Shown: positions 1 to 64,000 of the stretch, in pieces
How the letters are laid out: every line of letters begins with the position of its first letter
Position numbering within the stretch: the stretch's first letter is position 1
Assembly: GCF_900170025.1 (NCBI RefSeq)
Contig: NZ_FWEX01000006.1
Span: 1,449,089-1,513,088 of the forward strand
DNA: 64,000 nucleotides
Origin: Nitrospira sp. ND1
Lineage (GTDB): Bacteria > Nitrospirota > Nitrospiria > Nitrospirales > Nitrospiraceae
Direction: 5' to 3'
Notes under the pieces: generated by a model
Told to the model about the DNA's origin: nothing
Database searches by the model: none
Seen by the model: the letters and a program-made list of their open reading frames with translations, nothing else
Program-made: the position numbers and the translations under genes

Positions 1-84
1 GGGGTCGACGGCCTGCAGTCCCGCACGAAACAGTGTTGTGAAGAGGGCTCGTGCCCTGAGCTGCGAGACTACGACTTGTATCAT
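1..84 (-). CDS. Glycerate 2-kinase, N-terminal fragment (cut by window edge)
   Basis: Only the first 28 codons lie in the window. The peptide runs from MIQVVVSQLRARAL to FRAGLQAVDP, matching the usual start of MOFRL/DUF4147-family glycerate kinases (a short helix followed by a conserved AVDP-type turn). These enzymes phosphorylate glycerate to 2-phosphoglycerate. An in-frame GTG two codons upstream (88-90) overlaps the stop of the transglycosylase gene (TAGTG), so the two are probably co-transcribed. The family call rests on a very short stretch and is tentative. Confidence 0.5.
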   Translation of the reverse strand, partial: MIQVVVSQLRARALFTTLFRAGLQAVDP

Positions 85-89
85 GGGCA

Positions 90-1169
90 CTACGGGAGCT
101 TCTCTTGCTTGAAACAGCGATTCGGACAGGTTTGTCGCGGCACCTTAAGCTGGTAGGTACCCTTTGGCAAGTAGTCCTTCGTGAATTCGGGGTTCAGCAT
201 CTTCAATTCAAGAAAATAGGTTCCGTATTCCTCAGCGATCGCCGTGAGGCGGCGTTGCGGCTCTTTGATGGTAACCGTCACCGTTTCTGTTTCAAGGGGA
301 GGGTAGAGATCCTTCTTGGTCAGACCAAGATACTTCTCCGGCTGGGAATAGATCTCTTTCGCCGCAATAATGCGTGCCACATACCGCATGGTCTCTCGTG
401 GGCCGTGCATGCGCCAGTAGTCATTGATCTTCTGTTCTTTGATCAATTTCCGCACGCGGTCTTCCCCGGCGTTGTAGGACGCCATCGCCAGGAACCAATC
501 TCCCTGATACAGATCCCGCAGATACCGTAGATACTTGATGGCGGCTTCGGTGGACATTTCAAGATTGCGGCGTTCATCCAGCCAGCGTTCGTTATGGAGC
601 TTATACCGTCGCCCTGTGGAATTAATGAACTGCCAGGGACCTGATGCCTTGGCCCGGGAATAGGCGGCCGCTATACACTTGCTCTCGACCAATAACATAT
701 ATTTCAAGTCATCCGGCAATCCGGCCTCAGCCAACTGCTTTTCTGCCGGCGCAAAACATCGACCTGTCCGTTTCGCCAGAATGATACTTTCACCTTGATC
801 CTCGAGGAACTGATAGAACTCGTACTCGATCCGCTCGCGTACCTGCCAGTTATCCAACGGAATCGCCTGCCCGGCGAACGTCAGCTTATCGGGCAACTTG
901 AAGGAGCTGAGGAAGAAGCGCTCTCCCTCCCGTTTGATTTCGGGGAGGATGACCAGTCGATCTTCAAGCTCAGGCACCAACTCCGACTCGCCCGGCGGCG
1001 CGACCGGCACCTGATCAGACTCCTGGGCGTTCCGGCCCTCCTCCGCCTTAGCGCCGGTCAACGCGGCAGAACTCGAATCCGCCGATAAAACCGGCATGGC
1101 GGAAGACAGGCCGAACAGCATTGTGACGCACGCTAGAAATGCCTGAACACCCCGCTCTTTGTTCCACAT
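90..1169 (-). CDS. Membrane-bound lytic murein transglycosylase, SLT family
   Basis: Predicted 359-residue exported muramidase that cleaves peptidoglycan glycan strands. A signal peptide covers about residues 1-30. The SLT domain shows the catalytic Glu near residue 162 in LLVESKC, followed by SGPWQF and the ASYNAG motif. The C-terminal 50 residues (VTIKEPQRRLTAIAEEYG to QLKVPR) look like one LysM-type peptidoglycan-binding repeat, an MltD-like layout. I chose the ATG at 1169 because AGGATGACAGGGG precedes it and a signal peptide follows; the frame is open further upstream. It shares its stop with the start of the downstream glycerate kinase fragment. The exact MltC/MltD/Slt subclass is unresolved. 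Confidence 0.85.
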   Translation of the reverse strand: MWNKERGVQAFLACVTMLFGLSSAMPVLSADSSSAALTGAKAEEGRNAQESDQVPVAPPGESELVPELEDRLVILPEIKREGERFFLSSFKLPDKLTFAGQAIPLDNWQVRERIEYEFYQFLEDQGESIILAKRTGRCFAPAEKQLAEAGLPDDLKYMLLVESKCIAAAYSRAKASGPWQFINSTGRRYKLHNERWLDERRNLEMSTEAAIKYLRYLRDLYQGDWFLAMASYNAGEDRVRKLIKEQKINDYWRMHGPRETMRYVARIIAAKEIYSQPEKYLGLTKKDLYPPLETETVTVTIKEPQRRLTAIAEEYGTYFLELKMLNPEFTKDYLPKGTYQLKVPRQTCPNRCFKQEKLP

Positions 1170-1263
1170 GCCCCTGTCATCCTTTCGTCGCGACTGATGG
1201 CTCATGCTAGCAACAAGCTCGCCGTGGGACAAGCATCTCCTGGTTTTGGTACACTTCGCGCCT

Positions 1264-1962
1264 ATGTCCGCCCTGACAATGCTCAACAACGAGATCGTCG
1301 CCTGCACGTGCTGTCCCCGACTGGTTGCCTACCGAGAAGCTGTTGCCAGGGATAAACGACGCCAATTCCGCGAGTGGTCCTATTGGGGTAAGCCGGTCCC
1401 TGGATTCGGAGATTCCAACGCCAGGCTCTATATCTTGGGCCTCGCGCCCGCGGCACATGGGGGGAACCGAACCGGACGCGTATTTACCGGAGACCGTAGT
1501 GGGGATTGGCTGTATGAAGCGTTGCACCGGTTCGGGTTCGCCAACCAGGCGACATCCGTACATGCGGGTGACGGCCTCACTCTCACCGACTGCTATATCG
1601 GCGCGACCGTTCGGTGCGCGCCTCCGGCAAACAAGCCGACGCCGGATGAATTCACGGCCTGCCGGCCATTTGTCCTGCGCGAACTACGGCTATTGAAGCG
1701 AATGCGTGTGATCGTCACCTTGGGCAAGATTGCATTCGATCACTATCTCAAGGCGAGCCGTGAATTGGGGCTAGGAACTCCCGGGCTACGCCCTCAATTT
1801 GGACACGGAGTCGTCTACGACTTACCTTGGGGCGTGACCTTGATCGGCTCATACCATCCCAGCCAGCAAAACACGTTCACCGGCAAGTTGACTCGACCAA
1901 TGTTCCATCGCATTTTTCTCAAGGCCCAGCAGAAACTCGCCGAGGCACCATTGCGCGATTAG
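1264..1962 (+). CDS. Family 5 uracil-DNA glycosylase (UdgB-like, Fe-S)
   Basis: Predicted 232-residue base-excision enzyme removing uracil and some other deaminated bases from DNA. Motif 1 is GLAPAAHGGNRTGR, the family-5 form with Ala where other UDGs have a catalytic Asp or Asn. Motif 2 is YHPSQQNTFTG near the C-terminus. Four cysteines that usually bind a 4Fe-4S cluster are present: CTCC at the N-terminus, then VRCAPP and TACRPF. The gene is divergent from the transglycosylase. The start is uncertain: the frame is open to 1204 and no clear ribosome binding site precedes the ATG at 1264, but homologues begin near the CxxC motif. Confidence 0.88.
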   Translation: MSALTMLNNEIVACTCCPRLVAYREAVARDKRRQFREWSYWGKPVPGFGDSNARLYILGLAPAAHGGNRTGRVFTGDRSGDWLYEALHRFGFANQATSVHAGDGLTLTDCYIGATVRCAPPANKPTPDEFTACRPFVLRELRLLKRMRVIVTLGKIAFDHYLKASRELGLGTPGLRPQFGHGVVYDLPWGVTLIGSYHPSQQNTFTGKLTRPMFHRIFLKAQQKLAEAPLRD

Positions 1963-1975
1963 CCGCTTCGAGAGT

Positions 1976-2623
1976 CTATTTCTTTCCCATTGCATCCCAA
2001 TCGGCCAGAAACTTCTTCAGCCCACTGTCAGTCAGCGGATGCTTCACAAGCTGCTGAAACACGGCGTAAGGCATCGTACAAATGTGCCCCCCGGCCAACG
2101 CTGCTTCGACGACGTGCTGCGGATGCCGGACGCTCGCGACGAGGACCTGCGTTTTATAATCGTAGTTCTTATAAATCGTGACGATCTGGCGAATCAGTGC
2201 CATTCCATCCGAACTCACGTCGTCGAGACGACCGATGAATGGCGAGACACACCACGCGCCCGCCTTCGCGGCCAGCAAGGCCTGCGTCGGGGAGAAGCAC
2301 AAGGTGACATTCACACGAATCCCCTCTGCCGCAAGCTTCTTTGTGGCCCGAAGACCTTCCGGGATAAGGGGAACCTTCACCACGATATTCTTGTGAACCT
2401 TGGCCAGATCTCGCCCTTCCTTGATCATGGCCTCGGATTCGACACCAACCACCTCTGCGCTGATCGGGCCATCGACCATCTTACAGATTTCGAGAAGCAT
2501 CTCCTTGAAACTGCGCCCTTCCTTGGCAACAAGAGATGGATTAGTTGTCACACCGTCGATGAGGCCCAGGTTGGCACCCTCTTGGATTTCTTTCACATTG
2601 GCCGTATCAAGATAGATTTGCAT
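1976..2623 (-). CDS. tal: Transaldolase, small FSA/TalC type
   Basis: Predicted 215-residue class I aldolase of the short transaldolase/fructose-6-phosphate aldolase family, moving a dihydroxyacetone unit between sugar phosphates in the non-oxidative pentose phosphate pathway. It begins [13 protein letters not shown], with [11 protein letters not shown] next and the Schiff-base Lys in NIVVKVPL (about residue 84). Length is normal for this subfamily. GGAAAGGATC lies upstream of the chosen ATG; upstream in-frame codons do not resemble the family. The sequence alone does not separate transaldolase from fructose-6-phosphate aldolase activity. It is convergent with the glycosylase gene, 13 bases away. 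A pentose-phosphate partner, zwf, lies at 22.4 kb. Confidence 0.9.
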
Positions 2624-2731
2624 TTGAAGATCCTTTCCTCGCTCTGAGCATTCGAACCCACTTTTCCTCAAGTTATTGTAGAAGCAACTCGATACCAAGG
2701 CAATAAGTCAGGGCTGCCGTGCTAGACTTGT

Positions 2732-2761
2732 TTGACAGATGAGAATGGTGAACGCTAAGAT
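2732..2761 (+). promoter_or_regulatory. Sigma-70-type promoter for the 2822 lipoprotein
   Basis: TTGACA at 2732-2737 and TAAGAT at 2756-2761 are 18 bases apart. They sit about 60 bases upstream of the lipoprotein start, which has its own AGGAGGA ribosome binding site. Inference from consensus match only. Confidence 0.6.
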
Positions 2762-2821
2762 TTTCTCCGCAATAGACAATAATGTCGCGCTTCACACCCC
2801 TGATTCAGGAGGACAACCTGT

Positions 2822-3124
2822 ATGCGCAAATCCGCGTGGCTTATAGCGATCGCCCTCCTGTCCGGAGCCTGCAGTCACAATCCATACCTAGATGCCTCTC
2901 TCACTCGCTATCAAGGAAAAGATCGTGCGTGGATTGAAAAGGAATTGGGCGCTCCTGATGCCAAGACGTCCCGATTTTTCGGTGGAGAGAAGTGGACCTA
3001 CAATCGAATTGCGGGGGGGAAGGCAGGACCGCCGCTATTTAATTTTAAAGCAAACGAATGTCAGTTGATCCTGTTTTTTAATAAGGACGAAATGGTCTCT
3101 GACTCTAGCTATTCCGGCTGCTAG
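2822..3124 (+). CDS. Small lipoprotein, BamE/SmpA-like fold
   Basis: A 100-residue protein with a lipoprotein signal MRKSAWLIAIALLSGAC, so it is predicted to be lipid-anchored at Cys17. The mature part (KDRAWIEKELGAPD, then FGGEKWTYNR and a C-terminal LILFFNKDEMV strand) has the helix-turn-strand rhythm of the SmpA/OmlA (BamE) superfamily: Gly-Ala-Pro-Asp after the helix, then a Trp-Thr-Tyr strand. It is shorter and more divergent than true BamE and I do not claim BAM-complex membership. AGGAGGA precedes the ATG. Its stop overlaps by four bases the stop of the convergent YHS-like gene. Confidence 0.7.
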   Translation: MRKSAWLIAIALLSGACSHNPYLDASLTRYQGKDRAWIEKELGAPDAKTSRFFGGEKWTYNRIAGGKAGPPLFNFKANECQLILFFNKDEMVSDSSYSGC

Positions 3125-3381
3125 CTAGAAAGTTGCTTCTGAAATGTATCGGCGCAACTACGACTGCAGAAATAATAGGTCTGCCCTCCAATCTCCTCTC
3201 TCACCGCATTGCCACGAGGGATGAAGACACGGCACACCGGGTCTTGAATCATTTGATTTCCAGCCGCCTGCTCTTCTTGAAGGCTCACCGCCCCGCCATC
3301 CTCTTTCATTTTTCTAATTGCCCTGCGAAGCAGGTAGTAGAGGAGCACGAGCAAACCGGAAACCAGCAATAATCTATACAT
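3121..3381 (-). CDS. Membrane-anchored YHS-like metal-binding protein
   Basis: An 86-residue protein with one N-terminal membrane segment (MYRLLLVSGLLVLLYYLL), a basic stretch, then a C-terminal YHS-type domain: MIQDPVCRVFIPRGNAV, GGQTYYFCSRSC and a final helix. The Cys of DPVC and the paired Cys of YFCSRSC are the expected metal ligands. Small membrane proteins of this layout (PP0621-like) occur widely in Gram-negative bacteria, but their function is not known. The start at 3381 is chosen because it begins directly with the membrane helix; the frame extends to 3405. Confidence 0.72.
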   Translation of the reverse strand: MYRLLLVSGLLVLLYYLLRRAIRKMKEDGGAVSLQEEQAAGNQMIQDPVCRVFIPRGNAVREEIGGQTYYFCSRSCADTFQKQLSS

Positions 3382-3606
3382 GGTAGTGCATCCTGCCAGC
3401 GCCACTAAATATTAGGCCATCGTCCATGACGTGAAAACAGCGACGAACCCTACCCCGCCATCTTACTAGCATGGAACAATCCCGTAAGGGGCAATCTTAG
3501 GACCAAATGGCCCAGATGCTTTTGTGTCTATGAGGGGCCTTTTCCCATCCTTATACAGTACTTCAGATGGATGGTTTATCCTACAGCGCAATGTTATAAG
3601 CCAGGA

Positions 3607-3759
3607 ATGCATAAATGTGACAAATGCCGCGGAACAATGTTGCCGGAACGGGCGGTTGACCTGAATGCTGGCTTGGCGATCACAGTCCTTGCGTGCCTCA
3701 ACTGTGGCCGACGAAAAGCAGCTGACGCAGAACCGAGACCGATCACGTCACGACATTAA
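3607..3759 (+). CDS. Small zinc-ribbon protein
   Basis: A 50-residue protein with two CxxC knuckles, CDKC near the start and CLNCG about 27 residues later, enough to bind one zinc ion. The pattern MHKCDKCRGTMLPER followed by ACLNCGRR recurs in the protein at 49679-49867 (MHCLKCKGFMMVER and RCLNCG), so the two are paralogues. The frame is open to 3571, but the ATG at 3607 aligns with the paralogue's start. No known function; zinc ribbons of this size often bind nucleic acid or proteins. Confidence 0.6.
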   Translation: MHKCDKCRGTMLPERAVDLNAGLAITVLACLNCGRRKAADAEPRPITSRH

Positions 3760-4073
3760 CCCGTCGCAATAATAATCCTTCACAGGACGCTCACATGCGT
3801 TGAGCCGAAGTTGGTTTACCCCAACTTCCTCTGGCATTTTGTCCACTCTGGACTTGATGCCCCTCTCATCGCAGAGCAATCCTCCACTTTATCCTACTAG
3901 CCAATGCGTTGAGCTAACTGCCAGGTCCGCCCAGCTTTTCTATCCAATCCCCAAGATTTTACGTTTCTACATATTCACGCAGTGATCCCAGCAACAAACG
4001 AATTCTCATATCAGGAGCACAAAATCATTCCAGGCGTCTTGGAATGAAAAAGAGGTAGCCTCGGAGGGATTTT
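3760..4073. other. Intergenic, no gene seen
   Basis: About 310 AT-richer bases between the zinc-ribbon gene and the end of dapB. A possible frame at 3800-3985 on the plus strand has no ribosome binding site and a composition unlike its neighbours, so I do not call it. I see no convincing terminator for the leftward dapB operon here. Confidence 0.5.
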
Positions 4074-4877
4074 TTACTTGAGGCTCAATACATCCAGCAT
4101 GTCATAGAGACCGGGTGGCTGCTTCACAACCCAGCGGGCGGCACGGAGGGCTCCTCTGGCAAATGTGTCCCGGCTACTCGCACGATGAGTGAGCTCAATT
4201 CGTTCGCCCATCGTTCCAAATATCACGGTATGGTCTCCGACGATGTCTCCGGCTCGAATGGTCTGAATTCCGATTTCGCCCCTCTTCCGCTCACCGATAA
4301 GTCCTTTTCGCGCATAAACGCCGACTTGACCAAGGTCTCGATTGACTGCGCGAGCCAAGACCTCCGCCATTTTGAGTGCAGTACCACTCGGTGCATCCTT
4401 CTTCAGGCGGTGATGGGCTTCGATCACTTCAATATCGTAGTCCTCCCCGAGGGTCTTGGCCATTTCGGCGATCACCTTGTAAATCACATTAACCCCCACA
4501 CTCATATTGGGGGAAAACACGCAAGGGATCTGCTTACTCACACTTCGGAGCTCATCTAACTCTGACGATGAAAACCCGGTTGTCCCAACCACAATGCCAC
4601 GTCGGTGCTGCGCCACAATCTTCAAATGCCCAAGAGTTGCCGCAGGCGTTGTAAAATCCACCACGACCTCCCCACGCTCCATCAAACTGGAAAGATCGTC
4701 GACGATCGGCACACCTGTTCGCCCACAACCAGCCACTTCACCGGAGTCTTCCCCCACAGCATGATGCCCCTTGCCCTCCACAGCTCCTGCAAGGGTCAAG
4801 AATGCAGAATCTTTTACCAAGGACACGAGGCGAGAACCCATCCGTCCCGCAGCACCAGTAATAACAACCTTGATCAT
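4074..4877 (-). CDS. dapB: 4-hydroxy-tetrahydrodipicolinate reductase
   Basis: Predicted 267-residue cytoplasmic enzyme reducing hydroxy-tetrahydrodipicolinate to tetrahydrodipicolinate with NAD(P)H in diaminopimelate/lysine synthesis. The N-terminal nucleotide-binding motif is VVITGAAGRMG. The family signature EAHHRLKKDAPSGTA holds the catalytic His/Lys pair and the substrate-binding SGT. VVGTTGF and FSPNMSVGVN are also conserved, and the length is typical. It is the last gene of the leftward arg-lys operon, 29 bases after dapA. Confidence 0.97.
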   Translation of the reverse strand: MIKVVITGAAGRMGSRLVSLVKDSAFLTLAGAVEGKGHHAVGEDSGEVAGCGRTGVPIVDDLSSLMERGEVVVDFTTPAATLGHLKIVAQHRRGIVVGTTGFSSSELDELRSVSKQIPCVFSPNMSVGVNVIYKVIAEMAKTLGEDYDIEVIEAHHRLKKDAPSGTALKMAEVLARAVNRDLGQVGVYARKGLIGERKRGEIGIQTIRAGDIVGDHTVIFGTMGERIELTHRASSRDTFARGALRAARWVVKQPPGLYDMLDVLSLK

Positions 4878-4906
4878 GGCAACAACCTTTACCAGCAGCA
4901 GACCGA

Positions 4907-5779
4907 CTACACCAGCCCGGCCTCTTTCATCACATGCAGAAGTTTTTCTCTATTGTCGGTTCCCATCGGGCACAGCGGCAGCCGCATCTCACGGTCGATC
5001 TTGCCCATCATATGCAGCGCTTCTTTCACAGGAATGGGGTTGGTTTCATAAAAGAGGGCCGTAAACAGCGGATAGAGCCGGTAGTGCATCGCCCGCGCAT
5101 CATCAACTCGACCGGCTAAAAATGCATTGACCAACTCGGCCATATCACTGGGCACCAGATTGGCCGTCACCGTGATCACTCCCTTGCCACCCACTGCCAT
5201 CATCGGCAGGGTCAACGCGTCATCTCCCGCCAGCACGGTCAGACGCTCCCCGCAAAGCTGTATGATTTCGGATGCCTGCTGAACCGAGCCGCTTCCTTCT
5301 TTAATGGCAACAATCGTTGGGCACACCGTCAATCGTGAGATGGTGCTTGGCATCATATTTACGCCGGTTCGCCCAGGAATGTTATAGAGAACAAGGGGTA
5401 AATCGACTGCCTCCGCGACCGCCTTGTAGTGCAGAAACAGCCCTTCCTGCGTAGGCTTATTGTAATAAGGCGTGATCAGCAGTGCGCCATCGGCCCCCGC
5501 CGCTTTCGCGTGCTTGGTCAGAGCAATCGCTTCCTGAGTGCTATTTGATCCCGTTCCCGCGATCACCGGGACTCGTCGTCTGGCAACTTCGACCGTAAAC
5601 GCCACCACACGATCGTGCTCGGCATGTGTCAACGTGGCAGACTCGCCGGTAGTGCCGCAGGGGACAATCCCTTGCGTACCGCTGGTAATCTGCCATTCGA
5701 TGAGGTCCCCGAGGGACTTTTCATCGAGCTTACCGTTCTTAAACGGCGTCACAATGGCGACCAGAGATCCTGTGAACAT
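4907..5779 (-). CDS. dapA: 4-hydroxy-tetrahydrodipicolinate synthase
   Basis: Predicted 290-residue class I aldolase condensing pyruvate with aspartate semialdehyde, the first committed step of diaminopimelate synthesis. Visible motifs: VAIVTPF, GTTGESATL (substrate binding), the YNIPGRTG loop with the catalytic Tyr, and the Schiff-base Lys in VAIKEGSG. I chose the ATG at 5779 (MFTGSL) over one four codons upstream because GGAG stands six bases before it, while the upstream ATG has no ribosome binding site. It lies between lysA (36 bases) and dapB (29 bases). Confidence 0.97.
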   Translation of the reverse strand: MFTGSLVAIVTPFKNGKLDEKSLGDLIEWQITSGTQGIVPCGTTGESATLTHAEHDRVVAFTVEVARRRVPVIAGTGSNSTQEAIALTKHAKAAGADGALLITPYYNKPTQEGLFLHYKAVAEAVDLPLVLYNIPGRTGVNMMPSTISRLTVCPTIVAIKEGSGSVQQASEIIQLCGERLTVLAGDDALTLPMMAVGGKGVITVTANLVPSDMAELVNAFLAGRVDDARAMHYRLYPLFTALFYETNPIPVKEALHMMGKIDREMRLPLCPMGTDNREKLLHVMKEAGLV

Positions 5780-5815
5780 GGGAGGCTCCATAAGGAAGAC
5801 AGTAAATACTGAAAC

Positions 5816-7078
5816 CTAGGAAAGAAACGCCGGTATCTGCTCGCCATGCACCAGGTCGTCGTAACTCTCTCGCGCTCGAATTATATGGATCTGTCCCTCA
5901 TGAACCAGCACCTCCGGCACACGAGGTCGCGAATTATAATTCGAGGACATGACAAACCCATAGGCGCCCGCACTCATCACGGCCATGAGATCTCCGGCAT
6001 TCATTTCCGGCATCACCCGATCTTTCGCCAAAAAATCGCCGGACTCGCACACGGGCCCGACCACATCCACAGTCTGCTTCGCCGCACGCGCGACGTTTTC
6101 ATAGACCGGCCTTATATCATGATGTGCATCGTACAGGCTGGGGCGAATCAGGTCGTTCATCGCCGCATCCACGATCAGAAACCGTTTGGTTTCGCCGTCC
6201 TTCGTGTACAACACCTTCGTGAGCAACACGCCGGCATTCCCGACAATCACGCGACCAGGCTCCATGATCAGGATACACTTCAGGTCACGCACAAGCGGGA
6301 AAATCGCCGCCGCCAAATCTTTCGGTTCCGGAGGGGTTTCATCTGAATACGTAATCCCCAGGCCACCGCCGATGTTCAGATAACGAATAGGAATTCCCTG
6401 CTCGGCCAGGGTCTGCACCATCGCCAACACTTTCTTCAGCGACTCGACGAAGGGGGCCACTTGCGTCAATTGCGACCCGATATGTGCGTGCAAACCCACC
6501 ACCTCGATGTGGCTGAACGTTGCGGCTGCCTTGAACTCTTCGATGGCACGATCCGCCGCGATCCCGAATTTGCTCTTCTTCAAACCCGTGGAAATATAGG
6601 GATGCGTTTTGGGATCGATGTCCGGATTGATGCGCAACGCCACGCGCGCCTTGACGCCCATGGACGCCGCGACATCATTGATGGCCTGCAGCTCCGCAGA
6701 CGATTCCACATTGAACATGAGAATATCCGCCTTCAAGGCGTCGCGGATTTCCTCCGCTTTTTTCCCAACGCCGGCGAACACGATCTTGGCGGGAGACACC
6801 CCTGCTTTCAGCGCACGAAATAGTTCTCCGCCCGACACGATATCGACGCCACTCCCTTCCTTGGCCATCAGACGAAGCACCGCCAAATTGGAATTGGCCT
6901 TCATGGCAAAGGCGACAATGTGAGGAATGTTCTGAAAGGCACTATCGTAGACACGGAAGTGCCGGACGAGTGTGTGGTGGCTATACACGTAACAAGGGGT
7001 CCCCACCTCTTTTGCAATGCGCGAGAGCGGCACATCCTCGCAATAGAGCTCACCTTCCCGATACTGAAAGTCATTCAT
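5816..7078 (-). CDS. lysA: Diaminopimelate decarboxylase
   Basis: Predicted 420-residue PLP enzyme of alanine-racemase fold converting meso-diaminopimelate to L-lysine. The PLP Lys is in VAFAMKANSN; GLHAHIGSQ, LNIGGGLG and EPGRVIVGNAG line the cofactor site; CESGDFLAKDR near the C-terminus supplies the substrate-side Cys. The ATG at 7078 is preferred over one three codons upstream because CGAGGA lies at good spacing before it. It follows the small lipoprotein gene by 102 bases and precedes dapA, so lysine is made by the final enzymes of one operon. Confidence 0.97.
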   Translation of the reverse strand: MNDFQYREGELYCEDVPLSRIAKEVGTPCYVYSHHTLVRHFRVYDSAFQNIPHIVAFAMKANSNLAVLRLMAKEGSGVDIVSGGELFRALKAGVSPAKIVFAGVGKKAEEIRDALKADILMFNVESSAELQAINDVAASMGVKARVALRINPDIDPKTHPYISTGLKKSKFGIAADRAIEEFKAAATFSHIEVVGLHAHIGSQLTQVAPFVESLKKVLAMVQTLAEQGIPIRYLNIGGGLGITYSDETPPEPKDLAAAIFPLVRDLKCILIMEPGRVIVGNAGVLLTKVLYTKDGETKRFLIVDAAMNDLIRPSLYDAHHDIRPVYENVARAAKQTVDVVGPVCESGDFLAKDRVMPEMNAGDLMAVMSAGAYGFVMSSNYNSRPRVPEVLVHEGQIHIIRARESYDDLVHGEQIPAFLS

Positions 7079-7180
7079 GGTGGTCATCCTCGATCAACAA
7101 TTCTATACCCGCCTCGGAGAATCCGTCCAATAGCCACAACGCCAACCGGTCGAAACCACGACCACAACCTCGACTCACGT

Positions 7181-7483
7181 CTATCGCGTGCCCATCGTCC
7201 TCAGTGGCGGAGTCGGCAACGGGTCGGGATCCGGAGGAATCGGGGCTTCTTCAACGGTCACTGCACTCGGCGCGCTGGGCCTGGAAGCAGATCCCCACAC
7301 ATTCGCGCCTGGCGCTAACAGCCCTTCACGTCTCAACTGCCGCTCAATCACCGGTGCCACACCGACGTCTTCAGGGGGGATCGGCGCACCCAATACCCCG
7401 CATCCGCCCAGTCCCACAACAATCCACACTGCACCGACGGCACCACCCCTGACTCCCGGGCCACAGGCCCTGACGAGCCTCAT
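7181..7483 (-). CDS. Small lipoprotein, LptM/YifL-like position
   Basis: A 100-residue protein with a lipobox at VGLGGC (Cys28) followed by GVLGAPIPPEDVG, then a low-complexity Pro-rich tail. Its start overlaps the argH stop (ATGA), so translation is coupled. Very short lipoproteins with a CG-x-x-G-P-P motif just upstream of lysA/dapF are common and some are LptM, which helps mature the LPS export protein LptD. The motif here is loose (CGVLGAPIPP) and the tail unusual, so LptM identity is a suggestion from position and form. Confidence 0.6.
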   Translation of the reverse strand: MRLVRACGPGVRGGAVGAVWIVVGLGGCGVLGAPIPPEDVGVAPVIERQLRREGLLAPGANVWGSASRPSAPSAVTVEEAPIPPDPDPLPTPPLRTMGTR

Positions 7484-8934
7484 CCCTTCAACGCCTTCTC
7501 AAGCTCCTTGATCCGTGCCTCCACACGCCGTCTCGCCGTGCCGCCGATCTGACCTTTCCGGTCGATGGCGCCCCGCACGGTGAGGCAACTCAGGACGTCC
7601 TCACCGAAATGGGCGGAGAAACCTCGCAAGTCTTTCAAGGTCAACTGCTGAAGGGGCCGCTGCTGCTCGAGTGAGAATCGCACAATCTGGCCGGTAATGG
7701 AATGGGCCTCCCGGAACGGGACCCCCTTCGTCACCAGGTAGTCCGCCAACTCCGTCGCCAGCATTCCGCCACCTTCGGCCGCTTCAGCCAGGACGGTCTT
7801 ATTGACCACCAGCCTCCGCATCAACTCCGTGCAAAGCGCCAACGATTGCCCCGTCGTATCCACCGCGTCGAACAACGCTTCTTTATCTTCCTGAAGATCG
7901 CGATTGTAACTCAGTGGCAATCCCTTCAGCAGCGTCAGGGTACCCATCAAGTGTCCATAGACTCGACCCGTTTTCCCACGCACCAACTCCGGCACGTCCG
8001 GATTCTTCTTTTGCGGCATCATACTGCTGCCGGTGCAGAAGGTATCGGGCAGATCCACGTAACGAAATTCCTGCGACGCCCAGAGAATCAATTCTTCGCT
8101 CAAGCGTGAGAGGTGCATCATAATCAGCGACAAGGCACTGAGTGTCTCCACCACCGCGTCACGATCCGAGACGGCATCGAGGCTATTCTGCGTCACCGCA
8201 GGGAATTCCAGCAGTGCAGCTGTATATCGACGGTCGACCGGGTAGTTCGATCCCGCCAACGCCCCCGACCCCAGCGGCATCACATCGAGCCGTTGCCGAC
8301 AGTCGTGAAGCCGACCCCGGTCACGATCGAACATTTCTACATAGGCCAGGAAATGATGCGCCAGCAGCACCGGCTGAGCACGCTGCAAATGTGTATACCC
8401 GGGCATGACGACATCCAGATGCGCCCGGGCCTGCCCCACGAGGACTCGACGGAATTCCTGCAATTGACCCATCAGCGTCGAAAGCACATCGCGCAAAAAT
8501 AGACGCAGATCCAGAGCCACCTGATCGTTGCGGCTTCGACCCGTGTGCAGCTTTCCACCCAGCGGGCCGATCAACTCAGTCAAGCGGCGCTCGATCGCCA
8601 TATGGATATCTTCGTCCTGCGGCGAGAAGGGAAACCGCCCGCCATCCAACTCCACCTTGACGAATTGCAGTCCCCGCACGAGCTGCGCCGACTCACGGGC
8701 AGTGAGCACCCCCGCGCGCTCGAGCGTCCTGCAATGGGCGATGCTGCCTTGAATGTCGTAGGGATAGAGCCGACGATCACAGGCCAGGGAGGAGGTGAAC
8801 TGCTCCACCAACCGATCGGTTTGTTCGGCAAACCGGCCGCCCCAGGCCTTGCCTTTGGGCAAGGCACGACGGGACCGTTGCGGAGCAGTGACAGATTTGC
8901 GGGCACGCGCGCCGGCAGATTGGGACTTCGCCAT
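7480..8934 (-). CDS. argH: Argininosuccinate lyase
   Basis: Predicted 484-residue lyase splitting argininosuccinate into arginine and fumarate. The superfamily signature GSSMMPQKKNPD is present, as are HTGRSRNDQV, GYTHLQRAQP and the KAWGGRF start. Compared with most ArgH it has about 33 extra basic, Ala/Ser-rich N-terminal residues before KAWGGRF. The ATG at 8934 shares its A with the argG TAA stop (TAATG), which supports this start and tight coupling. The frame is open far upstream only because argG is GC-rich. Confidence 0.96.
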   Translation of the reverse strand: MAKSQSAGARARKSVTAPQRSRRALPKGKAWGGRFAEQTDRLVEQFTSSLACDRRLYPYDIQGSIAHCRTLERAGVLTARESAQLVRGLQFVKVELDGGRFPFSPQDEDIHMAIERRLTELIGPLGGKLHTGRSRNDQVALDLRLFLRDVLSTLMGQLQEFRRVLVGQARAHLDVVMPGYTHLQRAQPVLLAHHFLAYVEMFDRDRGRLHDCRQRLDVMPLGSGALAGSNYPVDRRYTAALLEFPAVTQNSLDAVSDRDAVVETLSALSLIMMHLSRLSEELILWASQEFRYVDLPDTFCTGSSMMPQKKNPDVPELVRGKTGRVYGHLMGTLTLLKGLPLSYNRDLQEDKEALFDAVDTTGQSLALCTELMRRLVVNKTVLAEAAEGGGMLATELADYLVTKGVPFREAHSITGQIVRFSLEQQRPLQQLTLKDLRGFSAHFGEDVLSCLTVRGAIDRKGQIGGTARRRVEARIKELEKALKG

Positions 8935-10151
8935 TACCGCGTCGACCTCTTCTTGCGCTGGGCCCGAATCGCCAACCGGAGCGCGCTCAGACGAATAAAC
9001 CCTTCCGCATCCTTCTGACGATACACGTCGTCTTCTTCGAACGTCGCCATGTCCAGCCGATAGAGCGAGCGCGGAGACTTCCGCCCGACCACCGTGCAGG
9101 TCCCTTTGTAGAGCTTCACTCGAACGGTGCCCGTAACATCCTTCTGAGCTTCGTCGAGCGCGACCTGGAGCATTTCCCGCTCCGGAGCATACCAATATCC
9201 GTAGTAAATGAGCTCGGCATAGCGGGGGATCAGACTATCCCGCAGATGCAGCACTTCCCGGTCCATCGTGAGTGACTCCAGGCCTCGATGGGCCGCATGC
9301 AGAATCGTGCCTCCGGGCGTTTCGTACACTCCGCGTGATTTCATCCCGACATAGCGGTTTTCGACGAGATCGACGCGACCGACACCATGCTCGCCGCCCA
9401 ATTTATTGAGATGGGCCAGCAAGGCGGCCGGGCTCATCTTCTTGCCGTCCACCGCCACCGGATTGCCCGCCACATAGTCGATCTCGACTTCTCGGGCCTT
9501 GTTCGGCGCCCGCTCCGGCGAGACCGACATCACGAAAATCTCTTCAGGGGGGGCCTTCCAGGGATCCTCCAAAATGCCGCCCTCATAACTCGTGTGGAAC
9601 AGGTTCATGTCCATGCTGTAGGGTTTCGCCTTAGTGGCCGTGACCGGAATGCCGTGCTTCTCCGCGTACTCGATCAACTCACGCCGCGAGCGCATGGTCC
9701 ATTCCCGCCAGGGCGCAATGATCTTGATCTGCGGATGCAACGCCATATAGGTCAATTCGAAGCGGACCTGATCGTTACCCTTGCCGGTCGCGCCGTGACA
9801 GACCGCCTCGGCGCCTTCATCGGCCGCAATTTCAATTTGGCGCCGCGCAATCAAGGGACGGGCGATCGAGGTGCCCAGCAGGTAGCTACCTTCATAGATC
9901 GCATTCCCGCGCAACATTGGGAACACATGGTCCTTGACGAACACCTCGCGGAGATCCTCCACGTAGACTTTCTTCACGCCCAGGGACTGCGCCTTCTTTT
10001 TGATGGCCTTCAGATCTTCGCCCTGCCCCAGGTCGGCACAAAACGCGATGACTTCGCAGCCATAGACCTCTTCCAGCCACTTCAGAATCACCGACGTGTC
10101 CAGGCCCCCCGAATAGGCCAATACCACTTTTTTGTACGATGACCGACTCAT
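8934..10151 (-). CDS. argG: Argininosuccinate synthase
   Basis: Predicted 405-residue ligase joining citrulline and aspartate with ATP. The PP-loop is [25 protein letters not shown] and the [12 protein letters not shown] segment are typical. I chose the ATG at 10151 (MSRSSYKK) because AAGGGAG stands five bases upstream; a GTG five codons earlier is possible but less well placed. It follows argF by 15 bases and overlaps argH by one base. Confidence 0.97.
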
Positions 10152-10166
10152 ACGACTCCCTTTCAC

Positions 10167-11147
10167 TTACGTGCTCCGTACAGGTTTCTTTCCGAGGAGC
10201 CTGACCAGAATGGCCTTCTGCATGTGCAATCGGTTCTCGGCTTGATCGAACACCACCGACTGCGGTCCATCCAACACCTCGGCACTGATTTCCTCACCGC
10301 GATGAGCCGGCAGACAATGCATGACCAGCGCATCCGGCTTCGCGCATTTCAATAGTCGCGCATTGAGCTGATAGGGCGCCAGGATCTTGAGACGCTTGGC
10401 TTGCTCCCGCTCCTGCCCCATGCTGATCCAGACGTCGGTATACACCACATCCGCATCTTTCACGGCCACAAACGGATCGGCGCCGATTTCAATCACCGCA
10501 CCGGTCTGCCGGGCTTCCTCCCGGGCTCGATCCACAATGCCCCGATCCGGCTGATATCCGAGCGGGCAACCGACGGCGATCGTCATCCCCATCTTCGCCG
10601 CCGCCTCGATCAGAGAATTCGTCACGTTGTTGCCGTCGCCGACATACGCGATCTTGATGCCTTTCAGCCGCCGTTTCTTTTCCTGAATGGTCAACAGGTC
10701 GGACAGGGCCTGGCAGGGGTGATTCAAGTCGGTCAGCCCGTTGATGACGGGAATGCTCGCCTCGCGGGCCCATTCTTCGGCAATCGCGTGATCAAAGGTG
10801 CGCAGGACAATTGCATCCAGATACCGAGACAGGACATGCGCCGTGTCGGCGACACTCTCGCCGCGCGACAACTGGATATCGCCCATGGGCAACACCATCG
10901 CCTGCCCACCGAGCTGATTCATCCCGGCCTCGAACGACACCCGCGTCCGGGTCGAAGGCTTCTGAAACAGCAGGCCCAACATGCGGCCCTGCAGCAGAGG
11001 ATGGGACACCCCGCGACGCTGCTTCACTTTCAGTTGCGCAGCCAGGCGCAACAACCCCGTGAGCTCTGCGACGGGGATCGAGAGCAGTTCCAGAAAATCT
11101 TTCCCGAGACCGGCCCGGGAGGATGACCGATGCGGACGCCGCGACAT
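10167..11147 (-). CDS. argF: Ornithine carbamoyltransferase
   Basis: Predicted 326-residue enzyme making citrulline from ornithine and carbamoyl phosphate. The carbamoyl-phosphate site is KPSTRTRVSF; DLNHPCQALSD binds ornithine and carbamoyl phosphate; VWISMGQE and the HCLPAHRGEE loop with the catalytic Cys complete the set. The N-terminus carries an extra 15 Ser/Arg-rich residues. It lies 16 bases after argD in the same operon. Confidence 0.97.
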   Translation of the reverse strand: MSRRPHRSSSRAGLGKDFLELLSIPVAELTGLLRLAAQLKVKQRRGVSHPLLQGRMLGLLFQKPSTRTRVSFEAGMNQLGGQAMVLPMGDIQLSRGESVADTAHVLSRYLDAIVLRTFDHAIAEEWAREASIPVINGLTDLNHPCQALSDLLTIQEKKRRLKGIKIAYVGDGNNVTNSLIEAAAKMGMTIAVGCPLGYQPDRGIVDRAREEARQTGAVIEIGADPFVAVKDADVVYTDVWISMGQEREQAKRLKILAPYQLNARLLKCAKPDALVMHCLPAHRGEEISAEVLDGPQSVVFDQAENRLHMQKAILVRLLGKKPVRST

Positions 11148-11163
11148 ACGCGCCCCTACAGGA

Positions 11164-12372
11164 TTAATGGTGGCTTGATGTAGTTCGCTGACTCAACACC
11201 TGCGCAAGCGCGACCAGCAAGCGATCGATCTCGCGCTCCGTGATGATGAGTGGGGGAACGAAGCGCAGAACCCGATCGCCGGTGCAATTGATCAACAATC
11301 CGCGCGCCAGGCAATCGGCGACAACAGCTTTCCCATCGATATCCAATTCCACGCCTTGCAACAGACCAAGTCCGCGCACGTCCTTCACGCAACGATGCCG
11401 GTCCTTCAGAACAGCCAACCCTTTGGCCAACGTCTCACCCATGCGCCGTCCCTGGTCCAGAATCTTCCCTTCCAGCAGCACTCGCAATACCGCCAGCGCG
11501 GCCGCACAGGCCAGAGGATTACCGCCAAAGGTCGAGGCGTGGGTTCCAGGAGAGAAGGCCTGCGCCACAGTGTCCGTCGCTAGACAGGCCCCGATCGGGA
11601 CACCACCGCCCAGCCCCTTCGCCAGGGTCATGATGTCCGGCTGCATACCGAACTGCTCGTAGCAAAAAAGCGTGCCCGTGCGCCCCATGCCGGTTTGCAC
11701 TTCATCGAAAATCAGCAACACATCGCGCTCCCGGCAGAGGTCGCGCAAGCCCTGCATATAGCCCCGATCGGCCACATGCACTCCGCCTTCAGCCTGAATG
11801 GGCTCCAACAGGACGGCGGCGGTTTTCGATGTGATCGCGCGCTCGACTTCCGAGAGATCGTTGAACGTCACATGCGAAAACCCCGGCATGAGCGGAGCGA
11901 ATCCCTTCTGCACCTTCTCCTGACCGGTGGCGGTCAAGGTGGCCATGGTGCGCCCGTGAAAGGAGTTCGTCATCGTGACGATCTCGTAGCGGTCTGCTCC
12001 GTACTTATCGTACGAATACTTTCGGGCCAACTTGATCGCCGCTTCGTTCGCTTCCGCGCCGCTGTTACAGAAGAAGACTTTCTGCGCAAACGAATGTTCG
12101 ACCAGGGTCTGAGCAAGCCGCACCTGCGGCTCGGTATAATAAAGGTTCGATGTGTGGATCAGGTGCTGCACCTGTTTTTGAATCGCCAGCACCAGGTCCG
12201 GATGTCCATGACCGAGGAGATTGACCGCAATGCCGGCCACAAAGTCGATGTACTCCCGGCCTTCCAGGTCGTAGACCTTCGAGCCACGTCCCCGCACGAT
12301 CGAAATCGGCTGGCGCGTATAGGTGTTCATCAAGTACTGTTCGGCATTGAGACGCAACTCACCCGTCGGCAT
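11164..12372 (-). CDS. argD: Acetylornithine aminotransferase
   Basis: Predicted 402-residue class III PLP aminotransferase, here the first gene of the arginine-lysine operon. It moves an amino group from glutamate to N-acetylglutamate semialdehyde; in many bacteria the same enzyme serves succinyl-diaminopimelate synthesis, which would suit this operon. Motifs: FCNSGAEANEAAIKLAR, LLIFDEVQTGMGRTG and the PLP Lys in MTLAKGLGGG. The ATG at 12372 has GAGAGG six bases upstream; the frame extends to 12429. The diaminopimelate role is inference. Confidence 0.95.
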   Translation of the reverse strand: MPTGELRLNAEQYLMNTYTRQPISIVRGRGSKVYDLEGREYIDFVAGIAVNLLGHGHPDLVLAIQKQVQHLIHTSNLYYTEPQVRLAQTLVEHSFAQKVFFCNSGAEANEAAIKLARKYSYDKYGADRYEIVTMTNSFHGRTMATLTATGQEKVQKGFAPLMPGFSHVTFNDLSEVERAITSKTAAVLLEPIQAEGGVHVADRGYMQGLRDLCRERDVLLIFDEVQTGMGRTGTLFCYEQFGMQPDIMTLAKGLGGGVPIGACLATDTVAQAFSPGTHASTFGGNPLACAAALAVLRVLLEGKILDQGRRMGETLAKGLAVLKDRHRCVKDVRGLGLLQGVELDIDGKAVVADCLARGLLINCTGDRVLRFVPPLIITEREIDRLLVALAQVLSQRTTSSHH

Positions 12373-12544
12373 GGCACACCTCTCCCATCGTGAGTCGGCG
12401 AAGCTACCATAGGGCACAGGTGAAAGCAACCGAACGCACGCCTGTCAGCAGCTCCTGGCGCGGCCGGCGGTCTGTTTCGAACCCTGCCGCTTACGGAGGG
12501 CCGCCCTTGACGGGGAGAGACGGCGGATGGGATAAGGTGACCGT

Positions 12545-13189
12545 ATGAAATCCTGTTCACAATGCCGACAAGAAAACCGGGACGATGCCCGCTTTTGCCA
12601 CCAATGCGGCGGCGCCTTCGCCGTTGAAAGCCAGGAAACTGTGGTGGAGGCGGACTCGGCACCTTCGCCGCAGACGGATGCAGAGCTCTGGAAAGCCTTC
12701 ATCGGCCCCAATGCCGACCGCTACCTGGAGACCTTCAAGAAATTCACGGGGCCGTCCGGGCCCAAATTCGCCTTGACCTGGCACTGGCCAGCCTTCGTCT
12801 TTGAGCCCTTCCTCTGGTTTCTCTACCGGAAGATGTACGTCTACGCGCTGATCTATGCCATCGGCCCGGCGATGGCGTTCTATATCACCCAGGACCTCTC
12901 CGCCGACCTCATCTGGCGTGTCATTGCAGGCGCCAGCGCCAACTATATCTATTTCTGGCATGCCAAGGAACAGCTCGCCAAGATCAAAGGCGAACGGGCC
13001 ACGGGTGGAGAAGCCAGACAGCAGATGTTGGGAGAATTAGGCGGCGTGCAGCCGTACGTCGTGTGGGTCGGCGTCGGCCTCCTGGTCCTGAAGATCGGCC
13101 TGGTCGTCGCCATGTTCAAGGACGGACCGCCTGACGGGTCGAAGAATCCTCCCGCCAAACCCCACCCCGCCAGCGTCACGCACGTCTAG
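12545..13189 (+). CDS. Zinc-ribbon membrane protein, DUF2628-like
   Basis: A 214-residue protein. It starts with a zinc ribbon (CSQCRQENRDDARFCHQCGG), then an acidic linker and a cytoplasmic-looking segment ending FALTWHWPAFVFEPFLWFLYRKMY. This W-x-W-x-A-F-x-x-x-x-W-x-x-Y-R-K-M pattern followed by hydrophobic segments is typical of DUF2628-type membrane proteins. Two further helices follow (about residues 100-140 and 165-185). Function unknown. It is divergent from the arg operon, with 172 bases between the two starts. Confidence 0.65.
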   Translation: MKSCSQCRQENRDDARFCHQCGGAFAVESQETVVEADSAPSPQTDAELWKAFIGPNADRYLETFKKFTGPSGPKFALTWHWPAFVFEPFLWFLYRKMYVYALIYAIGPAMAFYITQDLSADLIWRVIAGASANYIYFWHAKEQLAKIKGERATGGEARQQMLGELGGVQPYVVWVGVGLLVLKIGLVVAMFKDGPPDGSKNPPAKPHPASVTHV

Positions 13190-13251
13190 CAAAACAACGT
13201 TCACAAGTCGGCTCCAGCTTTCTGACAACAGCTGTCACAAATCTGAGGCGC

Positions 13252-13719
13252 CTATTTCAGGCGGGATAAGAAGCTCAACGGATCTTTTACAAACTGAAAG
13301 GCAGTGGATTCCCGGATTTCATCTTTCAAAGCCGACAAACCAGGCTCTATCACCTTCCCGCCTTCACTGATGAGCCAGCACTGAAGATCGCGTGAAAACT
13401 GCACTGCAGTCTCCAGCAACTCAATCGTTGTCTCCCTCAAGTCAAAACGGAATTGGACTTCTACAAGAGACTCACCCTCTCGCAAAATCGTTAAACACGA
13501 CGTCTCAAGGCTACCAAGCACCTCAAGATCCTTCGACCATGTCTTCCCAGACGGAAGCATCTTTTCCACATCGCGCAACAGCGTAACGGGTAGCCGCTGA
13601 TCCTTCCACCACACAACGGACTCTCGCTGCTCTTCAGTGAGAACCATCCCTGCACGCAACGAGTTCGCCTCTGCGACCGCCTTCGGCACTAACTCGATTT
13701 GAAATTGCCAGACAGCCAT
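13252..13719 (-). CDS. Hypothetical protein
   Basis: A 155-residue soluble protein beginning MAVWQFQIELVPKAVAEANS. I do not recognise a family with certainty. It has a mixed strand-helix pattern, no signal peptide and no cysteine-rich site; WQFQIELVP and the middle VEVQFRFDLRE strand suggest a beta core. Proteins with a short W-x-F-x-(I/V)-x-L-(I/V)-P opening are sometimes found as immunity-type or stand-alone genes, but nothing in the neighbourhood is a toxin. The base composition is less GC-rich than the flanks, so it may have been acquired. Confidence 0.6.
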   Translation of the reverse strand: MAVWQFQIELVPKAVAEANSLRAGMVLTEEQRESVVWWKDQRLPVTLLRDVEKMLPSGKTWSKDLEVLGSLETSCLTILREGESLVEVQFRFDLRETTIELLETAVQFSRDLQCWLISEGGKVIEPGLSALKDEIRESTAFQFVKDPLSFLSRLK

Positions 13720-13785
13720 TACCTAACCCGAACCCTCGGGGGCGGAATCCACCCTCCAGCTCGACTCATGAAACACCGGCCTTCG

Positions 13786-14616
13786 CTATTCGGACAGACG
13801 CTGCCGCTGCCACTCGATCCAGGATACGAACCAGTCGAAATCCTGCTGGTAGGCGGCTCCACTCAGATCAGGCGCGGCCTGGGTCTGCTCCAGTTGCGTG
13901 TAGGTGCGCGGCCAGTTCTTTTGCCACCAGGACTTGAGCTCGTCCGGGCCGTAGGGCTGCCCGTTGGGGTTGGTGATGCCGGCTGCCGCGCAGAGCCCGG
14001 CCACAAGCGGCCAGTAGCGATCCTTGCCAAGACCGACGCTCCGGAAATGTTCGCGAAGCAGGAAGACCACCCAGAGTTCGGCGCTGTTCTTCTTGTTATG
14101 CTTGAAAGGCTGCGTTTGTCGCAGTGGAACCGGGTCGAAGGTTTTGATGACCGACGTGTAATCCGGACCTCCGTAGCTCCCCGCCGACTCGGCAATCCCC
14201 TGCAGCATGTTGGCGAGTTCCACCTCGACGACCGGCGAGCGGGCCGGGCTGTGGTCAGGGCCTCCGGTACTCAACGGATTGGCCACCGTCAGCAATTCGA
14301 TCAACGGCTTGAGCTCACGCAACCGAACGGCGGCGGCTTTGAGAATCTGCTCGGACTCGAGCCAGTAATCCGGATCGCCCTTGGAGGCCCGTTCCCGACC
14401 GGGCGGCGGCAACACCACGGGAATCCAGTAGCGCACCAGCACAAAGAGGACGTATTCAACCTCGCCACCGGCCTGCGCGACACCAGCCAGCGCCTGACTG
14501 ACCCCGAGCGCCCGCCGAAAAAAGGCTTCGACCCTGTCTTCAACCTGCAGGCGCCGTCCCATTGCGCGCCACCACTCCTGCAATGGGGTCCAGCCTGAGG
14601 GGGAACGTTCCGTCAT
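13786..14616 (-). CDS. Hypothetical protein
   Basis: A 276-residue protein, rich in Trp and Arg, with no signal peptide or membrane helix that I trust (VEYVLFVLVRYWIPVVLPPPG is hydrophobic but short). It resembles no family I can name. GGAG stands seven bases before the ATG at 14616, and codon use matches the housekeeping neighbours, so it is likely real. It shares its strand with the 13252 gene, 66 bases away, and is divergent from gpmA. Confidence 0.65.
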   Translation of the reverse strand: MTERSPSGWTPLQEWWRAMGRRLQVEDRVEAFFRRALGVSQALAGVAQAGGEVEYVLFVLVRYWIPVVLPPPGRERASKGDPDYWLESEQILKAAAVRLRELKPLIELLTVANPLSTGGPDHSPARSPVVEVELANMLQGIAESAGSYGGPDYTSVIKTFDPVPLRQTQPFKHNKKNSAELWVVFLLREHFRSVGLGKDRYWPLVAGLCAAAGITNPNGQPYGPDELKSWWQKNWPRTYTQLEQTQAAPDLSGAAYQQDFDWFVSWIEWQRQRLSE

Positions 14617-14798
14617 CGATGCGCTCCGGCGTGAGGAGAAACCGGCGGCATGGTACTGGCTGCCTCATCTGATTGCAACTCAGCATGACGGAGCCACGGC
14701 GCACTTCCGTGGGCTCATCCCGCTTGACAGGGCGAAGGGGAAATCGCATAAGCTGTCCTGAAACCGTTCTATCCTTTCGGACAAGGAGACGAGGCACG

Positions 14799-15404
14799 AT
14801 GAGCAAATTGGTTCTCATTCGTCATGGCGAGTCGCAGTGGAATCTTGAAAACCGCTTCACCGGCTGGGTGGATGTCCCCCTCTCCCCGAAAGGTATCGAA
14901 GAGGCGAAGGCGGCAGGAAAAAAACTGGCGGGGTTCACATTCGATCGCGCCTTTTCGTCCGTGCTGGCCCGTGCCAACGAAACGTTGCGCCTCGTCCTCG
15001 AAGGGATCGGACAGACCGGGATTCCCATAGAAAAAGACAAGGCGCTGAACGAGCGCATGTACGGAGAGCTGCAGGGGCTCAACAAAGCCGAAACGGCCAA
15101 GAAGTTCGGGGATGAGCAGGTGAAAATCTGGCGCCGGAGCTACGATGTACGGCCACCGGGCGGAGAAAGCTTGAAAGACACAGCGGAGCGGGTGCTCCCC
15201 TACTACGACAGCCGCATCAAGCCCTACGTGCTCAAAGGAGAAACGATCCTCATCGCCGCCCATGGAAACAGCCTGCGAGCGCTGGTGATGCAGCTCGAGC
15301 AGCTGACCCGGGAGCAGGTCCTGGAACTCAACATTCCAACCGGAGCCCCGCTGCTCTATGAGCTCGACAACAACGGGAAGGTGCTGTCACACCGGTATCT
15401 CTAA
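14799..15404 (+). CDS. gpmA: 2,3-bisphosphoglycerate-dependent phosphoglycerate mutase, short form
   Basis: Predicted 201-residue histidine phosphatase-fold enzyme interconverting 3- and 2-phosphoglycerate in glycolysis/gluconeogenesis. The phospho-His motif is [36 protein letters not shown] and the second catalytic His in [11 protein letters not shown] are the GpmA pattern. It is shorter than the E. coli enzyme (about 250) but equals the compact form seen in other phyla. The ATG at 14799 follows AAGGAGACGAGG; the frame is open to 14673. Confidence 0.94.
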
Positions 15405-15432
15405 CAGGAAACAGGAGGGCGCGGCCGACAGC

Positions 15433-15927
15433 CTACACGCACTGGCTCAGCAACTCCTGGTACTTATCCAAGGGCACCAGATCAGGCAGGAGCACGAGCA
15501 ACTTCGGCCGATCCTCCGGTTGAATCAAACATTGATTTTCGAGCAGATCTGAGATTTCCTCGGAGGCGGCCATGGCGCCGCCTTCGTAATCCCCCACCGG
15601 CGCATAGAGTGCGCGCCGTTCTTCCATTTCGACCAGGTAGTCCTCCCACTTCACCGACTCAAGCTTGAACGTCGCAGCCCAATCCGCCTGAATCAATTCC
15701 AGCACCCGCTGAAACAGGACCTCGCGGTACTTCCGTGGAATGTGGGCATTGACGGCCGCATGAACCCAGTAGAGCGTGAAAGAGAGGAGCTCTCGCGTCA
15801 TCGTCTCCTCATGTTCTTCCTGGCCCTCGATGCCATATTCGCTCAACAGCTCAACGGAAACCCGGCGTGGAATCAGTTTGTACAAGGCGTCGGCAACTTC
15901 GGCCGGCGTCATGGCTCCTTTTGGCAT
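15433..15927 (-). CDS. Hypothetical protein
   Basis: A 164-residue acidic, mostly helical soluble protein starting MPKGAMTPAEVADALYKL. No family recognised. It has no signal peptide and no metal motif. GGAGG lies six bases before the ATG at 15927, which decides this start over the open frame reaching 16002. It is convergent with gpmA and divergent from the 16074 barrel protein. Confidence 0.65.
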   Translation of the reverse strand: MPKGAMTPAEVADALYKLIPRRVSVELLSEYGIEGQEEHEETMTRELLSFTLYWVHAAVNAHIPRKYREVLFQRVLELIQADWAATFKLESVKWEDYLVEMEERRALYAPVGDYEGGAMAASEEISDLLENQCLIQPEDRPKLLVLLPDLVPLDKYQELLSQCV

Positions 15928-16073
15928 ACTCATCCTCCCGAAAGGGAACCCAGCATACTGGAGCCCCGCGCGCATTGACAACCCTGGACGGTGAACTGCC
16001 ACGCGGCGTCGATTGCTTGTCCGCCGGAAGGGCCTATGCTACATAAAGCCTCATCACCGTGAGACGCAGAACC

Positions 16074-16625
16074 ATGACACCTATGCGACCTGTTCGAGCA
16101 CTGTTCATCGGCCTCGCCTTCCTCGGCATCCTCTGGGCTGCACCGACCACAGCAGCAGAGGTGCAGGAGCCACGCTGGGGCTTCAGCACCGATCTTGGCC
16201 TCTGGAGCGGCACCACCAACGACACCACCTTCGCACTCGGCTTCGGGCTCGATTACTACATGGACCAGAACTTTTCGTTCGGCGGGATGGCGCTCTTCAC
16301 GCCGGTCGGGGACCTGACACAGATCGGCATCGCGGGAGTCGCGAAGTATCATCTTCGCCTGAATAGCGGATTCAATCTGGTGCCGTTCGCCGGACTAGGC
16401 ATTCTCCACGCGGACCTCAACCGAGGCAGCGGCGCCACCAAAGTTGATCGCAACGACACCAGCCACTTTATTCCCCTCGGCATGTCGCTGGAATATCAGG
16501 TCGGTCCCAAAATCGCCTTCTCGACCACCCTCATGGTAAACCTGCACCACATCACCCTCTCGCCACCCGTCGCCAACGACAACACCAGCGTGGCACTCCT
16601 CTTCGGTATCCGCTGGGGGCCGTAA
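16074..16625 (+). CDS. Outer-membrane beta-barrel protein
   Basis: A 183-residue protein with a signal peptide (RPVRALFIGLAFLGILWA, cleavage near TTAAE) and a mature part of about eight alternating strands ending in LLFGIRWGP. Glycine-aromatic spacing such as FALGFGLDYYMD and NLVPFAGLGILHADL is that of OmpW/OmpX-like small barrels. Function and exact family are not clear. Three in-frame starts (16059 GTG, 16074 ATG, 16083 ATG) are possible; none has a strong ribosome binding site. Confidence 0.72.
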   Translation: MTPMRPVRALFIGLAFLGILWAAPTTAAEVQEPRWGFSTDLGLWSGTTNDTTFALGFGLDYYMDQNFSFGGMALFTPVGDLTQIGIAGVAKYHLRLNSGFNLVPFAGLGILHADLNRGSGATKVDRNDTSHFIPLGMSLEYQVGPKIAFSTTLMVNLHHITLSPPVANDNTSVALLFGIRWGP

Positions 16626-16734
16626 CGAGGCCACAGTGAACGACAGCTCCGGCGAACTGCACTGAGCATGTCGAAAATTTGAGTACCGCGAGAACGGCGC
16701 CAGAAGCACATCCAGCACTTCAGTTTCGGACTCC

Positions 16735-16856
16735 ACCGCCGCTCAAACGGATTTCCAGCGAGGCCGCAACGAAGCGAGGAGGCGAGGCGTACCCTTGCGG
16801 TACATTGAGCCCCGGAGCGAGACGAGAACGAAGATGGGGAACCGCTTCAGCGGCTG
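16735..16856. repeat. Dispersed extragenic repeat, copy 1
   Basis: A non-coding block just before the end of the ATP-grasp gene. It is bounded by GCCGCT near 16739 and its inverse AGCGGC near 16849, and holds an internal GTACC/GGTAC inverted pair. A 26-base core starting TTGAGCC (16805) and ending CGAGAACG (16830) matches 20 of 26 bases in the block at 20667-20692 with no gaps. I infer one repeat family; I recall similar blocks between genes of Nitrospira but cannot check that here. Confidence 0.5.
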
Positions 16857-17879
16857 TCAAGCGGCTTGGGCGGGGCGCCACCGCAACCCCACATGCAACA
16901 ATTCCTGCAGCAGGTCTTTGTAGGCGAGGTCAGCTTTTTCGGCCGAGTCGGCAAAATCTTCGCCGGTGGCGATCTGAGGATTGGGATTCGCTTCGAGCAC
17001 GTAGACGTTACCGTCTTTGTCCATCCGCATATCGATGCGAGCGTAACCACTCAGCCCCAATGCACGATAGACGCGCTTGGCCAGGTGCTGAATATGGTCG
17101 ACGACTCCGTCCGGGAGGTTCCTCGCTTCGCACGAGCAGATGCCGTACTTGTCCTGGTACTTGCGGCTCCACTTCACTCGCTCCGTCGCGATGCGGCGGG
17201 CCTCATCCGGCATCTTGTCCATCACGAGTTCCCAGACCGGAAACACTTGCAGGTGCGCATTGCCCATCACCCCGACATAGAGCTCGCGTCCTTCGATGTA
17301 CCGCTCGATGAGGGCTCCAGTGCCGACATTGTCGTGGATGAATGCCACCCGTTCCCGCAACTTCTCATCGTCATCGACAATCGAGGCCTGCGAAATCCCC
17401 AGCGATGCCTCTTCGCTGATCGACTTCACGATCAATGGGAAGGGCAGGTATTTGGGTCGCCGCACCATGCGATGCAGGGGCACGACCATGAATTCAGGGT
17501 ATGGAATACGATGGTACGACATCACCTGCTTCGCCAGCGCCTTGTCGCGCGCAAGCATGAGGCCGCGTGGATTGCAGCCGGTGTAGGGAATGCGCATCAA
17601 TTCGAGATAGGACACCACGTTCTGGTCGTAGACCGCCCGCCCGTCGAACTCCTCCAGTAAATTGAACGCAATGTGGGGCTTCCAATCCTCGACGGCCGCA
17701 CGAATCACTTCCAGATCGCTCTTGACCCCGAGCGGCTGGACATCATGGCCGAGTTTCCGGAGGGTGGAGACCACATCGTACTCAGTCTTCCAGGCCGCGC
17801 CTTCAAGGTCCTGCCCGTTCAGTTGATCGGGAGGCACAAGATCCTTGTGCATCAAAACAAGCACGCGCAATCGTCTCAT
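16857..17879 (-). CDS. ATP-grasp ligase, D-Ala-D-Ala ligase-like
   Basis: A 340-residue ATP-grasp protein. The N-terminal part (LRVLVLMHKDLVPPD, then HIAFNLLEEFDG and PYTGCNPRGLMLARDKALAK) and the ATP-binding middle (PLIVKSISEEASLGI, ALIERYIEGRELYVG) resemble D-alanine-D-alanine ligases. The metal-binding end is YARIDMRMDKDGNVYVLEANPNP. The dedicated D-Ala ligase residues are not all evident, so the amide or peptide bond it makes is unknown. Its start overlaps the stop of the HEAGH protein upstream (ATGA), so the two are translated together and probably act in one pathway. Confidence 0.8.
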   Translation of the reverse strand: MRRLRVLVLMHKDLVPPDQLNGQDLEGAAWKTEYDVVSTLRKLGHDVQPLGVKSDLEVIRAAVEDWKPHIAFNLLEEFDGRAVYDQNVVSYLELMRIPYTGCNPRGLMLARDKALAKQVMSYHRIPYPEFMVVPLHRMVRRPKYLPFPLIVKSISEEASLGISQASIVDDDEKLRERVAFIHDNVGTGALIERYIEGRELYVGVMGNAHLQVFPVWELVMDKMPDEARRIATERVKWSRKYQDKYGICSCEARNLPDGVVDHIQHLAKRVYRALGLSGYARIDMRMDKDGNVYVLEANPNPQIATGEDFADSAEKADLAYKDLLQELLHVGLRWRPAQAA

Positions 17880-18937
17880 AGTGCCACCTTGTGCCGGCCG
17901 CTGTGCAGATAGTTCATGGTCTGCACCGTCAGGAGAATCGCAAAATCCAGCTTGGCCTGCTCTTTATGCTGGGTCAGGTGTAATTTCGACGCCTGACATC
18001 GTTCGATCATGCCTTCCAACACCTGATCGATGGTGTACTGATATTCGCCGGTCCATTCAGCGACCCGGCGACGGATTTCTTTTCTGGTCCGACGGAGAAA
18101 CTCGGCAGCGCTGGGATTTTTGGCATGGGTCGGCCCGTCGGAAAACAGCTTCTTCAGATCCGTATCGTACGACGGCGTGCGGCCGATCCCGTAGTGCTTC
18201 CGCTTTTCCTCGTAGTGATCCCGGAGGGTCTTATAGATGCGCGGGAGCGGATCCAGCAGTTGCCGTCCGGTGACGACCGGTGTCGTACCCGCCAATTCGC
18301 CCATGAGTCGGTCCATGAAATCCAGCTTCTTTATCACCGGCCAGCCTCGATACCGCTCCTTCCAGAGCGAGTGCGGATCGAGCCACACGGCAAAGGTTTC
18401 CGCGAAGTCTTCATCCGGATGGCTCTGGGCATACCAAACATCCAGGTGGCGCACGAAACTCCGGCTATAAGGGCGCGGCGTGTAATACTCGGGATAGGGC
18501 TGGGACGAACGTCCGAAGAGTTTCTGGCGACGACGACGACGACGAAGCAGGTAGGCGTTTTCAATGGCATGGCCGGCCTCGTGCCGGAGGATCCGCATGC
18601 ACCAGTCCCTGGTGCCGCCTTCCACTTCCAACATCTGACTCGCTTCCAGTTTTGTCAGCCGGGGATGCGCAAGATAAAACGGCACGGCAATTCCAGGCAC
18701 ACCATCCGGCGTGAACCATTCGTCCGAGATCCAGAAGTGTGGCCGGAAGGTGAGCCTGCGCGTCTCCAACTCACGAGCGAGTTGTGCCATGGGCTCTTGA
18801 TAGAAGGTCCCTTCGAGGCGCAGGTCCAGATCGCACATGCGCAGATCGAGGAGCTGTTCGTCGGTCCACTCCGCCCAAACCGGAACAGGATCGGTCGCGC
18901 CGAGCCCTTGTCCGCGATGATTCTTTGTCCGCCCCAT
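17876..18937 (-). CDS. Putative zinc-binding metallopeptidase (HEAGH)
   Basis: A 353-residue soluble protein with the gluzincin-like motif RHEAGHAIENAY about residues 117-128 and a downstream DEDFAETFAVWL segment that could supply the third zinc ligand (Glu). These match the family annotated as putative zinc-binding metallopeptidase. A basic run RRRRRRQK follows the zinc helix. There is no signal peptide, so it should act in the cytoplasm. It is the upstream partner of the ATP-grasp ligase (four-base overlap). Substrate unknown. Confidence 0.75.
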   Translation of the reverse strand: MGRTKNHRGQGLGATDPVPVWAEWTDEQLLDLRMCDLDLRLEGTFYQEPMAQLARELETRRLTFRPHFWISDEWFTPDGVPGIAVPFYLAHPRLTKLEASQMLEVEGGTRDWCMRILRHEAGHAIENAYLLRRRRRRQKLFGRSSQPYPEYYTPRPYSRSFVRHLDVWYAQSHPDEDFAETFAVWLDPHSLWKERYRGWPVIKKLDFMDRLMGELAGTTPVVTGRQLLDPLPRIYKTLRDHYEEKRKHYGIGRTPSYDTDLKKLFSDGPTHAKNPSAAEFLRRTRKEIRRRVAEWTGEYQYTIDQVLEGMIERCQASKLHLTQHKEQAKLDFAILLTVQTMNYLHSGRHKVAL

Positions 18938-19118
18938 CGTTCAGCCACCAAAAAGCCCCGTTCGGCGCCGTTTTGTTCTGTTTCAACTATAGCAGCTCAT
19001 GGAAATTATGCAGGGCGGTCTCCTTCGACCAACGATGCAACACTCAGGGAAAACCCGCAGGCGGTTAGCGATGCGAACCGGCCGGTTCTTTGTGGACACA
19101 GAGGCTGCCGGTTACGGA

Positions 19119-19586
19119 TTACAGGGCGGGCTCACGATTGAGCAGATGGGGAACTCCGCCCCAGATGTGGTCGATGACAAACTGCAGATAGTCACGCGAT
19201 TGATCCGGTTGTTCCCGCCAGTCGGGGATGATCTCATGCACGTCCAGAATCGGCTGATCGATTCCGTAACATAGGTGATTGAAGAGAGGGACTTCTCGAC
19301 CGAATTCCCCGCGAATCCACGCCTGATGGTTCCTGCCCATGGCAATGACGACGGCGGTCTCCTCGGTCAAGTCGCGCGTCAGCTTCCGTTGACGGTGGCG
19401 GGACGGATCGACCCCCTTCTCACGAAGGCCGGCCAGGACCACGGGATGGATCTCCTGCGGTAACGCCTCGATGCCGGCGGATCCGATCAGGTACCCGACC
19501 CGCGAGCCGAGCTGAGCCTTCAACGCATATTCGGCCACGAGGCTTCTGAAAATATTGCCCGAACACACGAACAGAATCGACGTCAT
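19119..19586 (-). CDS. Low-molecular-weight phosphotyrosine phosphatase-like protein
   Basis: A 155-residue protein with the P-loop at the N-terminus: FVCSGNIFRSLVAEYAL, the C-x5-R-S of LMW phosphatases and ArsC-like reductases. The second position of the usual CxGNxCRSP is changed: Phe replaces Cys and Leu replaces Pro. A clear DP general-acid loop is not seen; an acidic stretch with ILDVHEIIPDW lies where it would be. It may be a phosphatase with changed specificity. It is divergent from ttcA. Confidence 0.75.
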   Translation of the reverse strand: MTSILFVCSGNIFRSLVAEYALKAQLGSRVGYLIGSAGIEALPQEIHPVVLAGLREKGVDPSRHRQRKLTRDLTEETAVVIAMGRNHQAWIRGEFGREVPLFNHLCYGIDQPILDVHEIIPDWREQPDQSRDYLQFVIDHIWGGVPHLLNREPAL

Positions 19587-19664
19587 CGCCTCAGCCTGTC
19601 AGTCTGAATGCCCCTGTTCACGGCTATCCCAATCACGGCCCCGGTTGCGCTACAATGCCGGGCC

Positions 19665-20540
19665 ATGCAGAGCACAACCACCCCACCATCCCCAGGCACC
19701 GCACAGCCGACCAGGCACTCCAACGAGATCGAACGCGTGCACACCCGCCTCTGCCGCCTGGTGGGACAAGCCATTGCCGACTACCGCATGATCGAGGAAG
19801 GCGACAAGGTCATGGTCTGCCTTTCCGGCGGGAAAGACAGTTACGGGCTCCTGGAGATCCTGCTGTCGATCCGCAGCCGTGCGCCGATCCATTTCGACAT
19901 CATTGCCGTCAACCTGGATCAGAAGCAACCGGGGTTCCCCGCCCATGTCCTTCCGGAATACCTGACCAGGCGCGGCGTGCCCTTCCATATCGAAACGCGC
20001 GATACCTACTCCGTCGTCAAACGCCTCATCCCCGAAGGCCAGACCACCTGCTCACTCTGCTCGCGCCTCCGTCGCGGCCATCTCTACCGGCTGGCCACGG
20101 AACTGGGCGCCACCAAGATTGCCCTTGGCCATCACCGCAATGACATTCTGGAAACGCTGCTGCTGAATCTGTTGTTCACCGGCAAGATGAAGGCCATGCC
20201 GCCCAAGCTGCGTTCGAAAAGCGGCCGCCATGTAGTCATTCGCCCCCTGGCCTATGTGAAGGAAGCCGATCTGGCGCGGTACGCCGCCTTGCTCCAGTTC
20301 CCGATCATCCCCTGCGACCTCTGCGGCTCACAGGAGGACCTCAAGCGGAAGCAGGTCAAAACCTTACTGCAGGACTGGGATAAACGGTTCCCCGGTTCCA
20401 ACGACAGCATGTTCGCCGCCCTCGGCAATATCGCACCGTCGCTGCTGTTGGATCGAACCCTATTCGACTTCTCATCCCTCAAGGCAGATGCCTCCCCAAC
20501 AGAACCAGCCGCGAGTGATTCTGAAGACGATTTGCTCTAG
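19665..20540 (+). CDS. ttcA: tRNA 2-thiocytidine synthetase
   Basis: Predicted 291-residue PP-loop ATPase that thiolates cytidine 32 of certain tRNAs, using an iron-sulfur cluster. Motifs: [15 protein letters not shown] (PP-loop), [22 protein letters not shown] and [13 protein letters not shown] (cluster cysteines), [13 protein letters not shown]. The order and spacing match E. coli TtcA closely. I start at the ATG at 19665, which gives the usual N-terminus; the frame also opens at 19608. TACAAT at about 19646-19651 resembles a -10 box, so the mRNA leader may be very short. Confidence 0.93.
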
Positions 20541-20566
20541 CCCGACGCGCTGCTGCCTATAGCAGG

Positions 20567-20735
20567 CTGTGGGAAAACTCGGTTGGCATGCGAACACTCA
20601 GATGGTCCACATCGAGTGGCATAGCAGAAGAATACCCCGCAAGATGCGCAAAATGGCCGTCCAGCGTTGAGCCTCTATGCGATGCGAGAACGCCGTTGGC
20701 GGAATTTTTCCGCATCCTGCTAGACAGACCGGCGG
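20567..20735. repeat. Dispersed extragenic repeat, copy 2
   Basis: Non-coding block 26 bases after ttcA. It begins near GCAGGCTG, contains GGCCGTCCAGC, then the core TTGAGCC...CGAGAACG (20667-20692) shared with the copy at 16805-16830, then a GC/T-rich arm ending GCATCCTGCTAG. GCAGG at the left and CCTGC at the right could pair. Apparent reading frames across it lack ribosome binding sites. Confidence 0.5.
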
Positions 20736-21407
20736 ATGCGAAACATCTCTAGAAGGGATTGCCGGAGCAGTACCGGAAGTCAGACACGCTGGCGGAGATG
20801 GGTGCGACGGCCGCATCGCAAACATCGATAAGGATAGTAGCCGATCAGGAAGAAGAAAAAATCCAACAGGCCCTGGCGGCGGGAACGTTTCGTATAACCT
20901 GAACATTTGCCGCAATACGACATCGTACACTCTCACTTGTTGAACATCCGGTCCACTGCTTCCAACGGCCGGGATTGGAAGGAAATATCCTACTGAAACA
21001 TCCTAGGGCCATGCAAGTCTAGTTTGCACGACGTGTCCGTCGTCACTCGGCCACGGGAGTCGTCTCAACGTGACACAATTGCTGTCGGTCGATCAGGTGC
21101 GCAGACGTGCCAGGCAAGGAAGTGTGCCGGACTCAGACCGGCTAGGTTCGACGGCGGAGACGAAACCGGTAGACGCAAATGGTGCAGCGAAATGGATAGA
21201 ACCCGATGAGATGCATGAAAAAATCCCGCCAACCATGACGGGTCACTCGCTTAGCCTCACCTGAACACATTGGACAATAGACCATGGACTCTTGCGGCGC
21301 GCCTTTCTCCGTCGCATCGGGTAAGATGACCGAGGTGCGCGGGGACGTGAGTGTGAATCAGTTTGCTACGGGGACGCAAGTCCCATCGAAGGAGGCCGGC
21401 CGGCGAC
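20736..21407. other. Intergenic, no gene supported
   Basis: About 670 bases with several short open frames, none with a good ribosome binding site, domain or consistent codon use. A six-pair hairpin followed by TTTTTT on the minus strand (21218-21242) looks like a rho-independent terminator, but no minus-strand gene leads into it, so its transcript is unknown. ACGAC/GTCGT can pair near 21030-21045. Confidence 0.4.
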
Positions 21408-21845
21408 ATGAAGCGGTCCACACCATCCCGCCGGCCTGCAGCCGAGCCCCCGCTGTGGTCGATCGCGGCCGCAGCCGGCGTGATCATCCTCACCCCGATG
21501 TTGCTGTATTCCCTTGCGCCTGAAGGGCCGATTCGCGAAGGTGATACCGTCTTCTCCAGCGGAGCCCACAAGGTATCGCTCTTTGAACCTGACCGCTACC
21601 GGCAGGCCGGCTACGAGGCGACCTGCATGCTCGATCCGAAAGACCCGCTCATTGTGACCCATTCCCCCTCAGAAGATGAGTCGGGCGAGGTGATCATCGC
21701 CCAGGTCCAAGGCAAAAGCACCATCGAGTGGCCGTTTTGCCCGCCGCAAGCGGAACTTCTCGTCAAACGACACCACATCACCCAACAGCCCAGCATCCTT
21801 CAGGACATACGTGACGGACTGCTGCGCCTGTTCAAACCTTCGTAG
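21408..21845 (+). CDS. Hypothetical single-pass membrane protein
   Basis: A 145-residue protein with a basic N-terminus (MKRSTPSRRPA), one membrane helix (SIAAAAGVIILTPMLLYSLA) and a predicted periplasmic domain of about 100 residues with two cysteines (ATCMLDP and WPFCPPQ). No family recognised. GGAGG lies 12 bases before the ATG, rather far. Its composition matches chromosomal neighbours, and it is convergent with msrA. Confidence 0.6.
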   Translation: MKRSTPSRRPAAEPPLWSIAAAAGVIILTPMLLYSLAPEGPIREGDTVFSSGAHKVSLFEPDRYRQAGYEATCMLDPKDPLIVTHSPSEDESGEVIIAQVQGKSTIEWPFCPPQAELLVKRHHITQQPSILQDIRDGLLRLFKPS

Positions 21846-21869
21846 CGACAGAACCCTCCCCGCCCGGCG

Positions 21870-22415
21870 TTACGCCTTGAGCAACGACGCATAGTGCTGA
21901 CGAAACTTGGCCACTTTGGGTCCGACGACGTAGGCGCAGTAGCCCTCAAACGGATTCCGTGCAAAATACTCCTGGTGATAGGCTTCGGCCTCATACCACC
22001 GGGTCGCCGGCACCACTTCGGTCACAATCGGATTGGGATAGACGCGCTCCCGCGTGACGGCAGCAATCACCTCCTGAGCAATCTGCTGCTGCTCCGGGGA
22101 ATGGTAAAAAATTCCGGATCGATACTGCGTGCCGATATCGTTGCCCTGCCGATTGCGCGTCGTCGGATCATGAATCACGAAAAATACGTTCAAGAGATCA
22201 CGATACGTCACCAACCGCGGATCGAACGTGATCCGCACGGCCTCCGCATGCCCCGTGTGCCCACCACACACCTGCTCATATGTGGGGGCATCCACCTGCC
22301 CGCCGATATATCCCGACTCGACCGACCGCACCCCGTTCACCTGGTCGTATACGGCTTCAAGACACCAGAAACAGCCCCCTGCCAATGTGGCGATGTCCGT
22401 CGTTTCCTGCCCCAT
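21870..22415 (-). CDS. msrA: Peptide-methionine (S)-S-oxide reductase
   Basis: Predicted 181-residue repair enzyme reducing methionine S-sulfoxide in proteins. The catalytic motif GGCFWCLEAVYD is at the start of the domain, then GYIGG, PTYEQVCGGHTGHAEAV and GTQYRSGIFYH follow as expected. The recycling cysteine is likely in FEGYCAYVV. GAGGTGG stands just before the ATG at 22415, which favours it over the frame that opens at 22472. It follows zwf on the same strand by 32 bases. Confidence 0.95.
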   Translation of the reverse strand: MGQETTDIATLAGGCFWCLEAVYDQVNGVRSVESGYIGGQVDAPTYEQVCGGHTGHAEAVRITFDPRLVTYRDLLNVFFVIHDPTTRNRQGNDIGTQYRSGIFYHSPEQQQIAQEVIAAVTRERVYPNPIVTEVVPATRWYEAEAYHQEYFARNPFEGYCAYVVGPKVAKFRQHYASLLKA

Positions 22416-22447
22416 GTCCCACCTCGTCGTTGACTCGCACCGGCAGG

Positions 22448-23977
<1,530 letters not shown>

Positions 23978-24143
23978 CGCTCTGGCCGTTCAATCAGCAT
24001 GGGGCATCCTGCCTGATCCCTGCTACAACCGCAACCTCCTCCGCGGGCTCATGACGGTTCTGCCATTTGAGTAGGCGCCCGGCCTGCCCCGTGATACTCA
24101 TGGAAGGGACGACACACCTGACAACCGGACGGGCACCTCCAAC

Positions 24144-25073
24144 ATGCCGCTGCCATCTCCTCCGTCACCTGCTCCTCCTCTCCGAGTCCCGCTCCCTGGA
24201 TTGAGACGGTGGAGTACCTTCGCCGCACTCTGCGGCATGCTCGCCATGATGGCTGGCGCCGGATTCGTGAGCGGCACGACGCCGCAGCTCACCCCCCGGG
24301 ATGTGCGCATCGAAGTGCCGGCCGAGAGTTTGTTCGGCTCACTACCGGTCAACCGGAGTCTGACGGTTTCGATTCATGTCCAGGAACCACCGGTCAATCG
24401 CGGAGAACCGCTCGTTGCTGTCTTTGAAACTCCGTCCTCCGCGCCCTACGTGGTCCCGTTGGAAATCGATCACGCCCGGCATCACTATTCCGCCACCGTC
24501 GACCTCGGTCGGCTGTCAGGCACCATGGGCACTCCCCCGAAAGCGACCGCCCTTCAGGTGCTCATCGGCCGCCGACAAGGGTTACACGTGGAAGCCCTCG
24601 TGCGCCGTACCGTCGTCGTCACCCTTGCGATTCCGGGATACGCCGATCATCGCTCAGGCCGGGCGGATCTCGCCAACCACATGGCCAATGGTTCAGGGCC
24701 TCCCCGAAACCAACCAGCCGACCTGGCGTTGCTGGACGGACAGGTTGAAGAAGAGGAATTGGTCGGGAACGGGGGACTGCCACAGCAGGAAGGCTATTGG
24801 AAGATGCTGCAGGGACTGATCCATAAAGGGATGCCGGATGGAGCGGCCACTCGGCGCGGGAGAGAGATCGGCAGGATGCCGGGGATCGGGTTTCGGCTGT
24901 ATGCCAACGGCGAGGCTCAGTTGATCGAAGTCGAACGTAGTTCAGGGGATTTGGAACTCGATCAGGCGGCGGTCCTGGCCGTCGTCAACGCCCACCCCTT
25001 TCCTCCGTTTCCGCCCGGAACCAGCGACACCCACGTCGATGTGCATGTCGAGATTCCCGGCCTTCCCCGTTAG
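24144..25073 (+). CDS. TonB-like protein with C-terminal TonB domain
   Basis: A 309-residue protein: short Pro-rich N-terminus, one membrane helix (STFAALCGMLAMMAGAGF, about 28-45), a beta-rich middle of about 150 residues, and a C-terminal segment (GIGFRLYANGEAQLIEVERS, then DQAAVLAVVNAHPFPPFP) that follows the TonB C-terminal domain pattern of a central strand, a helix with A-V-x-A, and F-P-P. True TonB proteins have a Pro-rich spacer where this has a folded-looking middle. No ExbB/ExbD genes are nearby. Energy-transducing function is inference. Confidence 0.65.
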   Translation: MPLPSPPSPAPPLRVPLPGLRRWSTFAALCGMLAMMAGAGFVSGTTPQLTPRDVRIEVPAESLFGSLPVNRSLTVSIHVQEPPVNRGEPLVAVFETPSSAPYVVPLEIDHARHHYSATVDLGRLSGTMGTPPKATALQVLIGRRQGLHVEALVRRTVVVTLAIPGYADHRSGRADLANHMANGSGPPRNQPADLALLDGQVEEEELVGNGGLPQQEGYWKMLQGLIHKGMPDGAATRRGREIGRMPGIGFRLYANGEAQLIEVERSSGDLELDQAAVLAVVNAHPFPPFPPGTSDTHVDVHVEIPGLPR

Positions 25074-25106
25074 AACGGCACCGGGTCTCACCGGACCCCG
25101 GACGCG

Positions 25107-25427
25107 CTAATTGTTGTGCGTCCGCTTCAGCCAGTCGATAAAGCGCTGGAGCCTCGTCTGCTCCTCGTCGTGCACGTGCACAAACACCAGTCCAAAGCCT
25201 GTGGCATTCGTCCAGCGCACTTCGGCGACCTCGACCGTCATGGGTTCATACGGAGCCGGAAACTCGACGTGGAGGGAGAGACAGGCGCGTGCAGGGAGCG
25301 ACTCCTCGCTCACGACATGGCAACCTTCATTGGACAGACTGGTGACCAACCCGCTTCCGGCAAGCGCATTCCCCGAAAACGTGAGCGGCACTTCGATTTC
25401 ATAGCGGGGACTATCGCGACGCTCCAC
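25107..25427 (-). CDS. Single-domain PilZ protein
   Basis: A 106-residue PilZ-type protein. The RxxxR motif is RRDSPRYE at the N-terminus and the second motif is SLSNEGCHV in place of D/N-x-S-x-x-G; the VEVAEVRW and GFGLVFVHV strands complete the barrel. PilZ domains bind cyclic di-GMP and steer motility or surface behaviour. Start is GTG at 25427, with AAAGG five bases before it. The last residues (LQRFIDWLKR) match the helix of the second PilZ protein at 26457, so the two are paralogues. Confidence 0.82.
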   Translation of the reverse strand: MERRDSPRYEIEVPLTFSGNALAGSGLVTSLSNEGCHVVSEESLPARACLSLHVEFPAPYEPMTVEVAEVRWTNATGFGLVFVHVHDEEQTRLQRFIDWLKRTHNN

Positions 25428-25730
25428 ATGTGCCTTTCAAAAGATCAGGGATCTGGACTCGATCCATAAAAATGTCCGGAAATGGATACGCTGTTCCGCT
25501 CCCGAAATCAACCGTGCTGCCCGGAGTATCACGAGCCTGCGCACCGGCCCTGTTGCCGCTCGAGGCCTGGACGATCAGTCGGTCGGCGTATCGCTTAGGA
25601 TACAAGGCCGTATCTCTTGTGACAGCCTGAATCACCCCGCCCATCGCTGAAACAACCAGACACCCTTGAACCACCGGAATATCCAGTCCGGCATGCCACC
25701 CACTCCTTGAAAGCCGGTTCCTGTTTCGGC
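25428..25730. other. Intergenic, nothing identified
   Basis: About 300 bases between the leftward PilZ gene and the sigma-54-type promoter. Reading frames here (for example 25411-25674 on the minus strand) show no domain and no good ribosome binding site. Confidence 0.4.
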
Positions 25731-25746
25731 TGGCACGAGGGTTGCT
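25731..25746 (+). promoter_or_regulatory. Sigma-54-type -24/-12 promoter
   Basis: TGGCACGAGGGTTGCT fits the sigma-54 consensus exactly: TGGCACG, four bases, TTGCT. It is non-coding and 60 bases upstream of a 40-codon ORF with its own GAGGGAG ribosome binding site. A sigma-54 gene and an enhancer-binding activator would have to be encoded elsewhere. Confidence 0.65.
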
Positions 25747-25805
25747 CGCTACAAGAGTACCAGTAGTTTGATCGACCCGAACGGGACCCTCAGAGGGAGC
25801 GTCTC

Positions 25806-25928
25806 ATGGAGCACCTATCGGAGATTGTGATTACCGTCGTGGCCTTCGCAGCCTTGATCGGGCAGTGGATGACAGACCTCCGCACCATGCCGAACAGGAA
25901 CCGCCCCACAAGCCCCGAAGAGCAATGA
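25806..25928 (+). CDS. Small membrane protein (40 aa)
   Basis: Too short for routine gene calling. The peptide starts MEHLSEIVITVVAFAALIGQ, continues with WMTDLRTMPNR and ends SPEEQ: one hydrophobic helix then a charged tail. GAGGGAG lies nine bases before the ATG, and a sigma-54-type promoter is 60 bases upstream. No homologue is known to me. The promoter and ribosome binding site together make it more likely than chance. Confidence 0.5.
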   Translation: MEHLSEIVITVVAFAALIGQWMTDLRTMPNRNRPTSPEEQ

Positions 25929-25976
25929 GACTGCCTCCGTCACCATGCAAGGACTCTGAGGCCGGGACGATAGACC

Positions 25977-26156
25977 ATGCGCTTCGCCACCCCGATCGCG
26001 CCCCCTCGAAGACCCACCGGTAGGATTCTGGCTGTCATCGCCCTTGTCCTCATCCCGTTCCCTGTGAGCATCCCCCTGTCGCTGTGGCTGACAGGCCGGC
26101 GCCATTTCTCAGACAGTCCTGACCTGCTAGCCCCTCCCCACGACCGGACATCCTAA
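25977..26156 (+). CDS. Small membrane protein (59 aa), end abuts a MITE
   Basis: The peptide starts MRFATPIAPPRRPTGR, has one membrane segment (ILAVIALVLIPFPVSIPLSL) and a hydrophilic tail. It lies 48 bases after the 40-aa ORF in the same direction. Its TAA stop is made from the TA target site plus the first base of the 175-bp element that follows, so the original C-terminus may have been replaced by the insertion. The ribosome binding site is weak. Confidence 0.4.
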   Translation: MRFATPIAPPRRPTGRILAVIALVLIPFPVSIPLSLWLTGRRHFSDSPDLLAPPHDRTS

Positions 26157-26330
26157 CCCGGACTATTCGTGACTGCCGTCGCGAGGCGTTCGAGACGGAA
26201 GCCCGCCGAGGCTGCTCGCACGTCAGGCCGACGCAGGCGTACTGGCAGTCCGTCGAGGAGGCCGAACGAGAACCGCCTCGCCGGGCGACAGGATCGGACG
26301 CCGGAGCAGGGATTCATCAATAGTCCGGGT
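26156..26330. mobile_element. MITE-like element with TA target duplication
   Basis: The ends are exact 12-base inverted repeats, ACCCGGACTATT at 26156-26167 and AATAGTCCGGGT at 26319-26330, with partial pairing continuing inward. The dinucleotide TA flanks both sides (26154-26155 and 26331-26332), as in Tc1/mariner-IS630 type insertions. The 175-bp interior is GC-rich with no open frame, so it is non-autonomous. No matching transposase lies in the window. Confidence 0.65.
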
Positions 26331-26383
26331 TAAGAGTTTCCCCGACTCCACAGGGCACTTGGCTCAGTTTGGAGCAGTCCCGC

Positions 26384-26411
26384 TAAAGTTCAGGAAAAAC
26401 CCTGCCGAAAA
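26384..26411 (+). promoter_or_regulatory. Sigma-28 (FliA)-type promoter for PilZ gene
   Basis: TAAAGTTC at 26384-26391 and GCCGAAAA at 26404-26411 match the flagellar sigma-28 consensus (TAAAGTTT, about 11 bases, GCCGATAA) with 12 bases between. It is 46 bases upstream of the PilZ start at 26457, whose AAGGAGG lies close before the ATG. A flagellar-class promoter before a cyclic-di-GMP effector makes biological sense. Confidence 0.6.
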
Positions 26412-26456
26412 GGTCCATACGCCCTCAGGAACGAGGGCCAAGGCAAGGAGGCCTTT

Positions 26457-26819
26457 ATGGACATGGATCTTCGTTCATCCACTCGGGTCGCAGTGACCTA
26501 CCCTGTTCGCCTGTCGGGCGACTCGATGATCGGCCAGGGAACCCTCATCAACCTCTCCGGACCCGGCTGCGCGGTTGAAACCACGCTGCCCGTCCAACCG
26601 GGCGACTACCTCGAACTCCATGTGATGGCGCCGGACCAGGCGCGACCGCTCACGGTGGGCCTCGCAAAAGTGCGCTGGGCTACCGAGAAAAAAGCCGGCA
26701 TCGAATTTATCCGGGTGCGTCGGGATGAGCAGAGCCGCCTGCAACGCCTGATCGGCCAGGTGCTCGAAGAGTCGACCATGGAAGCCAGCACGAACGGGCA
26801 CGAACTGACCGCTGCCTAA
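26457..26819 (+). CDS. Single-domain PilZ protein
   Basis: A 120-residue PilZ-type protein. RSSTRVAVTYPVRL holds the RxxxR motif and LINLSGPGCAVE the N-x-S-x-x-G motif, both needed for cyclic di-GMP binding; VGLAKVRWAT and AGIEFIRVR are the later strands. It ends in a helix RLQRLIGQVLEES and a short tail. AAGGAGG is five bases before the ATG. It is likely under the sigma-28-type promoter upstream, which would tie it to flagellar expression (inference). Confidence 0.85.
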   Translation: MDMDLRSSTRVAVTYPVRLSGDSMIGQGTLINLSGPGCAVETTLPVQPGDYLELHVMAPDQARPLTVGLAKVRWATEKKAGIEFIRVRRDEQSRLQRLIGQVLEESTMEASTNGHELTAA

Positions 26820-26889
26820 TCAGAAGACATCGAGCAACTCAGCGAAGAGCGCGATAGGATAAGCCGTCGGGAGATGCGGGGGATAGAGC

Positions 26890-28281
26890 TCAGTGCCCTG
26901 CCGGATCCTTGGCGGAATCGGCCATCCGCTTGACGATAATTTTCCGGCCCACGGTCATGAGGGTGAAGGACGTCGCAAACGCGATCGGAACGAAGATCGC
27001 CGTCGCCACATTCGCATTCTTCAGCCAGCCCATCTCGTAACAGGCCTTCAGCACATAACTTCCCAAGCCCGTCAGGTAGTAGGTAATCACGATCACGGAC
27101 AGACTCTCGACCGTGCGCTGCAGGATCGCCTGGGCCCGCGTGGTGGAGTCCACACTGATCAGCAGCTTCATGTTCTGATCCTGCAATTGGATATTCTGCT
27201 CCTGCAGCCGCAGTTCGATATGCGTCCGAAGCACCGCCACCGTCGCTTCAAAATCCTTCTCCATGGCATCGATACGCCGGAGCAACTGCTGGTAGCCCTC
27301 GGTCACGCCGGTGATTTTCCAGCTCACATACTCTGAGATCTGCCGGAGCGGCGGGTAGGGTCGCTCCTGCAACGCCGCGAGGTTGCTCTGCACGATGCGG
27401 TCGTACGGCACCGAGGCGGAGAGCCTGTATCGCATCGACTCCGCCAGCCGGCTCACTTGTAAGAGGTCCTGGGTCAGGACCGTCAACCATTTCTGCATGG
27501 TCGGCGGGGTCGTTCCGCCGAGCTGCTCGATCAAGACGGCGCGCTGATAGAGATGTCGCTGCTCGTAGTCATGGATTTGATCGACGGCGCGTGAAAACGC
27601 CTTCATCGGCAACATCACGAGGTGGTAATAGTTCTCGATGGCAACGATCGTATCCACGATTTTGGCGACCTGCTGCCGAAGCGCCTGTTCGGAGGTCGAG
27701 CAGATCAGATACCGTTCCCGATCGAACTCGTCAGGCGTGAAACTCGTGACCGCCACGATGTCGTCGCCCAGGATACGGCTGCCATAGACCATGGCCCCGG
27801 GCAGCCGCGCCGGAAGTTCCTGCTCCAGCGGCAGCTCTTGCGGCAAAAATAACAGGTCGAGCGCATTCACGCGGATGCCGAGCGGGCTCAGCGGCATCAT
27901 GTAGCCGGGAAACGTGATCGGCCCGAAATCGAGCGGGGTGGCCGCGTCACGGACGACATGCCACACCTGGTAACTGTAATACTCAGTGTGGGCTTCCCAC
28001 ACGACGACGAGACGGTCACCGTTGGCCGCGACTTTAAACCCGTAGCCGAACCGGTCCTCGATGGCCCCTTCGGAAATCTCCAGGGCCTGCAGCAGCTGCT
28101 GGAACTCCCGGCGGCTATTGGGGCGTTCCAGCGGCGGATTGGCCATGCGATACGCCACATGGTGAATATGGGCCGGAACACCGAGCCACTGCGGGAGATA
28201 CTGTTTATTGGATTGATGGATCCGGTTCAAAAATCCCGGCGGGCGGGAATCTGTTCCGGAAGGCTCCACGTGATCCGTCAT
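26890..28281 (-). CDS. DUF3422 family membrane protein
   Basis: A 463-residue protein with a large N-terminal soluble part and two C-terminal membrane helices (ESLSVIVITYYLTGLGSYVL and NVATAIFVPIAFATSFTLM). Conserved DUF3422 segments include NRRHQ-like NKQYLP, the EAHTEYYSYQVWH motif near residue 97, and GIRVNALDL. A long helical stretch (residues 280-375, LQEQNIQLQDQNMKLL) precedes the membrane part and is probably a coiled coil. The family has no known activity; a role in membrane stress or proton handling has not been shown. Confidence 0.8.
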   Translation of the reverse strand: MTDHVEPSGTDSRPPGFLNRIHQSNKQYLPQWLGVPAHIHHVAYRMANPPLERPNSRREFQQLLQALEISEGAIEDRFGYGFKVAANGDRLVVVWEAHTEYYSYQVWHVVRDAATPLDFGPITFPGYMMPLSPLGIRVNALDLLFLPQELPLEQELPARLPGAMVYGSRILGDDIVAVTSFTPDEFDRERYLICSTSEQALRQQVAKIVDTIVAIENYYHLVMLPMKAFSRAVDQIHDYEQRHLYQRAVLIEQLGGTTPPTMQKWLTVLTQDLLQVSRLAESMRYRLSASVPYDRIVQSNLAALQERPYPPLRQISEYVSWKITGVTEGYQQLLRRIDAMEKDFEATVAVLRTHIELRLQEQNIQLQDQNMKLLISVDSTTRAQAILQRTVESLSVIVITYYLTGLGSYVLKACYEMGWLKNANVATAIFVPIAFATSFTLMTVGRKIIVKRMADSAKDPAGH

Positions 28282-28405
28282 AACACCCGGCGCTCCGAAT
28301 AAAACCAGAGGAAGGCGCGTCTTAAATCCAACCCCAGCAGGCCTGCTTCAGAATGAAGCGGGTACCGCAGCCATGCCGCTGCGGCGGCAGAAACGTCCCT
28401 CGTCA

Positions 28406-28570
28406 CTACTCATCTTCCTCTTCAATGTCTTCGATGCCTTCATAGCTCACATCCCCTTCATGAATGGATGTCGCCATCTTTTCACAGGCCGACTCAATGA
28501 TCTCTTCAGCCTCTTCGGGTGAATCGGCTGAAATCAAGAATTTCACGGTAATTCCAAAGCGCTGGTTCAC
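28406..28570 (-). CDS. Small acidic protein (54 aa)
   Basis: A short gene with a strong ribosome binding site: AAGGAG seven bases before a GTG start at 28570. The peptide reads NQRFGITVKFLISADSPEEA early on, then a helix EEIIESACEKMAT and an acidic end IEDIEEEDE. The strand-then-helix layout resembles half of a ferredoxin-like fold. It has no known family and no cysteine site. Codon use is normal for the chromosome. It lies upstream of the DUF3422 gene on the same strand. Confidence 0.65.
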   Translation of the reverse strand: MNQRFGITVKFLISADSPEEAEEIIESACEKMATSIHEGDVSYEGIEDIEEEDE

Positions 28571-28893
28571 AATCGTACTCCTTCGGCGAATTAGGGGGCA
28601 GAAAGTCTGTCACCTGCTGTGGCTCAATACCATAAGCTCCCGAGTATTGTCACCCTTCTGTCTCACCCCAAATGAAACCGGAACAGGTCGACTGGGACGA
28701 CCTACCCCCCGGAAACGGGTCCGGCGGCTGTTGATGGAGACGCTCGCAATGGTTTTAGAGGTGTGGGCAGCAGATCCGGCTCGGAGGGAAAACAATGCGG
28801 AATCGGGAGCAGGAGGGGAAGTCGAGCTGGCTACGCGGCGGCTGGAAACCTGGTCCCAACGCCCACTCACGGGAAGGCGCCGGGACCGCTCGA
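28571..28893. other. Intergenic, nothing firm
   Basis: About 320 bases between the small acidic gene and pal. Frames crossing it (28464-29009 plus, 28610-28870 minus) have no ribosome binding site and Arg-rich shadow composition. Confidence 0.4.
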
Positions 28894-29604
28894 TTATTTA
28901 CGCAGCAGCATGTGGCCGCGCCGATTCTGTTGATGGCAGGCCTCGTCGTGGTCGGCGCAGAAGGGGCGATCCTTGCCATACGAGACAATCGCCACCTGCT
29001 TCGCGTTGACGCCCAGATCGACCAGGAAACTCTTGGCCGCCTTGGCTCGTTTTTCGCCGAGCACCAGGTTGTAATCGTGGGTCCCACGCTCATCGCAGTG
29101 CCCGGAGATCTTGAGGAGCGCCTTGGGGTTCTCCTTAAGCCAATCGGCATTGGTGGTCAGCGAAGCCACGCCGTCGTTGTCCGACACGTTATACCGGTCA
29201 TACCCGTAAAACACGTCCTTGAGGCCGGCTTCCATCGCCGCCGCTTCTTCCCGTCGAATTTCTGCCGCCCACTTCTGATCCCGTTCATTCGACGTCAACA
29301 TACTGCCGATCGGGCTCCGGCTTAATCGCTCCTCCCCGGCAATCTGGCCGTTCACCAACGGGGAGAAGCCGCGCAACTTGCCGCCCTCTGCCTCCGTCAT
29401 ACCCTCTTCCCGGCCGAGGGAAGGATACTGTCCATCTCGCGCACCGTCGCGCTTCGCATACTCGCTCCCGGAACGGCCCTCCTGAGACATGGACTGATCA
29501 TCGGAGCCCGACTGAAACCACTTCATATTGCTACAGCCTGGTGCCGCTAACAGAACCATTGCCATTCCGCTCACCATCAGTTGCGATGCGCCACGGTACT
29601 TCAT
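28894..29604 (-). CDS. pal: Peptidoglycan-associated lipoprotein (Pal), OmpA-like
   Basis: A 236-residue lipoprotein (lipobox LLAAPGC, Cys24) with a long low-complexity linker and a C-terminal OmpA domain. The peptidoglycan-binding core shows LKISGHCDERGTHDYNLVLG, EKRAKAAKSFLVDLGV and the ISYGKD-like VSYGKDRPFC. It anchors the outer membrane to the wall. The domain contains extra cysteines (HCDERG, RPFCADHDEACH), also common in Pal. No tolB or other tol gene is adjacent, so it may be a stand-alone copy. A palindrome lies 26 bases upstream of the start. Confidence 0.88.
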   Translation of the reverse strand: MKYRGASQLMVSGMAMVLLAAPGCSNMKWFQSGSDDQSMSQEGRSGSEYAKRDGARDGQYPSLGREEGMTEAEGGKLRGFSPLVNGQIAGEERLSRSPIGSMLTSNERDQKWAAEIRREEAAAMEAGLKDVFYGYDRYNVSDNDGVASLTTNADWLKENPKALLKISGHCDERGTHDYNLVLGEKRAKAAKSFLVDLGVNAKQVAIVSYGKDRPFCADHDEACHQQNRRGHMLLRK

Positions 29605-29629
29605 GAACCTTACTCCTTCACGCTGGGGT

Positions 29630-29650
29630 GTAACGTCTGCCTGACGTTAC
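29630..29650. promoter_or_regulatory. Palindrome in the pal leader
   Basis: GTAACGTC and GACGTTAC are perfect inverted repeats separated by five bases. They sit between the pal start (29604) and a TATATT sequence that could be its -10 box on the minus strand, so the palindrome would fall at the start of the transcript. It could be an operator or a leader hairpin. The remaining bases up to 29916 hold nothing I recognise. Confidence 0.5.
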
Positions 29651-29916
29651 AAATATAGCACCGGCATACAATTCCTCAGGATTCCGCATGGGTGAGCCAT
29701 AAATCATCGTCATTTCGTGCAGTTACCTAGCAAACTCCGGGTGACACCCGCCCGTGACAACTGAAAGAACCCGCCTATTTTCAGGCATTCTGAGAGGCAA
29801 TCGTGCGGAGCGTGGCCAACACCGCGGAAACATGACCTGCTAGGAGAAGCAGGGGATGAACTGAGGACAGTAGGAAGCTATGAATGTGGACGTGAGAGGA
29901 AGATGTCTGTGCTGCT

Positions 29917-29961
29917 TGGTGCGCCCGGAGGGACTTGAACCCCCAACCCTCGGATCCGAAG
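29917..29961 (-). repeat. Left attachment site (attL), tRNA 3' half copy
   Basis: 45 bases identical to 36900-36944. They correspond to the 3' half of tRNA-Arg from the anticodon loop to the encoded CCA. There is no 5' half, so this is not a working tRNA gene. Confidence 0.9.
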
Positions 29962-30026
29962 GCGCACAAAGCACTTTAGAGACAGACAGCGATCAGGGAG
30001 GACAGATAGACATGTTCTCTTTATAG
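29962..30026 (+). other. Alternative integrase C-terminal tail (attP-side coding end)
   Basis: If the element closed into a circle, the integrase frame would cross the 45-bp core and continue here for 21 codons to the TAG at 30024-30026, ending LETDSDQGGQIDMFSL. In the integrated state the tail is instead supplied by the tRNA. The same tail, with mainly silent changes, is found at 30814-30867. This is an inference from frame and conservation. Confidence 0.6.
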
Positions 30027-30084
30027 ATCAATGCTTTTTGTATCAATCAATGAAGATCAGCGACGACTGAGGCATACCTGCAAT

Positions 30085-30126
30085 CGTGACCAAAACCGGG
30101 ACCGAACCGTGACCAAAACCGGGACC
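30085..30126 (+). repeat. Candidate arm-type integrase sites, left
   Basis: Two direct copies of CGTGACCAAAACCGGGACC (30085-30103 and 30108-30126), 23 bases apart. The core CGTGACCAAAACCG recurs at 36835-36848 near the other end of the element and, decayed, at 30926-30944. Spacing and position fit integrase arm sites. Confidence 0.5.
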
Positions 30127-30161
30127 AGATTTCCTAACAAATGAGAGACGATCTGGCACAT

Positions 30162-30431
30162 TCACTCGAACAGATCAGCGTGGGAGCCAGTACGTTCCAA
30201 GTAAAGGAATTCATCATCCGTTCGATAAATCAGCAGCCAGTCTGGGGCAATATGACATTCGCGGTGATGCTTCCAATTCCCAGAAAGGGCATGATCTCTG
30301 TTTCTGACAGGCAGAACTTTTTGGAATTGTAAGAGGTCAATGATGTCCTCGAGCTCATCGATGTCCTGTCCTCGTTTTTTGGCTAACTTAAGGTCTTTGA
30401 GAAAACGGCTGGTGGGTTTGATGGTGAGCAA
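30162..30431 (-). CDS. yafQ: YafQ-type mRNA interferase toxin
   Basis: An 89-residue RelE/ParE-superfamily toxin of the YafQ branch. Typical parts: KPTSRFLKDLKLAKKRGQ at the start, LSGNWKHHRECHI in the middle and DWLLIYRTDDEFLYLERTG near the end; the His residues of HRECHI and SHADLF are the likely catalytic set. YafQ toxins cut mRNA on the ribosome. It follows its antitoxin by two bases on the minus strand. It probably helps keep the element in the chromosome. Confidence 0.9.
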   Translation of the reverse strand: MLTIKPTSRFLKDLKLAKKRGQDIDELEDIIDLLQFQKVLPVRNRDHALSGNWKHHRECHIAPDWLLIYRTDDEFLYLERTGSHADLFE

Positions 30432-30433
30432 GG

Positions 30434-30688
30434 CTAGACGCCCGTCTGGTTTCTGAGGGCGCGGAAGGTTTTAAAGGAAGGGAGTTTCTCCGGCTTGTTG
30501 GTTTCGTCAAAGGCGGCAATGGTCGTGGCATTTGGAATGGTGAGGGGGAAGGGAATACCTTGATGGAGTTCAACCTGAGCATAAAAAAGCCGTATGGCTT
30601 CTGCCTCACTAATCCCCAGGCGATCGAAGATTTTCACGGCTCTCTTTTTAAGGCCGATATCGATACGGGCATTAATACGGTCTGACAT
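30434..30688 (-). CDS. dinJ: RelB/DinJ-type antitoxin
   Basis: An 84-residue ribbon-helix-helix antitoxin: MSDRINARIDIGLKKRAVKI gives the DNA-binding strand and helix, then LGISEAEAIRLFYAQVELH and GIPFPLTIPNA follow the DinJ pattern. It neutralises the YafQ toxin and would repress its own promoter. The frame is open to an ATG at 30712, but the promoter's -10 box ends only eight bases before that codon, so the ATG at 30688, with AGGAAGG upstream, is more likely. Confidence 0.88.
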   Translation of the reverse strand: MSDRINARIDIGLKKRAVKIFDRLGISEAEAIRLFYAQVELHQGIPFPLTIPNATTIAAFDETNKPEKLPSFKTFRALRNQTGV

Positions 30689-30719
30689 GGACAGATGCGA
30701 CGCCTTCCTCATGTTTCAC

Positions 30720-30747
30720 ATTGTACGCCATTTGTCGCACAAGTCAA
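30720..30747 (-). promoter_or_regulatory. Sigma-70-type promoter of the toxin-antitoxin operon
   Basis: On the minus strand, TTGACT (30742-30747) and TACAAT (30720-30725) are 16 bases apart. The transcript would begin near 30713, just before the antitoxin gene. Confidence 0.65.
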
Positions 30748-30813
30748 TCATCTGTCAGAACAATCGCACCCTCCCCAAGAAATGAGACCATTGGCCAAGA
30801 CGACGTAAAAAGG

Positions 30814-30944
30814 GCCCTAGAGACTGATAGCGATCAGGGAAAGCAGATGGATATTTTCTCCTTATAGAACAAAGGTTTTACCTTCAACCGATAAGGATCA
30901 GTGGTGATGGGGGCATACCCGCATTCGTGACCCAAACCCGGGAC
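30814..30944 (+). pseudogene. Remnant of a second element left end, with integrase tail
   Basis: This stretch matches 29973-30103. The first 18 codons match the integrase tail: the peptide LETDSDQGKQMDIFSL ends in TAG at 30865-30867, and five of the codon changes are silent. Beyond it, GCATACC and a decayed arm site CGTGACCCAAACCCGGGAC (30926-30944) follow in the same order. The tRNA half is missing here. It looks like the left end of an older related element. Confidence 0.6.
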
Positions 30945-31055
30945 GAGATTTTCCTCGAAAACGAGACACGGTCTTGAGTCGAAACACGATACGCCTCCGC
31001 AACCCTTATCCAGCACGAACCTTGGGATTCGAGTATTCGAGTAGATAATGCTCGT

Positions 31056-31370
31056 TTACATTGCTTCAAGTGTCTCAAGAAAGGAGCCATAAAAGCCTAT
31101 CAATCCGTCAGGGCGACCAGGGAAATTCCTTGTTGCTAGACCAAATACTCCGGTCCTTTCGTCGAAGACAATCTTATAACCGGATTGATCCTCAGGCACT
31201 TCCTCCAAAATGAGCCACAACTCAATTGATCCACTCCCAGAACAATCCTCGTAAACCCCCTTTGTCGGTTTGACAAGGCATCGCCGCAAGTCTACTCCAT
31301 GTGCGTTTGAGCGAGACCAATTGCCGTCAATTTCTCGCTCAACTAATCGGGAGATTTCTGCTGCGTCCAT
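31056..31370 (-). CDS. Hypothetical protein
   Basis: A 104-residue soluble protein starting MDAAEISRLVEREIDGNW. No family recognised with confidence. The middle (VKPTKGVYEDCSGSGSIELW, then VPEDQSGYKIVFDERTGVFG) is beta-rich and acidic, a form common among small immunity-type proteins, but no toxin partner is nearby. It has a weak ribosome binding site. It sits between the decayed left end and the lipoprotein genes, so it is cargo of the element or of its predecessor. Confidence 0.6.
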   Translation of the reverse strand: MDAAEISRLVEREIDGNWSRSNAHGVDLRRCLVKPTKGVYEDCSGSGSIELWLILEEVPEDQSGYKIVFDERTGVFGLATRNFPGRPDGLIGFYGSFLETLEAM

Positions 31371-31406
31371 TTCCGATGCGTCCGTTAAATTAGCCTAAGT
31401 GGTTAT

Positions 31407-31709
31407 CTACCGCGATGTCGTCCCGCTCTGTGGATCTGGCTCTCCGACCACGGTCAGGCACTGTTGACCAAACACGGGCCCCATGCGCGTATCGATCGAG
31501 ATGCTGCGAATCTTCTTCGCGGGTGGGTCCGCATTGGCCATGGCCTGCTCCACCGTGTTCAGGCCGTACGCTAAACCAAGAAAGAACAGAACACAGTCGC
31601 GACCAATGGTCAGCGGCTGCACCGTGCGATCTTCAGGGGTAATGCGGTTGGTGATGTTTATGCATCCGGTGAAAACCACGGATATCATCACGAAGGTAAG
31701 TATGCGCAT
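31407..31709 (-). CDS. Small lipoprotein, TRL-like
   Basis: A 100-residue lipoprotein: MRILTFVMISVVFTGC gives the lipobox with Cys16. The mature part (TVQPLTIGRDCVLFFLGLAY, then GLNTVEQAMANA, KIRSISID and QCLTVVGEPD) resembles the small TRL-like lipoproteins in order of Cys-rich strand, helix and C-terminal strand. Family assignment is weak. It is on the minus strand 36 bases upstream of the 31056 gene, in a cluster of three exported proteins. Confidence 0.65.
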   Translation of the reverse strand: MRILTFVMISVVFTGCINITNRITPEDRTVQPLTIGRDCVLFFLGLAYGLNTVEQAMANADPPAKKIRSISIDTRMGPVFGQQCLTVVGEPDPQSGTTSR

Positions 31710-31846
31710 TGGGCGACTATCTCCTCACCATGAGGCTTCTCGTCCGACGCCTCGCTCTTTTAATCTCATGCATGAAAAATGTGAAGCCTTCAGCCGAGAA
31801 TAGCGTTAATTAGTGGTTCACTGATGGGCCAGAGACGCACTTACAT

Positions 31847-32545
31847 TCATAAAGTCCCAGCAAACTTCTCGACAAGTTGGTGTGCGCAACGAACTCCAAG
31901 ATCCTCACGTTCGTCTTTCACCAGCTGGCTCTGATTCGACGTCCATTCCTGCATTGAATGTTGCTGCGTATGGACATAGCACGTCGTCTGCCAAAGCAAC
32001 TTCCTCTGGTCTAGATCGATTAACCTAGCTCGTACCCTATGGAACAGAATAGTTGGAGTCGTCATGTTCCAGTCCGACCATTTCGACAATTTGTTCTCAC
32101 CATATTGGGTAAACGCCCATTGCAGTGTCTGAAAATCCAGGACTAGCCCATGATCATAGAGTCTGATTAATTCGCGCACATCGACTCCGTACTGCATTTC
32201 CCAGGGCTGAAAACGAGGAGCCGGCATCGCCTGAACATTCGTCAGGTGCATCTGCTCGCGCAGGGTAATGAGAAAGCGGTCTTTGACAGTCAACAGAGGA
32301 TCTTCTACGCGGAACAGATCATGGCGCGACACACCTCCTTCGACCGATAATAAAGTCTCAGGGGCATAATGGATGGCGACCACCTCCGGATTGGTCTTGA
32401 GCCGCTCATGTACTTGTGGCTCCAGCTCGAAGTCGAGGTCAGCTTTAATGGACCGGTAGAGTTCACCGACACACGCATTCTGTGCCCCGAGGACGCACAC
32501 CAGACAAAGAAGCTGCACCAGCTGTCTATAATGACTGGTTATCAC
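31847..32545 (-). CDS. Exported hypothetical protein
   Basis: A 232-residue protein with an N-terminal export signal (RQLVQLLCLVCVLGAQNAC) that may be a lipoprotein signal, although the lipobox is poor. The mature part has ELEPQVHERLKTNPEVVAIH and later VRARLIDLDQRKLLWQTTCY, a pattern I have seen in curli-assembly-like or trypsin-inhibitor-free lipoproteins but cannot place. Start is GTG at 32545 with GAGGAG nine bases upstream; the open frame extends into the neighbouring gene and is not coding there. It follows the 32661 gene by 115 bases. Confidence 0.6.
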   Translation of the reverse strand: MITSHYRQLVQLLCLVCVLGAQNACVGELYRSIKADLDFELEPQVHERLKTNPEVVAIHYAPETLLSVEGGVSRHDLFRVEDPLLTVKDRFLITLREQMHLTNVQAMPAPRFQPWEMQYGVDVRELIRLYDHGLVLDFQTLQWAFTQYGENKLSKWSDWNMTTPTILFHRVRARLIDLDQRKLLWQTTCYVHTQQHSMQEWTSNQSQLVKDEREDLGVRCAHQLVEKFAGTL

Positions 32546-32660
32546 GCGTTCATTCTCCTCACCCGATCGGTTTGTAACGGGGCAGCAGCGGAAGCTGTCG
32601 TTGCCAGAGAGGCAACCGATCTGACCGTATTCCCATCGATTCCCTTGGGGAGCGGATATC

Positions 32661-33308
32661 TCACCATCCCAGTCTTGGCCACATTCCCCAGATCCACTTC
32701 GATCCCTCTTCAAATTCAATCCGCGAGCCCAATACAGGCTGGCGATCCTTTTCAATGCCATCAAGCACAACAGCGAATTTCTCCTTCTGGGTGGGAGGGT
32801 CAATGTTGTAGGCGACACCTATGCACATTCTTCCTATGACATAGAACGGAACTTGTTCAACTTTCCATGCTGCCGATTCAAAGATCTCTGTGCATGGTTC
32901 GTTACGCTTTTTCTCTTCGGTAGAGAAGGGACCTGTAAACGTAGTGGGAAGCACCTCATGCCCTCGTTCGAGGATCAGAGTGACCTTGTTCGGGTCGAAT
33001 GTAATGCCTTCTGTCTGCGCATCGAAAAGTATTCCGATCCAGAAAGGGCGTCGGCTAGGTCTTTCCCATAATGGAACGAGCGGAACCACGGGTCCGACTA
33101 GACCAAAACTATGTCCATTGTGCGGTACCAGTCGAATATTCAATTCCTGTAGAGAGAGCGCAGGGTAGGGATTTTTATCACTATCCAGATCGCAACTCTC
33201 AGGAAGAACAGACACACTGGACGATCGATAGCCGACCCAGACGCAGCCCGAAGATGAAAGAATGCAACCCAATAGGAGGGGCACCAAAACTGTTCTGAAT
33301 AAAGGCAT
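32661..33308 (-). CDS. Lipoprotein, hypothetical
   Basis: A 215-residue lipoprotein with signal MPLFRTVLVPLLLGC and lipobox ILSSSGC. The mature part is beta-rich (NIRLVPHNGHSFGLVGPVV, KVTLILERGHEVLP, KFAVVLDGIEKDRQP) and ends Trp-rich. No family recognised. GGAGGGG lies five bases before the ATG at 33308. It is the first of three leftward exported-protein genes carried by the element, which may work together at the cell surface (inference). Confidence 0.65.
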   Translation of the reverse strand: MPLFRTVLVPLLLGCILSSSGCVWVGYRSSSVSVLPESCDLDSDKNPYPALSLQELNIRLVPHNGHSFGLVGPVVPLVPLWERPSRRPFWIGILFDAQTEGITFDPNKVTLILERGHEVLPTTFTGPFSTEEKKRNEPCTEIFESAAWKVEQVPFYVIGRMCIGVAYNIDPPTQKEKFAVVLDGIEKDRQPVLGSRIEFEEGSKWIWGMWPRLGW

Positions 33309-33765
33309 CGTTTCCCCTCCCATCGTCTATTCGGTTTACGGCAATCATTACTGTGCCGGCGAACCCGTCGGCTTAAGGTCAGTGCTGCCAAGTTCAGTGG
33401 CACATCGCGATTAGGCCCAGCGTGGAGCTGTACATATGTAGAAGCGGCAAACCGAAGTCAAACACCGTATACGTCCTACTTTGACCATAATAGATCAAGT
33501 GAAGCGGGGGCTGCGCCCCCGATCCCCCCGGCCGTCCGGTCCAGTGGTCCGGAACGGCCGGGCGGCCTCGTTGGGCGGAATCTTTGCGTTCCTAATCTCC
33601 CCATGGTTTCAGTATCCCTGTGCTCTTACCTGTCCTTGCAAGCAACGACCAAACAGAACGGCGGCCAAGCTGACGCATCGCCGCCTTGCACAAGGACGGA
33701 GCATCGTTCCCTCTCACCCGTGACGGATAGTGGACGGGTGACAGGGACAAATTGATTCGATGGCC
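33309..33765. other. Spacer with GC-rich hairpins, possible replication origin
   Basis: About 450 non-coding bases. GGGGGC (33506-33511) pairs with GCCCCC (33515-33520), and CGGCCGTCCGG (33529-33539) pairs with CCGGAACGGCCG (33549-33560) with one bulged base. The hairpins lie between the cargo and the rep-side operon. They could be a terminator pair or a nick-site region for the Rep-like protein. Confidence 0.4.
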
Positions 33766-34008
33766 TCACCGTCGCCCCGCAAGCCCTGCACAGTCCACAC
33801 AGAGCCAGACTTCGCACATCACGTCGTTCTCCGCATAACAGAACCGCACCCAGGCTCGTTCGACATGACAAAACTCACAGAGCCGTTCCTTGGCATGTTC
33901 AGGACAGAGCCAGGCTTTCCGCGCCCGATCGTACGTGGTCGCTTCCCGTCCGCAACAGGACGGTCCAAATAGACTCGGCAGCTTCAGATCGCATCGATGC
34001 CCGATCAT
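33766..34008 (-). CDS. Small cysteine-rich zinc-finger protein
   Basis: An 80-residue protein with at least four cysteine pairs: PSCCGRE, WLCPEHAKERLCEFCH and MCEVWLCVDC, probably two zinc sites. No signal peptide. GGAGG stands seven bases before the ATG at 34008 and the upstream Rep gene ends two bases before this start, so it is expressed with rep and xis. Small zinc-finger proteins of this type often accompany replication genes on mobile elements; its exact job is unknown. Confidence 0.65.
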   Translation of the reverse strand: MIGHRCDLKLPSLFGPSCCGREATTYDRARKAWLCPEHAKERLCEFCHVERAWVRFCYAENDVMCEVWLCVDCAGLAGRR

Positions 34009-34010
34009 CC

Positions 34011-34724
34011 TCACACCTCCTGATAGACCAGCCCCTTCCCCAGCACGAGTTGCAGAATGGTGCCGCTAAACCAAATCGGATGGCCCGAGAGCAGATCCTC
34101 CCAAGTCTTGAGAAAGACGATCCTGGGGATTTCGATCTCACCCCTGATCCGGCGATAGACATTCCGCGTAGACCATTGATTCCGCATTTCTTCCCAGAGC
34201 CGACTGATGGGAAAGCCAAGCGACCGTTTCCAGGACCAGCACATGTTCACGTAGCCACATTGATCCTGGACGTACTGGCTGATGACATAGCGGCTCAGAC
34301 GGTTCCGGGAACGGTGGCTGGGCTGATAGGCTTTGATCCAGACGACTGGAGCCCCATGGAGGGCTTGCCATTGTGACGAGAGCCATTCCTGCGAGATCCA
34401 GAACCGGCGTGCGCGTTCCCCGTCCGGCACTCGCCAGGCCCAGAAGATATGGAGCACGCCATGCCCTTCTTCCGTCCGGACCTGGTAATACTCCAAGCCT
34501 TGAAAGCCGAGCTGCCGTTCGATCCGTTGACGCAGTTGCTTGTGGTGATAGGTCAGCTTCTCGGCGTCCCCGCCTTCCGCCGTGGAGAGCGTGACCCAGA
34601 GCACTTGGAATTGGTGACATTCCCAGAACCAGAGCAGTGACCGGACCCTGTGATAACCCCGCTTCTGCTTCCTGGTCCATTCCCCGGCGACGGGTTCCCG
34701 CCTGAACTCCTTCCAGCGGCTCAT
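34011..34724 (-). CDS. Candidate HUH-type replication initiator (Rep)
   Basis: A 237-residue basic, Trp-rich protein. The order of motifs suits a rolling-circle Rep: a strand FQVLWVTLSTAE (residues 39-50), then EEGHGVLHIFWAW (86-97) where the His pair 88/92 replaces the usual HUH, then SRYVISQYVQDQ (144-155) with tyrosines 146 and 151 in the place of the nicking Tyr. The His spacing is wider than classical HUH, so the enzyme class is an inference. The ATG overlaps the xis stop (ATGA). It would let the excised circle replicate. Confidence 0.5.
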   Translation of the reverse strand: MSRWKEFRREPVAGEWTRKQKRGYHRVRSLLWFWECHQFQVLWVTLSTAEGGDAEKLTYHHKQLRQRIERQLGFQGLEYYQVRTEEGHGVLHIFWAWRVPDGERARRFWISQEWLSSQWQALHGAPVVWIKAYQPSHRSRNRLSRYVISQYVQDQCGYVNMCWSWKRSLGFPISRLWEEMRNQWSTRNVYRRIRGEIEIPRIVFLKTWEDLLSGHPIWFSGTILQLVLGKGLVYQEV

Positions 34725-34930
34725 CGCGCACCTTCCGCTTGAGGAATGGCTGGACGAAGGCCGGCAGCCAGAATCCGTTCCAGTTCTTCGATAGGAATCC
34801 GCACGGCGCGCACCGACGGCTTCACATAGGCGATCTGCCGTTTCAGGATGTATTTCCTGATTGTGCTTTCTTTGAGCCCTAACCGGTTGGCTGCTTCTCG
34901 AATGGTGATCAATTTTGTACTCGGGACCAT
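34721..34930 (-). CDS. Excisionase-like HTH protein
   Basis: A 69-residue MerR-like winged-helix protein of the HTH_17/excisionase type: KLITIREAANRLGLKESTIR is the helix-turn-helix, KYILKRQIAYVKPSVRAVRI the wing, and IPIEELERIL the closing helix. A strong ribosome binding site (AAGGAGG six bases upstream) marks the ATG at 34930. It is the first gene of the leftward xis-rep-zinc-finger operon and is likely to direct excision, to regulate the operator just upstream, or both. Confidence 0.8.
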   Translation of the reverse strand: MVPSTKLITIREAANRLGLKESTIRKYILKRQIAYVKPSVRAVRIPIEELERILAAGLRPAIPQAEGAR

Positions 34931-34964
34931 CGGGCACCTCCTTGAAAGAATGGTTGTCTAGAGA

Positions 34965-35027
34965 TCACGCTTATATATTTTTAGGCGTGACTACTCTTGA
35001 CAGCCATTAGCAGTGAGGAGGTACACT
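34965..35027. promoter_or_regulatory. Operator-promoter between the xis and integrase arms
   Basis: TCACGC (34965-34970) and GCGTGA (34985-34990) are inverted repeats around an AT-rich centre that could hold the leftward -10 box. Rightward, TTGACA (34997-35002) and TACACT (35022-35027) could drive the integrase side. One protein bound at the palindrome could switch both operons. Confidence 0.5.
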
Positions 35028-35137
35028 TGCCAAACAAATTCAGGTGGAGACGGCCCTTCCGCACGACATTTTTTTCGGTGGTGTTGGGATCAGACATATG
35101 GGGAGGGTTCGGCATGAAAAAGGAGCAGAAGGCATGA
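35027..35137 (+). CDS. Small coupled basic ORF (36 aa, TTG start)
   Basis: A 36-codon frame starting TTG with GAGGAGG five bases upstream, and ending in a TGA that overlaps the start of the CGNR gene (ATGA). The peptide opens PNKFRWRRPFRTTFFSVVLG and ends MKKEQKA. It may be a leader peptide that couples translation to the next gene or a tiny DNA-binding protein. It is too short to judge by content. Confidence 0.4.
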   Translation: MPNKFRWRRPFRTTFFSVVLGSDIWGGFGMKKEQKA

Positions 35138-35799
35138 GCGCACAGGGGAAGGCCGAGCAGGAATTCCAACAGGAGTACGAGAAAGCCATCGAACGCATCC
35201 GCACGATGCCGGACGGCGCCGTCGGATGGGTGCTCAAGTTTCTTCAGACGGAGCTAGAGGCCCTGACACCAACCGAGTGGACGCTGGTGGCATTTGAAGT
35301 CGCGGCCTTTGTCGATGAGACGGGGGACCGGTACGGCGGGATGGTGGCCCCGGAAAGTGGCTGGAGCGTGGAGGGGGTACCCCATGCGAAGAACTATCAG
35401 ACAATACCCAGTCGCAAAGAAGCCCAGGACATTCAGGCCACAGTCCTGGAGCAGTTAGAACTCTATTGGCATGAAGGATACACCGCCTTCACCTTTCCGC
35501 AGATGACACTGGTCGTAGTATCGCCGGGCAGCTTCTCCGACGAGACCGGGACAATCTTCGTGAGCGCGAAACGCAAGGCGAAGGAGTTCGAGTATCGCTT
35601 TGTGCACCTCTTGGCCCAGTCGGGGGACTACATTCGGCGCTGCCCGGAATGCGCCAAGATCTATTTAGCGATCAGACGGGACCAGGTATACTGCCACCCG
35701 CGCTGCCAGAACCGAGTCGCGGCGAGAAAGTGGCGCGAGGCCCAGAAGACCGGGGAGCGAAAGGAGAGCCTCCATGGCAAGAAAAGCGGGAAAGGATAG
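35134..35799 (+). CDS. CGNR-type zinc-finger protein
   Basis: A 221-residue protein. Residues 1-165 are of unknown fold. The C-terminus has a zinc finger with Cys170, 173, 187 and 191 (RRCPECAKIYLAIRRDQVYC, then HPRCQNRVAARKWRE), the CGNR pattern with Gln for Gly. CGNR proteins are presumed DNA-binding regulators and often sit beside integrases on mobile elements. AAGGAG lies eight bases before the ATG at 35134; the gene overlaps the integrase start by 26 bases. Confidence 0.8.
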   Translation: MSAQGKAEQEFQQEYEKAIERIRTMPDGAVGWVLKFLQTELEALTPTEWTLVAFEVAAFVDETGDRYGGMVAPESGWSVEGVPHAKNYQTIPSRKEAQDIQATVLEQLELYWHEGYTAFTFPQMTLVVVSPGSFSDETGTIFVSAKRKAKEFEYRFVHLLAQSGDYIRRCPECAKIYLAIRRDQVYCHPRCQNRVAARKWREAQKTGERKESLHGKKSGKG

Positions 35800-36988
35800 A
35801 GGCATCACCCAGCGGAAGGGCCGCGAAGGGTGGTGGGTCCGCCTCTACGAACATGGACGGCAGCGCTGGTTTCGTTGTGACACGAAATCTCAGGCCAAAG
35901 CCTTGTATGGCCGACTGAAGGCCGACATTCGAGAAGGAACCTTTTTCCCGGAAAAGTTTGCACCCCGGAAGGACATCACGCTTCGAGCCTGGATCAACCG
36001 CTACCTCGAAGGGTCTGTCAACCGCAACAAGGCTGGCGAAGTACTCTATGGACGGCGCTGGTCCCTTCTTATTGGGAGTCGCCTAGTCACCCAGATTACG
36101 GTAGACGATCTCCGGCGGATTCAAGCCAAAATGCGCGCCAAGATGAAGATGAATACGAAGGAACCGCAACGACTGTGGGCGGATGCCACGATTAACCGAC
36201 ATTTTGCCTTCCTTCGGCATGTGCTCATGTTAGCCGTCAAAGATGACAAGTTGACCAAGAACCCGGTGTCCAGTCTCAAGTTCTTCCCGGAAGCAAACCG
36301 GACGCGCTTCCTGACGAGTGAAGAACTGGACCGGTTGAGGGGCGTGATGAGCCCGGACGATTGGAAATTGGTGGCCTTTGCCGTCGAGACTGGGTTGAGG
36401 CGAGGAGAACAGTTCTCGCTGCGATGGAACCAGGTCGATCTGGAGAACGAGGTCCTGACCCTGCCTATGCCGAAGGGAGGCAAAACCCGGCATGTGCCTT
36501 TGAGCGAAGGAGCCAAGACCATCCTGAGGTCATTTGACACGTTTCTTCGGTCGGCCTGGGTGTTCCCAGGTTTAAAGGACGTGACTCACCCTATGGACAG
36601 CAGGGCCTTCCTCCGGCGTGCCTTTGAGCCTGGCTTGCGCCGAGCGGGGATCACCGGGGCGTGCTGGCACTCACTCCGGCATACCGCAGCCAGCCGCCGT
36701 GTCATGGCAGGGGTCGATCTCGTGTCGGTGAAGGAGATTCTCGGACACCGCGATATTGAAACGACCCTCCGGTATGCCCACCTTGCTCCAGGACATCTTC
36801 GGGACGCCGTGAATCGAGGGAGTCTGGCTGGAACCGTGACCAAAACCGTGACCAAACCGGAGGGGGAAGAACGAGAAACGATGCAACCTGTTGATTATCT
36901 GGTGCGCCCGGAGGGACTTGAACCCCCAACCCTCGGATCCGAAGTCCGATGCTCTATCCAATTGAGCTACGGGCGCGCGCCGGTATAA
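35774..36988 (+). CDS. Tyrosine integrase whose 3' end overlaps the tRNA
   Basis: A 404-residue phage-type integrase. The N-terminus holds an arm-binding and core-binding region (KGREGWWVRLYEHGRQRW; TLRAWINRYLEG). The catalytic set is Arg210 (ETGLRRGEQ), His299-x-x-Arg302 (WHSLRHTAASR), His325 (LGHRDIETT) and the Tyr334 nucleophile (LRYAHLA). From residue 376 on, the protein is read antisense through tRNA-Arg (YLVRPEGLEPPTLGSE and beyond), so integration decides the tail. AAGGAG precedes the ATG. Confidence 0.95.
   Translation: MARKAGKDRGITQRKGREGWWVRLYEHGRQRWFRCDTKSQAKALYGRLKADIREGTFFPEKFAPRKDITLRAWINRYLEGSVNRNKAGEVLYGRRWSLLIGSRLVTQITVDDLRRIQAKMRAKMKMNTKEPQRLWADATINRHFAFLRHVLMLAVKDDKLTKNPVSSLKFFPEANRTRFLTSEELDRLRGVMSPDDWKLVAFAVETGLRRGEQFSLRWNQVDLENEVLTLPMPKGGKTRHVPLSEGAKTILRSFDTFLRSAWVFPGLKDVTHPMDSRAFLRRAFEPGLRRAGITGACWHSLRHTAASRRVMAGVDLVSVKEILGHRDIETTLRYAHLAPGHLRDAVNRGSLAGTVTKTVTKPEGEERETMQPVDYLVRPEGLEPPTLGSEVRCSIQLSYGRAPV
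36835..36860 (+). repeat. Candidate arm-type integrase sites, right
   Basis: Two overlapping direct copies of CGTGACCAAA(A)CCG at 36835-36848 and 36847-36860, 12 bases apart, within the integrase coding end (VTKTVTKP). They match the left arm repeats at 30085-30126 in sequence and orientation. Confidence 0.45.
36900..36944 (-). repeat. Right attachment site (attR) inside tRNA-Arg
   Basis: The 45-base copy that is identical to 29917-29961 and lies within the intact tRNA, from the CCA end to the anticodon loop. Confidence 0.9.
36900..36976 (-). tRNA. tRNA-Arg (anticodon UCG)
   Basis: A 77-base cloverleaf. Acceptor arm GCGCCCG pairs with CGGGCGC; D arm is GCTC/GAGC; the anticodon stem TCGGA/TCCGA encloses loop CTTCGGA, giving anticodon UCG; the T arm is GGGGG/CCCTC around TTCAAGT; CCA is encoded. 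It is the insertion site of the element. Confidence 0.95.
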
Positions 36989-37063
36989 GAACCATGTTAC
37001 CGAGGGGATGTCAAGAAACGTGGATCGCAACGGTGGCGTTCACAGGCAGAGGGCCTCAACGCC

Positions 37064-37582
37064 TCAGACAGCCGACCCACGAGATATCAGCTGCAGAATG
37101 CGTTCGGCAACCTCGGTGGTCGAGGCCCCATCGGTCGACACGACGTGGTTGGCGGCCGCCTGATACTTGGGTGTGCGCTCGTTCAACACGTCCCGTATTT
37201 CCTCCGTGAAGGACTTCGTGCCCGTCAATGACGGGCGCTGGGTGTCTCCGCCGATCCGACGCGTGATCGTCTCCACGGTCGCGGTGAGCCAGACCAGGGT
37301 CCCGGTTCGTCGCAACGCGTCCACGTTTTCCGGCCGCAGAATGGCACCGCCGCCGGTATCGATGATCAGCTGGTCCCGCGCGGCAAAATCCCGGCAGACG
37401 GCCGACTCCAAGTCGCGAAAGTGATCCCACCCGAACTGTTTGACGATCTCAGGCACGGACAGTTGTGCCCGCTTCACGATCTCGGCATCGGTCGACACCA
37501 CGGTGCGACCCAGCTTGCGCGCCAGCACCTTTCCGACCGTGCTCTTGCCGGTCCCACGGTATCCGATCAACACGAGATTCAT
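37064..37582 (-). CDS. aroK: Shikimate kinase
   Basis: A 172-residue kinase adding phosphate to shikimate in the aromatic amino acid pathway. The P-loop is LIGYRGTGKSTVGK, followed by STDAEIVKRAQ (Asp motif), the shikimate-binding FRDLESAVCRDFA and IDTGGGAILRPEN. The length is usual. The ATG at 37582 is chosen because it begins directly at MNLVLIG; the frame opens four codons earlier. It follows aroE by 66 bases on the same strand. Confidence 0.95.
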   Translation of the reverse strand: MNLVLIGYRGTGKSTVGKVLARKLGRTVVSTDAEIVKRAQLSVPEIVKQFGWDHFRDLESAVCRDFAARDQLIIDTGGGAILRPENVDALRRTGTLVWLTATVETITRRIGGDTQRPSLTGTKSFTEEIRDVLNERTPKYQAAANHVVSTDGASTTEVAERILQLISRGSAV

Positions 37583-37648
37583 GCGAGGATCCATGCCCTG
37601 ACACGAGGATGTTGTGTGGATTCCTGCTGCGGGAGGCCGACCGCTGTC

Positions 37649-38503
37649 TTAACCAAAGCGAGACTCCAAGACCCGTCGCATGACATCGGCCGGGGCCGGC
37701 TGTTTCGTCCAGAGTTCGAATTGCAACACGGCCTGGTTGAGGAACATCTCCAATCCGGAAATCGTCCGACAGCCGGCCGCCTTCGCTTCCTGCAGCAGCT
37801 TCGTTTCGCGCGGATTGTAGACAATATCCATGACCGTCAGTTCAGGCCTGAAGAGATTGGTCGGCACACAGGACTCCTCCACCCGAGGCGACATCCCGAC
37901 CGGCGTGCAGTGAATCAAGGTGCGCACGTGCGGCACCCAGTTCCGAAGCATGTCGAGCGTGAGCGGGCCATCCTCAATCGGGAGGTTCGTCTTCTCTCGC
38001 AAATCCTTCACCAATTTCTGCCGCTCAACCTCTTCGATCCCGAGAATCGTCAACCCGGCGATGCCCGTCCCGGTTGCCAGCGCGAAGGCAATCGCTCGGG
38101 CTGCGCCCCCGGAGCCCAGGATCAAGACCCGATGCCCGTCGAGCAACGCCCCGCCTTCTTTCAACGCGCGCAACGCCCCGGACGCGTCCGTGTTGTAGCC
38201 CTTGAGCTTGCCCTCTTCCACGACGATGGTATTGATCGCTCCGATATGCTTGGCGGTGGGCTCGACTTCATCGAGAAACGGAATCGCCGCCACTTTGTGA
38301 GGAATCGTCACGCTGAATCCTCGCGCATTCCCCAAGGCCCGCACCCCTTTCAGCGCATCGCCGAGGGCTTCCACCCGAAACGCCAGGTAGACCAGATCCA
38401 GCCCCATCTTCTGAAAGGCCGCATTGTGAATCGCCGGCGAGAGGGAATGTTCGACCGGATTGCCGATGATGCCGCACCATTGAGTCTGAGTCGTGATGTC
38501 CAT
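37649..38503 (-). CDS. aroE: Shikimate dehydrogenase
   Basis: A 284-residue NADP-dependent enzyme reducing 3-dehydroshikimate. Motifs: GIIGNPVEHSLSPAIHN (shikimate site), FSVTIPHKVA with the catalytic Lys, GYNTDASG, the coenzyme loop VLILGSGGAARA and the C-terminal GLEMFLNQAVLQFELW. AGAAGG stands nine bases before the ATG at 38503. The next gene upstream, an exported protein, ends 13 bases before it, so they form an operon with aroK. Confidence 0.96.
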   Translation of the reverse strand: MDITTQTQWCGIIGNPVEHSLSPAIHNAAFQKMGLDLVYLAFRVEALGDALKGVRALGNARGFSVTIPHKVAAIPFLDEVEPTAKHIGAINTIVVEEGKLKGYNTDASGALRALKEGGALLDGHRVLILGSGGAARAIAFALATGTGIAGLTILGIEEVERQKLVKDLREKTNLPIEDGPLTLDMLRNWVPHVRTLIHCTPVGMSPRVEESCVPTNLFRPELTVMDIVYNPRETKLLQEAKAAGCRTISGLEMFLNQAVLQFELWTKQPAPADVMRRVLESRFG

Positions 38504-38516
38504 ACGCAAGAACCTT

Positions 38517-38852
38517 CTACTTCTTGAGTGCGACGTTCAGGGCCACATACTGAGATCCTTGCACCTGATACAGCACCGCCACATGATCGTCTTTCTTCAG
38601 ATCCTTCACGGCCTTCGCCCCACCGTCGAAATGGGTTTTTTCATTGGCAACGAAGGTAAACCGGCTTCCTCCGCCGTCTTTCTTGACGGCGAATTTTCCG
38701 GATGTCGTATCCACCGACAAGATCGTGCCCACGAATTCCGTCCCACCTTCCGCTCGCACCGGCTCCACGCTTGATTCTAGCAATCCTGACAAGACCGCAG
38801 CCAAGAAGAGAGCCGGAACCACAACTGCGCTCATACGTGACATGCCACTCAT
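38517..38852 (-). CDS. Exported small protein
   Basis: A 111-residue protein with a signal peptide (MSRMSAVVVPALFLAAVLSGLL, cleavage near VRAEG) and a small beta-barrel-like mature part (FVGTILSVDTTSGKFAVKKD, RFTFVANEKTHFDG, DDHVAVLYQVQGS). The strand pattern resembles the DUF5666/OB-type periplasmic proteins that adjust pH or metal exposure, but I cannot confirm it. GGAGG is five bases before the ATG at 38852. It is co-transcribed with aroE. Confidence 0.7.
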   Translation of the reverse strand: MSGMSRMSAVVVPALFLAAVLSGLLESSVEPVRAEGGTEFVGTILSVDTTSGKFAVKKDGGGSRFTFVANEKTHFDGGAKAVKDLKKDDHVAVLYQVQGSQYVALNVALKK

Positions 38853-38942
38853 GATCGCCTCCTTGCTTCCGGCAACCAGGTGCCACAGCACTCTTCCCGA
38901 GTCGTTGCCCTCCGCTGCAGCAGAGCGGTCGCCTTCTTTTGC

Positions 38943-39704
38943 TTACCCCTTGCTGATGGTCATGCCTCCATCGATAGGGAACGTCGCTCCGGTCACCCAG
39001 GTGGCCTCGTCGGATGCGAGGTAGAGCGCCATCTTCGCTACCTCTTCCGGCTTGCCGGGCCGACGGATGGCGTACTGAGCCATGATCGGTTCCAGGCTGG
39101 CAGGATCGGCCATTAAAGGCGCCGCCATGGGCGTATCCACCAGACCGGGATTCATGACGTTGCAGCGGATGTTGTCCTGCGCGTAATCGACCGCGATGGA
39201 CCGTGTCAACGCGTCCAGGCCGCCTTTGGACGCGGCATAGGCCGACAGACCGCGGATCCCGACCAGGCTCGCCACGGTGGAAATGTTGATGATCGAACCG
39301 CCCCCGCCCTTCAACAGCTCAGGAAGAACTGCGCGGGTCATCCGAAAGACCCCCGTGAGATTGATGTCCAGCACCTTCGCCCAGGTGGCATCGTCTATTT
39401 CGTGGAGCCGTTTGCCGAAATCGCCGATTCCAGCGTTGTTCACCAGAATATGCAGCTTGCCGAAGGTACGCAGGGTCTGCGCGACCACATCCTGCACGTG
39501 GGCCTCATCCGTGACGGATCCGACCACCGCCAATGCCCGCCCTCCGTTCACACCGATCCCCTTCACCACCCGGTCGAGCTCTTCCTTCCGGCGACCGGTT
39601 ACCACGACGGAGGCGCCTTCATCCGCGAATAGCTTCGCGATCGCCTCCCCGATTCCCGCATTCCCGCCGGTAATGATGGCCACTTTCCCCTGTAACCGAT
39701 TCAT
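38943..39704 (-). CDS. SDR-family oxidoreductase
   Basis: A 253-residue short-chain dehydrogenase. The coenzyme motif is IITGGNAGIGEAIA; LVNNAGIGDFG is next; the catalytic Ser (INISTVASLV) and Tyr-x-x-x-Lys (AYAASKGGLDAL) are present; the end matches the classical family (WVTGATFPIDGGMTISKG). The Arg-rich TGRRKEELDR after the first strand suggests NADP. The substrate is unknown. The start overlaps the trmI stop by four bases (ATGA). Confidence 0.88.
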   Translation of the reverse strand: MNRLQGKVAIITGGNAGIGEAIAKLFADEGASVVVTGRRKEELDRVVKGIGVNGGRALAVVGSVTDEAHVQDVVAQTLRTFGKLHILVNNAGIGDFGKRLHEIDDATWAKVLDINLTGVFRMTRAVLPELLKGGGGSIINISTVASLVGIRGLSAYAASKGGLDALTRSIAVDYAQDNIRCNVMNPGLVDTPMAAPLMADPASLEPIMAQYAIRRPGKPEEVAKMALYLASDEATWVTGATFPIDGGMTISKG

Positions 39705-40579
39705 GCCTCTGCGTCCTCCCCCTCGTGCGCTTCGTCATCCTGCTCGCCGGCTGCCTCTGCCTCGACCGTTTTGCTCGGACGCGACCACCAGCCCTCTTCG
39801 ACTTTTCTGGCGACGGTCAGGAAACCCGAATGCGCCACCATGCGATGATCGGGCCGGACACTCCGCCCCTGAATCGACCAGGTCCGCAGCAACGTTTCAA
39901 AGGTTTCGATCATGCCGAATACCGACGTGCGCTCCAGCGCATCCACGGTTTGCATGACCTGCGGGATGGTCGGCACAAAACTCAAATAAATGCCGCCCGA
40001 GCGCAGGACTTTTGCCGCATGCGGCACCACCTGCCAGGGTTCCGGCAAATCCAGCACCAGACGATCGAACAAGCGGCCGTCTTCCAGCACGTCGATGCCC
40101 TCGTAGGCATTCTTGCGACAGGGCATGAGGGTAGACACGGGCCCCATATAGCGTTCGATGTTGGTCAATGCCGTACGGGCAAAATCGTCACGGGCTTCGT
40201 AGGTGACGACCAGGCCGGTCGGCCCCACGGCGCGCAACAACGCCATGGTGAGCGCTCCGGACCCGGTTCCGGCCTCGAATACCCGCGCGCCGGGATAGAC
40301 ATCCGCCCACATCGGGATCAACGACAGGTCTTTGGGATAGAGTACCTGCGCCCCGCGAGGCATTTTCAGGACATATTCCCCGAAGGTCGGCCGGAGCGCG
40401 AGAAACCGTTTGCCCTTCGAGAGGGTCACCACGGTGCCGTCCGGCTTGCCGATGAGCTCATCGTGCGGAATCGTTTCGCCGCTGAAGTGATAGATATCCC
40501 CGGCTTTCAATGTCAGGGCATATTGCCGGCCCTTTTTGTCGACCAGATGAACACGTTCGCCGTTTTGTAGTTGTGACAT
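39701..40579 (-). CDS. trmI: tRNA (adenine-58-N1)-methyltransferase
   Basis: A 292-residue SAM-dependent methyltransferase with the layout of bacterial TrmI. The N-terminal domain (GRQYALTLKAGDIYHFSG) is followed by the SAM motif ARVFEAGTGSGALTMALL, VTYEARDDFARTA, LVLDLPEPWQ and the conserved GRSVRPDHRMVAHSGFL end. It methylates A58 in the T-loop of tRNAs. An acidic tail of about 20 residues follows. It is translationally coupled to the SDR gene. Confidence 0.92.
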   Translation of the reverse strand: MSQLQNGERVHLVDKKGRQYALTLKAGDIYHFSGETIPHDELIGKPDGTVVTLSKGKRFLALRPTFGEYVLKMPRGAQVLYPKDLSLIPMWADVYPGARVFEAGTGSGALTMALLRAVGPTGLVVTYEARDDFARTALTNIERYMGPVSTLMPCRKNAYEGIDVLEDGRLFDRLVLDLPEPWQVVPHAAKVLRSGGIYLSFVPTIPQVMQTVDALERTSVFGMIETFETLLRTWSIQGRSVRPDHRMVAHSGFLTVARKVEEGWWSRPSKTVEAEAAGEQDDEAHEGEDAEA

Positions 40580-40663
40580 AGTCCGGCATTCTAGGAGACT
40601 GCCGACGGGTTTTCAACCGAATCACCGGTGACGCGCTTCCGGCAGGCCGCTTCGCCGCGCCTC

Positions 40664-40716
40664 TTGACACTGCGAGGAGCGGCCCTATCTCGTCCCATGG
40701 GCAATCCGGATTGCCC
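40664..40716 (+). promoter_or_regulatory. Promoter and 18-bp palindrome before the sigma factor
   Basis: TTGACA (40664-40669) and TATCTC (40686-40691) are 16 bases apart. A perfect palindrome, GGGCAATCCGGATTGCCC (40699-40716), covers the likely transcription start. It is a candidate operator for the sigma-factor gene that begins 161 bases further on. Confidence 0.5.
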
Positions 40717-40877
40717 GCTGTCTCGTAATACCACTGAGTGAATGAGGCGAGAGCAGGGACGAACGACGGCGAATCCTTTTCATACCCCCCTGTCTCTAAT
40801 GTAGTAGTGGAACAGGCAGCCTCTCCAAGCTGTACCAGAAGCCAACCTCCCCAGGACGGGGAAGAGGGGTGACAACA

Positions 40878-42137
40878 ATGAAAGATGCGCTCGCGATTCA
40901 AGACGATACAGATCCAACGGTTGCGGCTGAGGTGGACCCGGATGCCGATGACCCGGAAGCCAGCACGCTGCTGGACAGCATCGTGCAAGGCAACCAGGCC
41001 GAGACCGAAGCAGACTCCGAGGACACGGCGCCTGAGAAGCCTGTGCGCTCGGCCTCTTCGCCCTTTCTCCTGGAATCCCTCTACTTCCGTTCGTTCGGCG
41101 AACGTGCGCTGCTCGAACGGGATGAAGAGATTGCCCTGGCGAAACAACTTGATCTCGGCACACGCCAAATCCGGCAGACCCTTCAACAAGCGGTCAAAAC
41201 CGGCGGCCGCCTGAAACGAACCGACCGCGCGACCGAGTGCCTCGAAACACTCAAAACAGTGCGCCGCCTGAGCGGTCTGTCGGCCACCGTGCTCAATCAA
41301 GCCGAACGCGCACTGGAAGATCTTCAACTGGATGCCACCACCGGCGGCAGAGTTCCCGTCTCGGTCCGCAAGGAACTGGATGCGGCCTTGACGCAATTGA
41401 AATCCTCGCGCATCACCCTGGAAACGGCCAAAGACGAGCTGGTGCGCTGCAACCTTCGCCTGGTTGTGAATGTGGCCAAACATTACACCGGACGCGGCCT
41501 GACCCTGTTGGATCTGGTCCAGGAAGGCAATATCGGATTGATGAAAGCCGCTGAGCGGTACCAGCACCGGAAGGGGTTCAAGTTCAGTACCTATGCGACG
41601 TGGTGGATCCGGCAGGGCATCACCAGATCCCTGGCCGATCAGTCACGCACCATCAGGATTCCTGTGCACCAGACGGAAGCTTCGAACCGCATTCTCAGGG
41701 CCTCGCGCCGTCTCGTCCAACAGTTAGGACGACAGCCGCGCCTGGAAGAAGTGGCCTCCACCATGCGGATGCGCCCCGATCGGCTGCATGAGACCATCCA
41801 GGCCTTCCAGGAACCGGTGGCACTCGAGCATCGAGTCGGAGATGGCGGCACGGAGCTGGGCGAACTGCTACCGGACCAGCAGGCGGTCCCGCCGGACGCC
41901 CATGTGAACCGCACGGAGCTCACCCGTGAAATGGATCGCATTCTCGGCACCTTGACCCCCAGGGAGCAAACCGTCATCCGGTTACGGTTCGGGATCGGGG
42001 AAGACCAGGCGCGTACACTGGAACAGGTCGGGCAGCATCTGTCGGTCACTCGCGAACGGATTCGGCAGATCGAAGCCAAGGCCCTCAAGAAGCTCAAGAC
42101 CCCGATGGTCAAGGAGATGTTCGCGGCCATCAAATAA
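40878..42137 (+). CDS. RNA polymerase sigma-70 family factor (RpoD/RpoS-like)
   Basis: A 419-residue sigma factor with regions 1.2 to 4.2: RDEEIALAKQL, then NLRLVVNVAKHYTGRGLTLL (region 2.1-2.2), KGFKFSTYATWWIRQGITRS (2.3-2.4), and LTPREQTVIRLRFGIGED with TRERIRQIEAKALKKLK (4.2). An acidic N-terminus replaces full region 1.1, and an insert of about 90 residues separates 1.2 from 2.1. It is likely a second, primary-like (group 2) sigma factor. GAGGGG lies eight bases before the ATG. Confidence 0.88.
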   Translation: MKDALAIQDDTDPTVAAEVDPDADDPEASTLLDSIVQGNQAETEADSEDTAPEKPVRSASSPFLLESLYFRSFGERALLERDEEIALAKQLDLGTRQIRQTLQQAVKTGGRLKRTDRATECLETLKTVRRLSGLSATVLNQAERALEDLQLDATTGGRVPVSVRKELDAALTQLKSSRITLETAKDELVRCNLRLVVNVAKHYTGRGLTLLDLVQEGNIGLMKAAERYQHRKGFKFSTYATWWIRQGITRSLADQSRTIRIPVHQTEASNRILRASRRLVQQLGRQPRLEEVASTMRMRPDRLHETIQAFQEPVALEHRVGDGGTELGELLPDQQAVPPDAHVNRTELTREMDRILGTLTPREQTVIRLRFGIGEDQARTLEQVGQHLSVTRERIRQIEAKALKKLKTPMVKEMFAAIK

Positions 42138-42167
42138 CCACGACCTGTTTCATACGGCAGCGCGATG

Positions 42168-42192
42168 CGGGCGAGGGGTGACACCTCGCCCG
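42168..42192 (+). terminator. Hairpin after the sigma-factor gene
   Basis: CGGGCGAGG pairs with CCTCGCCCG over nine bases with a seven-base loop, 30 bases after the stop codon. The T-rich tail (GTGTTGTTT) is short, so termination efficiency is uncertain. Confidence 0.6.
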
Positions 42193-42265
42193 TGTTGTTT
42201 GAGCCGCGCTTTCGCCATGCATCCTATTGTGAGAGAATGCGGCAACGGAGGAACGGCTCTCCCCT

Positions 42266-43339
42266 ATGCTGACAGCCCTCTATAGTCGCAACGGCGCCCG
42301 GCCCGATCGGACACGATGGTTCGCCTGGGGCCTTTTCTCACTCTCCCTCCTCAGCCTCTGCACGCCGGCGAACGGCGCAGGCCACAATCCCAATGAATCG
42401 ACCTCGCTCACGGAACTGTCGGTACCCGCCGTCGTAGCCAAAGTCCGTCCGTCGGTCGTCACCGTGCTCACGCGTGGCATTCCCCAGGGAGGCTCCCAAC
42501 ACGGGGCCCCGCCGGGCTCCGGCTCCGGCGTGATCCTCGATGCCGGCGGGCACATCTTGACCAATAACCATCTGGTGCAGGGCGTGACCAGCGTCGTGGT
42601 GGGACTCTCGACCGGCCGGCTCACACCGGGGCGAGTCGTCGCTCGTGATTTTCTGCTCGATCTCGCCCTCGTCAGAATCACCGCTCCGGATCTGGTTCCG
42701 GCCGAATTCAGCCGGCGCGCGTCCTTCGAAATCGGTGAAACCGTGATCGCCATCGGGAACCCCCTCGCCCTGAAGGGAGGCTCCACCGTCACGGTCGGCG
42801 TCATCAGCGCACTCGATCGCTCGGTGCTCACGCCGGAGGGAGAGACCCTGTACGATCTGCTCCAAACGGATGCCGCGATCAACCCGGGGAACAGCGGCGG
42901 CCCGTTGGTTGATCGATACGGTCAGGTCGTGGGCATCAATGTCGCAATCGCTCCTTCCGCGCAGGCCATCAGTTACGCCATTGCTATGGAGGCGGTGACG
43001 CCCCATCTTCAATCCATGATGGATCGCGGCTCCGTCCTGCGGCCGGACCTCGGCCTGATACCGCTGACGATCACCCCGAGTGTCGCCGCGAGCTTCGATC
43101 TGGAGAGTGACCGGGGCATCCTCGCGCTCTCGGTGGATCCAGCCAAACCGGCTGGGCGAGCCGGATTGCAATCCGGGGATGTGGTGACCGCCATCGATAA
43201 CCATCCGCTGTACAACATCGGAGATTTCTGGCACGCCGTGAGTCGCGCAAGCGACCAGATGTCGTTTCAGATCACCACGCAAGGGAAGGCCGGCACGGGC
43301 ACCATTACTGTGTCACGTCCCGGTCCGGCTCGGCCGTAA
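42266..43339 (+). CDS. HtrA-like serine protease with PDZ domain
   Basis: A 357-residue exported protease: signal segment LFSLSLLSLCTPANGAG, a trypsin-like domain with triad His (ILTNNHLVQG; Asn-His in place of Ala-His), Asp (DFLLDLALVRI) and Ser (INPGNSGGPLVD), then one PDZ domain (GILALSVDPAKPAGRAGLQS, VVTAIDNHPLYNIGDF). It has one PDZ rather than two, like DegS, but a cleavable signal. It should guard periplasmic proteins. lipB begins three bases later. Confidence 0.9.
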   Translation: MLTALYSRNGARPDRTRWFAWGLFSLSLLSLCTPANGAGHNPNESTSLTELSVPAVVAKVRPSVVTVLTRGIPQGGSQHGAPPGSGSGVILDAGGHILTNNHLVQGVTSVVVGLSTGRLTPGRVVARDFLLDLALVRITAPDLVPAEFSRRASFEIGETVIAIGNPLALKGGSTVTVGVISALDRSVLTPEGETLYDLLQTDAAINPGNSGGPLVDRYGQVVGINVAIAPSAQAISYAIAMEAVTPHLQSMMDRGSVLRPDLGLIPLTITPSVAASFDLESDRGILALSVDPAKPAGRAGLQSGDVVTAIDNHPLYNIGDFWHAVSRASDQMSFQITTQGKAGTGTITVSRPGPARP

Positions 43340-43342
43340 CCC

Positions 43343-44170
43343 ATGAAACTCGATCTGCCCAGCCAGACGGAATCCGCGCACCCGGTCTCGAAGGTGCCTG
43401 CACAGGCTCAGCCGCCCCGAGCGGGCATCCTGATACGCTGCGAGCCCCTCCTCTACGAGATAGCCTGGAGTCTGCAGCGTGCCTGCCGGACCGAGCGTGC
43501 GGCCGACCGTTGCGAGGATCTGCTCCTGCTCCTGGAACACCCTCCCGTGTTTACCGTGGGCCGCACGACGCAAGACCAGCATTGGCCGGGAGAGAGCTGC
43601 CTGACGCAGGAATCAGGCATCCCCGTGATTCGCACGGAGCGCGGCGGGTCGATCACCTACCACGGACCGGGCCAGTTGATCGGCTATCCCGTTCTCCGCC
43701 TTTCCGATTTCTGTGCCGGACCGAAGGCCTATGTGCATCGATTGGAAGACGTAATCATCAGCACCCTGGCCGAGTGGGGCATTGCCGGACATCGCCGGGA
43801 GCGGCTGCCGGGAGTGTGGGTCCGAGGGGATGTCCCGTCGAAAATCGCCTCGATCGGCGTGCGCATTTCGCAAGGCGTCACGACGCATGGTTTCGCGCTG
43901 AATGTCTGCCTGGACCTGGCGCCGTTTTCTCACATCGTCCCCTGCGGAATTGCTGACTGCCGAGTGACGTCTATGGCGGCACTCTTAGGAGAAGCGCCCG
44001 AGATGGGCGCAGTCCAGGAAAGGCTGGCTGCCAATTTTGCTGAACGGTTTCATCTGGCCTGGGCAGAACGCATCGGGCCGGATCGGTTTTTGGCTCTGAG
44101 CGACGCCTCACCGACGATTGCTCAGGGGCCTCTCCCTCTGCGCGCTACTCACCAGCAAGGAGTTACGTGA
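43343..44170 (+). CDS. lipB: Octanoyltransferase
   Basis: A 275-residue enzyme that moves octanoyl groups from acyl carrier protein to lipoyl domains. Motifs: ERGGSITYHGPGQLIGYPVL (substrate tunnel), KIASIGVRISQGVTTHGFAL with the catalytic Lys, and IVPCGIADCRVTSM with the catalytic Cys. The first 25 residues are an unusual extension. It starts three bases after the protease gene and ends at the TGA that overlaps the glutamate dehydrogenase start (TGATG). lipA is not in the window. Confidence 0.93.
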   Translation: MKLDLPSQTESAHPVSKVPAQAQPPRAGILIRCEPLLYEIAWSLQRACRTERAADRCEDLLLLLEHPPVFTVGRTTQDQHWPGESCLTQESGIPVIRTERGGSITYHGPGQLIGYPVLRLSDFCAGPKAYVHRLEDVIISTLAEWGIAGHRRERLPGVWVRGDVPSKIASIGVRISQGVTTHGFALNVCLDLAPFSHIVPCGIADCRVTSMAALLGEAPEMGAVQERLAANFAERFHLAWAERIGPDRFLALSDASPTIAQGPLPLRATHQQGVT

Positions 44171-45426
44171 TGAACGAATTCGATACCCACACCTTTCGGC
44201 TTGCCGTTGCCCAGTTTAATGAAGCGGCAGAATCCATGCGCCTCGACACCAACCTGCGTGAGCGCTTAAAACTGCCGCAACGCTCCCTGCTGGTCAGCAT
44301 ACCGGTGAAGATGGACGACGGGCATGTGGAAGTGTTTACCGGATACCGTGTCCAGCACGATTCCGCGCGGGGCCCCTGCAAGGGCGGCATCCGGTATCAT
44401 CCGGACGTGAATCTTGGCGAGGTGGCCGCGCTGGCCATGTGGATGACCTGGAAATGTGCCGTGGCGGATCTTCCCTATGGCGGCGCGAAAGGCGGCGTGA
44501 AGGTGGATCCCAAGAAACTGTCCCGCGGGGAACTGCAACGCCTGACTCGCCGGTACGCGGCGGAAATTTTCCCGCTGATCGGCCCGGACAAAGATGTTCC
44601 GGCACCCGATGTGGGCACGGACCAGCAGGTCATGGCCTGGATTATGGATACCTACAGCCAGCAGGTCGGCTATGCCGTGCAGGGGGTCGTCACCGGCAAG
44701 CCGTTATCGATCGGCGGCAGCCTGGGCCGGGAGGAAGCGACCGGTCGCGGCGTCTCCTACGTCACACTGGAAGCCTTGCAGCACCTGAAACTGGACGTAT
44801 CCAAAGCGACCGTTGCCGTTCAGGGGTTCGGCAATGTCGGATCGAATACCGCCCTCATCATGCAACAAGCGGGCGCCCGGGTCGTGGCGGTGAGCGACGT
44901 CGGCGGCGGATTGTACAACCCGAAGGGCCTGGACATTGCCGACGTGCTCCATCGCTATCGTGACAAACATGAACCATTGCGCGAGATCAAGCTGGGCGAG
45001 TCGATTAGCAACGAAGAATTGCTGCAACTCGATTGCACGGTACTGGTTCCAGCCGCGCTCTCCGAGCAAATTACCCACGCCAATGCATCCAAGTTGCGCT
45101 GTAGAATTCTGGCGGAAGGCGCGAACGGGCCGACGACGCTGGAGGCCGATCGCATCCTGACCGACAAGGGCGTGTTTATCATTCCCGACATTCTGGCGAA
45201 CTCGGGCGGCGTGATCGTCTCCTATTTTGAATGGGTGCAGGACGTGCAGCGCTTCTTCTGGAAAGCCAAAGATATTCAAGACCGGCTGCAAGACATCATC
45301 ACCAGTGCCTTCCATCGAACCCTGCAGTTCTCGGTGGAGAAACGGACGACGATGCGCATGGCCGCGTTGATGTCGGGCATCGACAAGGTGGCCCAGGCGC
45401 ATCTCCAACGCGGGCTCTACCCTTAG
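44170..45426 (+). CDS. gdhA: Glutamate dehydrogenase
   Basis: A 418-residue Glu/Leu/Phe/Val dehydrogenase. The substrate-site motif is LPYGGAKGGVKVDPKKLS, with GPCKGGIRYHPDVN before it and VPAPDVGTDQQVMAWI after; the coenzyme domain has VAVQGFGNVGSNTA. It is of the hexameric type and links ammonia to 2-oxoglutarate in either direction. AAGGAG stands seven bases before the ATG, which overlaps the lipB stop. The NAD/NADP choice cannot be read here. Confidence 0.95.
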   Translation: MNEFDTHTFRLAVAQFNEAAESMRLDTNLRERLKLPQRSLLVSIPVKMDDGHVEVFTGYRVQHDSARGPCKGGIRYHPDVNLGEVAALAMWMTWKCAVADLPYGGAKGGVKVDPKKLSRGELQRLTRRYAAEIFPLIGPDKDVPAPDVGTDQQVMAWIMDTYSQQVGYAVQGVVTGKPLSIGGSLGREEATGRGVSYVTLEALQHLKLDVSKATVAVQGFGNVGSNTALIMQQAGARVVAVSDVGGGLYNPKGLDIADVLHRYRDKHEPLREIKLGESISNEELLQLDCTVLVPAALSEQITHANASKLRCRILAEGANGPTTLEADRILTDKGVFIIPDILANSGGVIVSYFEWVQDVQRFFWKAKDIQDRLQDIITSAFHRTLQFSVEKRTTMRMAALMSGIDKVAQAHLQRGLYP

Positions 45427-45457
45427 ACGACAGGATGCCGAAGACCTCGCTCATGCC

Positions 45458-45844
45458 ATGACACGGTACATACTCGCGGCGATCGCCGGAATCTGGATGG
45501 CCGACGGCCTCGCCTTGCTGACGGTCCCCCTGCTCGTCGTCAAAAGAGTGCAGGAGTCCCTCCTGCACAGCCCACAACTGCTCCGCTGGGAAGCCGTCGG
45601 TATCGGCCTCGGAGCCATTCTGATCCTCTGGTCTGGGCCGATTCCCTATCAGCCGCTGTGGTGGATCACCGGTGGCGCCATGATCATCAAGGGGTGCTTC
45701 CTCACATGGGGGCCCGCCGCATGGCGCACGCCGCTGCTGGATTGGTGTTTCGCCCGCGAAGCCATCGACTACCGGTTCTTCGGGCTGTGGTTGTGCATGC
45801 TTGCCGTTCTGCTGCTGCATGCGTTAGGGTTGCTCCACCGGTAA
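45458..45844 (+). CDS. Hypothetical membrane protein
   Basis: A 128-residue protein with four predicted membrane helices (ILAAIAGIWMADGLALLTVP, AVGIGLGAILILWSG, PLWWITGGAMIIKGCFLTW and FFGLWLCMLAVLLLHALGLL). No family recognised. It begins 31 bases after gdhA, and the gene after it begins 36 bases downstream, so the two small genes may belong to the lipB-gdhA transcript. Confidence 0.65.
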   Translation: MTRYILAAIAGIWMADGLALLTVPLLVVKRVQESLLHSPQLLRWEAVGIGLGAILILWSGPIPYQPLWWITGGAMIIKGCFLTWGPAAWRTPLLDWCFAREAIDYRFFGLWLCMLAVLLLHALGLLHR

Positions 45845-45880
45845 CTACGCTTACAGCGGGCCTCGATCGAGACCATCGTC

Positions 45881-46174
45881 ATGAGTCACCAAACCATCGC
45901 CTCACTCTGGGAAGAGCACAGCCGCGAGGGCTGGCCGCGTTTTTCCAGCCCGAACGAAGGACAATTGATGACGCTGGATACCGTCATCGGGGGATGTGCC
46001 GTGTTTTACCTCGACGGGCAGACGGAAATAGACAGTCAACGCATCGCGATACTCCAGGACTGCGTCGCCGACCTGGATACCTTGCTCGATGACCTGACTG
46101 AAGACAGCTTGGGCTACTTTCAACGACTCCGCCGACTCGCGGCCGCCCTCGTCCAGTTGAATCAAGCGACCTAA
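45881..46174 (+). CDS. Hypothetical protein
   Basis: A 97-residue soluble acidic protein starting MSHQTIASLWEEHSREGWPR. It has a beta-like start and two helices at the end (DCVADLDTLLDDLTED, LGYFQRLRRLAAALVQL). No family recognised. It is the last gene before a bidirectional terminator. Confidence 0.6.
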   Translation: MSHQTIASLWEEHSREGWPRFSSPNEGQLMTLDTVIGGCAVFYLDGQTEIDSQRIAILQDCVADLDTLLDDLTEDSLGYFQRLRRLAAALVQLNQAT

Positions 46175-46192
46175 CCGCGACACCGCGAGGCG

Positions 46193-46226
46193 CAGCGGGG
46201 GCCGACCGGTAGGCCTGCCCCCGCTG
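46193..46226. terminator. Bidirectional terminator hairpin
   Basis: CAGCGGGGGC (46193-46202) pairs with GCCCCCGCTG (46217-46226), a perfect ten-base stem between two converging genes. The following T-rich run is weak on either side. Confidence 0.65.
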
Positions 46227-46234
46227 TCTGTTCC

Positions 46235-46717
46235 CTACGGCACCTCGACGATATCCTTCTTCATCGGACCGAGGATCCCCAACAATTCGCTTTTCTCACC
46301 GGCCGGCACGTTAAACTTGTCGAGCGCGGCGACAAGATCCTGAACCAGGGCTCCAAAGTCCGCACTGCTGATTTGCATCCCCAGGTGCGTGCTTTTCATG
46401 TCGCGGCCATGATAGCTGCAGGGGCCACCCGTCGCGCCGCACACTTGATCGACCAGGTGCCCCTTCAACTTGGGGATGTCCGTCGTAGCAAAGCGGCTAT
46501 TAATCCGCCCATCCGCCGCCACGTTGGCCACAAATTGATCGACCACCGCCGTAATGGCAGGCTTTCCTCCCAAACGGTCATAGAGGGACTTTGTGGCCGT
46601 CGCACCGGCCGCCGGGTGTCCGGCTCCGTTCAAACTCCCGGTATCCGCGCAACCGGCCAGCACCGCCAGTGCACTGAGTACAATCGCTCCCATTCCAACA
46701 CTTTTCGATACCATCAT
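46235..46717 (-). CDS. Lipid-anchored truncated hemoglobin (group I)
   Basis: A 160-residue protein with a lipobox (VLAGCADTG) and a C-terminal group-I truncated globin domain. The family start is SLYDRLGGKPAITAVVDQFV; CGATGGPCSYHGRDM follows, and the proximal heme His is in STHLGMQIS. A membrane- or envelope-bound globin is unusual; most truncated globins are cytoplasmic. It could handle NO or oxygen at the cell envelope. AAGGGGGG stands just before the ATG at 46717. It is divergent from a LysR regulator. Confidence 0.85.
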   Translation of the reverse strand: MMVSKSVGMGAIVLSALAVLAGCADTGSLNGAGHPAAGATATKSLYDRLGGKPAITAVVDQFVANVAADGRINSRFATTDIPKLKGHLVDQVCGATGGPCSYHGRDMKSTHLGMQISSADFGALVQDLVAALDKFNVPAGEKSELLGILGPMKKDIVEVP

Positions 46718-46810
46718 CCGCCCCCCTTGTAATATGTGACCGACTGCTGGCCCTCCTCGACCCACCATGAGCCGAGGTTTTCAACCAGCCGCACCGGTTG
46801 ACCCCAGACG

Positions 46811-46874
46811 ATAGGGGAGATATGATCTATTCGTCTAATATATTGTTTTCATATGTCCTATAGCTTTCCCCTAT
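46811..46874. promoter_or_regulatory. Inverted repeats between globin and LysR genes
   Basis: ATAGGGGA (46811-46818) and TCCCCTAT (46867-46874) are exact inverted repeats, with a second pair inside them (ATATGA 46820-46825, TCATAT 46849-46854). The AT-rich centre could hold promoters in both directions. A LysR dimer pair could bind here. Confidence 0.5.
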
Positions 46875-46894
46875 AGCGAGAAGTAAAAACCATC

Positions 46895-47842
46895 ATGGAA
46901 TTGCGTCAAATTGAGTATTTCATGGCCGTGGCGGCCCACCAAAACTTCAGCCGCGCGGCGGAACATGTCCATGTCTCCCAACCTTCTTTATCGATCCAAA
47001 TCGGCGGCCTCGAAAAGGAACTGGGCACCCGCCTGTTCGACCGGCTCGGCCGGAAAGTCGTCCTGACTCAGGCCGGCGAGTTGTTTCATGTGCATGCGGA
47101 GCGGGCTTTGCGAGAGCTGGATCAGGCCGAGCAGGTGGTGCAAGAGCTGCTCGGCGCAAAACGGGGCCGCTTGGTGGTGGGCGCACTCTCAACGGTCAAC
47201 TCCTACCTCATTGCCCCGCTGGTCTCTCGGTTCAAGCAACGTTTCCCCGACATCCACCTTCAAGTGCATGCCCAGGCCTCGGCAGATGTCGTGAGTGGGC
47301 TGCTGTCCAATCGCCTCGACATCGGGATCTGCTTACTGCCGCTGACGCATCCACAACTGACGACCGTCCCGCTGTTTGAAGAACGCCTGGCCCTCGTGGC
47401 CCCGGCAGGCATGAACATCGGGAAACGTCGTGCGCGCATCCAAGACCTCGCACGGCTTCCCCTGGTCCTCATGCCGGTCGATTATTGTCTGCGCAAAATG
47501 GTTGAAGCCGAATGCGCCAAGGCGGGTGTGCATCCGCAGGTGGTGCTGGAAATGAGTTCACCCGAAGGAATCCTTCAGGCTGTAGCGGAGGGAACGGGAG
47601 CCACGATTCTTCCCGAGCTCTACGTCCGCTCGCGACTCCCCGGAATGGATCTACAGGTGATCGATCTCTACGATCCCACTCCCCGTCATGCCGTCGGCTT
47701 GGCGTATCTCACGAAGCGACACCGCGGACTGGCCGCTGAGGAGTTTGCAGCGATCTGCCACACGACGATGCGGGACCTGCAATCCGATCCCGAACAGTCC
47801 AGGCGGAACCGGCCAACAAGGCGTGCAGCAGGGCAGAAATAG
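46895..47842 (+). CDS. LysR-family transcriptional regulator
   Basis: A 315-residue regulator: winged helix-turn-helix (MELRQIEYFMAVAAHQNFSR, HVHVSQPSLSIQIGGLE), linker, then a two-lobe effector domain starting GRLVVGALSTVNSYLIAPLV. The effector end (MSSPEGILQAVAEGTGATIL) is close to the CynR/CysB-like and OxyR-type layouts. The inducer is unknown. Cysteines in the linker and effector domain (CLLPL, DYCLRK, AECAKA) could be redox-active. Likely target: the divergent lipid-anchored globin. Confidence 0.88.
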   Translation: MELRQIEYFMAVAAHQNFSRAAEHVHVSQPSLSIQIGGLEKELGTRLFDRLGRKVVLTQAGELFHVHAERALRELDQAEQVVQELLGAKRGRLVVGALSTVNSYLIAPLVSRFKQRFPDIHLQVHAQASADVVSGLLSNRLDIGICLLPLTHPQLTTVPLFEERLALVAPAGMNIGKRRARIQDLARLPLVLMPVDYCLRKMVEAECAKAGVHPQVVLEMSSPEGILQAVAEGTGATILPELYVRSRLPGMDLQVIDLYDPTPRHAVGLAYLTKRHRGLAAEEFAAICHTTMRDLQSDPEQSRRNRPTRRAAGQK

Positions 47843-48018
47843 CATCCCCTCTATCCGCTCACCTAACCGCTACCGCTCTAACTGAAAGACCGGCCGCGAC
47901 CTTGAAAGTCAGACTGCCCCTTGGATAGAATGCCATGTTCTCTGAGTCATCCCCCCGAAATCCTATACCAACTGTCAGAACGGTGTGAGTTCTGAGGATC
48001 TGTTCCAAGGAGGCCTTC

Positions 48019-48549
48019 ATGATGCAGCGCAAGTGGGCGTTCACAGCCTTAGTGGCGATGATGGGATCCCTTTACCTCGCTGCCATGGTGAGCGCCGGGC
48101 CTTATGAACTCAGCAAGGACGACTTGACCGACCCCAAGGGGATTGCGAGCCCGGACGTGTCCCTCTTCGGAATCAAGTTGGGGGATGATGAAGGAAAAGC
48201 GCTGGAGGGGCTGGTGAACGAAAAGATCCCCGGCATCAAGGCCGAACAGGAAGCGACGTTTATTTTCCTGCTTGATCAACGCAAACCGACCGGCCCGATG
48301 GCCGGGGTCCGGGTACAGGACGGAAAAGTCGATCTCATTTTCATCAACAACCGCTTTGCCTACAAAACTCGTGGGATCTTTCGCAACGTCCTCAACAGTG
48401 AGAGTCCGGATGATGTGCGCAAGTTGCTCGGCAAAGAAGATTACGGTGATGAAAACGTCATGGGCGCAATACTCGCCTATGACAAGCAGGGCTTCCAGGT
48501 CAACTATCTCGGAAAAGATGTGAACGTGGAGTTTTCGCTCCCCCACTAA
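48019..48549 (+). CDS. Exported hypothetical protein
   Basis: A 176-residue protein with a signal peptide (FTALVAMMGSLYLAAMVSAG) and a small alpha/beta mature part (SPDVSLFGIKLGDDEGKALE, ATFIFLLDQRKPTG, KVDLIFINNRFAYKT). The end LAYDKQGFQVNYLGKDVNV has a strand pattern seen in BamE-like and other periplasmic domains. No function known. AAGGAGG is five bases before the ATG. It has its own intergenic region on both sides. Confidence 0.7.
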   Translation: MMQRKWAFTALVAMMGSLYLAAMVSAGPYELSKDDLTDPKGIASPDVSLFGIKLGDDEGKALEGLVNEKIPGIKAEQEATFIFLLDQRKPTGPMAGVRVQDGKVDLIFINNRFAYKTRGIFRNVLNSESPDDVRKLLGKEDYGDENVMGAILAYDKQGFQVNYLGKDVNVEFSLPH

Positions 48550-48703
48550 GACAGCCCGGTCGGCTGTTCAGTTCCGCCGTACTTGTCCCCTCAACACCTC
48601 AAACCATGAAGACCTGTGCCCTTCTTCCGATGGGCACAACCTTGCCCCGCTTGCCACAGCAAGACTGACCGTCGCGCACCATCCCGGGAAAAACTAGACG
48701 TCG

Positions 48704-49633
48704 TTAACGGGCAAGACCAGCCCGGCTGTCACTGAGCCGCAGGCCGTAGTTGATGAGGCTCGTCGCCGTGTTCCAGCGACGCTTGGAATTGAGAATGACC
48801 AGCAGCAAGTCGCTGCCGTCTTGGGAGACTTTCGCGATGAGGCATCGGCCGGCTTTGGACGTGAAGCCCGTCTTGACGCCCTGCACTCCCGGAATACGAC
48901 CCAGGAGACGATTGGTCGTGCGCAACACGTAGGCCCGATGCTCATTGATCGGCATGATGATCTCCCGCTCTTCACGCACCAATTCCTTAAATACGGGATG
49001 GTGCAGGGCGATCTCGCTCAGTTTCGCCAGATCTTCCGCCGTCGAATAATGTTCCGGCGCATCGAAACCGCACGCGTTGCTGAAATGGGTATTGTGTAAC
49101 TGAAGCGCCGCGGCCTTGGCATTCATGAGATCGACAAACCTGGCCTCATCCCCGCCGACATGCTCACTGGCCGCCAGGCAAGCGTCATTCGCAGACACGA
49201 TCAACATGGCCTTCAACAAATCTTCCAGCCGAAAAATCTGACCGGTCCGCAAGCGCAAGTGCGTCTTGTGTGCGCGCGCGGCCTTGGGGCTGACCGTCAC
49301 CTCGTCATCCAGATGGCCATACTCCAGGATGACCAGGGCCGACATGATCTTGGTCAGACTGGCCGGCGACAACCGCTTTTCACTTTCAAATTGGTAGAGG
49401 GTGGTTCCCGTCTTGAGTTCCTTGAGCAGAATGCTATGCGCCGGAACATGCCGCCACCGGAGACTATGATTCGCTTGCTTGGCGGACGGAACCGGCCGCG
49501 GATCGAAGGGCACCGTAATGACTTCATCGTCTACGTCGCTGTCGAGGGCCAGCGCCTGACCGCTCCAGAGGCCGAACAACAGAGCCAGGATTCCGAAGGC
49601 ACCGATCGAAAGGGTTCGACGTAAACGATTCAT
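48704..49633 (-). CDS. dacA: D-alanyl-D-alanine carboxypeptidase (PBP5 type), short
   Basis: A 309-residue S11-family serine peptidase that trims peptidoglycan side chains. The SxxK motif is SPASLTKIMSALVILE (Ser92, Lys95), SxN is VSANDACLAAS, and KTG is VKTGFTSKAGRCL. The signal peptide ends near QALALD. It lacks the C-terminal domain and membrane helix of PBP5, so it is probably soluble in the periplasm. Confidence 0.93.
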   Translation of the reverse strand: MNRLRRTLSIGAFGILALLFGLWSGQALALDSDVDDEVITVPFDPRPVPSAKQANHSLRWRHVPAHSILLKELKTGTTLYQFESEKRLSPASLTKIMSALVILEYGHLDDEVTVSPKAARAHKTHLRLRTGQIFRLEDLLKAMLIVSANDACLAASEHVGGDEARFVDLMNAKAAALQLHNTHFSNACGFDAPEHYSTAEDLAKLSEIALHHPVFKELVREEREIIMPINEHRAYVLRTTNRLLGRIPGVQGVKTGFTSKAGRCLIAKVSQDGSDLLLVILNSKRRWNTATSLINYGLRLSDSRAGLAR

Positions 49634-49678
49634 GGAGAGAGTCGCACTTTCTTGTGACGCACAGACGAAGTCTGACGT

Positions 49679-49867
49679 TCACAGGGTATAGGTTTCTCGC
49701 ACCTTCGTACCACGCAGGCTACTGGAGATCACCTTATGAAAGAATCGGAGCAAATCGGCGAGATCGATCCAGAATCCACAATTCAGGCAACGGGCATAGA
49801 GACGCCGATTCATGAGCGTGTAATGCCGCTCCACCATCATGAATCCTTTGCATTTCAGGCAGTGCAT
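49679..49867 (-). CDS. Small zinc-ribbon protein
   Basis: A 62-residue protein with two CxxC pairs (MHCLKCKGFMMVER and ARCLNCGFWID) for one zinc, followed by a helix (LADLLRFFHKVISS). It is the paralogue of the protein at 3607-3759; both open M-H-x-C-x-K-C-(K/R)-G-x-M-x-x-E-R and carry CLNCG. Function unknown. It lies 45 bases upstream of dacA on the same strand, so it may be co-transcribed with it. Confidence 0.65.
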   Translation of the reverse strand: MHCLKCKGFMMVERHYTLMNRRLYARCLNCGFWIDLADLLRFFHKVISSSLRGTKVRETYTL

Positions 49868-49946
49868 CGCCCAACCCTTGCCCCTTCGAATCGGTTTCGT
49901 GGTCGGCCCAGCGCAGCTCAGGCCGATACCGACGTCGTCACTGTAT

Positions 49947-50147
49947 TTAGCGGAGTCGATTGAGGATCAGGGCGAGGCAGCCGGCCAACAACCCGCCCCC
50001 GAAGACTGTGGTGCTAAAGGAGAGGATCGCGCCCGAACTTCCCGCCGGGTTGGTCCCTGAGACCAGATCGCGCACCCCACCTTGAACCATCAAGACTGCC
50101 AGCGTCGTCAGGCAGCCCATGCAAAACCACCACAGAAACGATCGCAC
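49947..50147 (-). CDS. Small two-helix membrane protein
   Basis: A 66-residue protein with two membrane helices (LWWFCMGCLTTLAVLMVQGG and FSTTVFGGGLLAGCLALILN) joined by a short loop. No family recognised. Start is GTG at 50147, with a G-rich stretch before it. It could be a small subunit or leader of an unknown envelope system. Confidence 0.55.
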   Translation of the reverse strand: MRSFLWWFCMGCLTTLAVLMVQGGVRDLVSGTNPAGSSGAILSFSTTVFGGGLLAGCLALILNRLR

Positions 50148-50288
50148 GAGCCCCCGCGGTCTAGTAGCTGAACATGGCGCGGATCCTTGTCCGGCAACCT
50201 TTTCGAACTCTATCCGAGCCCTATTGAGGTGTCAAGCAAACTGCCTATCTCCTCTTCGGATGAACCGGCGCAAACCTGAATCCTGCTG

Positions 50289-51485
50289 CTATTCGCCCGC
50301 GCGACCGGCCGCCGAAGCTTGCCCCTTTCGCCCGTGATGCAGGAACACCGACACACTACCCGCGCCGTTATCCGCCGTCACCAGACCAGGCTCTTCCATG
50401 TTATCGGCAGAGACACGGTAACTCGCCACGGCAAAGGGTCCGTTCCTCGTACGGTAATTGCGAGGCGGATAATGAAACGTGCCGTCGCCTCGCCCGAAGA
50501 GAATGGAGAGATCGGTCGATTGCAGATTCACGATGGCCACATCCGCAATATGGTCGCCGTCAAAATCGTGAGCCGCCCCGAAATTCGGGCTGGCATCGGC
50601 GCCGGAATCCTTACCGGGCTGGAAGGTGGCATCCCCATTGCCCAACAATGTGGTGAAGCTGTCCCCTTCTCCGTTGATGACTAACAGATCAGGCAGAGAA
50701 TCGTTGTTAAAATCCGCGAAGCTGACGCCAAGCGGCCGGCGCCCGGTCTTATAGTCTTTGGGATCCCGAAATGTCCCATCGCCATTGCCGATCCACACAG
50801 ATACGGCACTTAACATCGGTCCGCCATTCGTGACCACCAAATCCGGTTTGCCGTCCTGGTTGAGATCTTTCAATGCCACCGACGTGGGTGTGTCGCCGTA
50901 TTCATATTGAAAGCCGGGACGAAAGGTTCCGCCGGCACTCCCGAGAAAAATCTTCACTTTGTCGTTGCGCAGCGCCACCGCCAGATCGGGATGACCGTCA
51001 CCGTTCACATCCTCGCTGGACACAGAGACCGGCGTACGATGGACCGGATACTGCGGCCCATCTTCGAACTTCCCGTTGCCTCGTCCGAACAGGATCGAGA
51101 CCTGATCACTCCCCGAGCAGGCAAGCACCACATCGAGTTGGTCATCGTGATTAAAGTCGTTGATGGCCAGGGAGCGGGGCTCCTGACACACCTTCACCTG
51201 AACCTGATCTCGAAACGTGCCGTCGCCGTTGCCGAACAACAGCGAAATCGTATTGCTCGATATGTTGGTGGTGATAAGGTCCGTGATTTGGTCGCGATTG
51301 AAGTCGGCTGTGGTGACGGTGGTCGGATTCTTACCGACCGGGTAACTGGCAAAGTAGTAGAAAGGGTCGGGCGGAACGTAGGGATCGGCCTTCGAACAGG
51401 CGGAAAGCATGATCAACCCGGCCAATAACACCGGTCCAACACCGAAGAACGACCGAATCTTGATGCCCCGACGGTCGGCGGTCAT
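50289..51485 (-). CDS. FG-GAP/VCBS repeat lipoprotein
   Basis: A 398-residue lipoprotein (lipobox LIMLSAC) with a beta-propeller of FG-GAP/VCBS repeats. Six calcium-type loops are visible: DFNRDQITD, DFNHDDQLD, DVNGDGHPD, DLNQDGKPD, DFNNDSLPD and DFDGDHIAD, each followed by a strand ending in LFGNGDGTF-like turns. Such propellers display adhesive or ligand-binding surfaces outside the outer membrane. The ATG at 51485 fits the signal peptide; the frame opens to 51614. Confidence 0.85.
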   Translation of the reverse strand: MTADRRGIKIRSFFGVGPVLLAGLIMLSACSKADPYVPPDPFYYFASYPVGKNPTTVTTADFNRDQITDLITTNISSNTISLLFGNGDGTFRDQVQVKVCQEPRSLAINDFNHDDQLDVVLACSGSDQVSILFGRGNGKFEDGPQYPVHRTPVSVSSEDVNGDGHPDLAVALRNDKVKIFLGSAGGTFRPGFQYEYGDTPTSVALKDLNQDGKPDLVVTNGGPMLSAVSVWIGNGDGTFRDPKDYKTGRRPLGVSFADFNNDSLPDLLVINGEGDSFTTLLGNGDATFQPGKDSGADASPNFGAAHDFDGDHIADVAIVNLQSTDLSILFGRGDGTFHYPPRNYRTRNGPFAVASYRVSADNMEEPGLVTADNGAGSVSVFLHHGRKGQASAAGRAGE

Positions 51486-51675
51486 ATCCATCTCGATGAA
51501 AAAGGCATGACATTCCGGCCAAGTCCATGCTTCGCCGCTCCCGGTTCTCGTCCGTTGGGCGGAGTATACAGAGGCCCCTCGGGCTTCGCAACGAATGGCC
51601 CGCTCCGAGAACATGCCGCCGGGGCGAACACGACTACTTGCCGAATGGGCTCAAGCATCTAGGCCTTTCGCCCCT

Positions 51676-51705
51676 TTGAAAACTTGGAAAGCCTTAGGCT
51701 ACAAT
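51676..51705 (+). promoter_or_regulatory. Sigma-70-type promoter
   Basis: TTGAAA (51676-51681) and TACAAT (51700-51705) are 18 bases apart, 27 bases before the gene at 51732, whose ribosome binding site is GGAGGAGG. Confidence 0.65.
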
Positions 51706-51731
51706 GCGGGCCAAGTGTGGAGGAGGTGCCC

Positions 51732-52052
51732 ATGAGCAAGACAGCCAATATTCCTTTGTCGATGTACGGTGTGGCAGAAGTGTTGAAGTGGTGTATCGAT
51801 CGCAATAACGGCCGCGTCAGCGGTGTCGATACGGACGGATTTAAGAAAATGCAGGCGCTCCTGGCGGAGAAGCCGACGTCGAATGATTACTTGGCACTGG
51901 ACCAGTTCTGGAAGAAGCAAGTCATGTTGGAACTGACGGAAGACGAGGTATCGACCATCGACCGCTGTCTTTACGATATTCCAAACTTTGACAACGAACC
52001 GCTCCCGCAGATTCGACATAAGTTCTGGCCTGACGCCGTCGGAGCTCACTAA
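51732..52052 (+). CDS. Hypothetical protein
   Basis: A 106-residue soluble protein starting MSKTANIPLSMYGVAEVLKW. It is mostly helical, with KPTSNDYLALDQFWKKQVML in the middle and a Trp/Pro-rich end. No family recognised. It has a strong ribosome binding site (GGAGGAGG), its own promoter and a terminator, so it is a compact single-gene unit. No signal peptide. Confidence 0.65.
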   Translation: MSKTANIPLSMYGVAEVLKWCIDRNNGRVSGVDTDGFKKMQALLAEKPTSNDYLALDQFWKKQVMLELTEDEVSTIDRCLYDIPNFDNEPLPQIRHKFWPDAVGAH

Positions 52053-52087
52053 GCCCCGGCTATCCGCGATCGACCACCATCTTCCGG

Positions 52088-52118
52088 CAACCCACAGATC
52101 GTCATGCGCTGTGGGTTG
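52088..52118 (+). terminator. Terminator-like hairpin
   Basis: CAACCCACAG pairs with CTGTGGGTTG over ten bases, 35 bases after the 51732 gene stops. A T-containing tail follows. Confidence 0.55.
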
Positions 52119-52334
52119 CTGTGGGATTGTGCTGTTTGAGATCACGCGCCCAACGCTCCACTCATACCTTCCCTCCCGAAGGAGACTGTGCGTAGTCGCG
52201 GCCATCCTGCGATAGCCTCAAGTATGTTGATTTGATTGTTGGCGGGGGAATAGGCCCGTCCAGCCACGCGATGAGGCAGAACGGGCCCCGGATCGACAGG
52301 GCCTGGGAAACCCGAACAGATTGATGTTCCTGCT

Positions 52335-53330
52335 TTAGAGCGACCCCTCTCCTTTGAGAAACTTCCGGAATCGACCCATGAGGTCGGCGCCAAGGGTGCC
52401 GCCTTCCGGTTTCTTAACCTCCGGGTCACTGAAGTGTGACCGGATTTCCTGAAGGCGCTTCTCCGCCTGATCGTTCCCCTGCAATCGCTTGGTTTTTTGG
52501 AGGGCGGTGTCGAAGGCATCGAACGTGAGTTCGTTATAGCCGAACGACCGAATGCGCTTCACAGCCTTCATCATGGCCTGATTGCGGAATGTCGTGAGGT
52601 GCTCGGAATCGACCTCTTTCAACCCCAACTTGCGGGCTCGACGTTCGGCTGCCTTGCGGATCCCGCTGCGCACGAAATCCGGTGAGGTTTGCAACCGCTT
52701 CCAGGCCTCATCGCTCCAGGCGACACGTTCTTGCGGGGCCTCCCACAACTGCACCGCAGTCTGCTCATCGATTCTGGTGAACCCCTTCTCTCGCGCCAGC
52801 TCTTCCGTATCATGCCGGATCATGTCGCTCACGAAATCCATGGCAATCGGCGGGGACTCCTTGATCTTCTGCTGCAAGAGCGCCAACGCGCCTTCGGACC
52901 ATTCCAGTGGAGCCGCCTCCCGCTCGCGGATCTCACCCAAGGCCTCGACCTTCTCAAAGAGATCGACATTGACCTCCATGTGGCCGCCTTTGCGGGCGAT
53001 CTCGTCGGCGATTTGCTTGATCATCCCGCGCATGAACTCCGGCACGGCCGCCAGGCGTTCCTTCGCGGCCGCGGTCCAAGGCAGCTGCCCCTTGGCCATT
53101 TGATCGGCGGCCTCAGCCATGCCGCCCTCACCGCCCATGGTCCCCATCATCTGACCTTTGAACTGATCGAGGATTTCTTCGGTGATTTCGGGATAGCCCA
53201 ACTCTCGCGCCTTCTTCTCAGCCAGGCGGCGGACCATTCCTCGCAAAAACATGGGAGCGCGCTCCATTCGCTTGAGCGCGCCGTCACTCCACCGAACCTC
53301 TGGGGCTGTTATATTTGAGGACTCTGCCAC
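52335..53330 (-). CDS. Protein with four PCP-reductase-type domains
   Basis: A 331-residue protein built of four copies of the small domain found at the C-terminus of light-independent protochlorophyllide reductase subunit B (PCP_red). Each copy starts near a W-(S/T)-x-x-A motif: VRWSDGALKRMERAP (about 13), LPWTAAAKERLAAVP (83), LEWSEGALALLQQKI (141) and VAWSDEAWKRLQTSP (203); each then has a helix like RGMVRRLAEKKARE. There is no photosynthesis gene here. Function unknown. It lies 13 bases after the IHF/HU gene. Confidence 0.8.
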   Translation of the reverse strand: MAESSNITAPEVRWSDGALKRMERAPMFLRGMVRRLAEKKARELGYPEITEEILDQFKGQMMGTMGGEGGMAEAADQMAKGQLPWTAAAKERLAAVPEFMRGMIKQIADEIARKGGHMEVNVDLFEKVEALGEIREREAAPLEWSEGALALLQQKIKESPPIAMDFVSDMIRHDTEELAREKGFTRIDEQTAVQLWEAPQERVAWSDEAWKRLQTSPDFVRSGIRKAAERRARKLGLKEVDSEHLTTFRNQAMMKAVKRIRSFGYNELTFDAFDTALQKTKRLQGNDQAEKRLQEIRSHFSDPEVKKPEGGTLGADLMGRFRKFLKGEGSL

Positions 53331-53343
53331 GGTATCACTCCTG

Positions 53344-53622
53344 TTACTTATTGAGTAATTCCTTCAGTTCCTTGCCTGCCTTGAAGAATGGCACACGCTT
53401 GGCCGGCACCGCAACGGTCGCACCGGTTTTCGGATTACGACCTTCCTTCATCCGCCGGGCGCGGAGACGAAAACTCCCGAACCCTCGGATCTCCGTCTTA
53501 TTCCCGTTCCGCAGCGAGTCGCGAATACAATCGAATATCGTGTTCACCACGATCTCCGCCTGCCGCTTCGTCAATGTCGTGACCTGCTCCGATACCCGCT
53601 CGATAATCTGCGCTTTGGTCAT
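53344..53622 (-). CDS. ihfB: Integration host factor/HU-type DNA-binding protein
   Basis: A 92-residue histone-like protein: MTKAQIIERVSEQVTTLTKR helices, IRGFGSFRLRARR strand, and the DNA-contact arm GRNPKTGATVAVPAKRVPFF. The KRxPFFKAGKEL end and length are IHF-beta-like, but HU cannot be excluded. It bends DNA at specific or loose sites. It is on the same strand between sppA (73 bases) and the PCP-domain gene, and follows the order rpsA-sppA-ihf. Confidence 0.88.
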   Translation of the reverse strand: MTKAQIIERVSEQVTTLTKRQAEIVVNTIFDCIRDSLRNGNKTEIRGFGSFRLRARRMKEGRNPKTGATVAVPAKRVPFFKAGKELKELLNK

Positions 53623-53695
53623 CGTCCCTCTCCTCGTGGGTGGGGCTTACGCACGGATGAATTGCTGCGTTGCCTTACCGATGCGCTCCGGCCGT

Positions 53696-54595
53696 TCAGA
53701 ACGCCATCAGGTATTTCAGTTTGACGCCGGTATTCAACTCCAGCCTCGGAAACACCGACGCCCAACGTGACTCGATGATATCCCGAAATGAAAACCGCTT
53801 GCGAGGCTCGACCACTTTCGGTTCACCCTCCATACCGGCAATGTCCGCCGCGATGTGGATGGCATCGTCCAGATCGCCCAGTTCGTCGACCAGCCTCGCG
53901 TCTTTGGCCTGGCGTCCGGTGTAAATCCGTCCATCCGCCAGCGGCTCCACATCCGACACCTCCAACGACCGCCCGTCGGCCACCGCTTGAATGAACTGGT
54001 GGTGGACATCGTCCATCACCGACTGCAGGAGCTTGCGTTCCTCATCGCTCATCTTCCGCAACGGGGACCCGACGTCTTTGAATCGCCCACTCTTGATGAC
54101 CACCCCTTCGACCCCGACCTTTTTCATCAGGCCTTCGAAGTTGGCCATTTCCATGATCACGCCGATACTCCCGGTCAACGTGCCGGGATTGGCAATGATA
54201 CGGTCCGTGGCCGCGGCGATGTAATAACCTCCGGAAGCAGCAACCGTCCCCATGGAGGCGATCACCGCCTTATTGCTCTTGTTTTTTACCCGCTTCACCG
54301 CATCGTGAATTTCCTGAGACGGCACGACGCCGCCGCCGGGACTGTCGATGCGCAGTACGATCGCCTTGACCAGCGGGTTCTCGCTGTATTGCTTCAACTC
54401 GCTGATGGTCGCTTGTGCATCAAGGATCACGCCCTCGATGCGAATGAGGGCTACACGATCCTGGCTTGAGAAATCGAGGTCTGGGAGGAGCGCGTTCAAG
54501 AGAATCAACGCTCCTCCCCCGATCACGATGGCCCAGAAGATACGTCGCAGCAGGCTCCGCTGTGGTCTCACCGCCGTGTCTGCTTGTGGCCCCAT
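53696..54595 (-). CDS. sppA: Signal peptide peptidase
   Basis: A 299-residue membrane peptidase of the short (single-domain) SppA type that degrades leftover signal peptides. One N-terminal helix (IFWAIVIGGGALILLNALLP), then IDSPGGGVVPSQEI, and the catalytic Ser region MGTVAASGGYYIAAATD with Ser in AASGG; the catalytic Lys is in IKSGRFKDVGS. GGGAG stands five bases before the ATG at 54595; a GTG five codons earlier is also possible. It follows rpsA by 15 bases. Confidence 0.93.
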   Translation of the reverse strand: MGPQADTAVRPQRSLLRRIFWAIVIGGGALILLNALLPDLDFSSQDRVALIRIEGVILDAQATISELKQYSENPLVKAIVLRIDSPGGGVVPSQEIHDAVKRVKNKSNKAVIASMGTVAASGGYYIAAATDRIIANPGTLTGSIGVIMEMANFEGLMKKVGVEGVVIKSGRFKDVGSPLRKMSDEERKLLQSVMDDVHHQFIQAVADGRSLEVSDVEPLADGRIYTGRQAKDARLVDELGDLDDAIHIAADIAGMEGEPKVVEPRKRFSFRDIIESRWASVFPRLELNTGVKLKYLMAF

Positions 54596-54610
54596 TCGGT
54601 CTCCCGTCAC

Positions 54611-56326
54611 CTAGGCTTCGGAATCGCTCTGGTTCCGCTTCCGGCTTTGCTTGGCCGCGCGACCCAGGGTCTGATCGATCCCGCCCTGAGAGGCGTGGAA
54701 CTCATCGACCTGGCGCCGATCGGAATCCATCTGGTGATCGCGCAAGCTGAGCGCAATTTTCCGCTCATCGCGATCCACCTTGATGATCTTCGCCGTGACG
54801 TCGTCACCCGGCTTGAACTTCTCTTCCATGCGAACGTTCGTATCGAGTCCGACTTCGCTGATATGAATCAGACCCTCGACATCGCCATCGAGCTCGATGA
54901 AGAGTCCGAAATCGGCGATCTTGCTGACCTTGCCGGTAATGCTATCGCCGACCCGATACTTGTTGGGAATCTGCTCTTCCCACGGATCGCGTGACAATTG
55001 CTTATACCCCAGCGAGAGGCGCTCCTTTTCCTTGTCGATACGAATGACCACCGCATCCACCTTCTGGCCCTTCTTGAAGAGCTCCGACGGATGCTTGATG
55101 TGCTTCGTCCAGGACATGTCGGAAATATGGATCAGCCCGTCAATACCTTCTTCCAATCCGACGAACGCGCCGAAATCGGTCAGGCTCTTCACCTTTCCTT
55201 CGATCCGCGTTCCAGCCGGGTACTTCGCCTCGATCATGTCCCACGGATTCGGCGCCGTCTGCTTCATGCCGAGCGAAATCTTCCGGCTTCCCGGATCGAT
55301 GTTCAACACGGCGGCTTCCACCTGATCGCCGACCGAGACGACGCGCGACGGATGTCGCACTTCGTGCGTCCAGGACATCTCGGACACGTGGACCAATCCT
55401 TCCACGCCGGGCTCCAACTCAACGAAGGCGCCATAGTCGGTCAAGCTCACCACCCGACCACGGACGCGCGTGCCCACCGGGTACTTTGCCGCCACACCGG
55501 TCCAGGGATCTGCCGACTTCTGCTTGAGGCCCAAGGAAATACGGCCGGTTTCACGATCGTACTTCAGCACGGTGACTTCGACCTTGTCGCTGACCTGGAA
55601 CAATTCGGAGGGATGCCCCACACGACCCCAGGACATATCCGTGATGTGCAGCAATCCGTCGATGCCGCCGAGGTCGATAAACGCTCCGTAATCGGTGATG
55701 TTCTTCACCGTCCCCTGAATCAACTGACCTTCCTTCAAGGTCGACAACGTCGTCTGACGGCGACGGTCGCGCGTCTCTTCCAACAAGACCCGTCGGGAAA
55801 CGACCACATTGCCACGGCGATGGTTGATCTTAATGATCTTGAGGGGAAACGTCTTGCCGACCAGCCCATCGAGATCGCGGACCGGATGCAGATCGATCTG
55901 GGAGCCGGGCAAGAACGCCTTGACGCCGATATCGACCATCATGCCGCCCTTGATACGGGAAATGATCTTGCCTTCGATGCTCTTTTCTTCTTTATGCAGC
56001 GTCTCCAATTCCTCCCAGATTTTCATCTTGTCGGCTTTTTCTTTGGAGAGCACGAGATTGCCGTCCGCGTCTTCACACTCTTCGAGGTAGACCTGGAGGC
56101 GATCCCCGACCTTCAATTGGGCCAATTCTTCATGCGAGAACTGGTCGGCTGGAATCATGCCTTCCGACTTGTAGCCGATATCGACCACGACTTTGTCCTT
56201 GCCGATGGCCACGACCATGCCCTCGGTGATGGTGCCTTCCTCAAAATTGCGGAAGGTTTCCTCATACATCGCCGCCAAGGCGTCGCGATCCAGCTTGGGT
56301 TCACTTTGCGGTGTGACAGTACTCAT
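54611..56326 (-). CDS. rpsA: 30S ribosomal protein S1
   Basis: A 571-residue protein with six S1 RNA-binding repeats, as in Proteobacteria. It begins with the S2-binding segment (LAAMYEETFRNFEEGTITEG) and the repeats show GAFIDLGGIDGLLHITDMSW and EPGVEGLVHVSEMSWT. S1 binds mRNA leaders on the 30S subunit. It is the central gene of the leftward aromatic/translation operon, between plsC (57 bases) and sppA. Confidence 0.96.
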   Translation of the reverse strand: MSTVTPQSEPKLDRDALAAMYEETFRNFEEGTITEGMVVAIGKDKVVVDIGYKSEGMIPADQFSHEELAQLKVGDRLQVYLEECEDADGNLVLSKEKADKMKIWEELETLHKEEKSIEGKIISRIKGGMMVDIGVKAFLPGSQIDLHPVRDLDGLVGKTFPLKIIKINHRRGNVVVSRRVLLEETRDRRRQTTLSTLKEGQLIQGTVKNITDYGAFIDLGGIDGLLHITDMSWGRVGHPSELFQVSDKVEVTVLKYDRETGRISLGLKQKSADPWTGVAAKYPVGTRVRGRVVSLTDYGAFVELEPGVEGLVHVSEMSWTHEVRHPSRVVSVGDQVEAAVLNIDPGSRKISLGMKQTAPNPWDMIEAKYPAGTRIEGKVKSLTDFGAFVGLEEGIDGLIHISDMSWTKHIKHPSELFKKGQKVDAVVIRIDKEKERLSLGYKQLSRDPWEEQIPNKYRVGDSITGKVSKIADFGLFIELDGDVEGLIHISEVGLDTNVRMEEKFKPGDDVTAKIIKVDRDERKIALSLRDHQMDSDRRQVDEFHASQGGIDQTLGRAAKQSRKRNQSDSEA

Positions 56327-56383
56327 GAAAAGGTCCTCGTCCTCCGGCTCGTGCCGGGTGCTGATAGTGAGAAAAACCGAGTC

Positions 56384-57079
56384 TTACTCAGCGTTGCAAG
56401 ACTTGGCTGTTGGTGTTGCGGCGGAATCGTGGGGCTGCCCGGCGTTGGCCGGTCTGTCCCCCGGAATCGGAACCTGTCCGAGCTCTGCGATCTTCGCCAT
56501 CACCGTCCGACTGACATGTTGATAAAACGCTTTTCCTTCCAACCGCGCGGCATCCGCGGAAAAATCCAGCGGCTCTCCGTAGGCCACCGTCACGCGACGA
56601 AATCTCGGCCACTTGGCGCCGGGCGGCAGCACCTCGAACGTGCCGCCGATATGCGCCGGCACAACCTGACAGCCCGTCTGCGACACGATCACCCCGATCC
56701 CCGGTTTGCCGGGCTTCAGCGCGCCGGTCATCGTACGCCCACCTTCGGGAAAAATGGCGACGGCCTTCCCCTCCTGTATCAACGAGACCGCTTTGCTGAA
56801 GGCGTCGCGATCGAGACGACCGACCCGTAATGGAATCCACCCCAGGGCCTGCAGCAGGCCGTTGAGCAACGGCATCGGAAACAAATCGTGCCGCCCCATA
56901 TACCAGACCCGGCGGGGAATCCCGCACCCGAGCAGCGGGATATCCAGATAACTGGCATGATTCGAGGCGATCAGGAACCCGCCTTGCCGCGGCACAGTCC
57001 CGACGGTGCGATACCGGAAGCACAGCCACCCGATGGTGCGAGAAATGACCCACAACAGGCCATACAGTGCCGAGCTCAC
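56384..57079 (-). CDS. plsC: 1-acyl-sn-glycerol-3-phosphate acyltransferase
   Basis: A 231-residue membrane acyltransferase that makes phosphatidic acid. The catalytic motif is IASNHASYLDIPLLG (NHx4D), then IPLRVGRLDRDAF, AIFPEGGRTMTG and VVPAHIGGT. An N-terminal hydrophobic stretch anchors it. The start overlaps the cmk stop by four bases (ATGA). The order cmk-plsC-rpsA is known from other phyla. Confidence 0.93.
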   Translation of the reverse strand: MSSALYGLLWVISRTIGWLCFRYRTVGTVPRQGGFLIASNHASYLDIPLLGCGIPRRVWYMGRHDLFPMPLLNGLLQALGWIPLRVGRLDRDAFSKAVSLIQEGKAVAIFPEGGRTMTGALKPGKPGIGVIVSQTGCQVVPAHIGGTFEVLPPGAKWPRFRRVTVAYGEPLDFSADAARLEGKAFYQHVSRTVMAKIAELGQVPIPGDRPANAGQPHDSAATPTAKSCNAE

Positions 57080-57774
57080 AATCTCGCCGTGATCACGGCC
57101 AGCATGTGCTCAACGACTGCCTCCGCCGGCATACTCGACGTATCGATCCGTTCAGCATCGGGCGCAGGAATCAGCGGTGCCACCGTGCGAGAACGATCGC
57201 GATCATCCCGCCTGGTCATATCGCGTTTCGTCTGATCGAACTGAACCGAGTGGCCTGCGGCCACCAGCTCACGATGTCGTCGCGTCGCCCGGACTTCCGC
57301 ATCGGCCTCGAGGAAAAACTTCACATCCGCTTCCGGAAACACCCGGGTTCCGATGTCGCGCCCCTCCGCCACGACACACCCCTCGGCGCCGATCTGCCGT
57401 TGCACCGGCAGCAGCCATTCGCGGACAGCCGGAATCGCCGAGACCATCGACGCCAGTGCCGTCACCGCGGGCGTGCGCAATTCACCGGTGATATCCCGCC
57501 CATCCAGCAACACATGGGATTGCTCGGGACCACAGGCCATATGCAGCGTCGTCTTGGGAAGCAGCGCGGTGATGGCGAACTGATCCTCAGGGCTCAATCC
57601 CGCGTCTCGCACTTTCCACGCAATGGCGCGATACAAGGCGCCTGTATCCAAATAGAGGTATCCAAGCCGCAAGGCCAGAAGTCTGGCGACCGTACTCTTG
57701 CCGACCCCTGCCGGACCATCAATGGCGATGATCAACCCGCGCTTCCCGCAGCCGGATGTGCCCGGTTCACCCAC
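57076..57774 (-). CDS. cmk: Cytidylate kinase
   Basis: A 232-residue nucleoside monophosphate kinase phosphorylating CMP and dCMP. The P-loop is IIAIDGPAGVGKSTVARLLA, followed by YLYLDTGALYRAIAW, VVAEGRDIGTRVFPEADVKF and the LID-type RRDDRDRSRTVAPL. Start is GTG at 57774 with GAGG five bases before it; the first 12 residues are extra. It follows aroA by 12 bases and overlaps plsC. Confidence 0.95.
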   Translation of the reverse strand: MGEPGTSGCGKRGLIIAIDGPAGVGKSTVARLLALRLGYLYLDTGALYRAIAWKVRDAGLSPEDQFAITALLPKTTLHMACGPEQSHVLLDGRDITGELRTPAVTALASMVSAIPAVREWLLPVQRQIGAEGCVVAEGRDIGTRVFPEADVKFFLEADAEVRATRRHRELVAAGHSVQFDQTKRDMTRRDDRDRSRTVAPLIPAPDAERIDTSSMPAEAVVEHMLAVITARL

Positions 57775-57786
57775 GTAATCCTCGCA

Positions 57787-59115
57787 CTATAGACGTTTCC
57801 CAGAATCAGTCAACAGTTCCAAGAGCTTACGATCGAAGTTCGGGAACGAAGTCTCGATGCAAGCCGTGCCCTGAATCTGAGTCGGCTGGGCAGCGGTCAG
57901 GGCACCGATCGCGACGGACATGGCCACGCGGTGGTCGCCGTGACTCGCGCAGGTCGCCCCTGTGAGCGCGCCGTTCGCACCCTTGCGCCCCAGCCCCTGT
58001 ATCACCATGCCATCCGGCCGTTCTTCGATCCGCGCGCCCATCGCCCGGAGTTCAGCCGCCATCGTCGCGATACGGTCGCTTTCTTTGACTCGCAGCTCTT
58101 CAGCTCCGGTGATTACTGTTTCACCGTCGGCCACGGCCGCCGCGACACACAAAATCGGGAACTCATCGATCGTCTGCGGAATCTGTTCCGGCCCGATCTG
58201 AACTCCCCGCAGCGGCATCGACCGTACGCGCAGGTCCGCGACCGGCTCCCCGGCCTCTTCACGAGGATTGAGCACCTCGATGTGCGCGCCCATCTGGCGC
58301 AGAATGTCTAATAGACCGGTCCGGGTTGGATTCATGCCGACCGACAGCACGGTCACATCGGAATCCGGCACAATCGAGGCGCCGACGATAAAAAATGCGG
58401 CTGCGGACAGGTCACCCGGCACCACCACGGTTTTTCCACTCCAGCGTATGGAGGGCCGCCCTTCGATCCGAACCGTACACCCGTCACGGTGAAAAGGAAT
58501 TCCGAAGTAGGCAAACATACGCTCGGTATGGTCACGGGAAAGCCGTGGCTCTGAAATGGTCGTCAGGCCATCGGCATACAGCGAGGCGAAGAGCAGCGAC
58601 GATTTGATCTGAGCGCTCGCGACCGGGGACTCGTACGACATGCCTTTCAGCCGGGTCCCGGTGATCGCCAAAGGCGCCAGTTCCCCGCCCTTTCGTCCGG
58701 CAATCGTCGCCCCCATGGCTCGCAAGGGTTTCACGACACGTCCCATGGGACGACGTCTGATCGATTCGTCTCCGGTCAGGACCGTGAAGAAATCCTGGCC
58801 TGCCAACAACCCCGCCATCAGACGAATGCCGGTTCCGGAATTGCCGCAATCGATCGGGCCGAACGGCTCCGTGAGACCCCACATGCCTTTGCCATGGACC
58901 GTCAACCGCTCCGGCGTCTCTTCGATTCGCACGCCCAGCGACTGGAACGCGCGCATGGTATTCAAACAATCTTCCCCGCGACAATAGTCGGTGACCTGGC
59001 TCAGCCCCTCGGCCAGGGCCGTCAGGATAATCGCCCGATGGGTAACGGACTTGTCGCCAGGAACCGCAATCGTGCCCTTCAGCGGACGGCCCGGCGTAAT
59101 AGTTAAGGATGCCAT
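57787..59115 (-). CDS. aroA: 3-phosphoshikimate 1-carboxyvinyltransferase (EPSP synthase)
   Basis: A 442-residue enzyme joining shikimate-3-phosphate and phosphoenolpyruvate. Motifs: VPGDKSVTHRAIIL (N-terminal Lys), DCGNSGTGIRLMAGLLAG, DESIRRRPMGRVVKPL, ASAQIKSSLLFA and DHRVAMSVAIGAL. The CGNSGTGIRL loop and RPM motif resemble the class II branch, but I make no claim about inhibitor sensitivity. It follows tyrA by six bases in the operon. Confidence 0.96.
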   Translation of the reverse strand: MASLTITPGRPLKGTIAVPGDKSVTHRAIILTALAEGLSQVTDYCRGEDCLNTMRAFQSLGVRIEETPERLTVHGKGMWGLTEPFGPIDCGNSGTGIRLMAGLLAGQDFFTVLTGDESIRRRPMGRVVKPLRAMGATIAGRKGGELAPLAITGTRLKGMSYESPVASAQIKSSLLFASLYADGLTTISEPRLSRDHTERMFAYFGIPFHRDGCTVRIEGRPSIRWSGKTVVVPGDLSAAAFFIVGASIVPDSDVTVLSVGMNPTRTGLLDILRQMGAHIEVLNPREEAGEPVADLRVRSMPLRGVQIGPEQIPQTIDEFPILCVAAAVADGETVITGAEELRVKESDRIATMAAELRAMGARIEERPDGMVIQGLGRKGANGALTGATCASHGDHRVAMSVAIGALTAAQPTQIQGTACIETSFPNFDRKLLELLTDSGKRL

Positions 59116-59121
59116 GGCAGC

Positions 59122-60018
59122 CTAGCTCTTCCCCGATGTGCGAGGGGTGAGTTGTTCCCGTTCATACTTGGCCTGATCCAGTTGCTTCTCGATCCCAGCG
59201 GCGTCACCGGCCGCAATCAACCGTTTGAGTTCGCCGAGATGCCGCTCGTACGTCTCGATCAACGACACCACATTGTCCCGGTTCCACAAAAAAATGTCTC
59301 GCCACATCTCCGGGGAACTGGCTGCGATTCGCGTGGTATCGCGTAATCCACCGCCGGAATGGCTGGCCAGATCGAGTTCCGGCAAACCATGGTCACGCAC
59401 GTCGGCCAGCGCCGTCATCAATGCAAACGCGGCGACATGCGGCAGGTGACTGACGGCACCGAGAATCTTGTCGTGCAGAAAGGGATCCATATCCAACACA
59501 ATCGAACCCGCGAGTTCCCAGAGAACACGAACCGTTTGAAGCGCCTCCGGATCGGTCTTGGCCGTCGGAGTCAGAATGCAACGCGCCCCCGAGAAGAGAG
59601 TCTCTGATCCTGCGGCCACCCCGGTCTTTTCCTTGCCGGCAATGGGGTGCGCACCGACGAACCGCACCGACGGCGGCAGCAAGGCCTCCGCGCGTGTCAC
59701 CAGCTCACCCTTGACGCTGCCCACGTCACTGACAATCGCGCCCGGCTTCAGGCAACCGGCCCATTCCCGTAAATGTCGCTCATAGGTATCCACCGGTGTC
59801 GCGAGCAGCACAAAGTCCGCCCCTTCGACGCCTTCGCGCGGATCCGACACATACCGATCGATGGCGCCCACTTCGACGGCTGTCTTGAGATTTTCAACGC
59901 GTCGCCCGATACCGACAACGGAATCCGCCAGCTTTTGACGGCGCAGGATCATCCCCAGCGAGCCGCCGATCAGCCCGACTCCGACAATCGCCACCTGCTT
60001 GAAATGTGGTGCCATCAT
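59122..60018 (-). CDS. tyrA: Prephenate dehydrogenase
   Basis: A 298-residue NAD(P)-dependent enzyme making 4-hydroxyphenylpyruvate for tyrosine. The coenzyme motif is VAIVGVGLIGGSLGMILRR, then LLATPVDTYERHL, SDVGSVKGELV, FVGAHPIAGKEKTGV with the catalytic His, and LPHVAAFALM. The ATG at 60018 begins the domain; it lacks a good ribosome binding site and the frame is open to 60180. It lacks an ACT domain. It sits between aroF and aroA. Confidence 0.93.
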   Translation of the reverse strand: MMAPHFKQVAIVGVGLIGGSLGMILRRQKLADSVVGIGRRVENLKTAVEVGAIDRYVSDPREGVEGADFVLLATPVDTYERHLREWAGCLKPGAIVSDVGSVKGELVTRAEALLPPSVRFVGAHPIAGKEKTGVAAGSETLFSGARCILTPTAKTDPEALQTVRVLWELAGSIVLDMDPFLHDKILGAVSHLPHVAAFALMTALADVRDHGLPELDLASHSGGGLRDTTRIAASSPEMWRDIFLWNRDNVVSLIETYERHLGELKRLIAAGDAAGIEKQLDQAKYEREQLTPRTSGKS

Positions 60019-60077
60019 TGAATGAGTGCGTATCTTCAACTCGCCTGCACGGTCGACGATCACGTTCGTAACGGTGA

Positions 60078-61091
60078 TCAGATCGTCCGGTCGACTGCCG
60101 CAGCAATTCTCCGCAAATCCCCCATCAACTCCTTGAACTTCGAGGGCCGGATAGACTCTTCTCCGTCGCAGAGTGCACATTCAGGATTGGAATGCACTTC
60201 GATCAGGAGCCCGTCGGCACCGGCCGCGATCGCCGCTTTCGACATGGGGGCTACCAAATCCCATTTGCCCGTCGCATGACTGGGATCCACGATAACCGGC
60301 AAATGCGACAGACTCTTGAGGGTCGGAATGGCGGCCATATCCAACGTATTTCGATACTGGGTTTCAAACGTGCGGATGCCGCGCTCGCATAACATGACAT
60401 TCCGGTTGCCGCGGGACATGATGTATTCAGCGGAGAGGAGGAATTCCTTGATCGTGGCCGAGAGACCGCGCTTCAACAGCACCGGCTTATCGTAGGCCCC
60501 GACTTCCTTGAGCAACTCGAAGTTCTGCATGTTCCGGGCGCCGATCTGGATGATGTCGGCCTTCTCAAGAAACAGCTCGATATCGCGGGTGTCCAGGATC
60601 TCGCTCACCACCGGCAGGCCGGTCTGTTTTTTGGCTTCGACCAAATAGTCCAGGCCTTCACGCCCCAATCCTTGAAAAGAATAGGGCGAGGTGCGCGGTT
60701 TGTATGCACCGCCACGAAGGACGGTCGCGCCGGCCGACTTGACCTCGTGGGCAATACCGACGGTCAGTTCCAACCGTTCGACCGCGCAGGGACCGGCCAT
60801 AATCGTGATTTTCTTATCGCCGATTTTGACGCCGTTCACGTCAATGATCGTGTTCTCTTTCTTGAACTCCCGGCTGACCAGCTTCCAGGGAGCCAAAATC
60901 GGCAGGACACTTTCGACCCCTGGCAATGCGGTCAACGGCTGATTGTGCAGGATACGATCGTCCCCGATCACCCCGATAATGGTCCGCTCCTGGCCGGCAG
61001 AAATATGCGACTTCAGTCCCAACTCGCGAAGCCGGTCGATAATGTGGTCGACTTCCCGCTCCGACGCGTCAGGCTTCAAGACAATAATCAT
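60078..61091 (-). CDS. aroF: 3-deoxy-7-phosphoheptulonate synthase (type I-beta)
   Basis: A 337-residue DAHP synthase opening the shikimate pathway. A ferredoxin-like N-terminal domain ([18 protein letters not shown], then [17 protein letters not shown]) is of the kind that senses Phe or Tyr in Thermotoga-type enzymes. The barrel has [45 protein letters not shown] and [10 protein letters not shown] (metal His). The stop comes 59 bases before the tyrA start; hisC ends 18 bases upstream. Confidence 0.95.
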
Positions 61092-61109
61092 GATCTCGTC
61101 TCGCTTTCC

Positions 61110-62195
61110 TTATCGAGCGGCGCGCGTCACGTCCGCAAGCGCGCTCAGGAACAGTTGATTTTCTTCCGGAAGGCCGATGGTCACCCGCAGCATTCGGCCG
61201 TCGATGTGGCGGACGATGATGCCCTTCCGCAACAGCGCGTCGAATACCTCGCGACCATCTCTCCCGACATCGAAATAGAGAAAATTCGTTTCACTGGGCA
61301 AGGCCTCGAAGCCCAAGGTCAACAAGCCTGTCCGGACCTTGTCCATTTCCGCATGGTTCAAGGCCCGACTCGCGCCCACATGTGCCTCATCGTCCAACGC
61401 CGCCAACGCGGCGCGTTGTGCCATGCTATTCGCATTGAAGGGTGGACGGATTCGATTCAGGTAGTTCGTGATTTCCGGCGTGGTCATCCCATACCCGATC
61501 CTGAGCCCGGCCAAGCCGTAGATCTTGGAGAATGTCCGCAGCACGATGACATTACGACCCGCGTTTACATAGCTGAGCGACTCCGGGAATTCCGGATGCC
61601 GGACATATTCGTAATAGGCCTCGTCGAACACCACCACCACATGATCGGGCACGCGCGCCATCAACGCCGCCACCTCAGCCTTGGTCGCCATGGTGCCGGT
61701 GGGATTGTTCGGATTGCACACAAACAGCAGGCGCGTCTTGTCGGTGATGGCCGCTGCCATGGCCGGCAAATCGTGGCGCCAATTCTTCTGCGGCACTTCC
61801 ACCGCCACACCGTGCGCGGCCTTCACCTCCATCTTGTAAATGACGAAGGTGTGCTCAGCCATCACGGCCTCATCACCCGGCGACAAAAAGGTTCGCGCAA
61901 GCAGGCCGAGGATTTCGTCCGAGCCGTTTCCGAGAATGACGTGATCCGGCGTGACTTTCCACCGTTCGGCCAAGGCTCCGCGCAAACGAAACGCCCCGCC
62001 GTCCGGATACCGATGCAGAGTCGGAGCGGTTTCACCCAAGACGGCGAGCGCTTTGGGCGACGGGCCGATCGGGTTTTCATTGGATGCCAATTTGATCGCG
62101 CGCGGGAGCCCTAACTCTCGCTGCAGCTCTTCGATAGGCTTTCCAGGAACGTACGGGACAAGGGAGGCGATATCGGGATGCACCTTCAATGGCAT
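61110..62195 (-). CDS. hisC: Histidinol-phosphate aminotransferase
   Basis: A 361-residue class I/II PLP aminotransferase. Motifs: KLASNENPIGPSPKA, LGNGSDEILGLLART, FVCNPNNPTGTMA, FDEAYYEYV, the PLP Lys in LRTFSKIYGLAGLRIGYG and VTIGLPEENQLFL near the end. In this place (between pheA and aroF) such enzymes often also transaminate phenylpyruvate and hydroxyphenylpyruvate, so it may serve histidine and aromatic pathways (inference from position). Confidence 0.94.
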   Translation of the reverse strand: MPLKVHPDIASLVPYVPGKPIEELQRELGLPRAIKLASNENPIGPSPKALAVLGETAPTLHRYPDGGAFRLRGALAERWKVTPDHVILGNGSDEILGLLARTFLSPGDEAVMAEHTFVIYKMEVKAAHGVAVEVPQKNWRHDLPAMAAAITDKTRLLFVCNPNNPTGTMATKAEVAALMARVPDHVVVVFDEAYYEYVRHPEFPESLSYVNAGRNVIVLRTFSKIYGLAGLRIGYGMTTPEITNYLNRIRPPFNANSMAQRAALAALDDEAHVGASRALNHAEMDKVRTGLLTLGFEALPSETNFLYFDVGRDGREVFDALLRKGIIVRHIDGRMLRVTIGLPEENQLFLSALADVTRAAR

Positions 62196-62211
62196 GGCGT
62201 GACTCGGACCT

Positions 62212-63288
62212 CTAGGAATAGGCGGGATACGACCCGAGAATCTTCATAAAGAGACAGCGGCTCTTCACCTCTTCGGCCGCCTTCTTGACCCGTTCTTCAT
62301 CGATATGCCCCTCGATGTCGACAAAGAAAATGTATTCCCACGCCTTCCGGCGGGAGGGGCGCGATTCGATCTTGGTCATGTTGAGGCCATGGGAGGCAAA
62401 CGGACGCAACAAGTCGTATAGCGCACCCACCTTATCTTTGACCGACAACATCAGCGACGTTTTATCGCGCCCGGTTCGCTCCGGCGCCTTCTGCGACAAC
62501 ACCAGAAAACGCGTGAAGTTGTTGATGTTGTCTTCGATCCGGGCCGTGATGACCTTCAGTCCGTACAACTGGGACGCCAGTTCGGACGCGATGGCTGCAG
62601 CCGACGGATCGTCGACGGACAGTTCAGCCGCCCGTGCCGTACTGGCCACTTCGGACACCGGCACGTGAGGCAAATTCGTTTCCAACCAATTGCGACATTG
62701 AGCAATGGCATGCGGGTGCGAATAGATCCGCTTGATCTCTCCTGCGACCCCGCTCTTGGACATCAGGTGATGCGCCACTTCCTGCAACACCTCTCCATAG
62801 ATGAGCAGACTGGAATCGACGAACATATCCAGCGTGTGATTGACTACGCCTTCGGTGGTGTTTTCGATGGGCACGACGCCAAAATGGGCTCGACCACGCT
62901 CGACTTCGCTGAACACATCTTTGATGCTGTTGACAGGAATGTATTGGGCAGACGACCCGAACTTCTGCATGCAGGCCATGTGCGTAAATGTCGCTCGCGG
63001 GCCGAGATAGGCGACCTTCTGAGGCCCCTCAAGGGACAACGAGGCCGACATGATCTCTCGATACACCGCCCGGATGGCATCGGTGGGAAAGGGACCGGTA
63101 TTTTGCTTGCTGAGGCGTTCAAAAATCGCCGCCTCTCGGGCCGGCGTGTGCAGATGCGCTTCCGCATCTCTCTGTTTCTTGAGTTTTCCAATTTCGATCA
63201 CGGACTTCGAGCGCTCGTTCAAGAGGCGCAAAATCTGATCGTCGATCCGATCGATTTCCTGGCGATGTCCTTGCAGGTCATCAGACAT
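62212..63288 (-). CDS. pheA: Bifunctional chorismate mutase/prephenate dehydratase
   Basis: A 358-residue enzyme for phenylalanine synthesis. Order: AroQ chorismate mutase (RQEIDRIDDQILRLLNERSK, residues 7-80), prephenate dehydratase (VAYLGPRATFTHMACMQKFG to SEVASTARAAEL), and a C-terminal ACT domain with the Phe-sensing ESRPSRRKAWEYIFFVDIEG. The ATG at 63288 is chosen; a GTG nine codons earlier has no better ribosome binding site. hisC follows after 16 bases. Confidence 0.95.
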   Translation of the reverse strand: MSDDLQGHRQEIDRIDDQILRLLNERSKSVIEIGKLKKQRDAEAHLHTPAREAAIFERLSKQNTGPFPTDAIRAVYREIMSASLSLEGPQKVAYLGPRATFTHMACMQKFGSSAQYIPVNSIKDVFSEVERGRAHFGVVPIENTTEGVVNHTLDMFVDSSLLIYGEVLQEVAHHLMSKSGVAGEIKRIYSHPHAIAQCRNWLETNLPHVPVSEVASTARAAELSVDDPSAAAIASELASQLYGLKVITARIEDNINNFTRFLVLSQKAPERTGRDKTSLMLSVKDKVGALYDLLRPFASHGLNMTKIESRPSRRKAWEYIFFVDIEGHIDEERVKKAAEEVKSRCLFMKILGSYPAYS

Positions 63289-63427
63289 GACGGGGGGACT
63301 CCCTCCTCGCGACACCTGCCTTTAGAGAGACGAGGCCGCGAAACGATTCCAAGCCAACGGGATGAACTTGGACAAGTGAGTATCCTACAGGAGCCGGCGA
63401 GGGCATTGCAAGGATAGGTGTGGGGAT

Positions 63428-64000
63428 TCAAGGAGTTGTGACGGATGTGTCGTCATCGGAGAGCGGCAGAAGGTCTTTCTGTTTTTTGAAATGGTCGAAG
63501 GCCAGCCTGGTCGCCTGCCGGCCGCGGCCGGTGCGTTCCAGAAACCCGGCTTGGATCAGATACGGCTCATAGACGTCCTCCAGCGTACCCCGGTCCTCCT
63601 GCACCGCCGCCGCTAAAGAATCCACCCCGACCGGTCCGCCGTTGAACTTCTCCATGACGGTCAGGAGAATGCGCCGGTCCATCTCATCCAATCCGGCGGC
63701 ATCGACTGCCAACCAGACCAACGCGTCCTGCGCCACCTGCTTGGTGATACGTCCACCGGCCTTGATCTCGGCATAGTCCCTGATACGTTTAATCAGCCGA
63801 TTCACGATACGCGGTGTGCCGCGAGCCCGGCGAGCAATTTCCGCAGCACCTGCCTCGTCGATCGGAATATTCAGCAGCCCTGCCGACCGTGTAACGATCG
63901 ATGTAAGTTCCTGTGACGAATAAAACTCCAGCCTGTGAACCAAACCGAACCGGTCCCGCAACGGCGACGTCAATGCTCCGGCCCTGGTCGTGGCTCCGAC
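63428..64000 (-). CDS. ruvB: Holliday junction helicase RuvB, C-terminal part (cut by window edge)
   Basis: About 190 C-terminal residues. It includes [19 protein letters not shown] (sensor and arginine-finger region), [20 protein letters not shown] (lid) and the winged-helix end with [20 protein letters not shown] and [13 protein letters not shown]. RuvB drives branch migration with RuvA. It lies 112 bases upstream of pheA. The Walker motifs are outside the window. Confidence 0.96.

Follow-up and report, generated by a model that had tools for sequence, protein, structure and literature searches.

A constant origin-rep core with exchangeable recombinases in a family of small integrative elements of Nitrospira

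The genome of Nitrospira sp. ND1 carries a 7.0-kb element bounded by exact 45-bp direct repeats (29917 to 29961 and 36900 to 36944), which raises the question of whether such an element only integrates, also replicates, or travels with other mobile DNA. Coordinates refer to the window, the whole 64,000-nucleotide stretch that was analyzed. The sole tRNA that ARAGORN found in the window is a tRNA-Arg(tcg) on the minus strand, and its 3' part is the right-hand repeat. The repeats are spaced 6,983 bp apart, the predicted size of an excised circle, and six relatives have an empty site with one att copy each. With its integrase, att repeats, and empty sites, this is a site-specific integrative element of the tyrosine recombinase type with a tRNA target. 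Its boundary features are as follows.

29917-29961: attL core, 45 bp, same sequence as attR, single copy in the empty sites of six relatives
30078-30132: left arm-type direct repeats (TGACCAAAACC), putative integrase arm sites
30799-30946: left end of the element repeated in diverged form (repeat D1, 73%), probably a remnant of another element
36828-36859: right arm-type repeats, within the 3' end of int
36900-36976, minus strand: tRNA-Arg(tcg), with attR as its 3' part (36900-36944)

The core genes lie toward the right end, and zf, rep, and xis, all on the minus strand, overlap consecutively by 4 bp.

33766-34014, minus strand: small zinc-finger-like protein (zf), 82 amino acids; the only Pfam match is zf-B_box, E 0.88
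34011-34724, minus strand: Rep, 237 amino acids, candidate rolling-circle initiator with pRKU1-type relatives; dN/dS 0.020
34721-34930, minus strand: excisionase-like HTH_17 protein (xis), 69 amino acids; Pfam 5e-9, TIGR01764 5.3e-9
34931-35133: divergent promoter region; its operator-like inverted repeat is conserved and varies with CGNR type
35134-35799, plus strand: CGNR-like zinc-finger protein, 221 amino acids; zf-CGNR E 0.0093, below the Pfam cut-off
35774-36988, plus strand: tyrosine integrase (int); Pfam 2.2e-26, PHROG 1.4e-63

The original prediction for this locus had described the identical repeats, the intact tRNA-Arg, a complete tyrosine integrase, an HTH excisionase, two divergent operons around one operator, and an absence of capsid, portal, and conjugation genes. 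All of these were recovered, the last as zero matches to such families among the window proteins scanned against Pfam and PHROG. The predicted CGNR zinc finger held up as a gene, but its zf-CGNR score of 16.2 bits falls short of the Pfam gathering threshold of 24 and does not place it in the family. Across the family of elements this protein comes in two types, about 55% identical to each other, and it would regulate the divergent promoters.

The left part of the element is cargo.

30162-30431, minus strand: YafQ-type toxin; Pfam YafQ_toxin 1.1e-35
30434-30712, minus strand: RelB antitoxin; Pfam RelB 3.6e-12
31056-33323, minus strand: variable cargo open reading frames (ORFs; 31056-31370, 31407-31709, 31847-32818, and 32661-33323)

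Scanned singly against Pfam, the ORFs at 31056-31370, 31407-31709, and 32661-33323 gave nothing above the cut-off; that at 31847-32818 was scanned within a pooled set only. The cargo set comprised 134 ORFs of at least 85 amino acids from 29 elements, and 108 of them, from 25 elements, were pooled. Left out of the pool were L059 to L061, L063, three L052 ORFs, window ORF 31483-31803, and, as near-duplicates, the L050 and L069 YafQ/RelB pairs. PADLOC was run singly on 30 of the 108 pooled ORFs. Defence-like cargo was present in at least 11 of the 25 elements; this count excludes L012 (PDC-M43B, 1.3e-10), for which Pfam gives a histidine kinase, and a match in L073 that was too weak (3.9e-6).

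The same gene set recurs well beyond this locus. ND1 itself has five copies, this element included, and Rep matches were found in 24 of the 29 genomes of the genus (in three as fragments only), with up to six per genome; they are rare outside it. All five core genes were recognizable, in the same order, in 33 of the 45 loci read, and nine loci combine the same rep, zf, and origin with a large serine recombinase. Integration targets are several, including tRNA-Arg(tcg), tRNA-Arg(tct), and tRNA-Cys. The search of other genomes for this gene order, proposed with the original prediction, supports a family of integrative elements with one gene set at tRNAs, rather than pieces of ordinary prophages, by its constant order, several targets, and many species. 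Mapped on the rep tree, integrase type requires 14 changes, against a possible minimum of 5, and host genome 26. The loci share a constant core of origin, zf, and rep; the recombinase module, either tyrosine (with types for several sites) or large serine, and the cargo can be exchanged. Terminal repeats delimited 29 elements of 4.9 to 9.9 kb; L010, L048, L056, and L064 yielded no delimiting ends in this analysis, and a 12-bp candidate left core was found in two of eight serine-type elements, whose left ends are thus undefined. The arm motif TGACCA[AG]A[AC] lies near the left end in 14 of the 29 elements and near the right end in 15, and random inner stretches contain it in 0.9% of cases. Of the 15 elements that do not have it at both ends, 13 carry another internal repeat, 25 to 26 bp long.

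Mobility is evident from the empty sites, the 29 delimited elements, and comparisons between species. The integrase gene is 96.6% identical to that of genome G006, compared with 81.7% for aroK and 80.9% for aroE; in G020, int similarity is no higher than that of the flanks. Judged by such identities, some copies have indeed moved between species. The int gene encodes 404 amino acids in the integrated element and 411 if read over the joined junction.

29961-30026, plus strand: int 3' tail of the circular form (21 codons and stop); frame open, third-position excess

The frame is open over the joined junction in nine of nine distinct attL sequences, and variation in the tail shows a third-position excess (P = 0.01), which could partly reflect chance or DNA-binding constraint; tRNA-Arg(tct)-type tails are less alike over the junction. 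An open frame with codon-like variation supports the formation of a circle. Two contigs with the att core at both ends, L088 (6,804 bp) and L098 (6,597 bp), were considered as circles and set aside: their ends show no terminal overlap, and tandem copies or assembly breaks fit equally well.

The most conserved part of the family is noncoding and was absent from the original prediction, which began the conserved core at 33.8 kb; the core actually starts at about 33474.

33474-33577, minus strand: conserved block with hairpin GGGGGCGCAGCCCCC, CTTCACTTG^ATCTAT after it, and a second GC hairpin; candidate double-strand origin
33660-33685: hairpin 2, GGCGGCCAAGCTGACGCATCGCCGCC, one varying pair
33708-33747: inverted repeat 3, two pairs vary on both sides

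The block was matched in 25 of the 29 Nitrospira genomes, and every one of the 45 hairpin copies, in 44 of 45 loci, is followed by ACTTGAT, in a search that required GAAG and the exact hairpin and that altered copies would escape. Hairpin and ACTTGAT together form a candidate rolling-circle origin, with the predicted minus-strand nick between 33496 and 33495, in CTTG^AT, which we take to be a nick site of the pC194/phiX174 type. The origin pattern had no match in IMG/VR. Origin-only copies were considered as mini-elements replicated in trans, an idea set aside because those inspected were scars, rep-deleted, or beside assembly gaps. The two other structures vary in pairs (35 sequences, after three identical rows of 38 were merged). 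In hairpin 2, pair 33661-33684 is GC in 20, AT in 10, GT in 3, and broken in 2; in inverted repeat 3, pair 33720-33735 is GC in 21, CG in 11, and broken in 3, and pair 33708-33747 varies on both sides and is broken in 8. Inverted repeat 3 is a candidate single-strand origin, operator, or terminator.

Rep itself had no Pfam or NCBIfam match at E 1, a single PHROG match at E 0.21, and no significant family among sequences of solved structures. It is related to the Rep of the Thermotoga plasmids pRKU1 and pRQ7 (26% over 157 amino acids, E 7e-6; profile-profile probability 89.5, E 2e-6, with shallow profiles), and its sequence relatives are plasmid-borne, some of them annotated as Rep. Through these pRKU1-type proteins it shows kinship to known rolling-circle Reps. 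The expected His-hydrophobic-His metal motif reads H92-I93-F94, invariant in 17 sequences, with Phe for the second His; GVLHIFWAW is present in 34 of 34 Rep sequences, and H88, upstream, is also invariant. Y146 and Y151 are invariant and fall close to the Tyr motif in an alignment that contains an indel; the Lys residues expected in a YxxKYxxK-like motif are absent. Because the second His is Phe and these Lys residues are missing, canonical HUH chemistry is not assured, and because of H-I-F we place Rep outside the canonical members, as a relative of rolling-circle HUH initiators that may function as they do. Its AlphaFold model is poor (pLDDT 58) and matches generic ferredoxin folds, including SIRV1 ORF119 (2x3g; Z 5.8, rmsd 4.3, 108 aligned). 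By its dN/dS of 0.020 (20 loci), Rep is under extreme constraint; values for xis, zf, and CGNR were 0.077 (12 loci), 0.113 (10 loci), and 0.105 (8 loci). No inner stop interrupts 33 of 34 aligned rep genes.

We consider it likely that the element behaves like an integrative rolling-circle plasmid. Excision at the 45-bp core by Xis and Int would give a 6,983-bp circle; Rep would nick the minus strand beside the invariant hairpin, at 33496/33495; the circle would be copied by rolling-circle replication; and Int, its C terminus recoded by the joined junction, would reinsert it into a tRNA 3' end. Replication, which the original prediction had suggested, is proposed here from sequence features, namely, the kinship of Rep, the invariance of the origin-like site, and an int frame that continues over the joined junction. 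Against this model, individual copies are broken, with a stop in rep (L074), a split CGNR frame (L051), or an insertion sequence in int (L011).

A first alternative makes the elements satellites of filamentous phages integrated in the genome, with their rolling-circle single-stranded DNA packaged by Zot-type machinery. Zot occurs in 16 of the 29 genomes, in up to four copies, and the neighbors at one Zot locus inspected by families were Rep_trans, RadC, HTH_17, and a phage integrase; tailed-phage markers are rare (portal PF04860 in 2 of 29 genomes, terminase PF03237 in 1). Element sizes are near the Inoviridae range, 5.5 to 10.6 kb according to an excerpt of PMC8491893. Copy numbers of Rep, entered by hand from the genus-wide rep search, correlate with those of Zot (rho 0.56, P = 0.0016, uncorrected for phylogeny and assembly quality). 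However, rep is present in 14 of 16 Zot-positive and 7 of 13 Zot-negative genomes, a nonsignificant difference (P = 0.09), and those seven carry full-length or nearly full-length rep. The Zot model also matches 5 of 14 control genomes and so is alone no proof of a filamentous phage, and in IMG/VR the rep query retrieved only a single related locus. No packaging signal common to elements and filamentous prophages emerged by BLAST, motif, or conserved words: conserved words of 10 to 13 bases gave no overlap between the two, and eight 9-base words were in common, against 1.8 expected, one of them resembling a ribosome-binding site. We regard this reading as unlikely. Its fuller form, in which genus-wide satellites use a noncanonical H-x-F initiator to make single-stranded circles that leave the cell in Zot-type particles and spread anti-phage defence among nitrite oxidizers with next to no tailed prophages or conjugation genes by the markers used, is rather improbable. 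The original suggestion that the elements hitch-hike on other mobile DNA has circumstantial support: three marker families for conjugation and tailed phages are almost missing from the genus and Zot is common, but no shared signal was found.

HUH-type initiators can also act as relaxases. Rep could then be mainly a relaxase and the conserved block an oriT, in an integrative mobilizable element using the conjugative machinery of others, which would suit the lack of transfer families among the window proteins scanned and the transfer of some copies between species. Against this, VirB4-type PF03135, a single marker family, was found in 1 of 29 Nitrospira genomes, and the relatives of Rep are plasmid-borne and partly annotated as Rep; we find this reading distinctly improbable. 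Also very unlikely is one-ended rolling-circle transposition of the IS91/ISCR kind, in which Rep and origin would take up the cargo and the origin would double as a recombination boundary. Flanks do diverge between elements right after ...GTCAAAGTAG, but a conserved origin beside freely swapped cargo would look identical, and tRNA-Cys elements such as L012 have cargo to both sides of the origin. That the element is a genomic island or prophage remnant of the ordinary kind, its replication gene dead, is scarcely credible: decayed copies and scars do occur (L087, six sites with int remnants, and origin copies that lack rep), but the constraint on rep, its nearly uninterrupted reading frames, and the transfers between species argue otherwise.

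One of the nearest known relatives in organization is the group of actinomycete integrative and conjugative elements (AICEs) such as pSAM2, which, according to PMC3218068, combine Int/Xis, a rolling-circle Rep (RepSA in pSAM2), a tyrosine or serine recombinase, and module exchange, and in one family of which int is the most divergent gene. The Nitrospira elements differ in host phylum, and their Rep, with no Pfam match at E ≤ 1, does not register as a RepSA, RepAM, or Prim-Pol protein. No FtsK/SpoIIIE-type Tra was found in the window proteins scanned or among the best 25 of 60 and 25 of 63 families in the pooled cargo. The Thermotoga miniplasmids, for which studies of pRQ7 suggest rolling-circle replication (PMC3398313, excerpt), have a distantly related Rep and contain TTCACTTGAT, as does the element, a lone 10-mer that could be chance; unlike the elements, they have 846 bp, Rep only, no integration, and an H-M-H motif. 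They were the only PLSDB matches to rep, with no free plasmid form of the element, and the phage set gave none for rep. Integrative mobilizable elements and phage satellites (PICI, P4-like, tycheposons, RS1, pDolos) are also small and may carry defence (PMC11389934, excerpt), but no helper, oriT, packaging, or capsid gene was identified in the Nitrospira elements. Filamentous prophages of Nitrospira (that in L013 has Rep_trans, Zot, RadC, HTH_17, and integrase) are likewise multicopy and near tRNAs, with integrases 27 to 33% identical to those of the elements, but have another Rep family, a Zot module, and no conserved DNA in common with them. Titles and opening lines of abstracts in the open-license PMC literature, among the matches listed, included none on such elements in Nitrospira, and the part of the Charybdis report (PMC12324425) available gave no link between those ocean elements and these.

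Nitrospira are important nitrite oxidizers. By its copy number, transfer, and frequent defence-like cargo, this family appears to be a major small mobile element in Nitrospira. Its constant origin-rep core, paired with exchangeable tyrosine and serine recombinases, offers a clean natural case of replicon-centered modularity. The conserved origin lends itself at once to nicking assays and might become the starting point for a Nitrospira vector, and an invariant H-x-F in so strongly constrained an initiator would probe what HUH chemistry really needs.

The element at 29917-36976 of the window has the ends that were originally predicted. The 45-bp repeats at 29917-29961 (attL) and 36900-36944 (attR) matched exactly, and the intact tRNA-Arg(tcg) gene was confirmed at 36900-36976. 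Five core genes stand between the cargo and this tRNA gene:

33766-34014, minus strand: zf, a small zinc-finger-like protein
34011-34724, minus strand: rep, a candidate rolling-circle initiator
34721-34930, minus strand: xis (HTH_17)
35134-35799, plus strand: CGNR-like protein
35774-36988, plus strand: int, the integrase

The overlaps of xis with rep (4 bp), rep with zf (4 bp) and the CGNR gene with int (26 bp) suggest two coupled operons. An operator-like inverted repeat lies in 34931-35133 and in relatives, in a CACG or a TATG form, matching two CGNR types. The cargo, from attL to about 33.47 kb, comprises a YafQ toxin, a RelB antitoxin and open reading frames without assigned function. A 148-bp left end is present twice (29958-30105 and 30799-30946; 73%), flanking the YafQ/RelB genes, which would fit the collapse of a second element at this place.

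The original prediction called for the same gene order to be sought elsewhere, and it was found. We read 45 loci, namely the window, four other copies from its own genome and 40 fetched places, and zf-rep-xis with CGNR-int was recognisable in the same order in 33, damaged ones included (a split CGNR frame in L051, a stop in rep in L074). Another own-genome copy, L011, has the same core with an IS21-type insertion at the int start (10774-12932; IstB_IS21, 1.5e-84, and an rve transposase). In nine loci zf-rep is joined to a different module, one locus (L067) is truncated by a contig end, and one (L087) is degraded. The genome of the window carries core DNA at five places, with five full Rep copies that are 97 to 100% identical. 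Rep matches were obtained in 27 of 148 genomes searched, 24 of them among the 29 of the genus (G008, G015 and G023 as fragments only); the remaining three belong to other genera of this family. In a phylum sample of 395, 20 matched, one of these at E 9e-4, and a genome contig database gave 35 loci, 29 labelled Nitrospira; MAG contigs labelled Nitrosomonas, Nitrosospira and Verrucomicrobiales are taken to be mis-binned.

The constant part of this family is the candidate origin together with Rep, judging from sequence conservation. The non-coding stretch at 33474-33577, to the left of zf, was matched in 25 of the 29 genus genomes. Its commonest form, on the minus strand, is a hairpin, GGGGGCGCAGCCCCC, then GCTTCACTTGATCTATATGGTCAAAGTAG, with one extra T in the window. 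ACTTGAT follows the hairpin in all 45 hairpin copies (44 of 45 loci), serine-recombinase elements included, and immediately past this region the elements differ in sequence. CTTG^AT is the nick site of pC194/phiX174-type initiators. In two further inverted repeats after the hairpin most pairs are invariant, and three clearly vary on both sides. The dN/dS of rep was 0.020 over 20 loci, at a mean dS of 0.71; xis (12 loci) gave 0.077, zf (10 loci) 0.113 and type-1 CGNR (8 loci) 0.105. At loci L176 and L177 of genome G009 (near 5200 and 5700), stretches of N start at the origin hairpin and look as if this GC-rich hairpin had blocked assembly.

Rep is a putative initiator, a relative of rolling-circle Reps with a non-canonical motif. 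It is 26% identical over 157 residues to the Rep of 846-bp Thermotoga plasmids (E 7e-6), and profile-profile comparison with four Thermotoga-type Reps, using shallow profiles, gave a probability of 89.5 (E 2e-6, residues 17-164), with motif 1 (VLWVTLST) and the catalytic-Tyr region aligned. The HUH Rep proposed at first is borne out by its relatives, but its HUH motif is not canonical: it reads H-I-F, invariant in 17 sequences and 34 of 34 copies. The AlphaFold model was poor (pLDDT 58) and its structural matches were generic, SIRV1 protein 2x3g (Z 5.8) among them.

Around this constant part, recombinase modules evidently reassort. The rep tree is weakly resolved, with 5 of its 27 inner branches starred. 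On it, integrase type requires 14 changes, where 5 is the minimum, and host genome requires 26. Shuffled trees show less clustering by integrase type than this one; the reassortment follows from the starred branches, which require a minimum of two changes in each of the five types that have several members. In nine loci the same origin, a diverged zf and a Rep that is 82 to 87% identical accompany an M78/IrrE-type peptidase and a large serine recombinase, the families and the HTH neighbours being those of L082. A tRNA-Asn was found in eight of these nine loci, the recombinase match ending 37-38 nt inside it.

Among 33 loci, integrase types follow the target: tRNA-Arg(tcg) in 6, tRNA-Arg(tct) in 8, tRNA-Cys in 9, tRNA-Gln in 4, a protein-gene 3' end in 5 (read by eye) and another site in 1. 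Terminal direct repeats delimited 29 of these loci, at sizes of 4,941 to 9,941 bp. The tRNA-Arg(tcg)/aroK site, compared across 26 loci in 26 genomes, held a full-length integrase in 11 and int remnants in 6, was cut by a contig end in 3, and was empty in 6, where one core copy is present and the flanking lipoprotein gene stands about 0.3 kb away. The window int is 96.6% identical to that of genome G006, and its toxin-antitoxin genes are 98.4% identical to those of G001, against 81 to 84% and 80 to 84%, respectively, for aroK, aroE and pal; such identities show transfer between species. No transfer signal was seen in G020, where int and aroK are both 86.0% identical and aroE is 89.3%, or in G022, where the flanks are more similar than the toxin-antitoxin pieces. 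Different genomes also carry tRNA-Cys elements with identical rep genes, which are not clean evidence of transfer, because near-identity, where seen, extends past the element. Extra att and origin copies adjoin tRNA-Cys elements in L012 (2362-2403 and 4725-4773) and L063 (origins at 6332 and 8554), suggesting tandem integration.

When a tRNA-Arg(tcg) element is integrated, its int stops within the tRNA or shortly after it, at 404 or 409 aa in the five that were read. Once the ends are joined at the core, the reading frame runs on into the left end, giving 411 aa in all five. Tails across the junction are less alike in the tRNA-Arg(tct) type. Nine distinct attL sequences were found, including one at a scarred site; each leaves the frame open over 21 residues, and the tails are similar and end in FSL. 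Third codon positions hold 15 of the 30 variable columns, an excess at p about 0.01 in a permutation test that ignores relatedness. Codon differences are synonymous in 143 of 314 cases; the corresponding figures for the other frames are 38 of 290 and 50 of 293. An open frame with codon-like variation is difficult to account for without an existing circle from which int is expressed, although a constraint from DNA binding at the left end may play a part. Two contigs labelled Nitrosomonas, L088 (6,804 bp) and L098 (6,597 bp), start and end at the att cores of two different elements; they could be circles, tandem copies or assembly breaks.

Cargo varied. PADLOC gave a counted hit (E 1e-8 or better, among 30 singly scanned proteins) in 11 of 25 non-redundant elements, a lower bound, because a pooled scan matched additional PDC families. 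The hits were Upx, PDC-S06, SIR2, AriA/OLD-like, PDC-S46, RelA/SpoT-like (PDC-S33), RT_UG14, PifA/KAP, type IIG restriction-modification, PDC-S02 and AbiLi-like, the PDC models being candidate defence and not proven. The window YafQ had no PADLOC hit in the pooled scan. Other cargo on some pooled elements includes chlorite dismutase, fructose bisphosphatase, a Na/H exchanger and a sulfite exporter.

Zot was found in 16 of the 29 genus genomes, with a model that also matches 5 of 14 control genomes; a VirB4-type marker was found in 1 of the 29, one portal family in 2 and one terminase family in 1. The Zot gene of locus L013, together with Rep_trans, RadC, HTH_17 and an integrase, fits a filamentous prophage. 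The genus has a parallel multi-copy family of Zot prophages (L013, L190-L201; pieces over 700 bp about 79 to 91% identical to L013), near tRNA-Phe/Ser, Lys, Glu, Ala and Arg genes. That the elements are satellites of filamentous phages is improbable: Rep and Zot copy numbers do correlate (rho 0.56, p 0.0016), but their presence and absence are not significantly associated (p 0.09; relatedness ignored in both), and no conserved 10-mer is common to elements and filamentous prophages.

No description of such elements in Nitrospira was found among the open-licence papers listed. The element would work most like pSAM2-type AICEs without visible conjugation genes. AICEs are reported (PMC3218068) to have a rolling-circle Rep, an int that is the most divergent gene within one family, recombinases of the serine or the tyrosine kind, and exchange of modules. 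We do not file the element as an AICE, because its Rep has no RepSA match.
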